Shown here: positions 1-64,000 of the stretch, in pieces
Layout of the letters: each line of letters begins with the position of its first letter
Position numbering within the stretch: position 1 is the stretch's first letter
Origin: Sandaracinus amylolyticus
GTDB taxonomy: Bacteria > Myxococcota_A > Polyangia > Polyangiales > Sandaracinaceae
Length of the DNA: 64,000 bases
Assembly: GCF_000737325.1 (NCBI RefSeq)
Contig: NZ_CP011125.1
Location: forward strand, 7,068,001-7,132,000
Direction of reading: 5' to 3'
The notes under the pieces: model-generated
Told to the model about the DNA's origin: nothing
What the model saw: only the letters and a program-made list of their open reading frames with translations
Database searches by the model: none
Made by a program: the position numbers and the translations under genes

Positions 1-87
1 AACACTTCGCGGCGACAGCCCGCGAAGCAGCGAACACTTCGCCGCTCCGCGGCTGCGCGCGGGGCCCCTACCCCGCTTGCGAACACG
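1..87. repeat. Short repeated element at window edge
   Basis: The motif GAACACTTCGC occurs at 32-42 and, missing its first base, at 1-10. A partial GCGAACAC lies near 79. CTTCGCG at 5-11 and CGCGAAG at 21-27 form an inverted pair with a 9-base loop. The element lies just downstream of the minus-strand kinase gene, so it could act as a terminator or be a dispersed intergenic repeat. It is cut by the window edge. No gene can be assigned to positions 1-116. Confidence 0.35.
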
Positions 88-116
88 GAAGAGATTCTCA
101 TCGGCGTTCCTCCAGC

Positions 117-1628
117 TCACCAGTACGTGTCGAGCGGCGACGCCCGCTTGCTCCGGGGGCTCGGCGACTCGCGGCGCGCCGCGCGGCGCTCACGCGCCGG
201 CGGGGACGGAAGCGCCGCCAGCACGAGCTCCAGGTGGCGGCTCTCGTCGGGCACGACCGACTCGATGCGACGCGCGTATCCGTCGAGCGTGAGCGTGAGC
301 TGCCGCCGGTCGGTCGAGCGCGGGAGCTCCACGCTCGCCGGGGTGCGGACCGGCTCGAGCCCCTCGATCTCGACCCACGCGCCCGGCGGAACGGTCTCCA
401 CCTCGATCGTCACGCGCGCGGGCGCCGCCGCGGCCGGGAGCTCCGGGGGCGCCGCATCGCTGCTCGTGGTCGCACGCGCCGGCGGCTCGCCCGAGTCCGC
501 GACGGCGAAGACCACGCCGCCCGTCGCCCCGAGGACGAGCGCCAGCGCGAGCGCCGTCGCGCGCTGCGACCAGCGCCTCGCGAGCGCGGGCCGGGTCGCC
601 TCGCTCGTCGTCGTCGGGTCGGCTTCGGCCGCGCCGGCCAGCTCGCCGAGCGCCGTCTGGATCGCACGCTGACGCTCGGCCTGGACGCTGCCGAAGGCCT
701 CGCGCACGAACTCCTCGAGCGGATGCGCGCCCTCGAGCTCGACGAGCTGGTGGACGATCGCATCGAGACGATCCGCCACCGCGCGCGCGCTCTCGGGACG
801 GTCTGCGGGATCTTTCGCGAGGAGCGAGACGAGGAGCTGCTGCGCGTCGGGCGCGACGTCCATCCGCAGCTCTCCGATGTCGGGCGGCGGCTCGTCGAGG
901 ATGCGCCGCGCGCGCGCGCCGTCGTCCTCGCCCCCGTAGAGCCGGCGGCCCGCGAGCAGCTCGTAGAAGACCACGCCCAGCGCGAACAGGTCGGTCCGCG
1001 CGTCCGCGCCGCGGAACTGCAGGACCTCGGGCGCCATGTAGCCGAGCTTGCCCTTGAGCACCCCGCTGCTCGTGCGGTGCTCACGCCCCGTCACCTTCGC
1101 GATCCCGAAGTCGGTCACGCGGACCACGCCATCGAACCCGATCAGGATGTTGTGCGGCGAGACGTCGCGATGAACGAGCCCGAGCGCGCCACCGTCGTGC
1201 GACGTCAGGTCGTGCGCGGCGGCCAGGCCGCGCGCGGCTTGGGCGACGATCCGGCAGCCGATCTGGACCGAGGTCGGCAAGGCGCTGCGCTGCGCCTCGA
1301 CGATCACGTCGCGCGCGGTGATGCCGCCGACGTACTCGATGACGAGGAAGGGCCCTCGCTCGTCTTCGCCGACGTCCAGGACCGGGACGACGTTCGGATG
1401 GTGGATCAGGCCGGCGAGACGACCTTCCTCGAGGAACATCGCGCGCGCGTCGGCGTCCGCCGCGACCGCGGGACGGAGCCTCTTGACCGCGTAGAGCCGC
1501 TGGAAGCTCGGGCCGCGCCGAACGCTCAGCTCCACCCGCCCCATGCCGCCCTCGGCCAGATCGAAGAGGCGCTGGTAACGCGTGGTGGCGCCCGCGCGGT
1601 CGGGCGTGGGCGCGTCGACGTGAACCAT
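117..1628 (-). CDS. Ser/Thr protein kinase with PEGA domain
   Basis: A Hanks-type Ser/Thr kinase anchored in the inner membrane, 503 residues. The kinase domain spans roughly residues 17-290. Visible motifs are a glycine loop (EGGMGRV), the ATP-binding Lys in AVKRL, the catalytic HRDVSPHN, DFG and the APE equivalent MAPEV. A single hydrophobic segment at about 350-372 is followed by a periplasmic PEGA-like domain (about 400-465) and an Arg/Ser-rich tail. This is the common myxobacterial layout: cytoplasmic kinase, one TM, PEGA sensor. The ATG is preceded by a TAGCCT box 12 bp upstream. The gene is divergent from a regulator whose start lies about 95 bp away. The substrate is unknown. Confidence 0.93.
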   Translation of the reverse strand: MVHVDAPTPDRAGATTRYQRLFDLAEGGMGRVELSVRRGPSFQRLYAVKRLRPAVAADADARAMFLEEGRLAGLIHHPNVVPVLDVGEDERGPFLVIEYVGGITARDVIVEAQRSALPTSVQIGCRIVAQAARGLAAAHDLTSHDGGALGLVHRDVSPHNILIGFDGVVRVTDFGIAKVTGREHRTSSGVLKGKLGYMAPEVLQFRGADARTDLFALGVVFYELLAGRRLYGGEDDGARARRILDEPPPDIGELRMDVAPDAQQLLVSLLAKDPADRPESARAVADRLDAIVHQLVELEGAHPLEEFVREAFGSVQAERQRAIQTALGELAGAAEADPTTTSEATRPALARRWSQRATALALALVLGATGGVVFAVADSGEPPARATTSSDAAPPELPAAAAPARVTIEVETVPPGAWVEIEGLEPVRTPASVELPRSTDRRQLTLTLDGYARRIESVVPDESRHLELVLAALPSPPARERRAARRESPSPRSKRASPLDTYW

Positions 1629-1709
1629 CGGGTCGGGGTCAGGCTACCACGCGCTCCGAGCCGAGATCATCACGGCCACGGTGCGCTCCGAGCGCGCGGC
1701 GACGCCGTG

Positions 1710-1715
1710 TAGACT
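1710..1715 (+). promoter_or_regulatory. TAGACT -10-like box, leaderless spacing
   Basis: TAGACT ends 7 bp before the GTG at 1723. This spacing would place transcription start at or next to the start codon. The box supports GTG 1723 over the in-frame upstream GTG at 1681. No clear -35 is visible. Confidence 0.45.
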
Positions 1716-1722
1716 CGCTCGG

Positions 1723-3363
1723 GTGAGCGAGGAGCTCTTCCGGTGCGCGGCCGAGGCATGCGAGCACGGAACGATCACCGGCGCGCGCGTGCACCCGCCG
1801 GAGCTCCTCGATCGCCTGGACGCGGTCGCGACGCCGGAGGCGCAGGCCTGGGGATGGCTGCTGCGCGCGCAGCACGCCGCGCTCAGCCGAGCCGGCGACG
1901 GCGCGCTCGAGGTGCCGGCCCACGTGCTCTCGACGTCGACGTCGCGCGACGTCGTCCGAAGAGGCCTGCCCATCCTCGCGCGGCTCGCGCTGCTCGCGTT
2001 CGATGCGACGCGCCTCGAGCGCTGCTGCGAGCTCCACGACTTGCTCCGCGACGAGAGCGCATCCGACGCGGCGGCGATCGCGGCGACGCTCGCCCGGGCG
2101 TGGCTGCGATGGCTGCGCGCGGAGCCCCACGAGCACGCCGTCGACCTCGGCGCGATCGCAGCGCAGGCGCGCGCGCTGGGTCAGCCCGCGCTCGTCGTGG
2201 AGGCGCAGGCGCTGCGCGCGCTCGACGCGCTCGCGGCGGGCGACCTGCAGGCGGCCGCGGAGCTGGGGCGCCGCGCATCGCGCATGGCGCGCACCGAGGG
2301 AATTCCGGAGTCGGAGGTGCTCGCCAACGTCGCGCTCGCCCGCGTGCGGCGCGCGCAGAACCGGCCCCATCTCTCGCTGCGGATCCTCGGCGCGCTGCTG
2401 CCGCACGCGCCGCCCGCGTGGCACGACTGGATCCACTGGGAGGCGGTCGCCGCGGGTCTGATCCGCCTGGATCTCCCAGGATCGAGCTCGCCCGCCGCGC
2501 TCCTCGCCGCGACCCTGCGCGCGATCGGCTCGGGCGTCGCGGCCGACGTCGGCCCGTGCGCGGAGCGCCTGCTCGGTGCCGTGCAGGCGATCGCACCGCT
2601 TCGTCACGATGCGCGCAGAGCGCTCACCCTGCTCGTGCCCGGCTACGCCGAGCCCGACCCGGACGTGGACGAATGGCATCGCGGCACGAGCGTGGAGACG
2701 CCGGTGGGGCTCGCGGGCATCGCGTTCGCGCCCGCGCCCGGTCGGGTCGAGGCAGGCACCTGTGCGCACGTCGTGGTCGCACCGGGCGTGGCCGCGCGAA
2801 GGGTCGCGCCGCTCGCCGTGCCGATGGAGTCGGCGAGCGCGGAGATCGATCCGCGCCCCGCGACGCCGCCGGGTCAGCCGCGAACCGACGAAGGACTGGC
2901 CGTGCTCGCGCTCGCGGGACGTGCGCTCGAGACGCCGGCGTACTTCCGCGCGGTCTACGAGTACGACTACGAGCCGGGCGCGCACGCCACGATGCTCGGG
3001 ATGCACGTGCATCGGATGCGCAGCCGGCTCGGCGACGCGGGCACGATCGCGCGAGAGGCCGGCGCGCTGGAGCTGGTCGCCGCGCGCGCGATGCTCCTCC
3101 GGGATCCACGCTGCGGAGAGCCGCTCGCGCAGCAGACCTTGCGGCTGCTCGCACGCGGCGGCGCGGTGAGCGCCCGCGCGCTGGCCACCACGCTCGGCGT
3201 CCCGCTCCGGACCATGCAGCGCGTGCTCGCCGAGCTCGTGACCGACGGCGATCTCGCGCGCGTGCAGGAGGGACGCGAGGTCGCCTACCGCGTGGAGGAC
3301 ACCACGTTCTCGGAGCCGACTCGGAGCCAGCGCTTCGGGCCCGCCGGGTTCTCGGTCGAGTGA
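1723..3363 (+). CDS. Double winged-helix regulator with helical repeats
   Basis: A probable cytoplasmic transcription regulator of 546 residues. The first half (to about residue 230) is Ala/Leu/Arg-rich and helical, like degenerate TPR repeats. Around residues 405-450 lies a segment resembling the OmpR-type DNA-binding domain (HVHRMRSRLG followed by a GALELV strand). The C-terminal region (about 470-530) is a second winged helix of the IclR/MarR kind (SARALATTLGVPLRTMQRVL then a wing). Two different DNA-binding domains in one protein is unusual. It is divergent from the PEGA kinase, which may share its promoter region. The target genes are unknown, and the N-terminal repeat assignment is an inference. 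Confidence 0.75.
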   Translation: MSEELFRCAAEACEHGTITGARVHPPELLDRLDAVATPEAQAWGWLLRAQHAALSRAGDGALEVPAHVLSTSTSRDVVRRGLPILARLALLAFDATRLERCCELHDLLRDESASDAAAIAATLARAWLRWLRAEPHEHAVDLGAIAAQARALGQPALVVEAQALRALDALAAGDLQAAAELGRRASRMARTEGIPESEVLANVALARVRRAQNRPHLSLRILGALLPHAPPAWHDWIHWEAVAAGLIRLDLPGSSSPAALLAATLRAIGSGVAADVGPCAERLLGAVQAIAPLRHDARRALTLLVPGYAEPDPDVDEWHRGTSVETPVGLAGIAFAPAPGRVEAGTCAHVVVAPGVAARRVAPLAVPMESASAEIDPRPATPPGQPRTDEGLAVLALAGRALETPAYFRAVYEYDYEPGAHATMLGMHVHRMRSRLGDAGTIAREAGALELVAARAMLLRDPRCGEPLAQQTLRLLARGGAVSARALATTLGVPLRTMQRVLAELVTDGDLARVQEGREVAYRVEDTTFSEPTRSQRFGPAGFSVE

Positions 3364-3440
3364 GCGCGGAGCGCTCCGGGCGCGCGACCCGCGCCACTCG
3401 CGTGATGGGCAGCGGTGAGGGCGCCTTGCAGGCTGCGCAC

Positions 3441-4727
3441 ATGACCACGACACGGCGACGAGACGCTCTTCCGAGGCTCACTCCGACGCTCGTGTGCGCG
3501 CTGACGCTCGCGTGCACGCCGGGGACGATCACGGCGACCGACGGTGGGCCGCCGTCCGACGCCGCGCGTCCGCCGGTCGACGGCGCGATGACGGATGCCG
3601 GCGCGTCCTCCGACGCCGGCGCTTCGCTCGACGCCGACACGTCCTCGGACGCCGGCGCGTCCTCCTCGGACGCCGGCACGTCCTCCGACGCCGGGACGCT
3701 CGACGCGGGCCGGCCGTGGCGAGAGCTCTTCGTGGCGACGACGGGCTCCGACTCGAACCCCGGCACGCGCGAGAGGCCCTTCGCGACGATCGAGCGCGCG
3801 TCCCGCGCCGCGACCCCCGGCACCCTCGTCCACGTCGCGCCCGGCGAGTACGCAGGCTCCATCCGCACCGAGGCCGACGGCACCGCGGCCGATCCGATCG
3901 TCTACCTCTCCGACGAGCGCCACGGCGCGGTGCTCGTGCCCGGGAGCGGTCCCCGCGTCGTCGCGTGGGACGATCGCGGTGACCACGTCGTGATCGACGG
4001 GTTCCAGGTCGACGGCCGCGACGGACCGACGTGGCGCAACGGCATCACGGTGGGCGGCTCCCACGTGACGGTGCGCAACTGCCACGTCCACGACATCGCG
4101 ACCTCGACGGCGTGCACCTCCGCCGGCGGCTCGGGGATCAACACCCACGCCTACTGGGACGGCGTCGACAACCACATCGTCGGCAACCGCGTGCACGACA
4201 TCGGGGCGCGGGGCTGCCGCTTCGTCCAGGGCATCTACCACAGCACCACCGGCAGCATCCTGAACAACGTCGTCTACCGCATCGGCGCTGCCGGCATCCA
4301 CCTCTGGCACGACGCGCGCGAGCTCGTGATCGCCCACAACACGGTGACCGACAGCGACGTCGGGATCGTGATCGGGGCCGGCGACTGGTACGGCCCCCGC
4401 CTGCCCGCCGACGACGTGCACGTGACCAACAACCTCGTCGCCCGCTGCACGAGCTACGGCATCCTCGAGAGCGGCAGCACCGGCAGGAACAACACGTACA
4501 CGAACAACCTCGTCGACCGAGCGGGGACCGACTTCCGCCTCCTGAACGGCCTGCGCGACACCGGCAGCGTGCGCGACGATCCCCGTCTCGTCGGACCCGA
4601 GGATCACCACCTCCGCGGCGACTCCCCCGCGATCGACGCCGGCGATCCACTGCGCGCCACCGCGACCGACTTCGACGGTCATCCGCGCGACGCGACGCCC
4701 GACATCGGGGCGTACGAGCACCGCTGA
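3441..4727 (+). CDS. Right-handed beta-helix lipoprotein
   Basis: An exported protein of 428 residues. It starts with a basic/hydrophobic signal that ends in TLAC, a weak lipobox, then an Asp/Ser/Ala/Gly-rich linker (about residues 40-95). The rest reads as a DUF1565/parallel beta-helix protein. It opens with the typical FVATTGSDSNPGT...PFATI, continues with repeated VxIDGF, VTVRNCHVHD, HIVGNRVHD, ILNNVVYRI and VTNNLVARC strands, and ends in a PDIGAYEH motif. Such proteins often bind or cleave polysaccharide, but no catalytic residues can be assigned. An in-frame ATG at 3405 is an alternative start; 3441 was chosen because the signal peptide then begins directly. Confidence 0.88.
   Translation: MTTTRRRDALPRLTPTLVCALTLACTPGTITATDGGPPSDAARPPVDGAMTDAGASSDAGASLDADTSSDAGASSSDAGTSSDAGTLDAGRPWRELFVATTGSDSNPGTRERPFATIERASRAATPGTLVHVAPGEYAGSIRTEADGTAADPIVYLSDERHGAVLVPGSGPRVVAWDDRGDHVVIDGFQVDGRDGPTWRNGITVGGSHVTVRNCHVHDIATSTACTSAGGSGINTHAYWDGVDNHIVGNRVHDIGARGCRFVQGIYHSTTGSILNNVVYRIGAAGIHLWHDARELVIAHNTVTDSDVGIVIGAGDWYGPRLPADDVHVTNNLVARCTSYGILESGSTGRNNTYTNNLVDRAGTDFRLLNGLRDTGSVRDDPRLVGPEDHHLRGDSPAIDAGDPLRATATDFDGHPRDATPDIGAYEHR
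3590..3712 (+). repeat. Coding repeat for Ser-Asp-Ala-Gly linker
   Basis: Imperfect 15-18 bp units built on GCGTCCTCCGACGCCGGC encode successive (S)SDAG steps in the beta-helix lipoprotein. Such tracts can change length by slippage. They form a flexible spacer between the lipid anchor and the folded domain. Confidence 0.7.
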
Positions 4728-4759
4728 TCGCGCACCGAGCGCGACGGCTGGCGCGAGCG

Positions 4760-5272
4760 TCAGCGGAGCTTCGCGACCCACGTGGCGAGGAGCGCGCGCT
4801 CCTTCGCCCACGCCGCGCGCGTCTCCTTCTCCGCGACCGCCTCGATCATGCCGCCGATGCCGAAGAGCTTCGCCTCGATCACGAGCTCGTCGGTGCGGCG
4901 GCAGCGGCCTCCGCCGGTCGCGGTCACGCGGATCGTGCCGCGCGTCGTGACGACGTCCTTCCTCGGCTTGGCGCGCGGGTCGAGCTGCTCGGGCTGCACC
5001 ATCCGCCACGTCCACTCGTTCTTCGCGCGATCGAGCGTGCCGTGATCCTCGTACGCGAAGCCGTCGCCGAGCAGCGCCTCGATCGGCCCCGGGAGGTTCA
5101 TCTTCGGCACGACGCGGAGCTTCCGCGACGTGTCGGTCACCTCGAGCACCTCGCAGGCCCGGTACCCGAGCGCGCCGAGGTAGAGCGCGCGCACGTACTC
5201 GGGATCGAGGTAGACGCGCCAGAAGCCCTCGGGCGGGCAGGCCAGATCGAACGACTCGGTCGCGGTGCGCAT
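4760..5272 (-). CDS. START-like/SRPBCC lipid-binding family protein
   Basis: A 170-residue protein without signal peptide, probably cytoplasmic. The pattern of an N-terminal TESFDLACPPEGFWRVYLDPEYVRAL, a central ITYED-like strand (FAYEDHG) and a long amphipathic C-terminal helix (GGMIEAVAEKETRAAWAKERALLATWV) fits the DUF2505/polyketide-cyclase-like START fold, which holds a hydrophobic ligand. The ATG has a TAGAGC box 8 bp upstream. It lies downstream of, and is co-directional with, the GH109-like gene (50 bp gap). The ligand and role are unknown. Confidence 0.78.
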   Translation of the reverse strand: MRTATESFDLACPPEGFWRVYLDPEYVRALYLGALGYRACEVLEVTDTSRKLRVVPKMNLPGPIEALLGDGFAYEDHGTLDRAKNEWTWRMVQPEQLDPRAKPRKDVVTTRGTIRVTATGGGRCRRTDELVIEAKLFGIGGMIEAVAEKETRAAWAKERALLATWVAKLR

Positions 5273-5322
5273 GCGCCGCGGCTCTACGGCGGCGTGCGGA
5301 TCGAGGCAACCGCAGCGCGCCG

Positions 5323-6684
5323 TCAGATCACCTCGCCGCGCGTCCACGCCTGCCAGCGGCCGCGCGTGAAGTCCGGGATGTCCTGCGGCGCGCCGCGCGC
5401 CGCGACCGACCTCGCCGACAGCTCGATGATCGAGGACAGCGCGGCCGCGTCGTAGACGTTCATGTCGACCGGCAGGCCCTCGCGCAGGCAGTGCACGAGC
5501 CTCGAGAGCTCGAGGTAGTCCATCCCGCCGTGCCCCGGGCGCTCGTGCGCGGACGCGAGCTCGGCGCGCCACAGCGGGTGCTCGTGCTCGTCGCGATAGG
5601 CCTCGACGCTCTCCCACGCATGCTCCGGGCTCCTGCCCTCGATGTGGATGCGCTCCGGCGAGCCCTCGACGATCCCGCGCGTGCCCTGGATCGTGAACCC
5701 GCGGCTGTACGGGCGCGGGAGGTTCGTGTCGTGGCCGAGCGTGATGGTGCGCCCTCGCGCCGTCTGGATCAGCGTGACGTTCACGTCGCCCGCGACGTAG
5801 CGCTCGGCGCGCCGCGGGTCCGCCTCGTCGACTCGGGTGCGCGCCCAGTCGGCGAGGCCTCGCGACGGGCCGCTCATCGACACGAGCCGCTCGAGCCGAT
5901 CGCCGCGATGGATGTCCATGCACGCCGCGACGGGCCCGAGCCCGTGCGTCGGATAGAGGTTCCCGTCGACGAGCGTGTCCCAGCGACGGCGCCACAGGCC
6001 CTCTCCGTCGCGCGCGAATTTGATCGCGCGGAGGTCGTGCAGATAGCCGCCCTGCCCGTGGACGATCTCGCCGAGGGCGCCGGCGCGGACCATCGCGAGC
6101 GTCATCAGCTCGAGCCGATCGTAGATGCAGTTCTCGAGCATCACGCAGTGACGCGAAGCGCGCTCCGAGGCCTCGACGAGCGCCCAGCAGTCGTCGACGG
6201 TGAGCGCCGCGGGGACCTCGGTCGCGCCGTGGACGCCGCTCTCGAGCGCGCGGAGCATCACCGGCACGTGCCACTCCCACGGCGTCGCGGTGATCACGAG
6301 GTCGAGCGCTTCCTCGCCGATCATGCGCTCGAAGTCGCGCTCGCCGTCGGTGTAGAGCGTGGGTGCCGGACGGCCGCGCTCGGTCGCCCAGCTGCGCGCG
6401 CGCTCGGCGTGGGCAGGCACGATGTCGGCGACCGCGACGAGATCGACCGCGTCCATCGTGAGCAGGTTCAGCACGTGCGCCGAGCCCATGCCGCCCACGC
6501 CCACGAAGCCGACGCGCACCCGCTCGAGGGGCGCGGCGCGCAGCGGCGTCTCGGGCGCCGGCGCGCGGGCGTGCGACGGGCGCGGTGCCGGCGCGAGCGC
6601 CGAGCCACAGCCCGGCAGTGCAGCAGCGCCGAGGCCGCATGCGGCGAGCTCGACGAACGCGCGGCGCGACGTGGTCCGTGTCAT
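5323..6684 (-). CDS. GH109-type Gfo/Idh/MocA oxidoreductase, Tat exported
   Basis: 453 residues. A Tat-type signal (TSRRAFVELAAC, then a hydrophobic stretch ending in PGC) suggests a lipidated periplasmic protein. A Rossmann fold begins near residue 55 (VRVGFVGVGGMGSAHV) with the acidic end of strand 2 in VADI. The stretch ITATPWEWHVPVMLRALESG, EVPAALTVDDCWALVEASE and HCVMLENCIYD is the hallmark of glycoside hydrolase family 109. That family cleaves alpha-N-acetylgalactosamine by an NAD-dependent redox mechanism. An upstream in-frame GTG (6702) exists, but ATG 6684 sits 8 bp after a TAGTGC box and begins the Tat signal. The exact substrate is not shown by sequence. Confidence 0.88.
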   Translation of the reverse strand: MTRTTSRRAFVELAACGLGAAALPGCGSALAPAPRPSHARAPAPETPLRAAPLERVRVGFVGVGGMGSAHVLNLLTMDAVDLVAVADIVPAHAERARSWATERGRPAPTLYTDGERDFERMIGEEALDLVITATPWEWHVPVMLRALESGVHGATEVPAALTVDDCWALVEASERASRHCVMLENCIYDRLELMTLAMVRAGALGEIVHGQGGYLHDLRAIKFARDGEGLWRRRWDTLVDGNLYPTHGLGPVAACMDIHRGDRLERLVSMSGPSRGLADWARTRVDEADPRRAERYVAGDVNVTLIQTARGRTITLGHDTNLPRPYSRGFTIQGTRGIVEGSPERIHIEGRSPEHAWESVEAYRDEHEHPLWRAELASAHERPGHGGMDYLELSRLVHCLREGLPVDMNVYDAAALSSIIELSARSVAARGAPQDIPDFTRGRWQAWTRGEVI

Positions 6685-6735
6685 CGCCGCATGCACTAGC
6701 ACGCGTGAGCTGCGGGTATGCGCGCGGCGCCGCGC

Positions 6736-7974
6736 TCAGTTCGAGATCAGGTTCCCCTCGCCGCTCACGGGATCGACGAGCGCGATCGCGGTGCTCCAGG
6801 TGACCGCGACGTAGAGCGGGCGCGACGGGTGGAACCAGACGCCGCCCTCCCCCGGCGCGTGCACCGTGTTCGACACGAGCGCGACCGTCGTGCGGTCGCC
6901 GCTCTCGAGATCGATCTCGGTGATGCGCGTCGCGCCGCCGAGCTCGTCGTCGATCGTGAGCGCGCGGCCGCCCGCCACGTCCACGTCGAGCCGCGAGTGC
7001 CCGAGCGCTTCGCCCGCGCCGACGGTGCCGCTCGAGCCGCTGCGCGAGATCACGACGCGATCGCCGGTCTCGACGTCGATCGCGATCAGGCTCGAGACAC
7101 CCGCGTCGGTCCCGTAGAGGCGCCCGCCCGCATAGCGCAGACCGCGCATCCCGCCCGTGATCTTCGGGCCGCTCCCGCGGTTCGCGCCCGGGGGCTGCGC
7201 CTCTCCGTCGAACGTCGTGATGGCGCACGAGCGCCCGTCGGCCGCGATCGCGATGATCGCGGCGGCGCTCGGATCGGCGGGCCGCGCGACGACGTACATC
7301 TCGTCGTCGGGACCGATCGCGAGCGAGCTGTCGTCGACGTTCGGGATCTCGCGCGCCGCGCCGTCGGTGCAGGCCGCGGTCGTCTCGTGTCCGTCCGCGG
7401 TGAGCTGGTTGTACCAGAGCACGGTGCGGTCCCCGCTCTCGCGCGCGATGCGCACGAGCTCGACGCGCGTCGTCGACACGCGCGAGAGCGCGACGACGTC
7501 GCCGTCGCTCCGCACGCCGACGTCCTGCACCTGACCGAGCGCCCGGCCCGCGCCGATCGTCTGCTCGCCGGTGCGCGGATCGTTCACCACGCCCGAGAGC
7601 GCGCGGCGATCGCCCGAGCCGAGCTCGATCTCGAGCACCGCGCCGGTGAGCGCGTCGCCGCCGCCCCACGAGCCGCCGATCACCAGCGTCTCGCCGTCGA
7701 GCACGCCGCCGGTCAGCATCGGCGTGAGGCCGACCTGGGCGCGCGGCCGCGGGCCCGCGCCGATCGGGTTGTCCTCGCGCGCCTGTCCGCACACCGGATC
7801 GTCGGCGCCCGGAGGGCAGCGCACCGGCAGCGCCGAGCCCTCGCCGCCGCCGTCGCCGCCGCTCGCGCGCGCGTCGCGATGCCCGCCGTCCGCGTCGTCG
7901 CCGCGCCCGCCCCCACACCCCTGCGCGCCGACGGCGAGCAGCGCCCCGAGCACCATCCACGAGAGAGTCGACAT
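6736..7974 (-). CDS. Exported beta-propeller-like lipoprotein, function unknown
   Basis: 412 residues. The signal peptide ends in AQGC, followed by a Gly/Asp-rich linker. The body repeats short strands with an aliphatic/GxxLxGxV pattern, such as GRLYGTDAGVSSLIAIDVETGDRV, IDLESGDRTTVALVSN and LALVDPVSGE-like endings. This suggests a WD40/SMP-30-like propeller of five or six blades. The product is probably held at the outer or inner membrane facing the periplasm. It lies 33 bp from the GH109-type gene and in the same direction, so the two may be cotranscribed. No catalytic residues were recognised. Confidence 0.75.
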   Translation of the reverse strand: MSTLSWMVLGALLAVGAQGCGGGRGDDADGGHRDARASGGDGGGEGSALPVRCPPGADDPVCGQAREDNPIGAGPRPRAQVGLTPMLTGGVLDGETLVIGGSWGGGDALTGAVLEIELGSGDRRALSGVVNDPRTGEQTIGAGRALGQVQDVGVRSDGDVVALSRVSTTRVELVRIARESGDRTVLWYNQLTADGHETTAACTDGAAREIPNVDDSSLAIGPDDEMYVVARPADPSAAAIIAIAADGRSCAITTFDGEAQPPGANRGSGPKITGGMRGLRYAGGRLYGTDAGVSSLIAIDVETGDRVVISRSGSSGTVGAGEALGHSRLDVDVAGGRALTIDDELGGATRITEIDLESGDRTTVALVSNTVHAPGEGGVWFHPSRPLYVAVTWSTAIALVDPVSGEGNLISN

Positions 7975-8011
7975 GCGCCGCGGTATGCGAGCGGCCGGCG
8001 CGTCGATCGAC

Positions 8012-10645
8012 TTACCGTTCGTTACAAATCGCGACCTTCACGCCGGGCGGGATGAGGACGCCGTCGTCGCGGCTCTGGAGGAGCGGCCGGAGCCCGAGGT
8101 CCTTCAGCCGCGTGAGCGTGACGTTCACGCGGTTCTTCGCCGAGCTCTCGCTCGCGCGCTCGCCGGGCCATCCGACGCGGAAGAGCGTGTCGGTGGAGAG
8201 CGCGACGCCCGGCGACTCGAGGCGCGCCGCGACGAGCGCGTCGAGGATCAGGCGCACCGCGCGCTTGCGGAGGAGCTCGACCTCGGGGCCGCCCGCGACG
8301 CGGAACCAGCGCGCGTCGACGCCCACCTCGAGGTCGGCGGCGAGCTCGGGGATCGCGCGGGCGAGGAGCGTGCGCAGGAGACGCGCGTCGGAGGTGTGCG
8401 ACGAAGCCGGCGCGGCGAGGGCGCGCGCTCGGCTGGCGGCGCGCTCGATCGCGTCGTCCCCTCGCGCGAGCACGAGCGCGACGTGGGCCTCGGCGATCTC
8501 GGCGACCTCCGCGACCGCCGCGGAGTCGACGGCGCGCACCGCCGCGAGCCGCTCGCGCGCCAGGGCATCGCGGCCGAGCGCGCCCGCCGCGATCGCCTGG
8601 ATCGCCGCGGCGATCGCGGCGCGATCGCGGTCACCGCTCGCGCGGTACGCGGCCTCGGTGTCGTGGATCAGCGGGAGCGCGTCCGCGAAGCGGCCCTGGA
8701 ACAAGCGGACGTACGCGAGCACCCCGCGCACCGCCGCGTGGAACGAGTGGAGCGCGATCGCGCGCGCGATCGCGAGCGACTCTTCGATCGCGAGCTCGGC
8801 GTCGGCGATGCGGCCGACCTCGAGCAGCGCGTTGGCGCGCACCGCGAGGACCTCGCACTCGGCGCGCCGGAGGCCTTCGCGCCGCGCCGCGGCGAGCGCG
8901 GCGTCGGCCGTCTCGACCGCCTCGTCGCCGCGGCCGGCGTGCATGAGCGCGAGCGCGGCGTTCGCCGCCGCGCGTGCCTCGCGCGCCGCGTCACCGAGCG
9001 AGCCATAGAGCGCCGAGGCGCGCGCGAGCGACGCGTGGGCCTCGTCGAGCCGGCGCTGCACGAGCAGCGACGAGCCGTGCTCGAACGCGTGGAGCGCGTC
9101 GATCGCGGGATCCACGCCGACCTCGATCGCGCCGCGGGCCCGCGCCAGCGCGTCGGCCGCGGCGTCGTGGCGGCGCTCGATCGAGCGGAGCCGCGCGGTG
9201 CGCAGCCACGCCTCGGCGCACGTGGAGCGATCGCGCGCGCGCTCGGCCCAGGTGCGCGCGGCCTCGAGGCGCGCATCGGCCTCGGCGATCTCCCAGCGCA
9301 GCGAGCGCACCGTCCCGCGCGCGAGCTCGACGCGGCCCCGCGCGCCGGCGTCGCGCTCGCCGATCACCTCGCCGCCGCGATCGAGCCGCTCGAGGTAGCG
9401 ATCGATCGGGCCGTGGTGGCCCTCGGTGTAGATCGGCGCGATCGCGGCGAGCGCGGACGCGCCCAGCGCGGCATCGCTGGTCTCGCTGCGCGGATCGACG
9501 AGGTGATCGCAGGCCGCGAGCACGTTCTCGACGTCGGCGAGCAGCGCGCGGCGCACCACGGATGACGCGCGCGCACCGTCGCGGATCGCACGGGCCGCGA
9601 AGTGCGTCGCGTGCCGCGCGCGCGCGGCGCCGAGCTCGGCGCGCTCGCTCACGAACGCGCGCACCGGCTCGTACGCGCGGTAGCGGGCGCGCCCGTCGCG
9701 CTCCTCGACGAGGAGGACCGAGCGATCGTGGAGCGCGTGCAGCACCGCGAGGGTGTCCGCCTCGCTCCGCTCGAGGAGCGCGATCGCGGCCTCGAGATCG
9801 AGCCCGCCGCGCGCGATCGAGAGCCGCGCGAGCGCGTCGCGCTCCGCCTCGGAGAGGAGATCCCACGACCACGCGATCGCCGCCGCCAGCGTGCCGTGTC
9901 GATCGACGCCGGCGCGCACCGCGCTGCCGAGCACGCCGATCCCCGACTCGACGCGCTCGCGCACGCCGTGGACGCCCAGCAGCCAGAGCTGCGCCGCGCA
10001 GAGCTCGAGCGCGAGCGGGATGCCATCGACCGCGCGCGCGATCGCGGCGAGATCGCGCGCCTCGGAGTCGCTCGGCGCGAAGCTCGGACGGCGCGCCCGT
10101 GCGCGCGCGAGGAGCACGCGCACCGCGTCCGCGGCGAGGATGCGCTCGGGGTCGTGGTCGTCGCTCGCGGGGACCGAGAGCGGCGCGAGCGGCAGGCAGC
10201 GCTCGGCCGGGACCCGCAGCGGCTCGCGCGACGTCACGATCAGCGGCGCGGCGCTCGCGGACGCCCACCGCTCGATGTTCGACGCGGTGACGTCGACGAC
10301 CTGCTCGACGTTGTCGAGGACGAGCGCGCCGCCCGACCACGTGCGGAGCGCCTCGTGCACCGCGCCCGCGAGATCGTCGGCCGAGCGCGCCGAGAGCGCG
10401 CGCACGTCGAGCGCCGCCGCGACCGCGGCGCAGGTGTCGCCGAGGTCGCGCGCCGCCGCGAGATCGACGAACCGATGCGGAGCGTCCTCGAGCAGCGCCC
10501 GCGCGAGCCGCGTCTTCCCGATCCCCGGCGCGCCGACGATCGTGAGCAGCCGGGCACCGTCGGCGAGGAGCGCCCGCCCCGTCTCGAGCTCGACGTCGCG
10601 ACCGACGAGATCGCTGCGCCGTCCACGCTCCCGCCCGCGCGCCAT
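8012..10645 (-). CDS. NB-ARC ATPase/TPR regulator with C-terminal winged helix
   Basis: 877 residues, cytoplasmic. The N-terminal NTPase has a Walker A GAPGIGKTRLA (about residue 37), a Walker B ALVLDNVEQV and the IVTSREPLRVPAER sensor typical of AfsR/LuxR-type NB-ARC regulators. The motif GIPLALELCAAQL follows. The middle (about 390-770) is Ala-rich TPR. The last about 85 residues form a winged helix (NRVNVTLTRLKDLGL...GVLIPPG) like the OmpR C-terminal domain. The DNA-binding domain is C-terminal, whereas in SARP-type AfsR it is N-terminal. Start ATG 10645 follows a TATGTA box by 8 bp; a GTG/ATG start six codons upstream is possible. The regulon is unknown. Confidence 0.88.
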   Translation of the reverse strand: MARGRERGRRSDLVGRDVELETGRALLADGARLLTIVGAPGIGKTRLARALLEDAPHRFVDLAAARDLGDTCAAVAAALDVRALSARSADDLAGAVHEALRTWSGGALVLDNVEQVVDVTASNIERWASASAAPLIVTSREPLRVPAERCLPLAPLSVPASDDHDPERILAADAVRVLLARARARRPSFAPSDSEARDLAAIARAVDGIPLALELCAAQLWLLGVHGVRERVESGIGVLGSAVRAGVDRHGTLAAAIAWSWDLLSEAERDALARLSIARGGLDLEAAIALLERSEADTLAVLHALHDRSVLLVEERDGRARYRAYEPVRAFVSERAELGAARARHATHFAARAIRDGARASSVVRRALLADVENVLAACDHLVDPRSETSDAALGASALAAIAPIYTEGHHGPIDRYLERLDRGGEVIGERDAGARGRVELARGTVRSLRWEIAEADARLEAARTWAERARDRSTCAEAWLRTARLRSIERRHDAAADALARARGAIEVGVDPAIDALHAFEHGSSLLVQRRLDEAHASLARASALYGSLGDAAREARAAANAALALMHAGRGDEAVETADAALAAARREGLRRAECEVLAVRANALLEVGRIADAELAIEESLAIARAIALHSFHAAVRGVLAYVRLFQGRFADALPLIHDTEAAYRASGDRDRAAIAAAIQAIAAGALGRDALARERLAAVRAVDSAAVAEVAEIAEAHVALVLARGDDAIERAASRARALAAPASSHTSDARLLRTLLARAIPELAADLEVGVDARWFRVAGGPEVELLRKRAVRLILDALVAARLESPGVALSTDTLFRVGWPGERASESSAKNRVNVTLTRLKDLGLRPLLQSRDDGVLIPPGVKVAICNER

Positions 10646-10696
10646 GTCGCGGCTACATACCAAGATCTCGCGGGAATTTCCGCTGACGACCGTGGC

Positions 10697-11203
10697 TCAG
10701 CTCGTCGCGACGACGACGACGCGGACGACGATCCACACCGCGAGCAGGAACGCGAGCGCGTAGAAGACACGATCGAGCGCGCCGCGCAGGCGCGTCGACT
10801 GCGCCGCGAGGTGACCGAGCCCGCCGAAGCCGGGGATCATCGCGACGCGGATCCAGTCGGCGGCCTCGCGGTCCTGTCCGATCAGCACCGGCGCCAGCAG
10901 TGGCTGCGCGTTGATCGCGATACCGATCAGCGCGACGGCGATGCCGCACACGCCCGGCGCGATCAGCACGCGCACGCTCGTCGATCGCCGGAAGAGCACG
11001 AGCGCCGTGCCGAGCCCCCACGCCGCCGCGAGCAGGCCCTGAGCGACGTAGTCCCAGTGCGAGACCGGGTGGTCGTGCGCGCGCGCCATGTCGACCTCGA
11101 GCCAGACGAGCACGAGCGCTGGGAGCGCGCAGACGAGCGCGGCGATGCCGCCGAGGACCGAGATCCAGGTGCGTGATCGGCGCGCGGGCTCGGCAGGGCG
11201 CAT
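10697..11203 (-). CDS. Small inner-membrane protein, five or so TM segments
   Basis: 168 residues, function not recognised. Hydrophobic stretches lie at about 12-38 (ISVLGGIAALVCALPALVLVWL), 52-70, 80-100, 106-125 and 145-168. The first loop holds a polar DMARAHDHPVSHWDY segment. The ATG is preceded by a TACCCT box at leaderless spacing. It is divergent from a lipoprotein gene across a 99-bp region with nested inverted repeats. It lies 51 bp upstream of the NB-ARC regulator on the same strand and could be cotranscribed with it. Confidence 0.68.
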   Translation of the reverse strand: MRPAEPARRSRTWISVLGGIAALVCALPALVLVWLEVDMARAHDHPVSHWDYVAQGLLAAAWGLGTALVLFRRSTSVRVLIAPGVCGIAVALIGIAINAQPLLAPVLIGQDREAADWIRVAMIPGFGGLGHLAAQSTRLRGALDRVFYALAFLLAVWIVVRVVVVATS

Positions 11204-11210
11204 GCGAGCG

Positions 11211-11216
11211 AGGGTA
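11211..11216 (-). promoter_or_regulatory. TACCCT -10-like box, leaderless spacing
   Basis: Read on the minus strand, TACCCT ends 7 bp before the ATG at 11203. This predicts a transcript that begins at or near the start codon. Confidence 0.45.
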
Positions 11217-11242
11217 TCGCGTTCGAGGAGCCCCACGACGAC

Positions 11243-11271
11243 GGCGCGCTTGAACGCGCCATTTAAGCGCG
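11243..11271. promoter_or_regulatory. Nested inverted repeats in divergent promoter region
   Basis: GGCGCG (11243-11248) pairs with CGCGCC (11255-11260). In competition, CGCGCTT (11245-11251) pairs with AAGCGCG (11265-11271). The local TTGAA and ATTTAA steps are unusually AT-rich for this genome. The element lies between two divergent starts, where a shared operator would be expected. Confidence 0.4.
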
Positions 11272-11302
11272 GCCCCGTCGCGCTCGCGGGCACACTCGGA
11301 GC

Positions 11303-12535
11303 ATGCACTCGCTCGTTCGCTCCTGGGCTCCATCCGCGCGCGCCGGCGCGCTCGTGCTCGCGCTCGGCGGATGCTCGGGCACGCACGTGCGCCACGAGGT
11401 CGACGCAGCGACCGCGTCCGACGGTGGCGCGATCGAGATCGACGCCGGACGCGATCCAGTCGCGCTCGTCGACGCGGGCACGAGCGACGTCGACGCGTAC
11501 GTCGAGGTCGACGCAGGAGGCTCCGAGCCGCCGTGCGAGCCGCGCATCTTGGTGACCGCGCGCGCCGCGCGCGTCGCGTACTTCGCTCCGCGCGCGGACG
11601 GCTATCTCGCGGTCGCGTGGTCCGCGAGGGACGCCGAGGGTGCCCGGAGCCTCGCGCTCCAGCGGCTCTACTCGACCGGCATCGCGCGCGGCGAGCCACG
11701 GCCGATCCCCGGCGAGCACCTCACGCCGATCCAGGACGGGCTCGTCGCGTACGGGGGCTCGCCCCCGATGTTCCACCACGTCGACGCGAACGGCCTCGCG
11801 GCCGGCGAGCCCATCTCGGCGCCGGAGGACTGGGCGCTCGTCTCGGACGTGGTCGCGTCGGGCACGAGCGTGCGCGGCACCGCGGTGCACCGCCTCGAGG
11901 ACGGCACCTACGACACGCTGGTGTACGCCCTCGACGTCGCGGGCCGCGCGCCCGAGGTCCGCGACGTCGGCGACGCGGATCGCGAGCTCGCGATCCTCGG
12001 GCACGAGGGCGATCGCGAGCTCGTCTTCCGCCGCGCTGGTGGCGCCGCCATCGTCGAGCGCACGACGCTCGATCGCGAGGTCGTGCACGAGCACGCGTGG
12101 TCGCACGAGGCGATCACGCCCGTGGCCGCGCGCTTCGATGCGTCGCACGGCGTGTGGCTCGTCCTGGCGGAGGAGCGCGTCACGAGCGACGTCGGGTCGT
12201 ACGCGCGCCCCGCGATCGTCGCGCTCGGCACGCGTGACGAGGAGCGCATCACGCGCGTGGTCGATGCGCGGATCATGCGCGCCGTCGTCGGCACGATCGC
12301 GATCGGCGACGGCATCGGCGCGCTCGCGATCGACGACCACCACGGGAGCTCGTCTGTCGTGTTCGTGTCGCTCGACACGCTCGAGGTGCTCGAGATCCGC
12401 GAGGTGCCCGAGATGTGGCGCGGCGCGATCGCGTGGCTCCCGGGCGAGTCGTCGTTCGCGATGGTGACCGAGACGAGCCCCTACGAGCCGTCGACGACGC
12501 TCACGTTCCACTGCGGGCTGCGCCCGGCGCGGTGA
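11303..12535 (+). CDS. Lipoprotein with propeller-like body, unknown function
   Basis: 410 residues. The signal peptide ends in the lipobox LGGC (about residue 24), followed by a Val/Asp/Ala/Gly-rich linker (about 30-70). The body has repeated short beta strands separated by charged turns (YLAVAWSARDAEG, LVYALDVAGRAPE, GVWLVLAEERVTS, SVVFVSLDTLEV). This is compatible with a beta-propeller exposed to the periplasm or cell surface. No enzyme motif was seen. A CACACT box lies 6 bp before the ATG. It converges on an exported protein gene with only 8 bp between the two stops. Confidence 0.75.
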   Translation: MHSLVRSWAPSARAGALVLALGGCSGTHVRHEVDAATASDGGAIEIDAGRDPVALVDAGTSDVDAYVEVDAGGSEPPCEPRILVTARAARVAYFAPRADGYLAVAWSARDAEGARSLALQRLYSTGIARGEPRPIPGEHLTPIQDGLVAYGGSPPMFHHVDANGLAAGEPISAPEDWALVSDVVASGTSVRGTAVHRLEDGTYDTLVYALDVAGRAPEVRDVGDADRELAILGHEGDRELVFRRAGGAAIVERTTLDREVVHEHAWSHEAITPVAARFDASHGVWLVLAEERVTSDVGSYARPAIVALGTRDEERITRVVDARIMRAVVGTIAIGDGIGALAIDDHHGSSSVVFVSLDTLEVLEIREVPEMWRGAIAWLPGESSFAMVTETSPYEPSTTLTFHCGLRPAR

Positions 12536-12543
12536 CGCGCGGC

Positions 12544-13452
12544 TCAGGGCGCGGGGATCTGGAAGGACGTCGACGGAAACGCCGGATCGCCGACGAACGG
12601 CGACGTGCGGAGCGCCTGGAAGAACGGCGCGACGCACGCGCGGCGACGCGGGCAGTCGCGCACGTCGACCGCGGTCACGCGTCCGTCGTTCGCGAAGCTC
12701 ACGTGCACGTCGCAGCGCTCGATCGTGGCCGCGGGCGCGCGGCACGCGACCTGCGCGGCCTCCGACGCGCGCAGCATCGCGAGCACGGTTCCGTCGGCGT
12801 CGAAGCGTCCCGGAACGCTCGGGTGATCGCGCAGGTCGCACGTCGCGTGCGGGACGTCGCGGCAGGCGTCGGGATGCACGTCGCAGCGCGCCGGACCTCG
12901 GGTGCGCGACACCTCGACGTAGCGCGTGCCGTCGTGCTCGTAGCGGATCCGGGTCGCGCCCTCCGCGCCGGTCGCGGGCGCGATCGTCGTCACGAGATCG
13001 CGCAGACCGTGGTGGCCCGGGCGCACCGCCTCCGCGTGAGGCGCGTCGCCCTCGACGGTGCCGAGCAGCACGTCGCACGCGGTGCCGCGCGTCGCGTACA
13101 CGTCCCAGCGCACCTCGCCCGGGCACGTGCCCTCGGGCGCGCGCTCGCGAGGCCGCGGCACGAGCGCATCCGCGCGCCCGTCGCCGTCGAGGTCCCACGC
13201 GCGCAGCGTCGCGAACCGGTGGTCGACCTGGGTCCGGCCCGATGCGGGCCAGCGCGTGATCCGCGTCGTGAACGAGAGCTCCGGCGCCGGCACGCACGCA
13301 GCGTCCTGCTTCGCGCGCGCTCGCGCGCCGACCGACGCGACGATCACCGCGGCGAGGAACGCGACGACGGTGAGCGCGCGGCGCGGGACCACGAGGTCGA
13401 CTACGCGCGCGGCGATCGCGATCTGCCTTCCGAGCACGACGTCGCGCGCCAC
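12544..13452 (-). CDS. Exported protein with FG-GAP-like motif
   Basis: 302 residues with a GTG start. A hydrophobic segment at about 27-45 (ALTVVAFLAAVIVASVGARA) is a signal anchor or signal peptide. It is followed by a Cys-containing exported domain with ten or more cysteines. AWDLDGDGRADALVP (about 88-102) matches the calcium-binding DxDGDGxxD loop of FG-GAP/VCBS repeats. The later part has paired cysteines (CDVHPDACRDVPHATCDL, RRRACVAPF) that suggest disulfides. The terminal VSFANDGRVTAVDV resembles the AgmX/TonB-C-like strands found in myxobacterial exported proteins. The start is uncertain; an internal GTG near residue 22 would still give a signal peptide. Confidence 0.65.
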   Translation of the reverse strand: MARDVVLGRQIAIAARVVDLVVPRRALTVVAFLAAVIVASVGARARAKQDAACVPAPELSFTTRITRWPASGRTQVDHRFATLRAWDLDGDGRADALVPRPRERAPEGTCPGEVRWDVYATRGTACDVLLGTVEGDAPHAEAVRPGHHGLRDLVTTIAPATGAEGATRIRYEHDGTRYVEVSRTRGPARCDVHPDACRDVPHATCDLRDHPSVPGRFDADGTVLAMLRASEAAQVACRAPAATIERCDVHVSFANDGRVTAVDVRDCPRRRACVAPFFQALRTSPFVGDPAFPSTSFQIPAP

Positions 13453-13500
13453 GGATCGACGTGGATCCCGTGGCGCGCCCGAGCGCTCGACGGCGTGGGC

Positions 13501-15513
13501 TCAGGTGCCGGTGAACGTGCACACGGCGCCGACGCACGAGTAGCCGGCGGGGTAGCCGCGCTCGTCGCAGTCGGTGTCGTTCACGCACTCGCTCCCGCAG
13601 CCGGTCTCGCAGTCGTTCCCCTCCGAGTCGCACGCGGTGCGGCACACGCCGGTCCCGTTCTCGTAGCAGGGCGCGAACACGCCGGGGTCGTCGCACGCGA
13701 GCTCGAAGCAGCGCGCACCGCCCGGGTAGTCGTGGATGCAGACCGCCTGGGGGTCGTTGAAGAGGCGCCGGCAGTCGGCGACGCACGCGAAGTCGGGCGG
13801 GCCGCGATCGTCGCGGTAGCAGTGGCCGAGGCCGCCGCCGCCCTGGGTGTCCGCGCCGTAGCAGCTGAGCCCGGTGGCGCACTGCTCGTCGCTCTCGCAC
13901 TCGCACCCGGCGGGGCGGTTGTTGCCGCCGTCGCCCGCGGGCTGGCAGCGCGTGCACACGCCGACGGTGGTGCTCGCGCTGAACGTCGTCGTCACGCACG
14001 TCATCTCGCCGTCGTGATCCGGGCAGAACTGCGTCGGCAGGTAGTCGCCGTCGGGCGCGCCGGTGCTCGGCACCTGGGCGCAGATGCAGCCCTCTTCGCC
14101 GGCGGCGTCGCACGGCGCGGGCGGCGGATCGCCGTTCGACGGCCAGCGCACCATCTCGCGCGTGCGCACCGCGCGGCCGAAGTGGTGGATCATCTGCGCG
14201 TAGACGTCGACGGCGCGCGAGGCCATGTCGCGGTGCAGGCACTCGTTGCCGTTCGGCGCGACGTACGACGCGAGCTCGTGTGCCTCCTCGGGGCCGTAGA
14301 TCGCGTCCACGTGCTCGATCGCGGTGAGGCAGTCCGATCCGTGGCCGTGCGTGTGGCGATCGAGGAGCGCGGCGCCGCCGACGAAGATCCAGTGCAGCGG
14401 CTCGTGGATCATCAGCCGAATGCGGCTGTCGGCGTCGTGGTCCGTGAAGAAGCGCGCGCAGAAGTTGAGCTCGCCGCGATCGAAGTGATGCGCGGAGGGC
14501 GGCGAGCCGACGTTGCACACGTTGGTCTCGCCGGCCGGTGGGCAGTAGAGCCGCACCGTCTGACGGCCGTGCTTCAGCGTGCGGAACACCCGCCACACGT
14601 CCTCGACGCCCTCGTGCACGCGCTCGAAGCGGCCGGTGTCGTACTCGCCGTACCACCACTCCGGCGCGACGTTCCGCTCCGTGAGCTCGCCGTGCACGTC
14701 GCGGCCCTGCGCGCCCCACGCGAACTCGCGATCGGCGAACGAGCGCGTCTCGAGCCACTCGACCATCAGGTACGCCCAGAACGTCTCGATGTGCGCGCGG
14801 GCCCACGCCGCGCGGATCTGCGAGCAGCGCGTGAGGTCCTCGCAGCCGGTGAGCGCGGGCAGGCGGATCGGCGGCATGTCGCGCGGGATCTGCGGCGCGA
14901 GGCCCTGGAACGCGGTGGTGAGGCAGCCGGGCGGCTGCGTGCGCGAGGGCGGCCCGACGGGGCGCGCCGGCGCACCGCTCGCGTCCATCGACGACAGGCT
15001 CAGCTCGAACCCGCGCGTGGTCTCGGTGAACGACGCGACGATCGACGCGCCGACCAGCTCGCGCGAGCCGATGTGGAGCGCGAGATCGGACGACGTCGGG
15101 CGCGCGGTCGGGCTGCCCGCGTTGACGACGTGGACGGTCGTGCCGTCGATGTCGAGCTCGGCGTAGGTGGAGCCGTCGGCGGCGGTCCGGATCGCGTCCT
15201 CGTCGATGTCGATCGCGACGCGCACCGCGGTCTCGCGGGGGAACGCGCTCGTCGCGATCGACTGACCGGCGCGCGCGAGCTCGTGCACGCGACGAACGAG
15301 CGCGGAGTCGTCGGGCTCGCTCACGTCCTCGTCGACGGTGCCGACCTCGGGCTCGACACAATCGGCGGGCTCGGGATCGGGCGGCACCTCGGGGCCGACG
15401 TCGGGCGTGTCGGCGCCTGCGTCGGGATCGGGCCGTGGATCGGCCGGCGCTGGCGTGCACGCGGTGAGCGCAGCGAGCGCGGACCAGAAGACGAACGAGC
15501 CAGCACGCATCAT
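13501..15513 (-). CDS. Lipoprotein with M35-like zinc protease motif and Cys-rich tail
   Basis: 670 residues. The signal peptide ends in LTAC, followed by a Pro/Asp/Glu linker. The central domain carries HEPLH at residues 370-374 and, 29 residues on, DAIYG (D403), then ASRAVDVYAQMI. This matches the aspzincin layout (HExxH ... DxxYG, with the Asp as third zinc ligand) of M35 deuterolysin/lysine-specific metallopeptidases. From about 465 to the end there are over 30 cysteines in EGF/Kazal-like spacing (CECESDEQCATGLSCYG, CVNDTDCDERGY), probably a disulfide-rich surface module. A strong ribosome site (GAGGAGG) precedes the tandem ATG codons at 15513 and 15510. Activity is an inference from the motifs. 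Confidence 0.75.
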   Translation of the reverse strand: MMRAGSFVFWSALAALTACTPAPADPRPDPDAGADTPDVGPEVPPDPEPADCVEPEVGTVDEDVSEPDDSALVRRVHELARAGQSIATSAFPRETAVRVAIDIDEDAIRTAADGSTYAELDIDGTTVHVVNAGSPTARPTSSDLALHIGSRELVGASIVASFTETTRGFELSLSSMDASGAPARPVGPPSRTQPPGCLTTAFQGLAPQIPRDMPPIRLPALTGCEDLTRCSQIRAAWARAHIETFWAYLMVEWLETRSFADREFAWGAQGRDVHGELTERNVAPEWWYGEYDTGRFERVHEGVEDVWRVFRTLKHGRQTVRLYCPPAGETNVCNVGSPPSAHHFDRGELNFCARFFTDHDADSRIRLMIHEPLHWIFVGGAALLDRHTHGHGSDCLTAIEHVDAIYGPEEAHELASYVAPNGNECLHRDMASRAVDVYAQMIHHFGRAVRTREMVRWPSNGDPPPAPCDAAGEEGCICAQVPSTGAPDGDYLPTQFCPDHDGEMTCVTTTFSASTTVGVCTRCQPAGDGGNNRPAGCECESDEQCATGLSCYGADTQGGGGLGHCYRDDRGPPDFACVADCRRLFNDPQAVCIHDYPGGARCFELACDDPGVFAPCYENGTGVCRTACDSEGNDCETGCGSECVNDTDCDERGYPAGYSCVGAVCTFTGT

Positions 15514-15723
15514 CGATCCTCCTCGTCGAGCAACGGACGAGGGGACCGTTCAGCAACGTGCGTGCCCCGCGAAATTGCCGTGAATCTCGCGCAATTCGAG
15601 GTCGCAGATTCCTGCGAGTCGCGAGATTTCGCGAGCCGTCGTCGCGAACGTCCGCGAGGCATATCGGCGACGCTCGTTCGCCGCTCCGTGCGCTGCGTGA
15701 AGGACCGAACGCCGCTCGAACGT
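15514..15723. promoter_or_regulatory. Intergenic region with two dyads, promoter of metalloprotease gene
   Basis: This 210-bp gap is the upstream region of the minus-strand metalloprotease-like lipoprotein gene. It contains AATTGC (15573-15578) and GCAATT (15591-15596) as a dyad with 12-bp spacing. TCGCGA repeats at 15619-15624 and 15629-15634, 10 bp apart. A GGAGGA ribosome site lies just before the start. The region is noticeably richer in A/T than the flanking genes. No coding sequence is supported. Confidence 0.4.
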
Positions 15724-16410
15724 TCACTCGGATGGAGGCGGGAACACCAGCTGGAGCAGCTCGCCGAGGGTCGGACGCCCGAGCAGCTCGTCGAAGGTCC
15801 GCGCCGACCACGCCTCCTCGAGATCGAGCATCCAGCGGCCGGCGGAGCGGATGCCCGCATCGAGGAGCTCGCGATCGTCCGCGCCCGCCTGCTCGCGGAG
15901 CTCGCGCAGCCGGACCGGCGTACGGCGGAGCAGCGCCCAGGTGACCGCGAACTCCGTCGCCGCCTCCGCGCGATCCGGCGCGCGATCGATCTTCTGGATG
16001 ACCGCGGCGACGGTCGCGAACGGATCGATCGGCGCTTCCGAGCGCCGCGCAGCGACCGTCCCGCGTGGCGGCGTCGCCTCGCGGAAGATCTCGTCGAGCC
16101 TGCGGTCGACGGCCGGTCCCGTGCGTGCGTCCCACGCGTCGTGAAGGTGCCGCTTGCCCTGGGCGAGCAAGCCGCGGGCGACCTCGAGCGCGCGCTGTAG
16201 CTCGGGCGCGCGGCCATCCTCGTCACGGAAGGCGTCGATCAGCGCGAGCAGCATGCCGTACCGATCACCGAAGAGCCGCGCCGACTCGAGGTACGGTGTC
16301 GCGCGGCTCGCCACGGTATGGATCGAGTCGGTGATCATCCACTGGACGCTCGGCGTGCCATCGGGCAGCCGCGCGGCCGGTGCGATGCGGGTGCCATCGT
16401 CGGCGCTCAT
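15724..16410 (-). CDS. Cytoplasmic helical protein, unknown function
   Basis: 228 residues, no signal peptide or TM. The protein is almost all helix by composition, with many Ala/Arg/Glu and heptad-like leucines. The ATG at 16410 overlaps the stop of the large surface-protein gene by four bases (ATGA), so it is translated as the second gene of that operon. The family was not recognised. A longer reading from 16488 is possible, but it would overlap the upstream gene by 82 bases and starts with an Arg-rich stretch, so the coupled start is preferred. Confidence 0.7.
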   Translation of the reverse strand: MSADDGTRIAPAARLPDGTPSVQWMITDSIHTVASRATPYLESARLFGDRYGMLLALIDAFRDEDGRAPELQRALEVARGLLAQGKRHLHDAWDARTGPAVDRRLDEIFREATPPRGTVAARRSEAPIDPFATVAAVIQKIDRAPDRAEAATEFAVTWALLRRTPVRLRELREQAGADDRELLDAGIRSAGRWMLDLEEAWSARTFDELLGRPTLGELLQLVFPPPSE

Positions 16411-19400
16411 CGGCCGAGCGTGCCAGAGACCGGTCGGCGTCGACAGACGCGCTCTGCGTCGCGAAGAGCGACGGCGGACGACGCGCACCGCGAGGCGGCA
16501 CCCTCTGACGGCGTGCCCGACGGGTCATCCGCGCCGCGACGGCGTCGTCGCCGTCGGACAGCGACGAGCACGATCGCCATCCCGACGAACGCGAGGCCCG
16601 CGTTGCCGCCCGAGCGCGCGGCGCGGCACGCGCATCCCGCGTCCCCCGGCGCCTCGGGCGAGCCCCCGTCGAGCGTGCGACCCGCGTCGATCTCCGGCGG
16701 TGCCGCGTCGATCGGGAGCGTTCCGGCGTCGCTCGCGAGCGCGCCGTCCAGCGGGGCCTCGGGCTCACACACACGATCGCGAGTCGCCGTGCACGCGCTC
16801 GTCTCATGCGCTCCGGGCGGACACGCCGTGCACGCCGCACACGACGGCGCGTTCACCGACGTCGAGTACGTCCCCGCCGGGCACGCTGCGCAGACGCGGT
16901 CGCTCGCCACCGTCGCCATCGCCGCGACGTACTGCCCCGCGGCGCAGTCGGTCCACGCGACACACGTCGCTGCGTTCGGCGCCGACGTCCAGCCCGAGCT
17001 GCAGGGGACGCACACCCGATCGCTCGTCGGTGTCCCGGCGGACGACTCGCGCTCGCCGGGCACGCAGTCCGTCCACGGCGTGCACGAGGGCGCGTTCGTC
17101 GTGCTCGAATATCCGCCCGCGCAGGCCACGCACGTTCGATCGCGGGTCGCGCTGCCCGCCGACGCCACGTGCGTGCCGGGGGCGCAGGTCGTCCATTCCG
17201 TGCACGCCGTCGCGCCGGTTCCATCGGCCGAGTACGTCCCCGCAGGGCACGCGCTGCAGGCGTACGTCGCCCCCGGGCCGGGGGCGCAGGTCGTCGCCGC
17301 GTCGCACGCGTTCGCACCCCCGCAGCTCCCTGCGGCGCAGCGATCCGAGATCGTGCATGCGTTCGTGTCGTCGCAGGCCGTCCCCGTGAGGGCCGCGCAC
17401 GCGCCGTTGCCGGGCGCCCCCGTCGCAACCGAGCACGCCAGGCAGTCCGTCGCCCCGCCGCCACACGCGTCGTCGCAGCACACTCCGTCGACGCAGTGCC
17501 CGCTCGCGCAGTCACCGCTCGAACCGCAGACCGAGCCGAGCGGCGTCCGGTCATCGATCAGACGCGCACGGATGCGTCGCGTGCGCTCGGGGACCTCGGC
17601 GACGAAGCGGTCGTACACGAGGAGGAAGCGGCCCGGGGGCCCCGCCGCGATCTCCGCGCTCTGCTCGGAGAAGGGCGAGGTCGCGAGCGCGAGGCCGGAC
17701 GCGTCCCTCACGCTCGTCCCGACGATGCGCGCTCCATACACGTCGGCGCGCGAGCCGCCGCGATAGTCTCGCCACACGACGAAGTAGTCGCTTCGGTCCG
17801 ACGCGACCTCGGGCGCCCCCCGACTGCCGGCCTCGGCGTGGATCGTGATCGGCGTCGGGCCGGACACGCCGGAGCTCGTCACGACCGTGCCCCGGATGTG
17901 CACGTCCGCGAGCCCGTAGGACCAGACGACGAAGTAGCTCGTCGCGCTCGCCGCGACGGCCGGTGCGTTTTCGTACTCGGTTCGCGTCGCGATCGGGAAC
18001 CCCGACGGATCCGAGATCGCGCCGGCCGTGCTCACGAACGTCGCGTACACGTCCGCCTGCGACGTGCGCTGGTCCTCGTAGACGACGAGGTAACCGGACG
18101 CGCCGAACGCGGCGCGTGGCGAGTGCTCGGCGTGCCCACCGGTCGCGATCCCGAGACCGCTCGGATGCGACACCGCGCCCGAGGCACCGACGAACGTGCC
18201 GTACACGTCGCGCCCACCGGACGTGCGCGCGTCGGTCCACACCACGAGGCACCGCGCGGGATCGCACGCGGCGCTGGGATCGGTCTGCGCGCCCGACGCG
18301 GTCGAGATCGCGATCCCCGATGGATTCGACACCGCGCCGCTCGCGGTGACCCGTGTTCCGCGGACGTCGCTCGCGTCGGCGCTGCTCTCCTCCTCCCAGA
18401 CGACGAGCCAGCCCTCCCCGTCCGACGCGACACGAGGCGATCGCCGCTCCACCGTGCCGCTCGAGATCGCGATCCCCGACGGATCGAGCACCGCGCCCGA
18501 CGGATCGACGCGCGCGCCCCAGACAGCCCAGGACGCGCCGCGCGCGTCCGCCCACGCGACCAGCCAGCTCGTCCCGTCGTACGCCACGCTCGGGGTGCGC
18601 TGCGCGTTGGCTGCTCCGCCGAGCCGCGTCCCGGAAGGGTCGGCGGGCGCGCCGGCGAGCGTGACCGCGGTTCCGTAGAGCTCGTTGGCCGCGAGCGCCT
18701 CCGGCGGCGGGCGCGAGGCGAGCCACGTGACGTACAGCGCCGTGCCGTTCGTCGCGACGGTCGGCGTCGCTCCGCGCGTGGAGATCGCGAGCCCGCCGGG
18801 GTCGCGCACGACGCCCACGCTCGTGACGCGCGCGCCGTAGACACTGGTGCCGCCCCCCGCGCGCTCGTCGGACCAGACGACGAAGTAGTCGGAGCCGGCG
18901 CGCGCGACGTTCGGCCTCCGCTCTGCGGCCGATCCGGCGGAGATCGCGATGCCGCCCGGGTCGCTGACGCCCCCGGCGGCGCTGACGCGCGTCGCATAGA
19001 CATCGTAGTGGAAGCCGCCGGCGCGGCCGTCCGACCACACGACGAGATAGCCCGTGCCGTTTGACGCGACACTCACCTCGAGCTGAGCGCCCGCGGCGGT
19101 CGAGAGCGCGATGCCCGAGGCGTCGAACACGGTGCCCGACGCCGACACGCGAGCGCCGTAGACGTCGCCCTCGCCCGAGGTGCGCCCGTCCCGCCACACG
19201 ACGAGGAAGTCGGTGCCGTTCGACGCGACACGCGGCTCGCTCTGCACGCCGGTCGCGCTCGAGATCGAGAACGCGGACCCGAGCAGCGCGCCGTCCCGGC
19301 TCACGCGGATGCCGAGGACGTTGTTGTCTGCGAACGCCGCACGCTGCCACACGACCAGGTAATGCGACCCGTTCCACGCCACGCTGGGCCAGTAGTCCTG

Positions 19401-20495
19401 AGAGCTCGTGCGGTGGACGGCGATGCCCGAAGGATCGAGCACCGCCCCCGCGCTCGTGACCCGCGCGCCGTAGACGTCGAAGTCCGCGTTGGCGTGCTGC
19501 CACACGACGAAGTAGTCGGTCCCGTCGGACGCGACGGCCGGCATGGCCTGCGAGCTCGTCGAGCCCGACACCAGGATTCCATGCGGGTCGAGCACCGTGC
19601 CGGAGGCGTCGACGCGGGTCGCGAAGACGGCGGGCGTGTCCGCGCGAGTCTCGGTCCACACGACGAGATAGCCGCTCCCGTTGGACGCGATCGCCGGGTC
19701 CGTCTTGGTGCCCGAGGTGGGCGAGAGCACCGGCGTGTCCAGGCCGACCTCGGGCGAGATCACCGGATCGAGGACCGCGGGATACGTCGCGGCGCCGACG
19801 ACGTCGGACGGAACGACGAGCTCGATGCGGTCGCCACGCCAGCGCGCAGGGATCCGGGTCTCCTGGCCGGACGCGTCGACCCACAGGCCGTGCCCGTAGC
19901 GCAGCCCGAGGCCCGAGCTCGCGTCGGCGAAGTGGATCCCGCTCGGCGTGTCCGCGACGTGCGCCGCGCCGCGAACGTCGACCGTCACACGAAGCGAGCC
20001 GTCGCCGGCGGGCTCGCGCGCGAACGCCCAGCTCTGCTCGACGCCCTCGGCACGGTGATGAAAGTGCTCGACGACCTCGCCGCGATCGATGGCGAGGTGC
20101 CCGTCTGGCGCGACCCGCGCGCGCGGCGCGCGCGACAGCTCGACGTCTCGATCGCCACGCACGACGGCGCGGAGCTCGACCCGAACCGACCGGGAAGGCT
20201 CGCGATCCGCGCGCGGATGGATCGGCGTGATGTCGATGCCGCGCGCGTCGGCGACGACGGTGCGAGTCGCGTCGCCTGCAGTGAAGCGCGAGCCGTCGGG
20301 CCGAAAGGAGAAATGAACACGATCGACAATCGCGCCCACGTCGAACGGCGCGACGTCGCTGGCGGGTGCGACGTCGGCGCCAGCCGATGAGCGCCGCGAG
20401 GCGGGCTCATCCGGGGCGGGACCGGGTGGTGGAGCGTCACAGCCGCCGAGGACGACGAACGACGTGAGGACCGCCGACGAGACGTGTGGGTGCAT
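16407..20495 (-). CDS. Giant propeller-repeat surface lipoprotein with TNFR-like Cys repeats and CTERM-like tail
   Basis: 1362 residues. The signal peptide ends in the lipobox LGGC (about residue 19). After an N-terminal domain (about 50-235), some 13 repeats of about 50 residues follow. Each holds a YLVVWxDxR strand, DVYGaRV and DPSGIAI, which suggests one or two beta-propellers. A Cys-rich region (about 1040-1260) has TNFR/furin-like units of the form CxxCPxGxY...CxxWTxCxPG...RxRxC. Near residue 1300, CACR, a hydrophobic stretch and an Arg cluster resemble a MYXO-CTERM sorting signal. About 40 further residues follow it, which is odd for such signals. Having both a lipobox and a C-terminal anchor is also unusual. 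It is translationally coupled to a 228-residue protein. Confidence 0.88.
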   Translation of the reverse strand: MHPHVSSAVLTSFVVLGGCDAPPPGPAPDEPASRRSSAGADVAPASDVAPFDVGAIVDRVHFSFRPDGSRFTAGDATRTVVADARGIDITPIHPRADREPSRSVRVELRAVVRGDRDVELSRAPRARVAPDGHLAIDRGEVVEHFHHRAEGVEQSWAFAREPAGDGSLRVTVDVRGAAHVADTPSGIHFADASSGLGLRYGHGLWVDASGQETRIPARWRGDRIELVVPSDVVGAATYPAVLDPVISPEVGLDTPVLSPTSGTKTDPAIASNGSGYLVVWTETRADTPAVFATRVDASGTVLDPHGILVSGSTSSQAMPAVASDGTDYFVVWQHANADFDVYGARVTSAGAVLDPSGIAVHRTSSQDYWPSVAWNGSHYLVVWQRAAFADNNVLGIRVSRDGALLGSAFSISSATGVQSEPRVASNGTDFLVVWRDGRTSGEGDVYGARVSASGTVFDASGIALSTAAGAQLEVSVASNGTGYLVVWSDGRAGGFHYDVYATRVSAAGGVSDPGGIAISAGSAAERRPNVARAGSDYFVVWSDERAGGGTSVYGARVTSVGVVRDPGGLAISTRGATPTVATNGTALYVTWLASRPPPEALAANELYGTAVTLAGAPADPSGTRLGGAANAQRTPSVAYDGTSWLVAWADARGASWAVWGARVDPSGAVLDPSGIAISSGTVERRSPRVASDGEGWLVVWEEESSADASDVRGTRVTASGAVSNPSGIAISTASGAQTDPSAACDPARCLVVWTDARTSGGRDVYGTFVGASGAVSHPSGLGIATGGHAEHSPRAAFGASGYLVVYEDQRTSQADVYATFVSTAGAISDPSGFPIATRTEYENAPAVAASATSYFVVWSYGLADVHIRGTVVTSSGVSGPTPITIHAEAGSRGAPEVASDRSDYFVVWRDYRGGSRADVYGARIVGTSVRDASGLALATSPFSEQSAEIAAGPPGRFLLVYDRFVAEVPERTRRIRARLIDDRTPLGSVCGSSGDCASGHCVDGVCCDDACGGGATDCLACSVATGAPGNGACAALTGTACDDTNACTISDRCAAGSCGGANACDAATTCAPGPGATYACSACPAGTYSADGTGATACTEWTTCAPGTHVASAGSATRDRTCVACAGGYSSTTNAPSCTPWTDCVPGERESSAGTPTSDRVCVPCSSGWTSAPNAATCVAWTDCAAGQYVAAMATVASDRVCAACPAGTYSTSVNAPSCAACTACPPGAHETSACTATRDRVCEPEAPLDGALASDAGTLPIDAAPPEIDAGRTLDGGSPEAPGDAGCACRAARSGGNAGLAFVGMAIVLVAVRRRRRRRGADDPSGTPSEGAASRCASSAVALRDAERVCRRRPVSGTLGR

Positions 20496-20562
20496 GGCTC
20501 AGGCTCACGCGAGCGGTGCTCGGAGGTCAACGACGAGAGGAGTGAGCGGCGCGCTCGCGCCG

Positions 20563-20568
20563 TAGGCT
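20563..20568 (+). promoter_or_regulatory. TAGGCT -10-like box, leaderless spacing
   Basis: TAGGCT ends 5 bp before the ATG at 20574. It supports that start over the upstream in-frame codons and predicts a leaderless or near-leaderless transcript. Confidence 0.45.
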
Positions 20569-20573
20569 GCGCA

Positions 20574-22565
20574 ATGGGCGCCTTCTTCACCAACGTGCAG
20601 GTCCGGAGCCGCGATCTCGACGCGATCGCGCGCGCCATCCGGACGGAGGCGCGGCAGCGCGGGATGGACGAGCTCGATGCGTCGAGCGCGGCCTCGCCCG
20701 ATCGATCCGTGCTCGTCCTCCCGCCCGACGGCGGCGGGTGGATCGCGATCTACGACGAGTCGACGGAAGGGCAGGACGGGAACGTCCTCGGCGCGCTCGC
20801 CGTCGCGACGTCGCGCGCGGCGGGCGACTACGCGATCACCGTCACGATCCACGACTCCGACGTGCTCTTCCTCGAGCTCTACCGGGACGGCGCGCGCATC
20901 GATCGCGTGGACTCGAACCCCGGCTACTTCGGTGGGCGCGGGACAAAGCCCACCGGCGATCCCGCGGCGTGGAAGGAGCTCGGCGATCCCGACGCCCTGC
21001 GCGAGGCGTGGCGCGCCGAGGATCTCTTCGCCGAGCGCACGCTGCGCCGCACCGCGGAGCTCATCGGTTGCGACGTGCGGCGCGCGTCGACGGGATACCG
21101 CTACACCGTGAAGGACGGCGACGAGCTCCCCGCGGGCACCATCGCGCTGCGCTTCCGATCGCGCGCGCGTCCGAGCTGGGAGCAGGCGAGCCGCGATCCG
21201 CCCGCGCTCGTCGCCGAGTCGTACGTCGAGGGCGACGTGCCGCTCGCGGTGGGCGACGAGCTGCGCGTCTCGCTCGGCGCGCGCAGCGCGGGGCGCGCCT
21301 CCCGGGGGCTCGGTGCGCGGTGCTGGGGCAGCGCGATCGAGCAGGGGCTCGTCGTGGTCGAGCGCTTCGAGGTGCTCGTCGGCGATCCGCTGCGTGGCGC
21401 GAAGCACGTCGTCGTGACGCCCGAGCTCTCGCGCGCGCACGACGGCAGCGAGCTCCTCGTGGCCGACCTGCGCGAGCAGGCGATCCCCGCCGGCTCCGCG
21501 CAGCCATTCGAGGGGTTCCGTCCCGGCATGGACGTCATGAAGGCCTTGCAGGCGGCGCAGCGCTCGAAGGTCCACGTGAACGTGGTGGGGCGTGTCGTCG
21601 CGCCGGGGAAGGGAGAGCTCGGGATCGGGCTCGTGCCGCTCGAGAGCGCGAGCGCGGCTGCGGGCACGATCGCGCGGCTCGCGATCGACGCTCCGTTGCC
21701 GCGCCCGCTGCGCATGCGCGAGACGTCGCACGGCGCGACCTCGCACCTCCTGCGTCCGCTCCAGGGACGGACGCACCACGGCGTGCTGGTCGCGATCGAC
21801 GCGCCGCGCGGGGACGTCGCGGCGATCGCGGGCGGGTTGCTCGACGACGCGCGGGAGGCGCTCGGCGCGCGCGGCGAGGTGCACACCGCCATCCACTTCG
21901 CGGAGGCGCAGCGGCGGCCCAAGACCCACAGCGGGACGGTCGCGTCGACCCTGCGCGGACCGCGGTGGTACGAGCTCGTGCGGCAGATGACGAGCGAGCA
22001 GATCGTCTCGCTCACGGTCGTCGCGACCGAGCGTCCGATGGACGAGGTCGCGCGACGCGGCGGGGCCGGCGACCTCGGGATCGCGGTCGGGACGAGCATC
22101 CTCCGGGACCGCGAGGAGGAGCGCGTGCCGACGATCGCGGCGTGGGTCGACGCCGCGATCGCGCCGGCAGTGCGCGAGCGATGGAGCGCACGGATCGACG
22201 ACGCGATGCGAGCGCGCGGCGTCCAGGCGTCGATGTCGTGGAGCGGCGCGCCGATCGGGATCGAGCACACGCCATACGAGAACGCATGCGGCATCGCGCA
22301 CGGCGTGGGGACGCTGCGCACGTGGATCACGCGATGGGTGCGCGTGCCCGGGAACGATCGCCTGTGGCTCTCGCGCGCGCTCGCGGCGCGGGTCGATCGT
22401 GGAGCGCTCGCGGACGTCGCGGACGTGCACGAGCTCGGCGACACGATCCGGATCGAGCTCCGCGATCCCGCCGACCTGCCGCGCCTCGAGCGCGCGATCG
22501 AAGATCTCCTGCCCACGCCCGAGGAGTCGCAGCGCGCGGCCGCCGCGCACCGACGCGCGCGGTGA
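20574..22565 (+). CDS. Large cytoplasmic protein of unknown function
   Basis: 663 residues, no signal peptide or TM. The opening GAFFTNVQVRSRD and the following GGGWIAIYDESTEGQD and HDSDVLFLELYRDG resemble a widespread family of uncharacterised bacterial proteins whose members start with GAFFTNxxVR. Beyond about residue 230 no domain was recognised. The segment 290-420 looks beta-rich and the last 200 residues alternate beta and helix. It is convergent with the radical SAM gene, sharing a hairpin between the two stops, and divergent from the giant surface protein. No operon partner is evident. Confidence 0.75.
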   Translation: MGAFFTNVQVRSRDLDAIARAIRTEARQRGMDELDASSAASPDRSVLVLPPDGGGWIAIYDESTEGQDGNVLGALAVATSRAAGDYAITVTIHDSDVLFLELYRDGARIDRVDSNPGYFGGRGTKPTGDPAAWKELGDPDALREAWRAEDLFAERTLRRTAELIGCDVRRASTGYRYTVKDGDELPAGTIALRFRSRARPSWEQASRDPPALVAESYVEGDVPLAVGDELRVSLGARSAGRASRGLGARCWGSAIEQGLVVVERFEVLVGDPLRGAKHVVVTPELSRAHDGSELLVADLREQAIPAGSAQPFEGFRPGMDVMKALQAAQRSKVHVNVVGRVVAPGKGELGIGLVPLESASAAAGTIARLAIDAPLPRPLRMRETSHGATSHLLRPLQGRTHHGVLVAIDAPRGDVAAIAGGLLDDAREALGARGEVHTAIHFAEAQRRPKTHSGTVASTLRGPRWYELVRQMTSEQIVSLTVVATERPMDEVARRGGAGDLGIAVGTSILRDREEERVPTIAAWVDAAIAPAVRERWSARIDDAMRARGVQASMSWSGAPIGIEHTPYENACGIAHGVGTLRTWITRWVRVPGNDRLWLSRALAARVDRGALADVADVHELGDTIRIELRDPADLPRLERAIEDLLPTPEESQRAAAAHRRAR

Positions 22566-22569
22566 TGAC

Positions 22570-22586
22570 GCGTGCTCAGAGCACGC
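22570..22586. terminator. Hairpin between convergent genes
   Basis: GCGTGCT (22570-22576) and AGCACGC (22580-22586) form a 7-bp perfect stem with a CAG loop. It lies over the gap and the last codons between two convergent genes. There is no T run, as is common at this GC content. It could terminate transcription in both directions. Confidence 0.4.
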
Positions 22587-23817
22587 GCAGGCGCTTCGAG
22601 GGACGCTCGACGCGCGCGACGCCTTCGCCCTCGACCCACGGCTCGACGACGATCTCCCAGCGCCCGTGATCGAACGGCGCGCCCGGCGCCGCCTCCACGC
22701 GCACCAAGCGCTCTCGCTCGCCTCGCGCGCGCATCTCGAGCGCGCGGTGGTGGCAGTACGGGTTGTTGCCCGGGCGCCCGAAGAACGTGTGCGCGGTCCA
22801 GGTGCAGCCACCGCCGCACACGCTCGCGTAGTAGCAGCGCGCGCACTCGCCCCAGAGCGCGCCCGGGAGCTCGCGATCTCGCACGTACCGCAGCTCGCGC
22901 GTCTGCTCCCAGATCTCGCGAAGGCTCGCCTCGCGCGCCGTGCCGCCGACCCAGTCGGCGCTCGGGAGCGACGGGCATCCCTTGATCGATCCGTCGGACT
23001 CGATGCCCATCGCGTGTTTGCCCGCGATGCACCCGCCCCACGCGACGTCGTCGGTGATGCCGCGCCCGCGCAGCGTCGCTTCGTGGGGCCCGAAGTAGCC
23101 GATGTTGTTCCCCGGGAAGAAGAGCACGCCGTGGCGCGCGCCGCGCTCGGCGAGCGCCGCGAGCTTCGGGTACACCTCGAGCAGCTCGTGCGGCTGGAGC
23201 AACCAGTCGGGCCGATCGGCCGCGCGCCCCATCGGCACCGTCATCGCGAGCTGCCACCCGGTCGCGCGCTCTTCGACCAGCAGATCGAGGATCGCGTCGA
23301 GCTCGGGGTACGAGAGGCGGTTCACCTGCGTGTTCGCCTGCAGCGTGACCCCGGCGTCACGCAGGTTGCGCATCGCGACGCGCGCCGACTCGAACGCGCC
23401 GTCGAGCCCGCGCTGCACGTCGTGCGTGGCGCCGATCCCGTCGATCGAGATCGACACCGACGCGACGCCCGCCTCGCGCGCGGCGCGCGCTCGCGTCGCA
23501 TCGAGGCCGCGCCCGCCGGAGACCATCGCGCAGCGCATCCCCGCGTCGGCGATCGCGCGCGCGACGATCGTCCAGTCGTCGCGCAGATAGGCCTCACCTC
23601 CGATGAGCACGACCTCGCGCGCGCCCATCGACGCGAGCTGTCGCACCACGTCGAGCGCCTCGTCGGTCGAGAGCTCGTCCTCGCGCGCCTTGCCTGCGCG
23701 TGAGCCGCAGTGGCGGCACGCGAGATCGCAGCGCAGCGTCAGCTCCCAGACGACGTAGCGCAGCCCGGTCTCGCCGATCGGCGTGACGCGGGGATCACGG
23801 ATCGAGCCGTGCGTCAC
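22576..23817 (-). CDS. Radical SAM/SPASM peptide-modifying enzyme
   Basis: 413 residues. The radical SAM CxxxCxxC is at Cys30, Cys34 and Cys37 (LTLRCDLACRHCGSRAG), with a GGEAYLR element. The C-terminal SPASM domain has cysteines in GGCIAGKHAMGIESDGSIKGCP and CARCYYASVCGGGCTW for auxiliary iron-sulfur clusters. Enzymes of this build modify peptides through carbon-centred radicals, often within RiPP-like systems. Its GTG start overlaps by four bases the stop of an 83-residue zinc-ribbon peptide gene, which makes that peptide the obvious candidate substrate or partner. The chemistry performed is not deducible from sequence. Confidence 0.9.
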   Translation of the reverse strand: MTHGSIRDPRVTPIGETGLRYVVWELTLRCDLACRHCGSRAGKAREDELSTDEALDVVRQLASMGAREVVLIGGEAYLRDDWTIVARAIADAGMRCAMVSGGRGLDATRARAAREAGVASVSISIDGIGATHDVQRGLDGAFESARVAMRNLRDAGVTLQANTQVNRLSYPELDAILDLLVEERATGWQLAMTVPMGRAADRPDWLLQPHELLEVYPKLAALAERGARHGVLFFPGNNIGYFGPHEATLRGRGITDDVAWGGCIAGKHAMGIESDGSIKGCPSLPSADWVGGTAREASLREIWEQTRELRYVRDRELPGALWGECARCYYASVCGGGCTWTAHTFFGRPGNNPYCHHRALEMRARGERERLVRVEAAPGAPFDHGRWEIVVEPWVEGEGVARVERPSKRLRVL

Positions 23818-24065
23818 GGGCTCGGATCGCCGGCGTCGTCGGTCGCGCCGTCCTGCGCCGCGTCCGGCCGCCCGGGATCGGGCGCGCCGTACACGCAGCC
23901 GAGCGTGGTCGCGGTGACGGCGACTCCCGCCGCGACGGCAACCGCAGCGGCGACGACCGCGCCGGTGCGTGGGGCCCTTCCTTCGATGTCGTTCCCACAG
24001 AACGGGCAGCGCGCGTCGTCACCCACGACGTGCCGTCGACAAGCTCCACAGAGGCGTAGCGTCAT
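23814..24065 (-). CDS. Zinc-ribbon small lipoprotein/peptide, candidate substrate
   Basis: 83 residues. The N-terminus holds a four-Cys zinc ribbon (C6, C9, C20, C23: LCGACRRHVV...CPFCG). A hydrophobic segment (about 35-56) ends in TTLGCVYGAPDPG, and an Asp/Ala/Pro-rich tail of about 20 residues follows. The TLGC may be a lipobox, but the ribbon before the segment makes an ordinary signal peptide unlikely. Alternatively the CVYGAPD motif could be the modified core. Its stop overlaps the start of the radical SAM/SPASM enzyme (GTGA). The gene is short but its character and coupling make it convincing. Confidence 0.75.
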   Translation of the reverse strand: MTLRLCGACRRHVVGDDARCPFCGNDIEGRAPRTGAVVAAAVAVAAGVAVTATTLGCVYGAPDPGRPDAAQDGATDDAGDPSP

Positions 24066-24102
24066 GCCGCGAGCACATCCGAGCGCGTCGGCGCTGTCAA
24101 CC

Positions 24103-25026
24103 TCAACGCGGTGCGCAGCGCGTCGCGAGCCAGATGTCGGCGTCGTCGCCGCCGTCCTCGTCGGCCGCGTGGTTGAAGTAGAGCGTCGCGCCGTCGGGCG
24201 AGAACGACGGCTTCGAGTCGTCGCTCGTCGAGTTGAGCGCGGTCAGGTTCAACGGCTCGCCGAAGGGCGCGTGGACGCTCGGACGCCGCGCGATCCAGAG
24301 GTCGAGCCCTCCCGCGCCACCGGGGCGATCCGACGCGAACACGAGCTCCAGCCCGTCGGGCGAGATCGTCATCGAGCTCTCCGCGTAGGTCGTGTTCAGC
24401 TCGTCGATGCGCTCGAGGGGCTCGAACGGCTCGTCGAGCGCGGGCCTCGTGGCGATCCAGAGGTTCGAGCTCTCGCCACCACCGCGCCAGCTCGCGACGA
24501 ACGCGGTGAGCCCATCGCGCGAGAGCTCGACGTCGGTCTCGCTGCCGTTCGCGCTCAGATCACCGAGCGAGTCGGGCGCGACGAACGTCGTGCCTCCACC
24601 GGGCGTCGCGCTCCACACGTCGAACTCGCTCGTGACGTGCGGCGAGTGCGCGAGGAAGTAGAGCGTTCCATCGGGCCCGAGCGCGGGCGCGGACTGGAAG
24701 TCCGCGTCGTTCACGCCCGCGACGAGCTCGGCCGCGCCGAACGCCGAGCGCACGTCCGATCGTCGCGCGACCCAGAGATCCGAGCTGCCCGCGCCGCCTG
24801 CGCGCCACGACGCGAAGTAGAGCGCGAGCCCGTCGTTCGTCACGAAGGGTGCCCAGTCGTCGGTGCCGACGACGTTGACCCCCGGCACTGGACCCACGAG
24901 CGCGAGCTCGGCCGTGCAGCGCTCGTCTTCCTGCGGCTCGTACCCGAGCTTGCCGCAGCCGACTGCGAGCACGACGGCGGTCACGATGGCGCAGCGGGAT
25001 ACGCGAAACGACGGCGCTCGGACCAT
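24103..25026 (-). CDS. PD40/TolB-like beta-propeller lipoprotein
   Basis: 307 residues. The signal peptide ends in LAVGC. The body has about five PD40 repeats of the form LYFxSxRxGGxGSxDLWxARR, SPDGLELVFASDRPGGAGG and PSFSPDGATLYFNH, as in TolB and OmpA-associated propellers. Such proteins sit in the periplasm and bind proteins or peptidoglycan-linked partners. There is no protease or OmpA domain here, so it is a stand-alone propeller. A TAGTAT box lies 9 bp before the start. It is divergent from a methyltransferase gene with 42 bp between the start codons. Confidence 0.85.
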   Translation of the reverse strand: MVRAPSFRVSRCAIVTAVVLAVGCGKLGYEPQEDERCTAELALVGPVPGVNVVGTDDWAPFVTNDGLALYFASWRAGGAGSSDLWVARRSDVRSAFGAAELVAGVNDADFQSAPALGPDGTLYFLAHSPHVTSEFDVWSATPGGGTTFVAPDSLGDLSANGSETDVELSRDGLTAFVASWRGGGESSNLWIATRPALDEPFEPLERIDELNTTYAESSMTISPDGLELVFASDRPGGAGGLDLWIARRPSVHAPFGEPLNLTALNSTSDDSKPSFSPDGATLYFNHAADEDGGDDADIWLATRCAPR

Positions 25027-25035
25027 CCGAGCGCG

Positions 25036-25041
25036 ATACTA
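25036..25041 (-). promoter_or_regulatory. TAGTAT -10-like box
   Basis: On the minus strand TAGTAT ends 9 bp before the ATG of the PD40 lipoprotein. The opposite strand of the same AT-rich step reads ATACTACT, so the 42-bp divergent gap may drive both genes. Confidence 0.4.
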
Positions 25042-25068
25042 CTCGACCCCGCGCGCGGCGCTCGCGCG

Positions 25069-25794
25069 ATGTCCGAGGCCGGCATGAAGGCGGCCGGCGA
25101 TCAGTCCTGGTATGACGCGCGCGTGACCCTGCCCCCGCTGCGCACGTCCATCGGCGAGATCCCGCTCCACGAGTACCGCCTGACGCTCGGTGATCGCACC
25201 TGGTCGTTCCTCCACACCGGCGCGGTCGTCACGCTCGAGGACGAGCAGCGCTTCCTCGAGCGGGAGCGAGATCGGCTGCCCTACGGCGTGATGCTGTGGC
25301 CGGCGTCGATCGCGCTCGCGCACGACGTGCTCACGCGCGCGGGCGAGCTGCGCGGCAAGCGCGTGCTCGAGCTCGGCGCGGGCACGGGCGTGCCGGGGAT
25401 CGTCGCGGCGTCGCTCGGAGCGCGGGTGCTGCAGACGGATCGCAACGACGTCGCGCTGCACGTCTGCGGGATGAACGCGGAGCGCAACCGCGTGTCGGGC
25501 ATCGAGGTGCGCAGCGCGGACTGGGAGACGTTCACGAGCGACGAGCCGTTCGACGTGATCCTCGGCAGCGACGTGCTCTACGCGACGACGATGCACGATC
25601 GACTGCGCGCGATCTGCGAGGCGCACCTCGCGCCCGGCGGCGTCGTGCTGTTCTCCGATCCGTTCCGCGCGCAGAGCCTGCCGGTGCTGGAGGCGATGGA
25701 CGCGGAGGGGTGGCGCGCGGGGCTCGCGAAGTGGTCGATCGCGGTCGAGAGCGGGACGCGAACGATCGCGGTGTACGAGCTGTCGCGTCGTTAG
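25069..25794 (+). CDS. Class I SAM methyltransferase, METTL21-like
   Basis: 241 residues, cytoplasmic. The SAM-binding motif I is VLELGAGTGVPGIVAASLGA (about 97-116), motif post-I is VLQTDRND and motif II is FDVILGSDVLYA. The lead-in LPYGVMLWPASIALAHDVL and the SDVLY motif place it with the family-16 lysine/protein methyltransferases (METTL21/EEF1A-KMT-like). These act on protein lysines, but the bacterial substrates are unknown. ATG 25069 was taken; ATG 25084 is an equally plausible start. It faces no co-directional neighbour within 180 bp. Confidence 0.85.
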   Translation: MSEAGMKAAGDQSWYDARVTLPPLRTSIGEIPLHEYRLTLGDRTWSFLHTGAVVTLEDEQRFLERERDRLPYGVMLWPASIALAHDVLTRAGELRGKRVLELGAGTGVPGIVAASLGARVLQTDRNDVALHVCGMNAERNRVSGIEVRSADWETFTSDEPFDVILGSDVLYATTMHDRLRAICEAHLAPGGVVLFSDPFRAQSLPVLEAMDAEGWRAGLAKWSIAVESGTRTIAVYELSRR

Positions 25795-25955
25795 TCCGTG
25801 GACGATGCGGTCATCGCGACGATGCGGGGCGCGCCGGTGGGCTGGAACGTGAAGAGGAACGTGCCCCACCACTCGGCACCGGCGCGAAAGTCGGAGGGAC
25901 CTTGGTCATCCGACGCTCGATATGCGCCGCGAGAGAGAACGCCGCACGCGCGCCG

Positions 25956-25961
25956 TACACT
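25956..25961 (+). promoter_or_regulatory. TACACT -10-like box with adjacent ribosome site
   Basis: TACACT lies 20 bp before the ATG at 25982. A purine-rich AGAGGGGG ribosome site lies between them. This start appears to have a short leader instead of the leaderless spacing seen at many neighbours. Confidence 0.4.
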
Positions 25962-25981
25962 GCGCGCAGAGGGGGTCGACG

Positions 25982-27250
25982 ATGCTGCGGCGCGCAGGGT
26001 GGCTGGGAGTGTTCGCGGTGCTCGTCGTCGCGAGCACCGCATCGGCGCAGACGGCCTCCGTCGATCTCCTCCGTGCGGTCGGCACCGAGCTCGCCGTGTC
26101 GTCGGCGTATCGCGATCAACGCGCGCAGGTGGAGCGTCTGGTCGACGGCGACCCGACCACGGCGTGGAATTCGCGCACCGGAGACCTCGTCGGCGCGTGG
26201 ATCGAAGCCCGCGTTCCTGCCGACGCCGAGGTCACGGGCATCGCGCTCGTGCCCGGGTTCGCGCGTCCGGGCGGCGCGACGGATCTGTTCACGGGCAACC
26301 ATCGCGTCGCGCGCATCCGCGTGCTGCGCGAGGGCATCGAGGTCGGCAGCTTCGCGGTCGCGAACGCGAGCCCGCAGCTCGTCACGATCCCGGTGCGCGG
26401 CGCGGGCGGCGTGTGGCGCATCGAGATCGTCGAGCTCACGCCCGGCACGCGCGCGGACTGGCGCGAGACCTGTGTCTCGGAGCTGCAGATCCTCGGGCGC
26501 GCACCGTCGATGGCGCCGGGCACGCGCATGCCGCGTGTCGCGATCGGCACCCTGCCCGCGGCCGCTGCGCCGCCGGTGGTCGATCCCGTCGCGCTCGAGC
26601 GCTCGCAGCGGCGCGACGTCGCGTGGATGGTGAGCGCGTGGCGCGAGCTGCAGTCGTCGTACTTCTCGTTCGCCCAGGACACCGGAGAGCCTCAGCCCGA
26701 CCCCGAGACGATCCGCGAGACCGAGCGCCAGCGCGCCGCGATCCTGCGGCGGATCACCGAGCTCGTGGAGCCGGTGGACCCGGCGCGCGCCGACGCGATC
26801 CGCATCGCGGGCGGGCATCGGCTCGAGGGCGTCGCGTGGCGCTGGGAGCCGACGGTGCTCGCCGATCTCGACGCGCTCGGTGCCGCGCTCGACGTGGTGG
26901 CGGCGCGGATCGGCACCGACGAAGCGCGCTGCCGGAGCGCGCGTGCGCAAGCGGAGATCCGGCTCGTGCGGGTCGCGGGCCTCGCGCGGCTCGCGAGCTA
27001 CTTCGACGAGATCGATCAATCCATGGAAGAGAGCGTGGGGCGCGACGCGATCCGGAGGAGCCGCAGCCTCGAGGCCGACGCCGAGGCGCTGGAGCCGCTC
27101 GCCGAGGAGTGGGCACGCAACTCGCGCGGCGTGGCGACGCGCTTGTCGCGACGCAGCGCTCCCACCACCGAGCGCGCAGCAGCGGACTGGACCGCGCTGC
27201 TCGCGCAGCTCGCGATCGCGCGCACGGCGTGCGGCTGGCCGAGCCAGTAG
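25982..27250 (+). CDS. Exported protein with discoidin-like carbohydrate-binding domain
   Basis: 422 residues. The signal peptide ends in ASTASAQ (about residue 22). Residues about 40-165 have the pattern of an F5/8-type-C/NADase-type glycan-binding domain (VERLVDGDPTTAWNSR, WIEARVPADAEVTGIALVPGFAR, NHRVARIRVLREG, IEIVELTPGTR). The rest is helical and Arg/Glu-rich, with EEWARNSRGVATRL near the end, and no enzymatic motif was seen. It probably sits in the periplasm or on the surface, binding sugar or peptidoglycan. Its stop directly abuts the stop of the convergent AMOP-like lipoprotein gene. Confidence 0.78.
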   Translation: MLRRAGWLGVFAVLVVASTASAQTASVDLLRAVGTELAVSSAYRDQRAQVERLVDGDPTTAWNSRTGDLVGAWIEARVPADAEVTGIALVPGFARPGGATDLFTGNHRVARIRVLREGIEVGSFAVANASPQLVTIPVRGAGGVWRIEIVELTPGTRADWRETCVSELQILGRAPSMAPGTRMPRVAIGTLPAAAAPPVVDPVALERSQRRDVAWMVSAWRELQSSYFSFAQDTGEPQPDPETIRETERQRAAILRRITELVEPVDPARADAIRIAGGHRLEGVAWRWEPTVLADLDALGAALDVVAARIGTDEARCRSARAQAEIRLVRVAGLARLASYFDEIDQSMEESVGRDAIRRSRSLEADAEALEPLAEEWARNSRGVATRLSRRSAPTTERAAADWTALLAQLAIARTACGWPSQ

Positions 27251-28336
27251 TCAGAAGCCGGGCGGCAGATCGAGGCAGCGATCGACGTCGCCGACGATCG
27301 CGCACCAGCTGAACCCCGCGATCGCGGCGTCGAGCGCGCGCTGGCAGAACGTCCCGTCGTCGCCGGGCGCGTTGCAGCTCGTGACGTCGAGGTTGCCCTC
27401 GCCGATGCACTCGCCGCACAGCGCGAGATCGCCCGACTCGGCCATGCAGCCGCACAGCGGGACGACGTCGCAGTCGCAGTGATCGAAGACGCCCGAGCAG
27501 CCGTTCGGATCGGGATCGTCGTCGCCGGGATCGAGCGGCGGACAGAGATCGTAGCTGCCGCTGCCGTTGTCGCGCCCGTCGCTGTAGCAGCACTGCTGAC
27601 CGTCGCCGCATCGGTAGCAGCGACCGAAGTGCTCGAACGCGCCGTCGTCGGACTCGTAGTACGTGCAGTCGTCGCTCGCGGCGATCTCGCTCTCGAGGAA
27701 CGGGCACGCGTAGCCCGGCACGTCGCGGTTGCACGGCAGGCCGCAGTCGGTGCCGAGGCTCGAGCACGCGTCGTGGCAGGTGCGGTCGCAGTCGCAGCCG
27801 CGCTCGACCCCCGCGATCGAGTCGGCGAGGCAGAGCTCGTCGCAGCCCGCGTCGTCGAGCGCGGGCTCGAGCTGCACGATGGCGATGTCGAACCGGCCCG
27901 CACGCGGGAGCTCGACGGTCGCGGTGCAGAGGCCCGCGTCCTCGTGGCTCGTGAACGTCAGCGCGTGCGAGGTGCTCGACGGAGACTCGCCGAACGTGAC
28001 GCCGCTCGACGCGGTGACGCGCAGGCTCGACGCATCGTCGCTCGTCACGTCGACGCGCCAGATCGAGGTCGCTGGGCACGCGAAGTGGAAGTGCCAGCGG
28101 CCCGCGTCCCACGCGGGATCGCTCGCGCAGCGCGAGGTGTCGTCGCACGGCGCGAGCCGCGGGGTTCCGTCGAGATCACGCAGCGGCTCGGGCGCATCGG
28201 GCGGCGCGCCCGCATCGGGCGCGGACGCAGCGTCGAGATCGGCGCGACCGCCGTCGGGCTGCGCGGCGGGTGGGTCGGGCTCGCAGGCGAGGATCAGACA
28301 CGCGACGGAGAGAAGGAGGTACTGCGACGACTTCAC
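27251..28336 (-). CDS. Lipoprotein with AMOP-like Cys-rich block
   Basis: 361 residues with a GTG start. The signal peptide ends in LILAC, followed by an Asp/Ala/Pro linker. Residues about 70-165 form a beta-rich exported domain resembling bacterial pre-peptidase-type domains. From about 170 the protein has some 30 cysteines. The segment DDCTYYES...FGRCYRCGDGQQCCYS (about 225-260) closely resembles the core of the eukaryotic AMOP domain (GxGQQCCY). The function is unknown; adhesion is a guess from that resemblance. It is convergent with the discoidin-like gene without any gap. Confidence 0.78.
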   Translation of the reverse strand: MKSSQYLLLSVACLILACEPDPPAAQPDGGRADLDAASAPDAGAPPDAPEPLRDLDGTPRLAPCDDTSRCASDPAWDAGRWHFHFACPATSIWRVDVTSDDASSLRVTASSGVTFGESPSSTSHALTFTSHEDAGLCTATVELPRAGRFDIAIVQLEPALDDAGCDELCLADSIAGVERGCDCDRTCHDACSSLGTDCGLPCNRDVPGYACPFLESEIAASDDCTYYESDDGAFEHFGRCYRCGDGQQCCYSDGRDNGSGSYDLCPPLDPGDDDPDPNGCSGVFDHCDCDVVPLCGCMAESGDLALCGECIGEGNLDVTSCNAPGDDGTFCQRALDAAIAGFSWCAIVGDVDRCLDLPPGF

Positions 28337-28384
28337 GACGTCCGAGCTTCGTTGCTTTCGCTCGGCGCGCGCAACCGGAGAACG

Positions 28385-28960
28385 TCAGCGCGCGCCGAAC
28401 CAGCCGCGCGCGTTCGCGTCGTCGAGCCGCGCCTCGAGGTACGCCCAGAGCGCCGGGCATCCCGCGTGGATCGGCGGACCGACGCGCCGCACGACCTGCT
28501 CGTGGCTCACGCCGTTCTCGCGCCAGCTCTGGCCGTCGTTCGCGAGGTTGAGGAGCACCGGCATCGCGCGATCGACCGCGTTCGCGAAGCGCGCCTCGGG
28601 CGTCTCGCCCTCGTCGAGCTCGATCCACAGCGCGAGGAACGACGAGCGCTGCGGGTCGGGCAGCAGCGAGACGATGCGCTCGACGCACGCGCGCTCCTTC
28701 GCCTTCGTGCCCGCGGACTCGGCGAAGAAGAACGTGTCGCCGGCGTCGATCTCGCCGAGGTCGTGCACGAGCAGCATCGCGATCACGCGCGAGAGGTCGA
28801 CGCCGGGATCGGCGTAGGGCGCGAGCGACGACGCGAGCATCGCGATGTGCCAGCTGTGCTCGGCGGGGTTCTCGTAGCGATCGAGCCCGAGCGGGCGGAC
28901 CTTGCGGGTGACGCCCTTGAGCTTGTCGATCTCGAGGATGAAGTCGACGACCTGCTGCAT
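28385..28960 (-). CDS. HD-domain phosphohydrolase, YfbR-like
   Basis: 191 residues, cytoplasmic. The metal-binding HD signature is complete: ENPAEHSWHIAML (first His), VIAMLLVHDLGEI (HD pair) and FANAVDRAMPVLLN (last Asp). This matches the YfbR/HDDC2 family of 5'-deoxynucleotidases, which use a divalent metal to remove phosphate from dNMPs. The ATG has a TAGCTC box 7 bp upstream. It lies 23 bp downstream of a hypothetical gene on the same strand and may be cotranscribed. Substrate specificity cannot be read from the sequence. Confidence 0.88.
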   Translation of the reverse strand: MQQVVDFILEIDKLKGVTRKVRPLGLDRYENPAEHSWHIAMLASSLAPYADPGVDLSRVIAMLLVHDLGEIDAGDTFFFAESAGTKAKERACVERIVSLLPDPQRSSFLALWIELDEGETPEARFANAVDRAMPVLLNLANDGQSWRENGVSHEQVVRRVGPPIHAGCPALWAYLEARLDDANARGWFGAR

Positions 28961-28983
28961 GCGCCGAGAGCTACCACGCGCCG

Positions 28984-29595
28984 TCAGATCCACACGATCT
29001 GATAGGCGACGCTGGTGGCGGTGCGCAGCGCGGTGATCTCCGCGACGTGGACCTTGCGCGTGACGAGCTCGAGGCTCGCCTGGAACGCGCCCGCCCATCC
29101 GTGGCGCAGGTAGTCGTAGCGGAGCACCGGCATGCCGAGCAGCTCCACGCGCACGTCGCGCTCGCCGACGCGGAACACGGCCGCGGTGCCGCCGAGCACG
29201 ATGCGATCGAGGATCGACGGCAGCCGCGAGAGGAGCGACACCGGGTCGGCGCCGCCGGTCGTGCGCAGCTGATCGATGATCGTGCGCACGTAGGAGCCGT
29301 GGACGCGCGTCGCGGACTGGCGGCCCATCTCGACGATCGCGGTCGGCGCGAGCCCGAGCGTGTCGATCGCGGCGTAGTGCGCCGTGGCGACGTCCATCGC
29401 GAGCCACGACGACGCGGTGAGCGCGCGAAGCGCGTCGTGGAGCTCGATGGGGAGCGACGCGAAGTACTCGGGCTCGAGGTGGAACGAGCGGACGAGCTGG
29501 AGCGAAGGCGCGACCAGCGCACCGCGGACGTGCGTCGCGAGGGGGATCGCGTCGCGCGACGCCAGGAGCGGCACGATCGCCTCTTCGGTCGACAC
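28984..29595 (-). CDS. Myxobacterial hypothetical protein
   Basis: 203 residues, family not recognised. It appears soluble and largely helical, with a beta-rich C-terminal part (FRVGERDVRVELLGMPVLRYDYLRHGWAGAF). It could belong to the about 200-residue myxobacterial paralogue families of unknown role. The GTG at 29595 was chosen because a TACGAT box lies exactly 7 bp upstream. GTG 29601 and an ATG at 29673 are in frame, but the longer reading begins with an Arg-rich stretch. It is divergent from the thioredoxin-like gene, with 182 bp between starts. Confidence 0.65.
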   Translation of the reverse strand: MSTEEAIVPLLASRDAIPLATHVRGALVAPSLQLVRSFHLEPEYFASLPIELHDALRALTASSWLAMDVATAHYAAIDTLGLAPTAIVEMGRQSATRVHGSYVRTIIDQLRTTGGADPVSLLSRLPSILDRIVLGGTAAVFRVGERDVRVELLGMPVLRYDYLRHGWAGAFQASLELVTRKVHVAEITALRTATSVAYQIVWI

Positions 29596-29602
29596 GATCA
29601 CG

Positions 29603-29608
29603 ATCGTA
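29603..29608 (-). promoter_or_regulatory. TACGAT -10-like box, leaderless spacing
   Basis: On the minus strand TACGAT ends 7 bp before GTG 29595. It decides the start of the hypothetical gene. Confidence 0.45.
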
Positions 29609-29765
29609 GCAGCGGCCGGCTCGCGATCGTCACGCGCGCGTCGCTCGCGGGGACGCGTGGCGATGCGCGACACGATCGCTCGCCGCGTGTCGCGCGGGCC
29701 CGGTGCGTACGCGGTGCCCGCACATGCGCGTGCTCGTGCGCGGGCGCCCGCGAGCTCACGCCTGC

Positions 29766-29771
29766 TACGCT
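29766..29771 (+). promoter_or_regulatory. TACGCT -10-like box, leaderless spacing
   Basis: TACGCT ends 6 bp before the ATG at 29778. It supports this start, which also begins a proper signal peptide. Confidence 0.45.
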
Positions 29772-29777
29772 CTTCTC

Positions 29778-30347
29778 ATGCTCACGCGCCCTCTCGTCTC
29801 CGGTCTTCTGTCCGGCGTGATGGTGATCGCCGCCGCGAGCCTTCCGCCCCTTGCTTCTCGTGCCCAGGACGCCACGCCTTCGGCGTCCACGCCGTCGCCC
29901 GTCGTCGACGCGACGCTCGACTCGATGCGAGGCGGGCGACGCTCGCTGAGCGCCGAGCGCGGTCGTCGCGTCATCGTGCTCTTCTACGAAGATCGCCCGC
30001 ACGTCGAGCTCAACGACGCGTTCAAGGGCGAGCTGCTGCGCTTCGTCAGCGACAACCACCTCGGCGAGCGCGTCGTCCCGTACGGCGTCGCGAACCTCGG
30101 TGACGTCGGCGCGGTGCCGCAGACGCTGGTGCGCTCGATGATCCAGCCGCTCGTCGATCGCTGGGGCATCGACATCCTGCTCGACTGGGAGGGCGTGATG
30201 CGGCGGGCGCCGTTCTCGTTCCGCACCAACGCGGCGAACACGGCGATCGTCGATCGCGAGGGGCGCATCGTGTACCGGCACGCCGGGCGGATGGAGGAGG
30301 CGCAGCGGCGCGAGTTCTACCGCGCGCTGCGCGGCGCGTTGCGCTGA
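29778..30347 (+). CDS. Exported thioredoxin-like protein, YtfJ-type
   Basis: 189 residues. A signal peptide (SGLLSGVMVIAAASLPPLASRAQ) is cleaved near residue 30. The mature part has a thioredoxin-like arrangement: GRRVIVLFYEDRPH (strand then the active-site position), LLDWEGV, FRTNAANTAIVDREGRIVYRHAGRM. The redox CxxC is absent and EDRPH occupies its place, as in YtfJ-like proteins. It probably acts in the periplasm as a non-catalytic or peroxiredoxin-like binder. The neighbours give no functional clue. Confidence 0.72.
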   Translation: MLTRPLVSGLLSGVMVIAAASLPPLASRAQDATPSASTPSPVVDATLDSMRGGRRSLSAERGRRVIVLFYEDRPHVELNDAFKGELLRFVSDNHLGERVVPYGVANLGDVGAVPQTLVRSMIQPLVDRWGIDILLDWEGVMRRAPFSFRTNAANTAIVDREGRIVYRHAGRMEEAQRREFYRALRGALR

Positions 30348-30380
30348 GCGTTCCGAGGGTCGCGATCGACCCGCACCGCG

Positions 30381-31121
30381 TCAGCCGGCGCTGCGCAGCA
30401 GTCGCGAGAGCGCGCGCAGGCCGGCGACGAGCTCGCGGTCCTCGCTCACCCGCGCGATCGTCCGCTCCAGCTCGGCGAGCACGCGGTCGAGCTTCGCATC
30501 GAGCGCCCTCGCCTGTCCGCGCGCGCGCTCGTCGCACTCGCGGATCGCGTCGTGGGTCGTCTCGATGCGCGCGTCGATCGCCTCGAAGCGCTTCACGTGC
30601 TCGTCGCGCGCGAGCTCGAGCCCGCGCACCACGTCGACCCAGCGCATCACGTCCTCGCGCGGATAACGCGCGCGCTCGCGCATGCCGGCCAGGCGCTCCG
30701 CGACGTGTCGGTACGCGGCCTCGATCGGGCGCAGCACGATCGAGAGCAGATAGAACGCTGCGAACGCGTAGCCCACGCGCCCGCCGGTGACCGCGCTCGC
30801 GAGCGCGAGGAGCGCGGCCGCCATCGCGTGCAGCGAGATGCAGAGCGCGAGCAGGCGCGACGCGACGCGCGATGCCGACGCGCGATCGGCGTCGCTCACC
30901 GCGATCCCGCGCGCGACGCTCTCCGCCTGCTCGACGACGAGCGCGCGCGCCTGGAAGTAGAGATCCCAGGGCAAGCGCACCAGCGCGAAGAGACCGACCA
31001 GCGCGACCGCGCCCATCCCCGCATCGAGCGCGACCGCCGGCGGGATCCACCCGAGCGCAGCGGCGAGCCCGATGCCGCCGAGGATCACGAGCACGAACGC
31101 CCACCGCCAGAACGCACGCAT
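30381..31121 (-). CDS. Membrane protein with cytoplasmic coiled coil
   Basis: 246 residues. TM segments lie at about 5-27 and 33-52, with further hydrophobic stretches at about 85-105 and 110-130. A long charged helical tail follows (about 150-246; RFEAIDARIETTHDAIRECDERARG and DAKLDRVLAELERTIARV) that reads as coiled coil. The function was not recognised. It is the last gene after the FHA/transglutaminase and PQQ-blade genes on the same strand. A phased GTAC array in the gap before it suggests separate control. GTG 31151 is an alternative start. Confidence 0.68.
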   Translation of the reverse strand: MRAFWRWAFVLVILGGIGLAAALGWIPPAVALDAGMGAVALVGLFALVRLPWDLYFQARALVVEQAESVARGIAVSDADRASASRVASRLLALCISLHAMAAALLALASAVTGGRVGYAFAAFYLLSIVLRPIEAAYRHVAERLAGMRERARYPREDVMRWVDVVRGLELARDEHVKRFEAIDARIETTHDAIRECDERARGQARALDAKLDRVLAELERTIARVSEDRELVAGLRALSRLLRSAG

Positions 31122-31188
31122 GACGAGGCGCGAGAGCGAGCCACGTGCCACGCGAAACCCTTGGAGCTCCGCGGCTGTCGTGCTCGCG

Positions 31189-31230
31189 CGTGTACATCGG
31201 ATGTACGCACACGTACATCCCGTGTACACG
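31189..31230. promoter_or_regulatory. Phased GTAC array/42-bp dyad, probable operator
   Basis: Four GTAC cores begin at 31192, 31203, 31213 and 31224, spaced 11, 10 and 11 bp, so all lie on one face of the helix. Together they build a near-palindrome with outer arms GTGTACA and TGTACAC and inner arms GATGTAC/GTACATC. Only four mismatched positions occur across 21 pairs. The array lies between the stop of the PQQ-blade gene and the coiled-coil membrane gene. A dimer-of-dimers repressor or activator site is the likely reading; an RNA hairpin is the alternative. Confidence 0.6.
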
Positions 31231-31680
31231 TCAGCCGTCGCCGCGCTCGTCGCCCTGGCGGATGTTGCCGGGGAAGCCGAGCGCGAAGCCGTCGCTGCCG
31301 AACATGCCGTCGCGCTGCACGCCCCACACGCGCTCGCCGTTCATCGTGAAGCACTCGATCGTCGTGCTCGACGCGACGTAGAGGTGATCGCCGTCGACGA
31401 GCAAGGTCGGGCGCAGCGACGACGACGCGAGCTTCACCTCGCCGATCTTCGTGCCGGTGCGGTAGTCGAGGCAGAGGATCGCCTGACGGCTCGTGACGTA
31501 CACGCGGCCGGCGCGGATCTCGAGATCGACGGCGCCGCCGAGCTTCGCGGTCATGCCGAGGATCTTCGTGGTGAGCTCGTGCTTCCACAGGAGCCTGCCG
31601 GTCGCGCGCTCGTACCCGCAGATCTCGGCGTTGCCCGCGACGACCAGGATCGAGCGCTCGTCCGCGTTCTCTCGGTGCAT
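31231..31680 (-). CDS. Short PQQ-type propeller protein
   Basis: 149 residues, no signal peptide. It shows about three PQQ/quinoprotein-like blades: ICGYERATGRLLWKHEL, LCLDYRTGTKIGEVKL and ECFTMNGERVWGVQ, each with the aromatic/GxxLW closing strand. Complete propellers have six to eight blades, so this is either a fragment, a trimer-forming small propeller or an accessory subunit. It lies 36 bp behind the FHA/transglutaminase gene on the same strand and is probably cotranscribed. It acts in the cytoplasm unless exported by an unseen route. Confidence 0.75.
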   Translation of the reverse strand: MHRENADERSILVVAGNAEICGYERATGRLLWKHELTTKILGMTAKLGGAVDLEIRAGRVYVTSRQAILCLDYRTGTKIGEVKLASSSLRPTLLVDGDHLYVASSTTIECFTMNGERVWGVQRDGMFGSDGFALGFPGNIRQGDERGDG

Positions 31681-31716
31681 GCGCGAGAGGATCGCGCAGC
31701 GCGCGCGAGAGCGCGA

Positions 31717-32925
31717 CTACTCCGTCTCGCCGGCGGCGGGCGCGAGCGTCTCGGTCTTGCCGTCGGGGTGGATCGCGACCGCCCACACCTCGCGGCCGTA
31801 GGGCCCGCCGGGGACCTCGGCGCTCCAGTCGAGGTTGAGCCACACCGCGCACGTCGCGTCGCTCCGGTAGTGCACGCGCCGCACGCGGGTGCGCGAGCGC
31901 TCGCGGCGATAGTGCGCCTGCAGATCGCGCACGACCTGCTCGGGCTCGCCGGGCACGCAGACCTCGGCGTACGCGTGACCGCCGCGATCGCCGTCGCTCA
32001 TCACGACGCGCGCGTCGCCGCCGATCGCCTCGACCGTCGACGTCAGCAGGATCGCGAAGTCGTCGCAGTCGCCGACCATCTCGTTCGTGATCGTCTCGCT
32101 CGCGCGCGCGAAGTACTCGTTGCCGCGCGGGTCGTTCACGTAGCTCCAGCGCGCGCGCACGTCGGACCAGATCGCGGCGACCTGACCGACGTTGAACGGG
32201 CCCTGCGACCGCGCCGCGACACGCGCGGCGAAGTTGCGGGTCGTCGCGTCGGTCGGGTCGATCGCGGAGACGACGTTGGCGCGCGGGCCGGCGCGCACCG
32301 CGCCCTCCTGCGGGCTGCCCACCGGCGCCTCGTAGGTCTCGTCCTCGCCGCCGCTCGCGACGGCGGCCGCGACGCCGGTCTCCTTGCCGACCTGGCGCAC
32401 CGCGCCCGCGATGCGCTCGCGACCGAACACCACGACGCCGATCACGACGCCGACGATCGCGGTGAGGAGCGCCGCGTTGAGCACGCGGACGCCGAGGCTC
32501 GTCTGCTGCTTCGCCTGGCCGAGCTCGAGGGTCGCGCCGCACGCGCTGCACTGGATCTCGGCGCGGCGGATCGTCCGTGGGAGGAACCCGCGCGTGCCGC
32601 AGCGACCGCACTCGTAGAGGCGCCCGGTGAGCGTGGCGGTGATGGTGTCGGTGCGGCCACGACGCAGGAGCGTCGCGAGCGCGGGGTGCGACCAGGGGAG
32701 CGCGGCGCCGCCGAGGACGACCTCGTCGCCGGGGCGCACCTTCGCGCGCGAGACGCGCTGTCCCGCGACCCACGTGCCGTTCTGGCTCTCGAGATCCTCC
32801 ACCAGGACGTGCGCGCCGTCCCAGTGCAAGCGCGCGTGGCGCGACGAGACGGTCGGCTCGTCGAGGCGAACGTCGCAGTCGGCGGCGCGACCGACCACCA
32901 CGACCGAACCGCGGGCCTCGCTCAT
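31717..32925 (-). CDS. FHA/zinc-ribbon/TM/transglutaminase-like protein
   Basis: 402 residues. An N-terminal FHA domain (about 8-80; VGRAADCDVRL, SSRHARLHW, LESQNGTWV) binds phosphothreonine. A four-Cys zinc ribbon follows (about 108-138; CGRCGTRG...CSACGATL). One TM segment lies near 150-172 (VLNAALLTAIVGVVIGVVVF). An extracytoplasmic transglutaminase-like domain (about 225-330) has Cys in GDCDDFAILL, His in GGHAYAEV and a late Asp in LNLDWS. The layout suggests phospho-signals from Ser/Thr kinases are linked across the membrane to a wall- or protein-directed papain-like activity. It is the first gene of a set with the PQQ-blade and coiled-coil proteins. Confidence 0.88.
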   Translation of the reverse strand: MSEARGSVVVVGRAADCDVRLDEPTVSSRHARLHWDGAHVLVEDLESQNGTWVAGQRVSRAKVRPGDEVVLGGAALPWSHPALATLLRRGRTDTITATLTGRLYECGRCGTRGFLPRTIRRAEIQCSACGATLELGQAKQQTSLGVRVLNAALLTAIVGVVIGVVVFGRERIAGAVRQVGKETGVAAAVASGGEDETYEAPVGSPQEGAVRAGPRANVVSAIDPTDATTRNFAARVAARSQGPFNVGQVAAIWSDVRARWSYVNDPRGNEYFARASETITNEMVGDCDDFAILLTSTVEAIGGDARVVMSDGDRGGHAYAEVCVPGEPEQVVRDLQAHYRRERSRTRVRRVHYRSDATCAVWLNLDWSAEVPGGPYGREVWAVAIHPDGKTETLAPAAGETE

Positions 32926-32975
32926 CGGAGCGACATGGTGCCACGCCGGAGCCCGATCGTCGCCGTGCAGAACGC

Positions 32976-33926
32976 TCAGCCGACGAAGGCCAGCGCGAGC
33001 GCGGTGAAGAGCGGCAGGGTGAGCGCGGAGGCCAGGGTCGAGGCGACGATCGCGGCGGCGACGCGCTCGCTGCCGATCCCCTGCTCGAACGCCATCGAGA
33101 ACGTGGTGATCGCGGCCGGCATCGCGGCGAGGAGCAGCAGCACGCGCGCCTCCTCGGCGTCGATCCAGTGGAGCGAGAGCGCGGGGAGCGCCATCGCGAG
33201 CGTCACCAGCGGGACCAGCACGATGCGCGCGCCCACGTGCGCCGCGACGCTCGCGTCGGCGCGGAGGCTCGCGCGGTTCGTGAAGAGATAGAGGCCGAGC
33301 AGGACCATCGAGACCGGCGCCGCGGTGTCGCCGATCGGATCGAACGTCGCGCGCAGCGGCTCGAGCACCGCGCTCGGCAGCGCGCGCAGCGCGAGCCCGA
33401 TCAGCGGCGACCAGAGCAGGGGCTGCTTGGCGACGCGCTTCATCGCGGCGCGGCCCTGCCCTTCGCCGCCGCCGCTCCAGCGCGCGAGCAGCAGCGGGCC
33501 GAGCGTCATCGCGCACGCGACGTGGATCGCGACCGCGACCGCCGCCGTGCCGAGCACCGCGCGGCCGAGCACCGCGTCGACGTAGGGCAGGCCGAGGTAC
33601 GCGGTGTTGCCGAACGCGACGACGAGCGCGACGGTGCCGGTCTCGTTCTGCGCAGGCCCGCCGAGAGCGCGGCCGATCGCGCGCACGATCGCGAGCGTCA
33701 CGACGAGCGAGAGCGGGACGATCGCGAGGAACGCCGGTCGGTGCGCGATCGAGGTGTGCGGATCGGACAGCGAGACCGCGACCAGCGCCGGGAACGCGAG
33801 GTGGAGCGCGAAGCGGTTCAGCGCGTCGATCGCGCGCGCCGGATCGTCGAAGATGCGCGCCCGACCTGCGATCGCGCCGAGCGCGACCGGCAGCAGGAGC
33901 GACGCGAGCGAGACGGCGAGCGACAC
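32976..33926 (-). CDS. AEC-family transporter
   Basis: 316 residues with about ten TM helices in two bundles. It shows the conserved features of the auxin efflux carrier family: NRFALHLAFPALV in the first half, VAFGNTAYLGLPYV mid-protein, GDTAAPVSMVLLGLYL in the second half and a terminal PAAITTFSMA. Family members export organic acids, amino acids or auxin-like anions; the substrate is unknown. No ATG is available near the start. The GTG at 33926 begins at the first TM and has a TAGACA box 8 bp upstream. It is divergent from the PAS histidine kinase. Confidence 0.88.
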   Translation of the reverse strand: MSLAVSLASLLLPVALGAIAGRARIFDDPARAIDALNRFALHLAFPALVAVSLSDPHTSIAHRPAFLAIVPLSLVVTLAIVRAIGRALGGPAQNETGTVALVVAFGNTAYLGLPYVDAVLGRAVLGTAAVAVAIHVACAMTLGPLLLARWSGGGEGQGRAAMKRVAKQPLLWSPLIGLALRALPSAVLEPLRATFDPIGDTAAPVSMVLLGLYLFTNRASLRADASVAAHVGARIVLVPLVTLAMALPALSLHWIDAEEARVLLLLAAMPAAITTFSMAFEQGIGSERVAAAIVASTLASALTLPLFTALALAFVG

Positions 33927-33934
33927 CGGCGCGG

Positions 33935-33940
33935 TGTCTA
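33935..33940 (-). promoter_or_regulatory. TAGACA -10-like box
   Basis: On the minus strand TAGACA ends 8 bp before GTG 33926 and supports that non-ATG start for the transporter. Confidence 0.4.
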
Positions 33941-34031
33941 CGTCGTCGTTCCCGCGGGCGCCAGCGCGAGCACGCGAGCAGCGCGCGTACGTGCTTGCGA
34001 ACGGCGCGCGGACACGGAAGGATGCCCGAGC

Positions 34032-35201
34032 GTGACGAGTGCATCGCGCTTGCGATTCGCATCGAGCTTCGAGCCGACCGCGCGCCTCCTGCAGGCGGTG
34101 CTCGGGGGCGTGCCCGATGCGATCTTCGTGAAGGATCGCGAGCGACGGTACGTGCTGGTGAACGACTCGTTCGTCGCGCTCGCGGGCAGGCCGGCGGAGG
34201 AGATCCTCGGCGCGCTCGACGTGCAGATCCTCGACTCCGGGCTCGCCGAGCGGTACGCGGGCAGCGATGCGATCGTGCTCGAGCGCGGCGAGGCGGTGCA
34301 GGTCGAGGACGAGCGCTACGTCGACGGCGAAGGTGTGGCCCATTACCTCGCGACGACGAAGGTGCCGCTGCGCGACGAGACGGGCGAGATCGCGTACGTG
34401 CTCGGGATCGTGCACGACCTCTCGCGCGCGAAGAGCGCCGAGGAGGCGCTGCGCGTCGCGAACGAGGAGCTCGAGCGTCGCGTGGAGGAGCGCACCGACG
34501 CGCTGCGCGGCGCGCAGCAGGCGCTGCTGCGCAAGGAGCGGCTCGCGGTGCTCGGTCAGCTCGCGGGCGGGCTCGCGCACCAGATCCGCAACCCGCTCGC
34601 GGCGATCACGAACGCGGCGAGCGTGCTCAAGCGACGGCTCGGCGACGCCGCCGACGCCGACGTGCAGGCCGCGCTCGCGGTGATCCGCGAAGAGGTCTGG
34701 GAGGCGAACCGGATCATCACGGATCTGCTCGACTACGCGCGCATCCGTCCGCCCTCGCTCGCGCCGGTCGCGGTCGGTCCGCTCATCGAGTCGGCGCTCG
34801 CGCTGGCGCGACCTCAGGACGGGCTGAAGGTGGAGCAGCACATCGACGCGAGCCTGTCCGCGTGGATCGACGAGCGTCAGATGCGCGATGCGCTCGGCAA
34901 CGTGATCCGCAACGCGGTCGAGGCGATGCCCGACGGCGGGCGCCTGACGATCGAGGCGGCCGCGGAGGGCGAAGAAGTGCTGATCGCGGTCGAGGACACG
35001 GGCCCCGGGCTCACGCGCGGATCGCTCACGTACCTCTTCGAGCCGCTGGTCACGAGCAAGCCGCTCGGCCTCGGCCTCGGTCTCGCGACCGCGAAGGCGC
35101 TCATCGAGAACCAGAGCGGGACGATCCGCGTGTCGAGCGCGGGCGACGGCAACGGCGCGCGCTTCGAGATCCGCGTGCCGCGCGCGCCCGCCGACGGGTG
35201 A
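34032..35201 (+). CDS. PAS-domain sensor histidine kinase
   Basis: 389 residues, soluble, no TM. The PAS domain covers about 18-135 (VPDAIFVKDRERRYVLVNDSFVALAGR). A coiled-coil linker and an H-box (LAGGLAHQIRNPLAAI, about residue 183) follow. The catalytic HATPase has an N-box GNVIRNAVEAM, a G1 VEDTGPGL and a G2 GLGLGLATAKALIENQSG. It autophosphorylates the His and passes phosphate to a response regulator. No regulator is adjacent, so it is an orphan kinase. It is divergent from the AEC transporter, which it could control. GTG 34032 is the first sensible start. Confidence 0.92.
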   Translation: MTSASRLRFASSFEPTARLLQAVLGGVPDAIFVKDRERRYVLVNDSFVALAGRPAEEILGALDVQILDSGLAERYAGSDAIVLERGEAVQVEDERYVDGEGVAHYLATTKVPLRDETGEIAYVLGIVHDLSRAKSAEEALRVANEELERRVEERTDALRGAQQALLRKERLAVLGQLAGGLAHQIRNPLAAITNAASVLKRRLGDAADADVQAALAVIREEVWEANRIITDLLDYARIRPPSLAPVAVGPLIESALALARPQDGLKVEQHIDASLSAWIDERQMRDALGNVIRNAVEAMPDGGRLTIEAAAEGEEVLIAVEDTGPGLTRGSLTYLFEPLVTSKPLGLGLGLATAKALIENQSGTIRVSSAGDGNGARFEIRVPRAPADG

Positions 35202-35480
35202 TCAACGATCGGAGTGGCCGAGGTCGCGATCGGGATCGATGCGATCGCGGATCGCCTGCTTGAGCTCCTTCGGCTCGGGGAAGCGGCCCGCGTCCTTGCG
35301 CGAGAAGAGCAGCTCGCCGCTCATCGAGACCTCGAAGACGCCGCCGGTGCCCGGCGCGAGCAGCACGTCGATCTGCGTGGGGAACGTCGTGAGCAGCTCC
35401 TGCGCGATCCACGCCGCGCGCGCGAGCCAGCGACACTGCGTGCAGTAGTGGATGCGCACCGTCGGACGCGCGTCGCTCAT
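35202..35480 (-). CDS. SelW/Rdx-family redox protein
   Basis: 92 residues. The thioredoxin-like CxxC lies at Cys13 and Cys16 (YCTQCRWLARAAWIAQELL), followed by PGTGGVFEVSMSGELLFSRKDAGRFPEPKELKQ, the Rdx/selenoprotein-W family pattern. Here Cys replaces the selenocysteine. These proteins are small thiol-redox partners, often of glutathione or 14-3-3-like targets. The start overlaps by ATGA the stop of a 34-residue ORF, which in turn overlaps the symporter gene. The kinase gene on the other strand ends one base before its stop. Confidence 0.9.
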   Translation of the reverse strand: MSDARPTVRIHYCTQCRWLARAAWIAQELLTTFPTQIDVLLAPGTGGVFEVSMSGELLFSRKDAGRFPEPKELKQAIRDRIDPDRDLGHSDR

Positions 35481-35581
35481 CGCAGCTTCCTCCGCTCGCG
35501 CTCGTAGAGCGTGAAGAGGCCGAGGAAGAGCACGTGCAGCATCACGTCCTGACGCGTGAGGCGCGGGCGCAGCATGCTCAT
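35477..35581 (-). CDS. 34-residue membrane microprotein
   Basis: 34 residues: a basic N-terminus, one hydrophobic stretch (VMLHVLFLGLFTLY, about 13-26) and a basic tail ERERRKLR. The ATG overlaps the symporter stop (ATGA at 35578-35581), and its own stop overlaps the SelW-like start (ATGA at 35477-35480). Double four-base overlap makes chance unlikely. It may be a small inner-membrane subunit of the symporter, or only a translational relay. No family was recognised. Confidence 0.6.
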   Translation of the reverse strand: MSMLRPRLTRQDVMLHVLFLGLFTLYERERRKLR

Positions 35582-37140
35582 CGTGGCCTCGTCATCGTGC
35601 CGGCACGATACCGCGCCCAGTAGTCGTCGAGCGCGCGGGTGACGCGCGGCAGGAGCAGGACGAGCCCGACGACGTTCGGGAACGCCATGCCGAGGATCAT
35701 GAGATCGGAGAAGTCGAGGACGCTCCCGAGGTGGAGCGTCGCGCCGAGCACCGTGCACGCGAGGAACAGGATCTTGTACGCGAGCGACGCGCGCTCGCGA
35801 CCGATGCGCGCGCCGAGCAGCCACGTCGCGCAGCGCTCGCCGTAGTAGCTCCACGAGAGCATCGTCGCGTACGCGAAGAGCAGCACCGCGATCGAGAGCA
35901 CCCACGGGAACCACGGCATCACCGTCGCGAACGCGCGCGACGTGAGCAGCACTCCGTCGCCCGTCGCGCCCGGCTCGCCGAGCACGCCGCTGACGACGAC
36001 GACGAGCGCGGTGGTGTTGCAGATCACGATCGTGTCGATGAACGGCTCGAGCAGCGCGACGATCCCTTCGCGCACCGGCTCGCCGGTGGTCGCGGCCGAG
36101 TGCGCGATCGAGGCCGAGCCGATGCCGGCTTCGTTCGAGAAGCCCGCGCGCTGGAACCCGACGACGAGCACGCCGACGAGCCCGCCGATGCCCGCGCGCG
36201 GCGAGAACGCCTCGCGCACGATGGTGACGATCGCGTCGGGCACGCGCGCCGCGTTCACGACGAGCACGGCGATCGCGCCGATCGTGTAGAGCACGCACAT
36301 CGCGGGCACGAGCGCCTCCGCGACGCGCCCGATGCGCTTGATGCCGCCGAGGATCACGACGCCGACGAGCGCCGCGAGCGCGAGCCCGAAGAGCCAGCCG
36401 CGCCCCGCGAAGAGCGGCACGGTCGACGCGACCTGCGCGAACGCCTGGTTCGCCTGGAACATGTTGCCGCCGCCGAGGCTGCCGCCGATGCAGAGCATTG
36501 CGAACGTGATCGCGAGCGCCTTGCCGAGGCGCGGCATCGCGCGCTCGCGCAGACCGGCCTCGAGGTAGTGCATCGGCCCGCCGGAGACGCGTCCCTGCGC
36601 GTCGATCTCGCGGTAGAGCATGCCGAGCGTGCACTCGACCAGCTTCGACGTCATGCCGAGGAAGCCCGCGACGGTCATCCACACCATCGCGCCCGGACCG
36701 CCGAGCGACATCGCGATCGCCACGCCCGCGATGTTGCCGAGGCCGATCGTCCCCGAGAGCGCCGAGGCGAGCGCTTGGAAGTGCGTGACCTCGCCCTTCT
36801 CGTGCGGCACGTCCCAGTGCCCCGCGGTGACCGCGAGCGCGTGACGGAACGCGCGCACGTTCACGAAGCGAAGGCGCAGCGTGAAGAAGAGCGCGCTGCA
36901 CGCGAGCCAGAGCACGACGAGCGGCACGCGGGTCGTGTCGTCCCAGAAGACGGCGTCGAAGAAGATGAACGCGGAGAGCGGATCGACGACCCACGCGCGG
37001 AAGCCCGCGTCGAGCGCGTCGCTGAGCGTCGACGGCGCGGGTGTCGGCGCGATCGTCTGCGCGCCCGCCAGCGCGACGACGAGCGCGAGCGCGATCACGA
37101 CGAGCGTCGTCACGACGATCGCGGAGCGGAGGCGTTGCAC
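35578..37140 (-). CDS. Alanine/glycine:cation symporter (AGCS family)
   Basis: 520 residues with about ten or eleven TM segments. The AGCS family signature is present: LSGTIGLGNIAGVAIAMSLGGPGAMVWM, then SKLVECTLGMLYRE and GGPMHYLEAGL. The later FQRAGFSNEAGIGSASIAHSA is equally diagnostic. The protein imports alanine or glycine with Na+ or H+. GTG 37140 was chosen: a TACGAT box lies 6 bp upstream and the reading begins with a short basic leader before the first TM. It heads a three-gene set with a 34-residue microprotein and a SelW-like protein, each overlapping by four bases. Confidence 0.9.
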   Translation of the reverse strand: MQRLRSAIVVTTLVVIALALVVALAGAQTIAPTPAPSTLSDALDAGFRAWVVDPLSAFIFFDAVFWDDTTRVPLVVLWLACSALFFTLRLRFVNVRAFRHALAVTAGHWDVPHEKGEVTHFQALASALSGTIGLGNIAGVAIAMSLGGPGAMVWMTVAGFLGMTSKLVECTLGMLYREIDAQGRVSGGPMHYLEAGLRERAMPRLGKALAITFAMLCIGGSLGGGNMFQANQAFAQVASTVPLFAGRGWLFGLALAALVGVVILGGIKRIGRVAEALVPAMCVLYTIGAIAVLVVNAARVPDAIVTIVREAFSPRAGIGGLVGVLVVGFQRAGFSNEAGIGSASIAHSAATTGEPVREGIVALLEPFIDTIVICNTTALVVVVSGVLGEPGATGDGVLLTSRAFATVMPWFPWVLSIAVLLFAYATMLSWSYYGERCATWLLGARIGRERASLAYKILFLACTVLGATLHLGSVLDFSDLMILGMAFPNVVGLVLLLPRVTRALDDYWARYRAGTMTRPR

Positions 37141-37146
37141 GCGCGG

Positions 37147-37152
37147 ATCGTA
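37147..37152 (-). promoter_or_regulatory. TACGAT -10-like box, leaderless spacing
   Basis: On the minus strand TACGAT ends 6 bp before GTG 37140 and supports this start for the symporter. Confidence 0.45.
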
Positions 37153-37153
37153 G

Positions 37154-38164
<1,011 letters not shown>

Positions 38165-38167
38165 CGA

Positions 38168-39106
38168 TCAAGCGCGGGCCTTGCGCACGACGTGCGCGAG
38201 GCCCTGCGCGTTGAGCGCGAGATCGAACGGAAGCAGCTTGCGGTCGTCCTCGTCCGCGACGAGGCCGCGGCGCGCGAGCGCTTGTTCCATCGCGGCCTCG
38301 AGCGCGGCGAGGATCGCGGGCTCGAGCGCGCCGTCGTCGAGCGTCGCGCTCTCGCGCATCGCGCGCTCGGAGACGTCGATCCACCAGCGCAGCTGATCCG
38401 CGATCTCCTCGATGCGGTCGACCTCGCCGAAGTGCGTCGGGCACACCGTGCGCGTGCCGAGCGCGACGATGCGATCGATGCTCTCGCGCGCTGCGGCGGC
38501 GTCGAACTCGGTGGGGCTCGTCGACGGGAACGCGAAGCGACCGGCGCGCTGCAGGTGCGGGTACACGAGGCCGAACGTGTCGCCCGTGTAGACGGTGTCG
38601 CGGGCAGGGTCGTGCACGACGAAGTGGTGGTTCGCGTGACCGCGCGTGTGCAGCACGCGCAGCGTGGCAGCGTCGCCCGAGCGGCCGAGCTCGAACGTCG
38701 CCCCGTCGTCGAGCGCGCGCACCCGCGGCGCGTCGATGGGCTCGATGGTGCCGTAGAGCTTCGCGAACGTGTCTGCGCCGTAGACCTGCGTCGCGCTCGC
38801 GACGAGCTTCGCCGGATCGATCAGGTGCTTCGCGGCGCGCGGGTGCGCGAGCACGGTCGCGTTCGGGCACAGCTTCGCGAGCGCCGACGTGCCGCCCGCG
38901 TGATCGAGGTGCACGTGCGTGACCACGATCCAGCGCACCTGCTCCGCAGCGAGCCCCTCACGCGCGAGCGCGTCCATCAGCTTCGGCGCGGCGTGCGCGG
39001 TGTTCGTCTCGACGAACGCGGCCTCGTCACCCTGCACGCGCAGGTACGCGCACGCGAGGCCGGGCATGACGTAGTCGCAGTCGACGGTGACGAGGCGCGG
39101 ATTCAT
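38168..39106 (-). CDS. MBL-fold metallo-hydrolase
   Basis: 312 residues, cytoplasmic. The metal-binding signature is THVHLDHAGGTSALAKL (HxHxDH, about 76-81), then HTRGHANHHFVVH, VYTGDTFGLVYP and a C-terminal CPTHFGEV. The order fits the glyoxalase-II-like branch that opens thioester or lactone bonds with two zinc ions. The C-terminal about 90 residues form an extra helical domain, also seen in related long MBL proteins. ATG 39106 has a TAAGTT box 7 bp upstream, the best match to TATAAT in this window. It converges on the iminopeptidase gene with a 3-bp gap. Confidence 0.87.
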   Translation of the reverse strand: MNPRLVTVDCDYVMPGLACAYLRVQGDEAAFVETNTAHAAPKLMDALAREGLAAEQVRWIVVTHVHLDHAGGTSALAKLCPNATVLAHPRAAKHLIDPAKLVASATQVYGADTFAKLYGTIEPIDAPRVRALDDGATFELGRSGDAATLRVLHTRGHANHHFVVHDPARDTVYTGDTFGLVYPHLQRAGRFAFPSTSPTEFDAAAARESIDRIVALGTRTVCPTHFGEVDRIEEIADQLRWWIDVSERAMRESATLDDGALEPAILAALEAAMEQALARRGLVADEDDRKLLPFDLALNAQGLAHVVRKARA

Positions 39107-39113
39107 GGCGCGC

Positions 39114-39119
39114 AACTTA
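39114..39119 (-). promoter_or_regulatory. TAAGTT -10-like box, leaderless spacing
   Basis: On the minus strand TAAGTT ends 7 bp before ATG 39106 of the MBL-fold gene, in keeping with the spacing at many other starts in the window. Confidence 0.5.
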
Positions 39120-39145
39120 CCGCTGCGGGACGATGATCACCACGG

Positions 39146-39646
39146 ATGGAGCCCAGCTCGCGCAACATGGCGATGGGGCGGATCACCGGCCTCCCCGGCG
39201 GGCGGGAGCTCGTCGTCGCCATGCACACCACGCTGCCGCCCTCCGAAGAGGAGTGGAACGCGTGGGTCGCGCTGCTCGAGGAGCGCTCACGCGCCGTCGA
39301 CTGGGACCTCGAGCGCATCGGGAACCTCGCGATCACCGACGGGGGCGCGCCCGACATGACGCAGCGCGCGCCGGTGAACGCGCTGATCGCGCAGGGACGC
39401 ACGTACCCGAACGTCGCGCTCGTCACGGTGTCGACGGTCGTGCGCACGGTCGCGCGCGCGTTCACGCTGTTCAACCCGCGCTTCGCGGTGTTCGTGCCGG
39501 GCCACATCGGCGACGCGCTCGCGTGGCTCGGCGTCGAGCCCGGCAACGAGGGCGCGATCCTCGACGCGCTCGTCGACATCGAGCGCGACACGCTCGGCCC
39601 GGGCAGGGTCGCGACGCTCGGCGCGATCCGCCGCGCGCTCCGGTGA
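39146..39646 (+). CDS. STAS/SEC14-like hypothetical protein
   Basis: 166 residues, cytoplasmic. The alternation of strands and helices and the phrases LAITDGGAPDMTQRAPVNALI, YPNVALVTVSTVVRTVARAFTLFNPRFAVFVPGHIGDALAWLGV recall the small STAS/SEC14-like proteins common in myxobacteria. Their role is unknown. ATG 39146 is used; ATG 39167 gives a slightly shorter form. It is divergent from the MBL-fold gene, with a 39-bp gap. Confidence 0.6.
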   Translation: MEPSSRNMAMGRITGLPGGRELVVAMHTTLPPSEEEWNAWVALLEERSRAVDWDLERIGNLAITDGGAPDMTQRAPVNALIAQGRTYPNVALVTVSTVVRTVARAFTLFNPRFAVFVPGHIGDALAWLGVEPGNEGAILDALVDIERDTLGPGRVATLGAIRRALR

Positions 39647-39736
39647 TCTGAGCGGGAGTGCTCGCCTGCGCCGGGCCCGCACGGAGCGGGCGGAGCACGC
39701 GGACGGAAGGGTCCGGAGCGGGCGAGCCGATGTTCG

Positions 39737-40807
39737 TCAGGCCGGGACGGCCGCGAGCACTTCGGGGCGCGACACGTCGAAGCGCTGCACGCGCGACTTG
39801 AGCAGCGCGATGATCTCCTCGTCGCTGCGCGGCTGCTCCGCGAGATCGACGAAGTGCTTCGCGAGCACGTCGTAGCGCTTGAGCATCAGGAAGAACCACA
39901 CCTGGAAGAAGTCGATCCCCTGGAAGATGATCGCGCCGTTCGCCGCGTACTTCGCGCGGTTCGCGAGCAGCTCGCCGGGGTGCTCGGTCCAGTGGCGGTT
40001 CGCCACGAGGTGATGCGAGATGTGGTAGCCGTCGTTGAACGCGCGCTGGTTGTAGCGGACGTTGATGCAGGTGATCGACGACTTGTAGCTGTTGCCCGGA
40101 TCGTTCTGATCGATGAACGCGTGCTGGCCCCAGTTGCCGCACATCATCAGGAAGCGGCAGAGCAGGAACGGCACGACGAAGATCGTGAGCGTCGGACCGG
40201 GCGCGAGCGCGAGCCCGAGCGCGACCAGCGCGTAGAACGAGAGCTCACCGGCGATCATCCACGCGAAGAGGCGCGGGCGCTTCTTGCCGAGCTGGTACGC
40301 GGCCAGCTTGAAGATCGACAGGAAGAAGAAGTCGCTCCAGTAGCGGAGGAAGTCGACCAGCGAGTCGCGCTGGTACTTCATCGTCGACGACAGGTCGCGC
40401 GGGAGGTTGCCCTCCGCGTGATGCATCGTGATGTGGTGGATGTAGTAGGTCTCCGGGGTCTCGCCGCAGAACGGACCGAGCACCCACGGGATGTAGAACT
40501 TCGCCCAGCCATGCTCGCGCTTGAACAGCGGCTTGTGGCTGGTGTTGTGCAGCATGAGGATGTAGCGATCGAAGAACGCGCCGAAGAGCACGGCCCAGTA
40601 GAGCGGCGCCATCCACCAGCGGAACACGCCCGGCCAGTAGAGGACGATCGCGAGCGGGATCAGCACGAACGTCATCTGCAGCGAGAGCCACACGAAGGGC
40701 AGGTCTCGCTCGTCGCGGATGAAGCGCAGCGCGAGCTTCTCGAGAGCGTTCCGCTGCGCCTTGGGCGTGAACGTGGGATCGGTGAGCTCGAGCGTTCGGA
40801 CGGCCAT
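39737..40807 (-). CDS. Membrane fatty acid desaturase
   Basis: 356 residues with four or more TM helices. The three histidine boxes that bind the di-iron centre are present: HNTSH (87-91), HHITMHH (124-130) and HISHH near residue 265. The enzyme uses O2 and electrons from ferredoxin or cytochrome b5-like donors to insert a double bond in acyl chains at the cytoplasmic side of the membrane. The position of the double bond is unknown. The ATG follows a GGGAAG ribosome site and a 10-bp perfect palindrome 16 bp upstream, which suggests regulated expression. The neighbours are unrelated. Confidence 0.9.
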   Translation of the reverse strand: MAVRTLELTDPTFTPKAQRNALEKLALRFIRDERDLPFVWLSLQMTFVLIPLAIVLYWPGVFRWWMAPLYWAVLFGAFFDRYILMLHNTSHKPLFKREHGWAKFYIPWVLGPFCGETPETYYIHHITMHHAEGNLPRDLSSTMKYQRDSLVDFLRYWSDFFFLSIFKLAAYQLGKKRPRLFAWMIAGELSFYALVALGLALAPGPTLTIFVVPFLLCRFLMMCGNWGQHAFIDQNDPGNSYKSSITCINVRYNQRAFNDGYHISHHLVANRHWTEHPGELLANRAKYAANGAIIFQGIDFFQVWFFLMLKRYDVLAKHFVDLAEQPRSDEEIIALLKSRVQRFDVSRPEVLAAVPA

Positions 40808-40823
40808 TCTCGTTCTTCCCGTT

Positions 40824-40851
40824 CGCGCTGCGTCTCTGGAAACGCAGCGCG
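40824..40851. promoter_or_regulatory. 28-bp palindrome in desaturase leader
   Basis: CGCGCTGCGT (40824-40833) and ACGCAGCGCG (40842-40851) are perfect complements around an 8-base centre CTCTGGAA. The element sits just upstream of the desaturase ribosome site. It could be a TetR-type operator for membrane-lipid control, or an RNA hairpin that modulates translation. Its position and 10-bp perfect symmetry are unlikely by chance even at this GC content. Confidence 0.55.
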
Positions 40852-40939
40852 CGGCGGAGGATGCCGGACGACGCTGGATCGGGCAAACGCGCACTCCCCT
40901 GCGCACGTCACGCGATGACGACGCTCACCGCGTAACGGA

Positions 40940-43333
40940 CTACGCGGCCCAGATCTGCTCGCAGCGCGCGCGCACCTTGCGGCGCAGCTCGGCAAATTCC
41001 GGCTGGGCTCGCGCCTGCTCGATCAGGGGGCAGCGATCCATCCATTCGAGGTCGACGAGCACGCTCTCCGCGCCGCCGCGTACGTGCTCCATCATGCTCG
41101 GCACGTCGCCGAGGCGTCCGTACGCCTCGGCGCAGAGCTGGTGCACGAGCGAGCGGAAGCGGTCGCTCACCTTGCCGTCGAGCACGGTGCGCAGCGCCGC
41201 GAGGCCACCCTGCACCTCGCGCTCGCCGAGCATCACGCGCGCGTAGAGCTTCATGAACGGCGCGGACGGGATGTCGAGATCCTCGAGCAGCACGATGCCG
41301 CGGCGGATGCGCGCCTCGTCGCGGCGGAACGCGCCCACGCGCACGAGCTGCTGCGCGAGGAAGGGCTGCTTCGTCGGATCGTCGGACCACTTCTCGGCGA
41401 TCGCGTCGAACACGACGAGGTCGCCGTACTGCCCGTTCCACCGCATCTTCTCGAGCGACGCGAAGAGCAGGTTGGGATCGAGCTGCAGCGCGAGGTCGAT
41501 GCGCTGCAGGCCTTCCTTCGCGCGTCCCGCCTCGACCTGGAGCATGCCGAGGAACTGGTGCGCCTCGGGCAGCGTGGGCGCGATCGAGAGCGCGGTGCGC
41601 ACCGCGCCGACCGCCTCGCGGTAGCGGCCGTGCTGCGATGCGATCTGGGCGCGCGCGTAGTGCGTCTCCGCGAGGTCGGGCGCGTGCTCGACCGCGCGCT
41701 CGATCGCACGCGCGGCCTCGGCGCCCCAGTCGCGCGTGGAGCTCGGGCTCGGGAGGAACCACGCGCGCACGCACGCCGTCGCGTAGCTCGCGTAGGCCGG
41801 TGCGAAGTCGGGCGCGAGCTCGATCACGCGCTCGAGCGCCTCCGCGGTCTCGACCGGGCTCACCGCGTTCGCGGTGCGCAGCCGATGACGCGCCCGCACG
41901 TAGAGCTCGAGCGCCTCGGGCGAGATCGCGCCCGCCGCGCCGACTCCGTGCAGCGAGAGGCGCAGCGACTCCGCGATGCGCTGCGCGACCTGCTCCTGGA
42001 TGGCGAAGAGATCCTCGACCTCGCTGTCGAAGCGCTCGCTCCACTGCTGCACGCCGGTCGCGACGTCGAGCAAGCGCACCGTCACGCGCAGCCGAGGGCC
42101 CGCGACCTGCACGGTGCCGTCGATCACGTAGTCGACCGAGAGCGATCGCCCGATGTCGCGCGCGTCGCGCGAGCCGTCGAGGTGCTGCACCGCACCGCGA
42201 CCGAGCACGCGCAGCCCGCGCGTGCGCGAGAGCACGTCGATCAGCTCGTCGCCGATGCCCGGCGCGAGCCAGTCCTGATCGCTCGGTCCGCGGTACGCGA
42301 ACGGCACGACCGCGAGCGCGCGATCACCACGGAGCAGCGGAGCGACCGGGGAGCGGTTCGCGGTGGGCGTGGCGGTCGGCGACGCGATCGACACGTTGGA
42401 GAGGCTGACGATCGCGCCGGTGCCCGCGACCTCGACGAGCGCGCGCGCGAGGCTCGCCGCGTCGGGATGACGGCGCGACGGATCGCGCTCGAGGCAGCGC
42501 ATCACGATGTCCGCGAGCGCATCGGGCAGACCGACGAGCGAGCGCGGATCGGGCGCGGGCTGCTGCAGGCGCTTCACCGCGGCCGCGATCGGCGTGTCCG
42601 CCGCGAACGCGGCCTCGCCCGTGAGCAGCTCGAAGAGCACGAGGCCGAGCGCGTAGAGGTCCGCGCGCGCGTCCACGGTGCGCCCCGCGATCTGCTCGGG
42701 CGCCATGTAGAGCGGCGTGCCGACGATGCCGCCGGTGCGCTGCGCGGCGTCGGCGTCGAGCGCGCGCGCGATGCCGAAGTCGGTCACGACGACGCGCGAC
42801 GTACGCGCCTCGATCAGCACGTTGTCGGGCTTGAGATCGCGATGCACCACGCCGGCCGCGTGCGCGGCCGCGAGCCCGTCCGCGATCTGCGCCGCGATGC
42901 GCGCCGCGCGATCGTGCGCGAGGCGGCGCTCCTTCTCGAGCAGGCGCGAGAGGCTCGGCCCCTCGATGAGCTCCATCGTGAGGAAGTGGACGCCGCCCTG
43001 GCTCCCGAGGTCGTGGGTGCGCGCGACGTGCGGGCTCGTGATGCGGCGCGCGAGGCGCACCTCGCGGCGGAAGCGCTCGATCGCGCGGTCCGAGCCGTCG
43101 TGCAGCGAGAGCGTCTTCAGCGCGACGGTCTCGCCGACCATCTGGTCGCGCACGCGCCACACCGAGCCCATGCCGCCGCGGCCCAGCAGGCCCTCGACGA
43201 GGTAACGACCCGCGAAGAGCTGACCCGGCACGAGATCCGCGCTCGCGGCGACGTGCTGCTTCTCGCGCGGCCCCGACTCGTCGTCGACCAACGACGCGTC
43301 GAGCGTCGCGTCGCGATCGTCGCGCTCACCCAC
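40940..43333 (-). CDS. Ser/Thr kinase with TolB-like and TPR domains
   Basis: 797 residues. A kinase domain (about 40-295) has LLGRGGMGSVW, AVALKTL, VVHRDLKPDNV, DFGIARAL and YMAPEQIAG. It is followed by a FlgO/TolB-N-like domain (about 335-460; LAVVPFAYRG, LRVLGRGAVQ, VDYVIDGTVQ) and TPR repeats to the end. No clear TM is seen, so it is probably cytoplasmic. This layout occurs widely in Myxococcota and Acidobacteria as a soluble signalling hub. The GTG at 43333 was chosen because TAGAGT lies 7 bp upstream; the next in-frame start (43360) lies above that box. Confidence 0.9.
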   Translation of the reverse strand: MGERDDRDATLDASLVDDESGPREKQHVAASADLVPGQLFAGRYLVEGLLGRGGMGSVWRVRDQMVGETVALKTLSLHDGSDRAIERFRREVRLARRITSPHVARTHDLGSQGGVHFLTMELIEGPSLSRLLEKERRLAHDRAARIAAQIADGLAAAHAAGVVHRDLKPDNVLIEARTSRVVVTDFGIARALDADAAQRTGGIVGTPLYMAPEQIAGRTVDARADLYALGLVLFELLTGEAAFAADTPIAAAVKRLQQPAPDPRSLVGLPDALADIVMRCLERDPSRRHPDAASLARALVEVAGTGAIVSLSNVSIASPTATPTANRSPVAPLLRGDRALAVVPFAYRGPSDQDWLAPGIGDELIDVLSRTRGLRVLGRGAVQHLDGSRDARDIGRSLSVDYVIDGTVQVAGPRLRVTVRLLDVATGVQQWSERFDSEVEDLFAIQEQVAQRIAESLRLSLHGVGAAGAISPEALELYVRARHRLRTANAVSPVETAEALERVIELAPDFAPAYASYATACVRAWFLPSPSSTRDWGAEAARAIERAVEHAPDLAETHYARAQIASQHGRYREAVGAVRTALSIAPTLPEAHQFLGMLQVEAGRAKEGLQRIDLALQLDPNLLFASLEKMRWNGQYGDLVVFDAIAEKWSDDPTKQPFLAQQLVRVGAFRRDEARIRRGIVLLEDLDIPSAPFMKLYARVMLGEREVQGGLAALRTVLDGKVSDRFRSLVHQLCAEAYGRLGDVPSMMEHVRGGAESVLVDLEWMDRCPLIEQARAQPEFAELRRKVRARCEQIWAA

Positions 43334-43340
43334 GCCGGCC

Positions 43341-43346
43341 ACTCTA
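43341..43346 (-). promoter_or_regulatory. TAGAGT -10-like box, leaderless spacing
   Basis: On the minus strand TAGAGT ends 7 bp before GTG 43333. It decides the start of the kinase-TolB-TPR gene. Confidence 0.45.
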
Positions 43347-43447
43347 CCAGAGCCCCCCACGCCGATCGTGTGTGAGTCGCAGCCCGGCGAGCGTCGAGCC
43401 CGGGCGCGAGAGGTTCACGAAACTTCGCACCCGCGCGTCGTCGGTGG

Positions 43448-43453
43448 TACGAA
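43448..43453 (+). promoter_or_regulatory. TACGAA -10-like box
   Basis: TACGAA ends 5 bp before GTG 43459, supporting the short form of the membrane protein that follows. Confidence 0.35.
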
Positions 43454-43458
43454 AAGGT

Positions 43459-43701
43459 GTGCTGCGCCGCTTGATCAGCGCCGCGCTCTCGCTCGTCGGG
43501 CTCGCGGTGGTCGCGTACGTGTGGTTCTTCGTGCCGCTCGGGCAGCGCACGCTGCACGAGCACGCGTTGCGCATCGCCGCGACCGAGCCCGCGCAGGAGC
43601 TGGGCTCGGAGGCGCGCGACGCGACCGAGCGCGTGGTCGAGCACGTCGAGGACGAGTGGCGCAGCCGCTACGGCGCGGACGCCGGCGTCACGCCGCGCTG
43701 A
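43459..43701 (+). CDS. Small single-pass membrane protein
   Basis: 80 residues with one TM at about 6-25 (ISAALSLVGLAVVAYVWFFVPLG) and a charged tail rich in Glu/Arg (TLHEHALRIAATEPAQELGSEARDATERVVEHVEDEW). The function is unknown. The GTG at 43459 follows a TACGAA box; a reading from 43372 adds 29 Arg-rich residues. It is divergent from the kinase and its end overlaps the alpha/beta hydrolase gene by 14 bases on the opposite strand. Confidence 0.6.
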   Translation: MLRRLISAALSLVGLAVVAYVWFFVPLGQRTLHEHALRIAATEPAQELGSEARDATERVVEHVEDEWRSRYGADAGVTPR

Positions 43702-44491
43702 AGAACCCGGAGACGAGCGACGCGACCTCCGCGGGGCGCTCGGTCGTGAAGTCGTGCCCCGCGCCCGGCAGCACCTCGAGGCGCGCGCGCGGGATCGTGC
43801 GCGCGATGCGATGGCTGTTCATCGGCGGGATCAGACGATCACGATCGCCGGTGACGACGAGCGTGGGCGCGCGCACGCGGTGAAGGTGCGCGCTCGTGTC
43901 GTGCATCCCTGCCGCGAGGAGCTGACCAGCGAGCGCCAGGCGGTTGCGCGGCTCGCTCTCCGCGATCGCGATCCACTCGTCGACGATCTGCGGGCGGCGC
44001 GCGAGCGCGTCGGGATCGATCGCCCACTGCATCGTGACGCGGATCTGATCGGCGACGGTGACGTTCGCCGTGCGCAGGAAGCCGAGGATCGCGTCGGGCG
44101 GCGTGCGATGCGCGCCGGGGCCGCCCATCGTCGTCGCGCCGAGCACCAGCCGCTCGACGCGCCCGGGATGTCGCAGCACGAGCTGCTGCGCGATCATCCC
44201 GCCGAGCGAGAGGCCGAACACGTTCGCACGATGAACGCCGCTCGCCGCGAGCACGGCCGCCGCGTCGTCGGCCATGTCGGCGGTGGTGAAGCCCGGGCCG
44301 GGCGCGTCGCTGCGCCCGACGCCGCGGTTGTCGAGGACCAGCACGCGGAAGTGCGGCTCGAGCAGCGGGCGCACGTCGTACCAGTAGCGGCTCGAGCGCG
44401 AGAGCCCGCGGATGAGCAGCAGCGCCGGTCCCGCCTCGTTGCCGGTGAGCTCGTAGTAGAGGCGCACCCCGCCTCGGATCGCGAACGGCAT
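43688..44491 (-). CDS. Alpha/beta-fold hydrolase
   Basis: 267 residues, cytoplasmic. The signature runs RLYYELTG, LLLIRGLSRSS (oxyanion region), DNRGVGRSD, the nucleophile elbow FGLSLGGMIAQ (Ser about 95), the Asp in VTGDRDRLIPP and the His in GAGHDF (about 249). The sequence is close to 3-oxoadipate enol-lactonase and other small-molecule esterases, but the substrate is not defined. The neighbours do not form a degradation pathway. It is convergent with the small membrane protein gene. Confidence 0.88.
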   Translation of the reverse strand: MPFAIRGGVRLYYELTGNEAGPALLLIRGLSRSSRYWYDVRPLLEPHFRVLVLDNRGVGRSDAPGPGFTTADMADDAAAVLAASGVHRANVFGLSLGGMIAQQLVLRHPGRVERLVLGATTMGGPGAHRTPPDAILGFLRTANVTVADQIRVTMQWAIDPDALARRPQIVDEWIAIAESEPRNRLALAGQLLAAGMHDTSAHLHRVRAPTLVVTGDRDRLIPPMNSHRIARTIPRARLEVLPGAGHDFTTERPAEVASLVSGFFSAA

Positions 44492-44524
44492 CGCGCGCGA
44501 CGTTGTCTCGTATTGGCACGCGCG

Positions 44525-46093
44525 TCAACGACAGGCGTAGCGCTCGCAGTTGCTCCCGATGCCCGGCGTGCAGCCGCCCGCATCGCGGCACTCGCCGTCG
44601 TAGAACGCGCAGTCCTGCCACGGCACGTACTGCCCGCACGACCACTCGTTGCCCGAGTACGAGCGACCGTACACGCAGCCGTCGCCGGCGGCGTTCGTGA
44701 TGCAACCGGCGTTGTTGCGCCCGGCCTCGGTCACGCCGTCGCAGTCGAAGTCGAAGCCGCCGACGCCGGTCCGCGGCTCGCCGAACGCGCCGGTCTGCCC
44801 GGGGAACGCGCGCGCGTCGAGGTCGTCGCAGTCCGTGGTGGTCACGCTCGAGGGCGCGCGCGACGTGGTGCCCTCGGGGCACGCAGGACCGCAGCGCGAC
44901 ATCGCGAACGCGCTCGGAGGTGCGAAGCCGTCGCCGTCGGCGTCGGCGTAGCACTGCACGGTCGTGCCCTCGTCGACGTCGCCGTCGCAGTCGTCGTCCT
45001 CGCCGTCGCAGGTCTCGGGCGCGGGGCCGACCTCGCCGACGCACGCGCCCCACGCGCCGCTCGCGCACGACTGCACGCCGCGCACGCACACGCCCTCGTC
45101 GCTGCCGCACGCGCGGAAGGTGACGTCGCACGTGCAGCCGTCGTCGGGCGCGCCGTCGCAGCTCTCGTCGAGCTCGTTGCCGCAGATCTCGGCGCGCGGA
45201 CGGACGCCGCACGCGCCCCAGATCCCGTCGACGCAGGTTTGGTTGCTCGCGGCGCACGCGCCGGGGAGCGGGCAGGTGCGCGAAGCGCCGTCCTCGCAGC
45301 CGCAGCCCGCGGGCGGGTCGTTCGGCGTGCCGCTGCAGTCGTCGTCGACGTCGTCGTCGTCGCACGCGTCGTAGGCGCCCGGGTGGATCGAGCCCTCGGC
45401 GTCGTCGCAGTCGTCGGCGCTGCGCGCGAAGCCGGTCGGCGCGGTGCACGCGCGACGCGTCTCCGCGCCCTCTCGCGCGTCGCCGTGACCATCGCGATCG
45501 GCGTCGACGACGAACGTGATCGTGACCGTCTCGTCGACGAGCGCGTCGCAGTCCTGATCGCGCTCGTCGCAGACCTCGACCGCGTCGGGGCGCACCGCGG
45601 CGCGACCGTCGTCGCAGTCGTCGCCGCACGTCGCGCCGTTGCAGCACGTCGCGTCGAAGAAGCCGTCCTCGTCGGCGTCGCGCTCGCCGAACGTCGTCGG
45701 GTCGCAGTCCTCGTCGCGATCGTCGAGATCGCACACCTCGCTCGCGCCCGGGAACGCCTCGGGATCGGCGTCGTCGCAGTCGTCTCCGCCGCACTCGATC
45801 GCGCGCGATCCGTCCTCGTCGGCGTCGCGCGTCGCGAGGCAGTCGGTGGCGCACGACTCGCTCGCTTCGTCGCACACCTGCAGCGCGCTGCACGGCGCGC
45901 GGCCGGACACGCAGCCTCGCGCGTCCGCGGACTCGTGATCGGGATCGCAGCGCTCGGCGCCGTTGCAGAACGCGCCGTCGTCGCACGCGTCGTCGCTCGT
46001 GCAGGCCTGGAACGCGTCGGTGCCGCCGTCGAGCACGGGCGAGGGATCGCCGCACGCGACGAGCACCAGCGCGAGCAGGAGCGTCCGCCTCAT
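44525..46093 (-). CDS. MopE-like Cys/Asp-rich lipoprotein, copy 2
   Basis: 522 residues. The signal peptide ends in LVAC. Rich in Cys and Asp, it carries repeated MopE-type motifs of the form DADxDGxxxxxC...DCDDxDPxxxPGxxExCDxxDxDCD. These bind calcium or copper in outer-surface proteins such as methanotroph MopE. The tail has GSYSGNEW-like and CDFYD-type short Cys units. The ATG overlaps the stop of the preceding paralogue (ATGA), so the two are coupled. The blocks CNG..CGDDCDD, ICGNELDESCDGAPDDGCTCD and ETCDGEDDDCDGDVDEG recur in both copies, showing tandem duplication. Surface metal binding is the likely role; no enzyme is evident. Confidence 0.85.
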   Translation of the reverse strand: MRRTLLLALVLVACGDPSPVLDGGTDAFQACTSDDACDDGAFCNGAERCDPDHESADARGCVSGRAPCSALQVCDEASESCATDCLATRDADEDGSRAIECGGDDCDDADPEAFPGASEVCDLDDRDEDCDPTTFGERDADEDGFFDATCCNGATCGDDCDDGRAAVRPDAVEVCDERDQDCDALVDETVTITFVVDADRDGHGDAREGAETRRACTAPTGFARSADDCDDAEGSIHPGAYDACDDDDVDDDCSGTPNDPPAGCGCEDGASRTCPLPGACAASNQTCVDGIWGACGVRPRAEICGNELDESCDGAPDDGCTCDVTFRACGSDEGVCVRGVQSCASGAWGACVGEVGPAPETCDGEDDDCDGDVDEGTTVQCYADADGDGFAPPSAFAMSRCGPACPEGTTSRAPSSVTTTDCDDLDARAFPGQTGAFGEPRTGVGGFDFDCDGVTEAGRNNAGCITNAAGDGCVYGRSYSGNEWSCGQYVPWQDCAFYDGECRDAGGCTPGIGSNCERYACR

Positions 46094-47685
46094 CGGCACG
46101 CCACGCGGTTCGAGTCGCCGCAATTCTCGGCCGGGCCGCACACGAAGGCCTGCTCGCAGCGCGTTCCGCTCGAGCCCGCGCTCATCGGCGCGCACACGCG
46201 GAACGTGGTCGCCGAGCCGCACGGCCCGGGCGCGTCGATGCCCTCGTCGGCGACGCACCGCCCGGTCCCGTCGTCGGCGCACGAGCTCAGGATGAACGAC
46301 GTGATCGTCGCCGCGCCGTTGCAGTCGAAGTCGAAGCTGCCGCCCGGGCGCGGCGTCCCGAAGCCGCTCGTCTGACCGGGGAACGCGCGCCCGTCGCCGG
46401 GGTCGCAGTCGCGCTGCGCGACGTTCGCGGGATCGCGCGAGGTCGTGCCCGCGGGGCACGACGTGCGGCACATCGCGGTGACGGCCGCGGTCAGCGTCGC
46501 GTAGCCGTCGCCGTCGCCGTCGTCCCAGCAGCGGAAGAACACGCCCTCGTCGACCGTGCCGTCGCAGTCGTCGTCGACGTCGTTGCAGGTCTCGGGCGTC
46601 GGATCGATCGCGTCGAAGCACGCGCTCCAGGCGCCGTCGTTCGCGCAGACCTGCACGCCGCGCTCGCACGCGCCGACGTCGCTGCCGCAGAAGCGCACCG
46701 GCTCGTCGCACGTGCAGCCGTCGTCCGCGGCTCCGTCGCAGTCCTCGTCGAGCCCGTTGCCGCAGACCTCGTCGGTCGCGATCACCGCGCACTCGGGCCA
46801 CGTGCCCGCGACGCACGTCTGCGTGCTCGCGCCGCACGCGCCGGGGAGCGGACAGGTGCGCGACGAGCCGTTCGCGCACGCGCAGCCACCCGGCGGATCG
46901 TCCGCGGTGCCGCTGCAGTCGTCGTCGACCGTGCCGTCGCAGCGATCGTATGCGCCCGGGTGCACGCTCCCGATCGCGTCGTCGCAGTCGTCCGCGACCT
47001 CCGCGTACCCGGCGGGCGGGGCGCACGCGAGCACGCTCTCGCTCGAGCCCTCGGCGCCGTGGCCGTCGCGATCCGCGTCGACGACGTAACGAACGAGCAC
47101 GGTCTCGTCGGTGTCGCCGTCGCAGTCGTCGTCGCGCTCGTTGCAGGCCTCGACCTGTCCCGGGTACGTCGCGTCGTCCTCGTCGTCGCAGTCGTCGCCG
47201 CAGCGATCGCCGTTGCAGCACGCGTCGTCGACGTGATCATCGCCGTCGTCGTCGCGATCGCCGAACGTCGTGGGATCGCAGTCCTCGTCGCGCCCGTCGG
47301 GGTCGCAGACCTCGGTCGCGTCGGGGCGCACGTCGGCGCGCGTGTCGTCGCAGTCCTCGCCGCCGCAGTCGATCGCGTCGGCGCCGTCGCCGTCGGCGTC
47401 GGTCGCGACGGCGCAGTCCTGGCGACAGCGATCGGCCTCCTCGTCGCAGACCTGATCGTCCTGGCACGCGGCGCGATCGGTCGCGCACCCGCGCGCGTCG
47501 GCGCCCGGAGCGCGCGGCAGGCAGAGCTCCTCACCGTTGCAGAACGCACCGTCGTCGCACTGCTCGTCGCTCGTGCACACGGACGGCGCGTCGGTCGCCG
47601 CGTCGACCGTTGGATCGTCGGGATCCCCGCACGCGCCGAGCACCAGGAACGACGCGGCGATCACACCCAGAGCTCGCGCTGCCAT
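46090..47685 (-). CDS. MopE-like Cys/Asp-rich lipoprotein, copy 1
   Basis: 531 residues with a signal peptide ending in VLGAC. The first CTSDEQCDDGAFCNGEELC unit and the successive DCDD-rich Ca/Cu-binding blocks match copy 2 closely over most of the length. The C-termini diverge (here CGSATTFRVCAPMSAGSSGTRC). It belongs to the putative metal-binding motif (MopE) family of exported proteins common in myxobacteria. A TAGCCT box lies 9 bp before the start. It is the first gene of the coupled pair, and no other gene of the operon is seen. Confidence 0.86.
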   Translation of the reverse strand: MAARALGVIAASFLVLGACGDPDDPTVDAATDAPSVCTSDEQCDDGAFCNGEELCLPRAPGADARGCATDRAACQDDQVCDEEADRCRQDCAVATDADGDGADAIDCGGEDCDDTRADVRPDATEVCDPDGRDEDCDPTTFGDRDDDGDDHVDDACCNGDRCGDDCDDEDDATYPGQVEACNERDDDCDGDTDETVLVRYVVDADRDGHGAEGSSESVLACAPPAGYAEVADDCDDAIGSVHPGAYDRCDGTVDDDCSGTADDPPGGCACANGSSRTCPLPGACGASTQTCVAGTWPECAVIATDEVCGNGLDEDCDGAADDGCTCDEPVRFCGSDVGACERGVQVCANDGAWSACFDAIDPTPETCNDVDDDCDGTVDEGVFFRCWDDGDGDGYATLTAAVTAMCRTSCPAGTTSRDPANVAQRDCDPGDGRAFPGQTSGFGTPRPGGSFDFDCNGAATITSFILSSCADDGTGRCVADEGIDAPGPCGSATTFRVCAPMSAGSSGTRCEQAFVCGPAENCGDSNRVACR

Positions 47686-47694
47686 CGAGTCGCG

Positions 47695-47700
47695 AGGCTA
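47695..47700 (-). promoter_or_regulatory. TAGCCT -10-like box
   Basis: On the minus strand TAGCCT ends 9 bp before the first MopE-like gene. This is probably the promoter of the pair. Confidence 0.4.
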
Positions 47701-47754
47701 CCAGAGTGCGATCGCCGCGCGGCGACCGCTCGAGACTGTCGAATCGGCGACCGC

Positions 47755-49845
47755 TCAGCTGGCGTCGGGCATCTCACCCGGCGCGGTCGGGGGGAGCAGC
47801 CCATTGCGCTCGAGCAGCGCGTTCAGATCGGGCTCGCGCCCCATGAAGTCGACGAAGAGCTTCATCGGCTCGTCCGCGTCGCCGCGCGAGAGCAGCTTGT
47901 CGCGGAATTCCGCGCCGACGCGCTCGCTGAACAGCCCCTCGCGCTGGAAGCGCGAGAACGCGTCCGCGTCCAGCACCTCGGCCCACTTGTACGAGTAGTA
48001 GCCGGCGGCGTACCCGACCGGGTGCGCGAACAGGTGCGAGAAGCCCGTGATCATCGCGTACCCGCTCGGCAGCGGCGTCGTCGCGAAGCGCTCCATCACG
48101 CGCCGCGCGTACTCGATGACGTCGCCGTCCTTCTTCGGGTCGTACTCGCGGTGCAGCGTCAGATCGACGGTCGCGAACCCGAGCTGGCGCATCTGCGCGG
48201 TCGCGGCGCGGTAGGTGCGCGCGCGCTGCATCTTCTCGAACAGCTCGCCGGGGATCGTGCTGTCCTTCTCGACGTGGCGCGCGAACAAGTCGAGCGCTTC
48301 ACGCTCCCACGTCCAGTTCTCCATGATCTGCGAGGGCAGCTCGACGAAGTCCCACGCGACGTGGGTGCCCGCGAGACTGCGCACCGGCACGCGCGAGAGC
48401 AGGTGGTGCAGCAGGTGCCCGAACTCGTGGAACAGCGTCTCCACCTCGTCGTGCGTCAGCAGCGCGGGCTTGCCGTTCACCGGCGGGCTCGCGTTCGCGC
48501 AGAAGAGGCCGAGGTGCGGCGAGAACCCTCCCCCGTCGATCGGACCGCCCGTGATCAGACCGGCCATCCACGCGCCGCCGCGCTTGCTCTCGCGCGGATA
48601 GAGGTCGACGTAGAACGCGCCGATCTGCTCGCCGCGCTTCGGATCACGCACCAGGAACGTGCGCACCGACGGATCCCACGTCGGCGCGTTCTCCCACGGC
48701 TCGACCACGATGCCGTAGAGACGGCGCGCGATGTCGAACACGCCCTGCAGCGCGCGTTCCGCGGGGAAGTACGGGCGCAGCGCCTCCTCGTCGAAGTCGT
48801 AGAGCGCGAGGCGCTGCTTCTCCGACCAGTAGCCGACGTCCCACGGCTGCATCGGGCCGGCCTTGCCGCCCTGCGCCTTCTTGCGGAACGCCTCGAGATC
48901 CTGCTTCTCGCGCTCGAACGCGTCGCGGGTGCGCGACTCGAGCTTCGTCACGAACTGCGCGGCGTCGGACCCGGTCTTCGCCATGCGATCGCAGAGCACG
49001 AGGTCCGCGAAGTCGTCGCGCCCGAGCAGCTTCGCCTTCGCCTTGCGCAGCTCGAGGATGCGCAGGAGGTGCGGGCGGTTGTCGAACTGCTCGCCGCTCG
49101 CGCGCGTGTTGTACGCCCACCAGATCTTCTCGCGGATCTCGGCGTCGTCGAGGTACGTGAGGACCGCCATCACGCTCGGCGCCTGGAGCGTGAAGCGCCA
49201 GCCCTCGATGCCCTTCTGCTGCGCGCTCGCGCGCGCCGCTTCGCGCGCGCTCTCGGGCAGGCCGGCGAGCTTCTTCTCGTCGGTGACGACGAGCTCGAAC
49301 GCGTTCGTGGCGTCCAGCAGGTTCTGCGAGAACTTCGTGGTCAGCGTCGAGAGCTCGACGTCGATCGCCTCGAGCTGCTTCTTGCCGTCCGCGTCGAGGT
49401 CCGCGCCCGCGCGGCGGAACTCGTCGATCGTCTTCGCGAGGTGGCGCGCGCGGATCGGATCGAGGCTCTTCGCGTCGTCGGTGTCGGCGTACGCGCGGAG
49501 CACCTCCCAGAGCTTCGGGTCGAGCGGGATCGACGTGTAGAACGCGCTGACCTCGGGCTTCACGTCGTTGTACGCCTCGCGCAGGGCCGGCGTGGTCGCG
49601 ACGGACTCGAGGTGCGACACGACGCCCATCGCGCGCGAGAGGGACTCCGTCGCATCGTCCAGGGCGCCCAGGGTGCTCGCATAGGTCCGCGGCGCGGTGC
49701 GCTCGCCGATCTCGTGGATCGCAGCGCGCGCGCGAGCGAGCAGCGTCGTGATCGCGGGCCGCACGTGCTCGGGCCGGATGCGGTCGAAGGGGATGCGGAT
49801 CGAGTCGAGCTCGAGCAGCGGATTGTCGTTCGCGGCCTGGGTCAT
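47755..49845 (-). CDS. M3 family oligopeptidase (oligopeptidase A-like)
   Basis: 696 residues, cytoplasmic zinc metallopeptidase. The HEFGH zinc motif lies at about residues 472-476 (LFHEFGHLLHHLL), followed by the third ligand region in FVELPSQIMENW (Glu). The N-terminal half is the helical cap of thimet-like enzymes. It degrades short peptides and cleaved signal peptides, like PrlC/OpdA. The ATG follows an ATATC step and lies 57 bp from a divergent hypothetical gene. The length is normal for the family and all motifs are intact. Confidence 0.94.
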   Translation of the reverse strand: MTQAANDNPLLELDSIRIPFDRIRPEHVRPAITTLLARARAAIHEIGERTAPRTYASTLGALDDATESLSRAMGVVSHLESVATTPALREAYNDVKPEVSAFYTSIPLDPKLWEVLRAYADTDDAKSLDPIRARHLAKTIDEFRRAGADLDADGKKQLEAIDVELSTLTTKFSQNLLDATNAFELVVTDEKKLAGLPESAREAARASAQQKGIEGWRFTLQAPSVMAVLTYLDDAEIREKIWWAYNTRASGEQFDNRPHLLRILELRKAKAKLLGRDDFADLVLCDRMAKTGSDAAQFVTKLESRTRDAFEREKQDLEAFRKKAQGGKAGPMQPWDVGYWSEKQRLALYDFDEEALRPYFPAERALQGVFDIARRLYGIVVEPWENAPTWDPSVRTFLVRDPKRGEQIGAFYVDLYPRESKRGGAWMAGLITGGPIDGGGFSPHLGLFCANASPPVNGKPALLTHDEVETLFHEFGHLLHHLLSRVPVRSLAGTHVAWDFVELPSQIMENWTWEREALDLFARHVEKDSTIPGELFEKMQRARTYRAATAQMRQLGFATVDLTLHREYDPKKDGDVIEYARRVMERFATTPLPSGYAMITGFSHLFAHPVGYAAGYYSYKWAEVLDADAFSRFQREGLFSERVGAEFRDKLLSRGDADEPMKLFVDFMGREPDLNALLERNGLLPPTAPGEMPDAS

Positions 49846-49902
49846 GGCTGGTTGGGGTGATATCCATAGGACCCCAGCCGTGGCAACGGGAGGACCCCTC
49901 GA

Positions 49903-50532
49903 ATGGAGCGCGCGCTCGGGCCGCTCGATCTCCGCACGAACCGCGCGACGCTGATCGGCGCCGAGCCGGGCGCGCTGCTCGCGGGGGCGACGATCCTCCT
50001 CGCGCTGCACGAGCGCGGTGTGCCGATGCATCTCGCGATCGCGTGCGACGATCCCCTCGCCGCGCCGCTCGCGAAGGCGCTCGCGGACCGGGGGCTGCCG
50101 AGTGAGATCACGCGCGCCGACACGCTCGACGGAGCGATCGTGATCGGCGGCGCACGTCTGCTCGACGACGCGCGCGCGGCGAGTGCGGCGCGGATCGCGC
50201 TGGTCGGTCTCGGCGCGGAGGCGTGCGAAGGGATCGATCCCGCGCGCACCCACGCCCGGCTCGCAGCGCTGCTCGCGGAGGGCGCGCTGGTCGATCGCAC
50301 CCCGCTCTTCCCGCTCGACGCGCTGTGCCGCACCTGGCTCGAGCTCGTCGAGGACGTGCACCACGCGCTCGGGCCCGCCGCGCAGCGGCCGATCGTCGAC
50401 GCGATCCGGGCGGCGCTGTTCGGTCGCTGTGGCTCCATCGCGGTGAACCTCGCCGCGCGCGAGCGCCCTGCGCAGGTGTCGCTCGAGACCGCGACGATCG
50501 TGTGGATCGATCCGTCTAGAGCGCGCCGCTGA
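49903..50532 (+). CDS. Hypothetical alpha/beta protein
   Basis: 209 residues, no signal or TM. The sequence alternates strands and helices in a Rossmann-like manner (ATLIGAEPGALLAGATILLALHERG, GAIVIGGARLLDDAR, IALVGLGAEACEG). The C-terminus holds FGRCGSIAVNL and ATIVWID. The family was not recognised. A GGGAGGA ribosome site lies at good distance. Its end overlaps the end of the convergent tandem membrane paralogue by 17 bases. The divergent oligopeptidase gene gives no clue to function. Confidence 0.65.
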   Translation: MERALGPLDLRTNRATLIGAEPGALLAGATILLALHERGVPMHLAIACDDPLAAPLAKALADRGLPSEITRADTLDGAIVIGGARLLDDARAASAARIALVGLGAEACEGIDPARTHARLAALLAEGALVDRTPLFPLDALCRTWLELVEDVHHALGPAAQRPIVDAIRAALFGRCGSIAVNLAARERPAQVSLETATIVWIDPSRARR

Positions 50533-51874
50533 GCGAGACCATCGCGCCGCCGTCGATCGGCGTCACGCGCACGCCTTCGAGCGCGGCGATGCGATACGCG
50601 TGCTCGTGGTCGCCGCCGAGCACCTCCGTCAGCAGGAACGCGAGCGCGAGGCCGCCGACCGAGGTGCCCACGCCGACCATGCCGAAGAGCGAAGGCTCGC
50701 CCTGCGCGATCAGCGCGACGATGCCCGCGACGAGCGTCCCGCTCGCGAAGCCCAGCGTGAGGAGCCAGCCGCGCGCGGCGTCGGCACGAACACCCGCGCC
50801 CGCGACGAGCGCGGCGACGACGACGCCGGCGCCGAGCCCACCGGCGCCCAGCGCGAACGCGGTCGGTCCGTCGGTGCTCGCGGCGTTCGCGACCAGGAGG
50901 CCGAGCGCCGTTCCCCAGAGCCCAGCGGTCTCGACGAAGCGCACGTGCTGGACCGAGGGCGACAGCCCGAGCCCGATCGTTGCGCCGACGAGCACTCCGG
51001 CGAGCCCGCCCGCGAGCGGCACGAACGCGCGCTCCGCCATGCCGCGCCGATCCGAGGAGATCGGCGCGAGCTCGGGATCGAGCGCGCCCCAGAGCAGGAA
51101 GCCGAGCGACATGCCGTAGCGGATCGAGACCGCGAGCGTCGACGCGACGCCGCGGCGGAGCCCGTCGTCCGAGTCGATCCCGACGACGCCGAGCGCGAGC
51201 AGCGACGCGCCTCCGAGCACGCTGAGCGCGTACCAGCCGTCGTCATCGAGCGAGAGCGCGTAGGGGACCCAGAACCCCGCGTATCCACCCAGGATTCCGG
51301 CGCTCACGTAGAGATCGACGAGCTCGCCGTCGCTTCGGCGCGCGGGATCGGGCGGCGGGCGCGGCGCGGCGGACGGAGCGAGCACGACGCGCGTCGCGGG
51401 CGGCTCGAGGCGTCGCCGGAGGATGCTCCGCAGCGCGGTCGCGCGACGCGCGAGCTCGCTCTCGGGATCGACGTTCGCGAGCACGTGCTCGACGCGCCGC
51501 AGCGCGAGCTCGTCGCGCGCGCCCTCCGCGGCGGCGACGAGCGGCGCGAGCACCACGTCGCGCATCAGCGCGTGGATCGTCGGTCCATCGCCGACCTCTC
51601 TGCGGGCGGCCGCGATCACGACCGACGCGCGCGCCTCGAGCCACGAGCCCACCGGGACCCGCTCGCGTGCCCACTCGGCGCGCGCCCATCCGAGGAGCGC
51701 GCGCCCTCGCGCGACGTCGACCTCCGCTGCCTCGACCAAGGGCGCGAGCACGTCGTCGATCACGACGTGCGACGCGTAGGCGTCGGGCGCTGGCGGTGGC
51801 GCCTGCGCCTCCACCGCGGGCGCGACGAGCACGGTGAGCGCGAGCACCGTGCTCCACGATCCACGCGCGATCAG
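50516..51874 (-). CDS. Glycine-rich membrane protein, tandem paralogue B
   Basis: 452 residues if translation begins at CTG 51874. A signal peptide (WSTVLALTVLVAPAVEAQA) is followed by a helical domain (to about 170) and then about eight hydrophobic Gly/Ala-rich segments (for example GGYAGFWVPYALSL, ALSVLGGASLLALGVVGIDSDDGL, YGMSLGFLLWGALDP). The stop of paralogue A lies within the start region, overlapping as CTGA. No ATG or TTG is available nearby, and GTG 51844 would cut into the signal peptide. The two proteins align along most of their length. The function is unknown. Confidence 0.72.
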   Translation of the reverse strand: MIARGSWSTVLALTVLVAPAVEAQAPPPAPDAYASHVVIDDVLAPLVEAAEVDVARGRALLGWARAEWARERVPVGSWLEARASVVIAAARREVGDGPTIHALMRDVVLAPLVAAAEGARDELALRRVEHVLANVDPESELARRATALRSILRRRLEPPATRVVLAPSAAPRPPPDPARRSDGELVDLYVSAGILGGYAGFWVPYALSLDDDGWYALSVLGGASLLALGVVGIDSDDGLRRGVASTLAVSIRYGMSLGFLLWGALDPELAPISSDRRGMAERAFVPLAGGLAGVLVGATIGLGLSPSVQHVRFVETAGLWGTALGLLVANAASTDGPTAFALGAGGLGAGVVVAALVAGAGVRADAARGWLLTLGFASGTLVAGIVALIAQGEPSLFGMVGVGTSVGGLALAFLLTEVLGGDHEHAYRIAALEGVRVTPIDGGAMVSLSGAL

Positions 51875-53451
51875 AACTGACCGCTCAGCGTGAAGACGCC
51901 GCCGCCCTCGGTCGGTCCCGCGCCGATGCGCAGGTCGCGCATCGGATCGAACGCGACGCGCTGCTGCTCGCGACGCTCGCGATCGCGCTCGCGGATCCGC
52001 TCGTCCATTCCGTCGGTGAGGATGAACGCGGTGACGAGCCCCGCGATCGACGTGACCGCCGCGACCGCGCCGAAGATGCGGTAATCGAAGTCGCCGGTGC
52101 CCGCCGCCGCGAGCGCGGGGACGATCGTGCCCGCGCCCGCGCCGATCGCGAAGCCGAGCGTCATGAGCCAGCCACGGCGCGCCGACACGTCCACGCCCGC
52201 GCCCGCCATGATCGACGTCGTGAGCAAGCCGACGCCGAGGCCCGTCGCGGTGATGCCGAAGCCCTGCGACGAGTCCTGCGCCGCCGCGATCGCGCAGAGC
52301 AGACCGAGGCCGGTGCCCCAGATCCCGCTGGTCTCGACGAAGCGCACGTCGTCGGTCGAGGGCGACGTGCCGTAGCCGATCACCGCGCCGAGCAGCCCGC
52401 CGCCGAGCCCGAACGCCATCGGCAGCGCGGTGCGCTCCGCCCAGCCGCCGCGGTTCTCCGGGCCCTCGCAGAACGTGCAGGTCGGATCGGGCGAGGGCAG
52501 GCGCGTCGACGAGAGGACCGGATCGAGCGCGCCCCACATCAGGAAGCCCATCCCGAGCCCGTAGCGGAGGCCCATGCTGATCGACGGGCCCACGCCGGTG
52601 CGCAGGCCGTCGCCCGAGTCGAGCCCGGCGACGAGCAGCGCCATCACGCCGCCACCGGCGAGCATCGAGAGCGAGTACCCGAGGTTCTCGGGCGAGCCGC
52701 CGCTCGACGAGTCGTTCCCCTCGAGCCCGGCCGCGAACGGGATCCAGAAGCCGAGGTACACGCCGTACGCGGCGGCGGTGATGTAGAGCTCGATCGCCTC
52801 GGCGTCGCCGCGCCGCGTGGGGTCGACCGGCTCCTCCGGCCGCGCGTTCGCGAGCTCGGGATCGGTCGCGGGCGCGATCGGCGCGTAGCCCCCGTACGGC
52901 GCGACCACCGCGGGCTGACCGGCCGGCGCGGTCGGCACCGTGACCGCCGGCGCGCTCGCGCCCTGCACGATCAGCTGCGACGCGGCGGCGCGCAGCGCCT
53001 GCGCACGCCGCGCGAGCTCACCGGCCGCAGGCACGCGCGCGAGCGCGAAGTCGAGGCGCGCGATCGCGAGCGCGTGCGAGCCGCGCTGGGTGTCCTGCTC
53101 GGCCTGCACGACCAGCGGCTCGACGAGCACCTCCGGCGACGTCGGCTCGACCGCGGTGGCTCCCAGCGCCTGCTGCGCGACCAGGCGCACGCCCTCCGCG
53201 CGCACCCGCAGGGTCGACGACGCGGGGAGCGTCTCGAGGACCACCTGGGCGCGCGCCCAGGCGAGCCCAGGGCGCCCCTGGGCGGCGTCCGTCTCGGCGG
53301 CCGCGAGCAGCGGCAGCACGACGTCGTCGAGGGCGACCGTGAGCGCGTAGGTGCCGGGCGGCGCAGGCGCTGGATCCTGCGCGGCGGCGACGGAGGCCGA
53401 GAGCGAGAGCGAGAGCACCAGCGAGAACGAGAGGAACGAACGTGAGGCCAT
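51871..53451 (-). CDS. Glycine-rich membrane protein, tandem paralogue A
   Basis: 526 residues. A clear signal peptide (FLSFSLVLSLSLSASVAAAQ, cleavage after AAAQ) precedes a helical domain (about 30-170), a Pro/Ala linker and a membrane region of about eight Gly/Ala-rich helices. Shared landmarks with paralogue B are GFWIPFAAGL, AGLDSGDGLRTGV, RYGLGMGFLMWGALDP, VRFVETSGIWGTGLGLL and GWLMTLGFA. A Glu/Arg cytoplasmic-like loop lies near the C-terminus. The function is unknown; an envelope scaffold or lipid-handling role would be speculation. The upstream region holds inverted repeats. Confidence 0.75.
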   Translation of the reverse strand: MASRSFLSFSLVLSLSLSASVAAAQDPAPAPPGTYALTVALDDVVLPLLAAAETDAAQGRPGLAWARAQVVLETLPASSTLRVRAEGVRLVAQQALGATAVEPTSPEVLVEPLVVQAEQDTQRGSHALAIARLDFALARVPAAGELARRAQALRAAASQLIVQGASAPAVTVPTAPAGQPAVVAPYGGYAPIAPATDPELANARPEEPVDPTRRGDAEAIELYITAAAYGVYLGFWIPFAAGLEGNDSSSGGSPENLGYSLSMLAGGGVMALLVAGLDSGDGLRTGVGPSISMGLRYGLGMGFLMWGALDPVLSSTRLPSPDPTCTFCEGPENRGGWAERTALPMAFGLGGGLLGAVIGYGTSPSTDDVRFVETSGIWGTGLGLLCAIAAAQDSSQGFGITATGLGVGLLTTSIMAGAGVDVSARRGWLMTLGFAIGAGAGTIVPALAAAGTGDFDYRIFGAVAAVTSIAGLVTAFILTDGMDERIRERDRERREQQRVAFDPMRDLRIGAGPTEGGGVFTLSGQF

Positions 53452-53484
53452 ATGCAGCGGCCGCGTTCAGCACCTTCCGTGCCT

Positions 53485-53552
53485 CGCGTTTTCACGCGCG
53501 AAACGCGGCCCGAGCGCCAGCGTGTGCCAAACGCAGCACACTCCGCGTGAAA
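53485..53552. promoter_or_regulatory. Inverted repeats before tandem membrane paralogues
   Basis: CGCGTTT (53485-53491) and AAACGCG (53501-53507) form one dyad. A further pair, TTTCACGCG (53490-53498) and CGCGTGAAA (53544-53552), lies 45 bp apart in inverted orientation. The 138-bp gap between hemC and paralogue A holds no gene. These may be operator half-sites for the tandem genes or a terminator hairpin after hemC. Confidence 0.4.
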
Positions 53553-53589
53553 CCGGCACCACGCTCGACGGCTCGGGCGCCGCGCCGGC

Positions 53590-54576
53590 TCAGTTCGGCT
53601 TCGAGTAGAGGTGCACGTACGGATCGCTGGACGCGCGCGCCTCGTCGATCAGCGCGCGCGCGCCCTGCTCGAGCAGCGAGTCCGCGAGCGCGCGCCCCAT
53701 CTCGCGTGCCTTCGCGATCGCCTGCTCGGTCGCGGTGACGTCGACCCAGTCGTGCATGCCGCCGCGCACCACGTGCGAGCCGTCGATCGCGCCGACCATC
53801 GCGTCGATCTGCAGCGAGCCGCCCTCGATGCGCGCGTGCGCGGCGAGCGGCGTGGTGCAGCTGCCGTGCAGCGCGACGAGGAACGCGCGCTCCGCCTCCA
53901 CCGCGACGCGCGTCGGGCCGTGCTCGAGGGTCGCGAGCAGCGCGCGCGAGCGCGCGTCGTCGGCGCGCCCCTCGATGCCCAGCGCGCCCTGCCCCACCGC
54001 GGGGATCGAGTGCTCGACCGAGAGCACCTCGAGCTTGCGATCCTGCGCGAGCCCGAGCCGGCGCAGCCCCGCGTTCGCGAGCACGATCGCGCCGTACTCG
54101 CCGTCGTCGAGCTTGCGCAGCCGCGTGCCGACGTTGCCGCGCAGCACCGCGAACGCGACGTCGTTGCGCGCCGCGTGGAGCTGCACCGCGCGCCGCAGCG
54201 ACGAGGTGCCCACGCGCGTGCCCGCCGCGAGATCGAAGAAGCCCTCGCCGCTCTTCGTGATCACCACGTCGTGCGGATCTTCGCGCTCGGGCACGCAGAT
54301 CAGCTCCATGCCCGCGGCGAGCTTCTCGGGCACGTCCTTCATCGAGTGGACCGCGATGTCGGCGCGCCCGTCCTCGAGCGCCTGCTCGACCTCGGTCACG
54401 AAGAGCCCCTTGCCGCCGACCTTCGCGAGCGGCACGTCGAGCACCCGATCGCCCTGCGTGACGAGCTGCACCTCCTCGATCTCGATCCCGGGCGACGCGG
54501 CGCGGATCCGCTCCGCGACCCAGCGCGTCTGCGCGAGCGCGAGGGGCGAGCGACGGGTGGCGATGCGGAGCTTCAT
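53590..54576 (-). CDS. hemC: Hydroxymethylbilane synthase (porphobilinogen deaminase)
   Basis: 328 residues, cytoplasmic, third committed step of tetrapyrrole synthesis. It joins four porphobilinogen units. Motifs: the N-terminal MKLRIATRRSPLALAQTRWVAERI, the active-site Asp in HSMKDVPE, the RG-rich GTRVGTSSLRR, and the cofactor-binding Cys (about 238) in LHGSCTTPLA. The length is typical. The ATG at 54576 lacks a strong ribosome site. In many bacteria hemC follows hemA; here a SIMPL gene on the other strand and a lipoprotein gene separate hemC from hemA. Confidence 0.96.
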   Translation of the reverse strand: MKLRIATRRSPLALAQTRWVAERIRAASPGIEIEEVQLVTQGDRVLDVPLAKVGGKGLFVTEVEQALEDGRADIAVHSMKDVPEKLAAGMELICVPEREDPHDVVITKSGEGFFDLAAGTRVGTSSLRRAVQLHAARNDVAFAVLRGNVGTRLRKLDDGEYGAIVLANAGLRRLGLAQDRKLEVLSVEHSIPAVGQGALGIEGRADDARSRALLATLEHGPTRVAVEAERAFLVALHGSCTTPLAAHARIEGGSLQIDAMVGAIDGSHVVRGGMHDWVDVTATEQAIAKAREMGRALADSLLEQGARALIDEARASSDPYVHLYSKPN

Positions 54577-54640
54577 CGCGCCGGAATGTGCCTTGATTCG
54601 CGCCTTGGATCGAGCGCTCTCGTACCCATGTCGGGCGCCC

Positions 54641-55351
54641 ATGAAACGCCTCATGGGGATCGCGGCGCTGCTCGGGCTCGCCGCGTGTGCGCATCCAGGC
54701 GCAGGTGGCACGACGTTGGTGCGCGACGACGTCGGCATCCAGGTCACGGGTCAGGGCGACTCCGAGGCGCGCCCCGACCTCGCGGTCGTGCGCGTGGGCA
54801 TCGAGTCGCGCCGTCCGAGCGTCGCCGAGGCGCGCGAGTCCGCGGCCCAGGCGACGAGCGCGATGATCGCCGCGCTGCGCGGCGCGGGCATCCCCGAGGA
54901 TCGCACCCAGACCGCGAGCCTCTCCATCACGCCCGAGTACGAGTACACCGAGCAGGGCCAGCGCCTGCTCGGCTACACGGCGCGCAACCAGCTCGAGGTG
55001 CGCATCGCCGAGATCGATCGCGCGGGCGAGGTGATCGACGCGGCGGTCGGCGCGGGCGGCGATCAGGCGCGGCTCGAGAGCGTCACGCTCGAGGTCACCG
55101 ACCCGAGCGCAGCGCGCGCCGAGGCGCGACGCGAGGCGATGGACGCCGCGCGGCGCGACGCGTCGCAGCTCGCGGAGCTCGCGGGCGTGGAGCTCGGCGC
55201 GCCGATCGCGATCGAGGAGACGATCGCCGACGAAGGCCCGCGCCCGTTCGCCGCGCGCATGGAGGCCGCGGATGCGATGACGACGACCCCGGTCCAGCCG
55301 GACACGACTCGCATCCGCGTGCACGTCCGCGTTCGCTACGCGGTGCAGTGA
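54641..55351 (+). CDS. SIMPL-domain (DUF541) lipoprotein
   Basis: 236 residues. The signal peptide ends in GLAAC (lipobox, about residue 16). The SIMPL/DUF541 fold is visible: VTGQGDSEARPDLAVVRVGIESRR, EARESAAQATSAMIAAL, IPEDRTQTASLSITPEYEY, LLGYTARNQLEVRI, and DAARRDASQLAELAGVELG. Family members (BP26, YggE-like) form periplasmic ring channels or protect against oxidative stress. It is divergent from hemC and inserted between heme genes. No regulator site was recognised beyond a weak TACCCA. Confidence 0.88.
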   Translation: MKRLMGIAALLGLAACAHPGAGGTTLVRDDVGIQVTGQGDSEARPDLAVVRVGIESRRPSVAEARESAAQATSAMIAALRGAGIPEDRTQTASLSITPEYEYTEQGQRLLGYTARNQLEVRIAEIDRAGEVIDAAVGAGGDQARLESVTLEVTDPSAARAEARREAMDAARRDASQLAELAGVELGAPIAIEETIADEGPRPFAARMEAADAMTTTPVQPDTTRIRVHVRVRYAVQ

Positions 55352-55355
55352 GCGA

Positions 55356-55994
55356 TCACTGCGCCGCGGCCGCGGTCTCTTCCGGCTCGTCGCGCTCGGG
55401 CGAGAACGCCGGGAGATCCGCGTCGACGATCAGCGGGGTCGCGACCGACTGCGAGAAGCGCAGCGTCTGCTCGAGCCCCTCGGCGCCCGGCGGCATGCCC
55501 ACCACGACGACCGACACGAGATCGTAGCGGCCGCTCTCGTCGAGCGCGCAGGGCAGCACGTGGTTGATCGCGTAGCCCTGGCCCGGCTGGAGCTCGAGCA
55601 TCGACGCGGTCACGAGCTCGAGCTCGCCCTCGTCGCAGCCGTGGACCAGCAGGCCGTTCTGGTAGACCGACGCGTGCACCCAGACGCGCTCGAGCGTGAT
55701 CGGATCGGCGCTCGAGTTGTGCATCTCGAGGCGCACGACGTAGCCGTTGACGTGATCCTCGTCGATCACGCCCACCGGCGACGCCGCGAACGCGCGCAGC
55801 GCGACGTCCTCGGCGCGCGCAGGGCGCGTCGCGCCCGGCACCGGCGAGCGCGAGACCGGTTGGGCCCTCGCCTCGCCCCCCGGCGCGTCCGCCTTGCCCG
55901 CGCTCGTGCGCGCGGTGTTCGCGCTCCCACTGCCGCACCCGGAGAGCGCGGCCACCAACGCCGCCGCGACGAGCGGCGCAGACCCCTTGCGCAT
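55356..55994 (-). CDS. Lipoprotein with FixG/Ig-like domain
   Basis: 212 residues. The signal peptide ends in LSGC, with a Ser/Ala/Gly linker to about 60. The rest is one beta-rich domain (VVRLEMHNSSADPITLERVWVHASVYQNG, YAINHVLPCALDESGRYDLVSVVVVGMP). The two Cys residues could form a disulfide and the pattern fits an Ig-like or DUF-type periplasmic domain. A strong ribosome site (GGAGG) precedes the ATG. It is downstream of hemA on the same strand (103-bp gap) and convergent with the SIMPL gene. The function is unknown. Confidence 0.7.
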   Translation of the reverse strand: MRKGSAPLVAAALVAALSGCGSGSANTARTSAGKADAPGGEARAQPVSRSPVPGATRPARAEDVALRAFAASPVGVIDEDHVNGYVVRLEMHNSSADPITLERVWVHASVYQNGLLVHGCDEGELELVTASMLELQPGQGYAINHVLPCALDESGRYDLVSVVVVGMPPGAEGLEQTLRFSQSVATPLIVDADLPAFSPERDEPEETAAAAQ

Positions 55995-56097
55995 GTTGCT
56001 GCCTCCTATGCAGGCGCAAATGGGCCCGTGTACGACACCGCCAAGCGTGGTCGTCCGCCTCGCGACGGTGCGCCACGAGCCGCGGAGATCGCGAGGC

Positions 56098-57444
56098 TCA
56101 GGTACCCGACTTCTTCGCCGCGACGTTCGCGGGGGGCGGCTCGGAAGGCAGCGCCGGGGCGATGCGCGACACGCTCGCGCCCTCGGCGGCGGCCTCCTCG
56201 ACCGGGAAGAGTCGGCGCACCACGGCGAGCACCTGACCGTCGCCCGCCTCGGCCGCCTTCTTCAGCTCGGTCAGCGGCTGGTGCAGCAGCTTGTTCGTCG
56301 CCGCGTCGAGCATCTTCTCGAGCGCGGCGCGATCACGCGCCGCATCGCCGGACAGGCGCGGCATCGTGCGCTCGAGCTCGGCCGCGAGGACCTCGCGCAC
56401 GTGGCGTCGCATGCCGACGATGATCGGCTTGAGATCGAGCTGCTTGCGCCACTCCTCGAAGGTGCGCGCCTCGACGTCGACGATGCGCTCCGCGGCCTCG
56501 GCCTCGCGCTTGCGCGCCGTGAGGTTCTCCTGCGCGACCTTCTGCAGGTCGTCGACGTCGTAGACGAACACGTTCTCCATGTCACCGACACGCGGATCGA
56601 CGTTGCGCGGCACCGCGATGTCGATGAGGAAGAGCGGGCGGTACTTCCGGGCGCGCACGACCTCCTTCATCAGGTCGGTCGTGACCACGAAGCGATCGCT
56701 CGACGTGCTCGCGATCGCGACGTCGGCGAGCGCGAGCTCGCCCGGCAGCTCCGAGAGCGAGCGCGGCTCTCCGTCGCACGCCTTCGCGAGCTCGAGCGCG
56801 CGCTCGCGGCTGCGGTTGAGCACGAAGAGCTTCGCGCCCTGCTTGCGCAGGTGCTTCGCCGCGGACTCGCCCATCTTGCCCGCGCCGATCAGCAGCACGC
56901 GCTTGCCGCTCAGGTCGCCGAAGATCTTCTTCGCGAGGTCGGTCGCGATCGAGCTGACGCTCACCGAGCCCGACGCGATGCCGGTCTCGGTGCGCACGCG
57001 CTTCGCGACCGCGAACGCCTTCGCGAAGCAGCGATCGAGCAGGCCGCCGATCACGCCCGCCTCGGTCGCGGCGGCGTAGGCCTCCTTGAACTGACCGAGG
57101 ATCTGCGGCTCGCCGACGACCATCGAGTCGAGGCTCGACGCGACGCGGAACGCGTGACGCACCGCCTCCGCGCCGGAGCGCTCGTAGAGGTGCGGATCGA
57201 GCGCGCCCTCGGGCATCCGCGCCGCGAGCACCTCGCGCGCGCGGCGCGCGCCCGTCGAGTCCGCCGCGACGCCGTAGACCTCGACGCGGTTGCACGTCGA
57301 GATCATCACCGCCTCGGCGAGGTGCGCGCGCTCGGCGAGCTCCTTCACGTGCTTCGGCAGCTCGCCGCTCGGCACCGCGAGCTTCTCGCGCAGCTCGACC
57401 GGCGAGCTGCGGTGCGAGAGCCCGATGACGAAGATCTCCGCCAT
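56098..57444 (-). CDS. hemA: Glutamyl-tRNA reductase
   Basis: 448 residues, cytoplasmic. It reduces Glu-tRNA to glutamate-1-semialdehyde, the entry step of C5 tetrapyrrole synthesis. Motifs: IGLSHRSSPVELREK, the catalytic Cys at about 50 in MISTCNRVEVYG, the NADPH site VLLIGAGKMGESAAKHL and the dimerisation C-terminal helix. The ATG overlaps the stop of the CcsA-like gene by one base (TGATG), the usual hemX-hemA arrangement. The length is normal apart from a short Pro/Ala tail. Confidence 0.96.
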   Translation of the reverse strand: MAEIFVIGLSHRSSPVELREKLAVPSGELPKHVKELAERAHLAEAVMISTCNRVEVYGVAADSTGARRAREVLAARMPEGALDPHLYERSGAEAVRHAFRVASSLDSMVVGEPQILGQFKEAYAAATEAGVIGGLLDRCFAKAFAVAKRVRTETGIASGSVSVSSIATDLAKKIFGDLSGKRVLLIGAGKMGESAAKHLRKQGAKLFVLNRSRERALELAKACDGEPRSLSELPGELALADVAIASTSSDRFVVTTDLMKEVVRARKYRPLFLIDIAVPRNVDPRVGDMENVFVYDVDDLQKVAQENLTARKREAEAAERIVDVEARTFEEWRKQLDLKPIIVGMRRHVREVLAAELERTMPRLSGDAARDRAALEKMLDAATNKLLHQPLTELKKAAEAGDGQVLAVVRRLFPVEEAAAEGASVSRIAPALPSEPPPANVAAKKSGT

Positions 57445-58250
57445 CAGCCCGCCTCGCCGCGCAGCATGTAGCCGACGAGCACGACGCAGGCGCAGAGGAA
57501 GCCCATCATCGTGCCGATCGCGGCGCGCCTCCCGCGCCAGCCCACCGCGACGCGCAGCAGCAGCACGCCCGCGAAGAGCAGCCACGCGAGCACGCCGATC
57601 GTCTGCGTCGCGCCGATCGTCGGCGCGCTCGGATCGAGGCGGACCGCCCAGAACGTGCCGGTGATCACGCCGCCCGTGAAGAACACGAAGCCGAGCACCA
57701 CGAGGCGGAACGAGAGCTGATCGAGCACGTCGAGCGGAGGCAGGCGCTGATAGAGCCCGCCGAGGTTCTTGCGGCGGAGCTGGCGCTCCTGGAGCACGTA
57801 CGCGAGGGCCGCCGCGAACGCGAGCGCGAAGCCGACGAGCCCGAGCACGTTGCTGACCACGTGGAGCGGGAGGATCGCCGAGCGCATCCCCTCGCCCACC
57901 ACCGCGACGCCGCGCCGGAACCCCGCGCCGAGGAACAGCAGCAGCGTGACCGGCGTGATGAACGCGCCGAGCACGAGCAGGCGCGGCTTGCCGCGCACCG
58001 TCGCGAGATACCCGAGCACCACGAGCAGCGACGCGACCGCGAGCGCCTGGTGGATGTCGGCGATCGGCACGTTCCCCGCCGCGAGGAAGTCGACCGCCAG
58101 GAACGCGAGGTGCGAGACGACCGCGACCCCGAGGAGCGCGGTGCCGCCGCGCGCCAGCTGCTGTCCGTCGCGCGCGAGGAACGCGAGGTAGAGCGACCCC
58201 GCCAGCAGGTAGAGGACGGCGGTGATCGCGAAGAGGATCGTCAGCGTCAT
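57444..58250 (-). CDS. CcsA/HemX-like cytochrome c assembly membrane protein
   Basis: 268 residues with about eight TM helices. It has the CcsA/HemX architecture: a His in AVVSHLAFLAVDF, a tryptophan-poor WWD-like segment and a His in LPLHVVSNVLGLVGFALAFAAALAYVLQERQLRRK. The protein family carries heme across the membrane for cytochrome c assembly (CcsA) or stabilises glutamyl-tRNA reductase (HemX). The stop shares one base with the hemA start (TGATG), so coupled translation with hemA is expected and a HemX-like role is likely. Confidence 0.85.
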   Translation of the reverse strand: MTLTILFAITAVLYLLAGSLYLAFLARDGQQLARGGTALLGVAVVSHLAFLAVDFLAAGNVPIADIHQALAVASLLVVLGYLATVRGKPRLLVLGAFITPVTLLLFLGAGFRRGVAVVGEGMRSAILPLHVVSNVLGLVGFALAFAAALAYVLQERQLRRKNLGGLYQRLPPLDVLDQLSFRLVVLGFVFFTGGVITGTFWAVRLDPSAPTIGATQTIGVLAWLLFAGVLLLRVAVGWRGRRAAIGTMMGFLCACVVLVGYMLRGEAG

Positions 58251-58314
58251 CGTCGTTCGCTCGTTCCCGCGGGGAGAGAAGAAGCTGCAGCCGAGATCGG
58301 CGAACGTCGAGCGC

Positions 58315-58755
58315 TCACGTCCCGCGCGACGCGAGGAAGAAGCGGGCGAGCAGGTCGAGCTCACCCTCGCGCGCGGGGTCGCCGGTGATGCTGCGCATCG
58401 CGGCGGCGAGCGTGTCGCCGGTGTTCGCGGCGCCCGCGTCCGCGGTCGAGCCGTCGAGGATCGGGTCCCCGACGAAGCCCTCGACGACGTTGTAGGCGTG
58501 GTCCCCGAGGATCACCGAGCCCGACGCGTACTCCCCGCCGACGGTCTGGATCTGCTCGAGATCCTTGACCTTTCCGATGAGGTCCGAGGGATCTCCGGCG
58601 CCCGTGACCTCTTCGAGGAAGAGCACCGCGGTCTTGAGGTTGAACCGGTTGCCGTCGTTCTTGGTGGTCATCACCTCGCCGTCGACGTCGACGAGCTCCT
58701 CGGAGAGCCACTGATCGAGCTTCGACTGCGAGACGAAGAGCCGGTTGAGGCCCAT
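58315..58755 (-). CDS. Myxobacterial conserved protein, unknown function
   Basis: 146 residues, soluble. The sequence KLDQWLSEELVDVDGEVMTTKNDGNRFNLKTAVLFLEEVTGAGDPSDLIGKVKDL looks like a conserved alpha/beta protein. A flexible Gly/Asp-rich region (about 105-122) follows. The family was not recognised. A TACCTT box lies 7 bp before the ATG. It is divergent from the exported TPR-like gene and lies 64 bp upstream of the CcsA-like gene on the same strand. Confidence 0.68.
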   Translation of the reverse strand: MGLNRLFVSQSKLDQWLSEELVDVDGEVMTTKNDGNRFNLKTAVLFLEEVTGAGDPSDLIGKVKDLEQIQTVGGEYASGSVILGDHAYNVVEGFVGDPILDGSTADAGAANTGDTLAAAMRSITGDPAREGELDLLARFFLASRGT

Positions 58756-58762
58756 GCGCGCG

Positions 58763-58768
58763 AAGGTA
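58763..58768 (-). promoter_or_regulatory. TACCTT -10-like box, leaderless spacing
   Basis: On the minus strand TACCTT ends 7 bp before ATG 58755. Confidence 0.45.
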
Positions 58769-58820
58769 CCACGGAACTCCGGACCGAGCCTCGCGCGTGA
58801 AATGCGCCTCTCGGATCTGA

Positions 58821-58826
58821 TAGGGT
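58821..58826 (+). promoter_or_regulatory. TAGGGT -10-like box, leaderless spacing
   Basis: TAGGGT ends 7 bp before ATG 58834. The two divergent genes here therefore carry the same short spacing. Confidence 0.45.
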
Positions 58827-58833
58827 CCGCCGC

Positions 58834-59688
58834 ATGCTCCGCCTCGGGCTGACGTTCGTCTTCGCTTCGTTCCTGGCGCTCGTGGTGGCGGTCCCAGCGC
58901 ACGCGCAGGGCGGCAACCCGCTGATCGAGCGCGGCATCGGCGAGTACGACGAGCTGCGCTTCGAGGAGGCGCTCCAGACGCTCTCGGCGGCGCTGGTGCG
59001 CCACGGGAACACGCGCGAGCAGCAGGGGCAGATCTACCGCTACCTCGCGCTCACCTACCTCGCGCTCGATCGCGAGGAAGAAGCGGCGGGCGCGTGGCGC
59101 TCGATGCTCGCGATCGATCCCGCGCACGAGGCGAGCAGCGACCTGAGCCCGCGCTTCCGCGAATTCTTCGCGCAGGTGCGCCAGCAGTGGGAGTCGGAGG
59201 GACGCCCGGGTCGCGCGCCGCCGGCGCCGGTGTCGATCCAGCATCGCTCGCCGCCGCAGGCGAACCGTGGCGAGGCGGTCGAGCTCTCGGCGCAGGTCGA
59301 CGATCCGGGCGGGCGCGTCGCGCAGCTCGTCCTCGCGTACCGCCAGGGCACGAGCGCGGTGTTCCGGCGCGTCGACACCACGCGCGAGGGCAACGACTAC
59401 GTCGCGACGATCCCCGCGGACGACGTGAGCCCGCCGCTCGTCGAGTACTACTTCGAGGCCGTGGACGGCGGCGGGCTGCCGATCGCGTCGCGCGGTGACG
59501 TCGCGGCGCCGCTGCGCATCGCGGTGCCCGCGCCGGGCGGCGACGTGACGAGCGAGGCGTGGTTCTGGATCGCGATCGGCGGCGGCGCGGCGGTCGTCGC
59601 GGGCGCGATCGTGCTCGGCGTCGTGCTCGGCAGCCAGGGTGGCGGGAACAACCCGCAGGGCACCCTGGTGATCACGATCGACGATTGA
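58834..59688 (+). CDS. Exported TPR protein with C-terminal TM
   Basis: 284 residues. A signal peptide ([20 protein letters not shown]) is followed by TPR-like helices (about 30-110; [21 protein letters not shown]), a linker, a beta domain (about 130-220; [38 protein letters not shown]) and a C-terminal TM (about 240-262; [24 protein letters not shown]). The layout is common among myxobacterial exported proteins of unknown role. It lies 67 bp before prmA on the same strand and might be cotranscribed. Confidence 0.75.
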
Positions 59689-59755
59689 TCGCGGCTCGCC
59701 CTCGCGTCATGGAACGGGCCTCGCGCGGCTGACGCGCGGAGGACCAGGAAGAGCG

Positions 59756-61486
59756 ATGGACGAGAGCACACCGCGATACCCGACGGTGCACGTCGAGGTG
59801 CCGGAGAACGACGTCGACGAAGCCTCGGCGATGCTGTGGGAGCTGGGCGCGAGCGGCGTCGAGGAGCGCGACGCGAGCACGCTCGACAAGCCGGTCGAAG
59901 GAGGCGCGCTGCTGGTCGCGCACTTCGACGACGAGGACGAGGCGCGCATCGCGACGGAAGCGCTGATCGGCGAGGAGCGCGGCTGGAGCGCGCGCATCGA
60001 GCACATCGTCGGCGACGAGTGGAAGCACCGCTGGCGCGAGTTCTTCAAGCCGACGCGGATCGGAAACCGACTGGTGATCCGCCCCTCCTGGGAACAAGTC
60101 GATGCCCGTGAGGGAGACGTGGTCCTGACGCTCGACCCCGGACAGGCGTTCGGGACGGGGACGCACGAGACGACGCGTCTCGTGCTCGCCGAGCTCGAGT
60201 GGTGGGTGCGCGGCGGCGAGCACGTGCTCGACGTCGGGTGCGGCAGCGGGATCCTGTCGATCGGCGCGCTGCTGCTGGGCGCGGCGGACGCGGTCGCGAT
60301 CGACAACGACGAGCTCGCGATCGACGCGACGAACGAGAACGCGGAGGCGAACGGGGTCGCGGATCGCGTGAAGGCGAGCACCACGCCGATCGAGCAGATC
60401 GAGGGCAGGTGGGGCCTCGTGGTGGCGAACATCGAGGCGCGGGTGCTGCTGCCGATGGCCGAGGCGCTGATGGCGCGGGTGGCGCCGGGCGGGATGCTCG
60501 TGCTGTCGGGTCTGCTGTTGCAGGACGAGGACGAGATCCGGCGCGCGTACGCGGCGATGGAGCCGGTGGCGCGACGGCAGGAGCGGGACTGGATTGCGTT
60601 GACCTTCCGCGCGCCCGAGGCGCGCGCACGAGAGAGGAGCGACGACGTGCAGGACGCGAACGGACACGGGTCGCAGGCGCAGGGCGCCACGACGGCGGAG
60701 ATCGACGAGCTGGCGGAGGCGGAGACGGTCGTCGACGAGCTCTCGCAGGAGACGCGGATCGACGACGCGGCCGAGGAAGCGGCGATGCTCGCGGAAGAGC
60801 AGCGCGCGGAGCAGGAGCGGGACGAGGCGATGTACGCCGCGGGCCGCGACGGCTTCGACGACCTCGAGACGTACGGCGCGGGCGACGACGCGGTGAGCGC
60901 GGAGAGCGCGAGCGACGACGACGACGACGAGGACGACGACGAGACGATGGAGGTCGAGGAGCACGAGACGCAGGTGCTCGAGGCGGGCGCGGCGGTGCTG
61001 CTCGCGTCGGAGCCGGCGAGCTCGGCCGACGGCTCGGTGGCGCTGCTCGCGCCGACCGAAGTGGACGAGAGCGTGCCGCTCGAGGGCGAGGTGGAGGCGG
61101 GTGAAGCGCAGCCGGTCGCGAAGACCGCGAGCGCGAAGACGGCGTCCGCGAAGAAGGCCGCCGCCAAGAAGGCACCCGCGAAGAAGAGCGCGGCCAAGAA
61201 GGCACCCGCGAAGAAGGCCGCCACCAAGAAGGCCGGCTCGAAGAAGGCCGCCGCCAAGAAGGCCGCCGCGAAGAAGGCACCCGCGAAGAAGGCCGCCGCC
61301 AAGAAGGCGCCCGCGAAGAAGGCGGGTGCGAAGAAGAGCGCGGCCAAGAAGGCCGGCTCGAAGAAGGCGAGCGCGAAGAAGGCGAGCGCCAAGAGGGCGC
61401 CCGCGAAGAAGACCGCCAAGAAGGCGCCCGCGAAGAAGACCGCGGCGAAGAAGACCGCGGCGAAGAAGAAGTCGCGCCGCGGATGA
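59756..61486 (+). CDS. prmA: Ribosomal protein L11 methyltransferase with histone H1-like tail
   Basis: 576 residues, about twice the size of PrmA. Residues 1-285 are a full PrmA: the substrate-binding N-terminal domain, [21 protein letters not shown], the SAM motif [18 protein letters not shown] and [17 protein letters not shown]. It trimethylates L11. A linker of Glu/Asp-rich low complexity (about 290-455, with [10 protein letters not shown]) follows. The last about 120 residues are Lys/Ala/Pro repeats ([12 protein letters not shown]), as in histone H1 and AlgP-like proteins. The frame runs without break and the tail ends with the ATGA overlap to rsmE, so the fusion is natural unless there is an assembly error. 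The tail could bind rRNA or DNA. Confidence 0.93.
61119..61483 (+). repeat. Lys-Ala-Pro coding repeat in prmA tail
   Basis: The tract repeats units near GCGAAGAAGGC(A/C)CCCGCGAAG in 12-15 bp steps, encoding [12 protein letters not shown]. It starts after the acidic linker and ends at the prmA stop. The antisense strand reads as an FFAAAFFAG-type hydrophobic frame, which is an artefact. The repeat is prone to length change. Confidence 0.85.
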
Positions 61487-62226
61487 GCGAGCCGCGCCGG
61501 CTGCACGCGCGCGCGCTGGGCGACCCCGGCGCGCGCGTCGTGCTCGACGCCGACGCGGCCCGACACGCGCGTGTGCTCCGCCTGCGCGCGGGGGACCGCG
61601 TCGTGCTCTTCGACGGCGTCGGTGCCGAAGCGGACGCCGTCGTCGAGCACGCCGACGCGACGACGATCGCGTGCGTGATCGACGCCCTGCGCGTCGCGGT
61701 CGCGCCGACGAGTCGCGTGGTGCTCGTCCAGGCGCTGCCGAAGGGCGGCAAGCTCGACGACATCGTCCGCGCGTGCACCGAGACGGGCGTCGCCGCGATC
61801 CACCTCGCGCTCGGCGAGCGCTCGGTCGCGCGACCCGATGCCGACCGCAGCGCGGCGCGCCTCGATCGACTGCACAAGATCGCGCACGAGGCCGCACGTC
61901 AGGCGGAGCGCGCGCACATCCCCGCGATCGTCGCGCCCGCACCGCTCGCCGAGGTCGCGCGCCGCGCGCCCGAAGATGCCGCGCGCCTGATCGCGTCTCC
62001 GCGCGCCGGCGTGACGTGGGACGAGGCGCTCGAGGGCGCGCTCGAGGCGTGGATCGCGGTCGGCCCCGAGGGCGGGCTCTCCCCGGCCGAAGAAGACGCG
62101 CTCGTCGCGGCGGGGTGGCGCCGCGCGCGGGTCGCGGTCCCGATCATGCGCGTCGAGACCGCGGCTCCGGTGCTCGTCGCGATGAGCGTCGACCGCCTCG
62201 CCCGCGCGGCGCTCACTGCAGGGTGA
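61483..62226 (+). CDS. rsmE: 16S rRNA m3U1498 methyltransferase
   Basis: 247 residues of the SPOUT/RsmE family. Motifs: [32 protein letters not shown] (PUA-like N-terminal domain), [47 protein letters not shown] and a knotted C-terminus with [16 protein letters not shown]. The protein methylates N3 of U1498 in 16S rRNA. Its ATG overlaps the prmA stop by four bases. PrmA-RsmE pairing is common in bacteria, so ribosome-modification enzymes are cotranscribed here. The end overlaps the convergent lipoprotein gene by 14 bases. Confidence 0.94.
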
Positions 62227-62854
62227 GCGGGACCACGACCCGCAGGTCCCCCGCGTCGCACCACGCGATCGTGGTCCAGTACGCGTCGTCCGAGATCGCC
62301 CAGCGCCCGCGGCACACGTGCTCGCCCTCGCAGCGATCACCGGGCTCGGCGTGGCTCGCGCGCAAGAGCTCGCACGAAGCCTCGTCGCGCAGCTGCCACG
62401 GCGTCGGCGGCACTCCGTCGTCGGGCGCCGCGGTGACGGCGCACGCGGTGACGCGACGTCCCGGCCCGCCGGCCTCGCACTGCGCGTCGGGCGCGGTGAC
62501 GCACGCGCCCTCGACGTCGATCGACGACGGGCACGGGTGGATCCACTCGAGGTGAGACGGGCTCGACTCGCGCGTTCGCACGAGGCGCGCGCCGAGGCAC
62601 ACCACGCCGTCCATCCAGCGGACCTCGACCGTCTCGGCGGCGCACGCGCCGTCGAAGTCGCACGCGTCTCCCGCCGCGCCTCGCTCGCGCGCTTCGCTGC
62701 AGTCGTGCCACGGCCCGCCGCGGCTCTCGACCGTCAGCGGTCGCACGGCGGCGTCGCGACCGAGCGCGACGCCCTGCACGCGCTCGGTCTCGAAGCAACC
62801 TGCGAGCAGCACGAGCGCGCAGAGCGCGGGTGGGAGCGAGGACCTTCGACGCAT
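62213..62854 (-). CDS. Cys-rich lipoprotein, unknown function
   Basis: 213 residues. The signal peptide ends in LLAGC. The mature protein has about 14 cysteines and several Trp (CDFDGACAAETVEVRWMDGVVC, CEGEHVCRGRWAI), suggesting disulfides and a compact exported domain. The family was not recognised. The ATG has a GGAGGT ribosome site. It is divergent from the ECF sigma factor with 112 bp between starts, and the two may be related by regulation. Confidence 0.7.
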   Translation of the reverse strand: MRRRSSLPPALCALVLLAGCFETERVQGVALGRDAAVRPLTVESRGGPWHDCSEARERGAAGDACDFDGACAAETVEVRWMDGVVCLGARLVRTRESSPSHLEWIHPCPSSIDVEGACVTAPDAQCEAGGPGRRVTACAVTAAPDDGVPPTPWQLRDEASCELLRASHAEPGDRCEGEHVCRGRWAISDDAYWTTIAWCDAGDLRVVVPLTLQ

Positions 62855-62966
62855 CGCGACCTCCGGGTGTCCAGCGGACTCGCGCTCTCGGGCCCCGACC
62901 GCCCCGCATCGGCTCACCTTCGCGGCGCGTGAGCCGATCGACCCCGGTCGCGGCCCTGGAGGCCGA

Positions 62967-63575
62967 ATGACCTCTCGACGCACGCCGCAGCACGCGGTCG
63001 CCACGCGTCGCGCCGAGCCTGCCGACGACGACGCGGAGCTCGTCGCGCGCGCGCTCGAGGGCGATGCCTGGGCGGAGGCCGCGATCTACCGGCGCCACGC
63101 GCCTCGCGTCGCGAACCTCGCGCTCCGGCTCCTCGGGCGGCGCGAGGACGCGATGGACGTGTTGCAGGACGTGTTCGTCGACGCGTACACGCAGCTCTCC
63201 GCGCTGCGCGATCCGGCTGCGCTCGGCCGCTGGCTGGCGCGCATGACCGTGCACCAGGCACATCGCCGGTTCCGCCGCCGCCGGCTCGCGCGCATGCTCG
63301 GTCTCGATCGCGGCGAGGACGCGACGCTCGACACGCTCGCCAGCCCCGACGTCTCGCCCGAACAGCGCGCGGAGCTCGCGCGCGTCTCCGAAGCGCTCGC
63401 GACGATGCCGCCGCGCCGCCGCTTCGCGTGGACGCTGCATCGCGTCGAGGGCGAGTCGCTGCCGGCCGTCGCGGAGTCGCTCGGATGCTCGCTCGCGACG
63501 GTGAAGCGCGAGATCGCCGCCGCGGAGGAACGCGTGCGCGCGCGGCTCGGCGCCGGACACGAGGAGGGGACGTGA
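62967..63575 (+). CDS. ECF RNA polymerase sigma factor
   Basis: 202 residues. Region 2 (about 25-95) has LVARALEGDAWAEAAIYRRHAPRVANLALRLL, a DVLQDVFVDAYTQL element and RWLARMTVHQAHRRFRRRR. A short variable linker follows, then region 4 (about 130-190; MPPRRRFAWTLHRVEGESLPAVAESLGCSLATVKREIAAAEERVR), the DNA-recognition helix of sigma-70-like ECF factors. A GGAGG ribosome site precedes the ATG. It overlaps the next gene by four bases. This is the regular sigma/FecR-type operon order. Confidence 0.93.
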   Translation: MTSRRTPQHAVATRRAEPADDDAELVARALEGDAWAEAAIYRRHAPRVANLALRLLGRREDAMDVLQDVFVDAYTQLSALRDPAALGRWLARMTVHQAHRRFRRRRLARMLGLDRGEDATLDTLASPDVSPEQRAELARVSEALATMPPRRRFAWTLHRVEGESLPAVAESLGCSLATVKREIAAAEERVRARLGAGHEEGT

Positions 63576-64000
63576 GCCGGTCGGACGGTCCGCGCGCATC
63601 GCTGGGACGCGCGCTCGAGGACGCGGTGTCGGAGGCCGAGCTCGCGCACGCGTGGCGCGGCATCGCCGCGCGCAGGACGAATCGGCGGGCGCGGCGCGTG
63701 CTCGCGATCGCCGCGCTGGCCCTCGCGACTGCGGCCATCGTGATGATCGTGATCGCACGTCCGGATCCGTCCCCGCGCGCACCGCAGCAGCGCACGCGCG
63801 AGCGCGCGATGTCGTCGAGCGCGCGAGGCCCGATCGCGCACGCCGACGGAGCGCCGCTCTCGGGCGTCCTCCGCGGCGTGGGCATCACGCTCGACGAGGG
63901 TTCGTCGGTCGAGCCCGACGCGCTCGGCGATCTCGAGGTGCTGGCGAACGACGAGCACGAGGTCGCGTTGCACCTGCGCGCAGGCGGCGCGCGATTCTCG
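63572..64000 (+). CDS. FecR-like anti-sigma/surface-signalling protein, partial
   Basis: 143 residues before the window edge; the stop is not in view. The GTG overlaps the sigma factor stop (GTGA). Residues about 1-40 are cytoplasmic and basic, followed by one TM (about 44-62; VLAIAALALATAAIVMIVIA). The extracytoplasmic part begins a FecR domain (GITLDEGSSVEPDALGDLEVLANDEHEVALHLRAGGARFS). FecR-like proteins hold ECF sigma factors inactive until an envelope signal arrives. The sequence breaks off in the middle of the FecR domain. Confidence 0.85.
   Translation, partial: MSRSDGPRASLGRALEDAVSEAELAHAWRGIAARRTNRRARRVLAIAALALATAAIVMIVIARPDPSPRAPQQRTRERAMSSSARGPIAHADGAPLSGVLRGVGITLDEGSSVEPDALGDLEVLANDEHEVALHLRAGGARFS

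Follow-up and report, generated by a model that had tools for sequence, protein, structure and literature searches.

The PlpX/PlpY splicease system of Pleurocapsa PCC 7319 was reportedly presented by Morinaka et al. in 2018. The splicease and its PlpA spliceotide precursors are described in PMC10533398, PMC11002830 and PMC10373908, and PlpX is known from these papers to cut most of a tyrosine from the protein backbone. Splice tags have been derived from PlpA2 and PlpA3, the residue before the tyrosine being partly changed to glycine in them, and PlpXY has already been pursued for installing ketoamides in proteins (PMC10533398). Spliceotides have moreover been reported to inhibit proteases (PMC10373908, PMC11117315), and splicease chemistry is reported to be widespread in the survey of Scott et al. 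(2022), as represented in papers that cite it.

We analysed a stretch of 64,000 nucleotides from Sandaracinus amylolyticus (contig NZ_CP011125.1, positions 7,068,001 to 7,132,000), hereafter the window. Its minus strand codes for a predicted precursor or substrate, a ribbon lipoprotein of 83 aa (23814..24065), and for a PlpX-type radical SAM/SPASM enzyme of 413 aa (22576..23817). Both reading frames are thus as the initial annotation had described them, a four-cysteine ribbon protein overlapping a radical SAM/SPASM enzyme: the overlap is GTGA (23814-23817), which ends the 83-codon gene and whose GTG starts the enzyme gene. GC-rich DNA contains many spurious open reading frames. We took the small frame as genuine because it is conserved as a protein, its ribbon, lipobox cysteine and YG recurring beside homologous enzymes (leader match within its own genome, E 5.8e-14). 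The enzyme matches Pfam Radical_SAM (1.6e-17) and SPASM (2.3e-6); its cluster motif CDLACRHC (C30, C34, C37; 23707..23730, minus strand) and the seven cysteines of its SPASM region (C263, 281, 325, 328, 334, 338 and 355; 22753..23031, minus strand) remain the same in all of 15 aligned homologues. A PD40 beta-propeller protein, lipobox-like at its N-terminus, is encoded immediately upstream of the pair and likewise on the minus strand (24103-25026). Elsewhere on the minus strand of the window, a predicted lipoprotein of 1362 aa (16407-20495) combines Cys-rich repeats with a C-terminal hydrophobic/arginine tail, which presumably resembles a MYXO-CTERM sorting signal. We read the enzyme as a PlpX-type splicease and the ribbon lipoprotein as its substrate, which would be docked through the ribbon, spliced and processed by LspA to an envelope lipoprotein, and we assign this reading a probability of about 0.75. 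The analysis is based on homology, motif, co-occurrence and architecture, from which we infer splicing, docking, lipidation, cleavage and role.

Near its N-terminus the small protein carries the ribbon leader CGACRRHVVGDDARCPFC (residues 6-23; 23997..24050, minus strand), a putative zinc ribbon homologous to ribbons fused to or lying beside related enzymes and containing Cys6, 9, 20 and 23 as two CxxC pairs. None of the ribbon models of Pfam scores above its cut-off here, nor does the protein attain that of any NCBIfam or Pfam model. The protein has the sequence form of a bacterial lipoprotein, with R30 and R33 in a positively charged n-region, an h-region of 23 residues at about 34-56 and the lipobox TLGC57 (residues 34-57, TLG/C; 23895..23966, minus strand), the latter agreeing with the lipobox statistics of the family. 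The V-Y-G follows the lipobox cysteine directly (TTLGC/VYGAP) and belongs to the predicted splice motif V-Y-G-A-P (residues 58-62; 23880..23894, minus strand), which is singled out by the conservation of YG and by its resemblance to PlpX substrate tags. Its Tyr59 is the sole tyrosine of the protein, in the context C-V-Y-G-A-P-D-P-G, and lies in an acidic tail. From the lipobox, the predicted mature lipopeptide is CVYGAPDPGRPDAAQDGATDDAGDPSP, acidic and 27 aa long (23817..23897, minus strand).

The reference for PlpX was obtained at a locus (L153) that came up on scanning the cyanobacterial relatives of one match, where two nif11-leader precursors occur, one ending in PIRPLYGLPI and the other carrying AVAAMYGVVFPWD (AVAAMYGVVFP). 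Since these match the tags derived from PlpA2 and PlpA3, the adjoining enzyme is PlpX or an identical counterpart. The window enzyme shares 51% identity and 68% similarity with it over 381 aa, while SkfB, PqqE and BlsE were matched only at E 1e-11 to 1e-15; as judged by sequence, it is a relative of this characterised splicease. The best curated models were TIGR04103 (490 bits, cut-off 725), against which full-length nif11-linked enzymes score 785-854, and TIGR03913 (430 bits, cut-off 592; 591.75 bits). TIGR04133 was considered first for the YGxP motif, which we take to occur in TIGR04133/04134 lipoproteins as well, and membership was ruled out by a score of 164 bits, below the cut-off of 425. 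In the enzyme tree, the PlpX/nif11 clade (99*) lies among the ribbon-associated enzymes and has as its sister (99*) a cyanobacterial enzyme of the ribbon type (L096); the tree is unrooted and so carries no direction of change between nif11 and ribbon types. Within the ribbon family, LYGLP and YGCVFPD occur as variants of the motif, and between them they recall the two natural motifs of PlpX.

To follow the motif across homologues, 110 loci were gathered by genome scans, and the tails of 114 ribbon peptides from enzyme-linked loci were compared. YG was found in 107 of them, at one to five XYG sites per peptide, and four of the remaining seven are apparently incomplete or truncated by the end of the locus. 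Glycine follows 240 of the 270 tail tyrosines, where shuffling each tail 1000 times gave 67 at most, and the usual context is P/A-[LAV]-Y-G-[AGL]-P-P. In the window's own clade (L013, L015, L017) the site reads C-[VA]-Y-G-[AMS]-P, directly after the lipobox cysteine. The proposal of a maturase and its substrate, with the conserved residues after the membrane segment, is supported by these XYG sites in ribbon peptides beside homologous enzymes; of the suggested YGAPD motif the aspartate is not conserved, the conserved form being X-Y-G-x-P.

It might be argued that a splicease-related enzyme performs some other chemistry at the YG, for example a tyrosine crosslink, a C-C or C-O bond, an epimerisation or a thioether, for SPASM enzymes are chemically diverse and the window enzyme scores under the cut-off of the PlpX-type equivalog. 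We consider this unlikely in view of the identity to PlpX together with the same XYG motif and of the nesting of the PlpX clade inside the enzyme family; besides, conservation in the tails falls on YG, and no second residue stands out as a conserved crosslink partner. Splicing at V58-Y59-G60 is retained as likely from homology and motif.

Several loci depart from the common pattern. In a small number of ribbon peptides, Y-G is replaced by Y-A or Y-S (L103, L114 and L119, with IYAAAI, IYSAAF and DYAGG), natural variants that could test the motif. In three others (L248, L261, L111) the lipobox cysteine itself precedes the YG (AAC-YG-[VLT]P), so that, by sequence, the lipidated cysteine would be the spliced residue. 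Far longer Cys-rich ribbon proteins of 350-510 aa adjoin the enzyme at two loci (L061:2174-3835 and L072:2778-3845) and end in PYGCVWPD, a site at the extreme C-terminus that is close to the PlpA3-type motif YGVVFP. L054, L056, L069, L074, L079, L087 and L108 each contain two enzyme genes of the family, separated or flanked by several ribbon peptides. At L105 and L106, loci labelled Brevundimonas and Mesorhizobium, related enzymes adjoin proteins that have IYGV sites and another kind of leader. More distant SPASM homologues (L252-L260 and L262-L265) had no ribbon or qualifying YG neighbour by the patterns used, and were set aside as a different branch.

A cysteine of lipobox type ends the hydrophobic segment in 112 of the 114 linked peptides, with alanine or glycine at -1 in 107. 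The hydrophobic segment noticed in the initial annotation is hence read as a lipoprotein signal ending in a lipobox-like cysteine, and the statement that the peptide is not a plain lipoprotein is not supported. An unlinked ribbon lipoprotein with YG (L237, G103:C3:959200-960600) is extended by a peptidoglycan-binding domain of the OmpA family (Pfam OmpA, 1.1e-12), which places its tail in the envelope. These observations bear on the view that the product is a classical secreted RiPP, a toxin or signal freed by a dedicated protease and exporter, as the small acidic tails with repeated motifs, reminiscent of multi-core RiPP precursors, might suggest. Both the near invariance of the cysteine and the OmpA fusion speak against it, as does the fact that no protease or transporter gene was seen directly beside the pair among neighbours partly scanned against families, and we regard it as improbable to much the same degree as an alternative chemistry. 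An envelope lipoprotein, lipidated and relieved of its leader by LspA, is the likely outcome given the form of the sequence.

The ribbon itself is not restricted to the substrates. In Acidobacteria, enzymes of the TIGR03913 type carry it at their own C-terminus and are adjoined by small PPYGxxIR..GD proteins, and in Myxococcaceae it forms a separate protein of 55 residues beside substrates with two YG sites. Profile comparison identified the two ribbon sets as homologous (hhalign, E 3.6e-14), and the residues C, C, H and C-P-F-C are invariant in 33 leaders, as is the lipobox cysteine in the leader profile (A2). The predicted structure of a ribbon-fused enzyme (pLDDT 86, pTM 0.83) matches radical SAM/SPASM maturases (SuiB, SkfB, anSME), its ribbon forming a hairpin (block pLDDT about 83-94). 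A domain that turns up on the substrate, on the enzyme or alone, each time with these same partners, is most readily understood as a docking element, and from this arrangement the ribbon is probably a docking leader. A PlpY-like gene follows, in the place of plpY, at 31 of 31 nif11-type loci, its identity as PlpY being inferred from this place beside plpX, while a search of the ribbon-type loci found a PlpY-like protein at none of them.

Substrates of the same kind also occur away from the enzyme. We inspected 41 such ribbon proteins; 40 are ribbon lipoproteins of the window type, every one with YG, and the exception (L195) is a ribbon protein of another kind, in which YG is missing. Over the whole unlinked set, 91 of 104 tyrosines lie in YG. 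In the genome of S. amylolyticus there are four leaders, namely that of the window, two beside a paralogous enzyme at 2.495 Mb, and an unlinked one at 4.705 Mb carrying PIPLYGAPP. It has to be weighed, then, whether the ribbon protein could be a metal- or redox-binding partner of an enzyme whose true substrate lies elsewhere, since free-standing and enzyme-fused ribbons without a YG tail do exist and would make the ribbon itself a partner domain. This is very improbable, for nearly every ribbon protein of the window type has its own XYG tail, with up to five copies, and the unlinked copies retain XYG too; the ribbon lipoprotein remains our candidate for the substrate.

Among 379 genomes of the phylum, the leader profile matches 101 and the enzyme was found in 144; 96 of the 101 leader genomes have both (Fisher P 2e-46, a value that ignores the relatedness of the genomes). 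Five leader genomes are without the enzyme and two enzyme genomes without a leader, and in some genomes 26-27 leaders were counted, most of them on contigs that lack the enzyme. Within the DNA covered, a ribbon gene whose tail has Y[GAS] is present in 76 of 89 non-redundant ribbon-type loci (same strand in 71); among the remaining 13, several are clipped by a contig end or hold a variant outside the search pattern. As the homologues come mostly from one phylum, the loci are not fully independent. Chance neighbourhood with a meaningless overlap, conceivable in a GC-rich genome full of spurious open reading frames, has a negligible probability against these 76 loci and this co-occurrence. The enzyme without an adjoining peptide, which the initial annotation had named as the case that would speak against the pairing, was in fact seen at some loci, and in most such genomes ribbon peptides sit elsewhere, so that the pairing survives it.

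Under the splicease reading, the N-terminal ribbon would stay in the cytoplasm and dock the substrate on the enzyme, a task for which PlpX relies on a nif11 leader together with PlpY, a small protein; the window enzyme is accordingly assumed to be catalytic without PlpY. Splicing would excise tyramine (-135.07 Da) and leave an alpha-ketoamide. Cys57 would be lipidated and LspA would cut before it, removing the ribbon together with the membrane segment, in which case the signal peptidase would double as leader peptidase. The predicted product is an acidic lipopeptide derived from 27 codons, in which an electrophilic ketoamide sits next to the lipid anchor. In other genomes, a single enzyme or a small number of them may act on many unlinked ribbon lipoproteins, of which some have 2-5 XYG sites. 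The use suggested for such products is the trapping of proteases at the cell envelope, the weakest step of the proposal and a tentative one, drawn from the papers on protease inhibition by spliceotides.

It appears that in many related bacteria a set of such lipoproteins shares one enzyme or a few, which has the look of a wider protein-modification system and not of a single odd peptide. In its fullest form, the idea is of a genome-wide system in which the splicease puts alpha-keto-beta-amino acids into many unlinked envelope lipoproteins (up to 27 leaders per genome), addressed by a removable cytoplasmic ribbon tag that, in the course of evolution, has come to stand on the enzyme or on a separate adaptor as well, so that an electrophilic, backbone-edited lipoproteome is displayed; to this we give even odds. 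If true, tyramine splicing would recur in Myxococcota and related groups as a way of modifying envelope lipoproteins, beyond a few cyanobacterial peptides; the ribbon would offer a small docking tag that could be transplanted to proteins so as to install ketoamides in them; and the GDL-motif family (TIGR03913) would gain a likely reaction, with the ribbon on that enzyme explained.

In the papers that could be searched we found nothing that joins spliceases with ribbon lipoproteins, although the survey of Scott et al. (2022) may already include some. As far as could be checked, these papers describe neither the ribbon-lipoprotein substrates nor their scatter across the genome nor the ribbon module that is shared; the chemistry is known. 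The suggestion that the pair is undescribed holds only in part, the enzyme being so close to a characterised splicease and the motif so like the published tags.

Compared with known systems, the chryseobasin-type lipidated RiPPs also use the lipoprotein pathway in making a modified peptide, but, according to PMC12636315, with an MNIO enzyme in place of a radical SAM enzyme and a different chemistry. The TIGR03913 maturases (GDL motif peptide-associated radical SAM/SPASM maturase) share both the enzyme family and the ribbon, whereas the window enzyme falls below their cut-off and has no ribbon of its own, the predicted substrate bearing it in its place. The TIGR04133 rSAM/lipoprotein system, in which we take a SPASM enzyme to be paired with a putative lipoprotein, differs in that the window enzyme scores under its cut-off, and the nif11 leader and PlpY of the TIGR04103 spliceotide system are both missing from the window pair. 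PlpXY remains the closest relative, in its half-identical enzyme and in substrates sharing X-Y-G and similar downstream residues (LYGLP; YG.VFP), but the leader of the window is a ribbon with a lipoprotein signal and not a nif11 leader, PlpY is absent, many of the ribbon-type substrates are unlinked, and the product is predicted to be anchored in the membrane.
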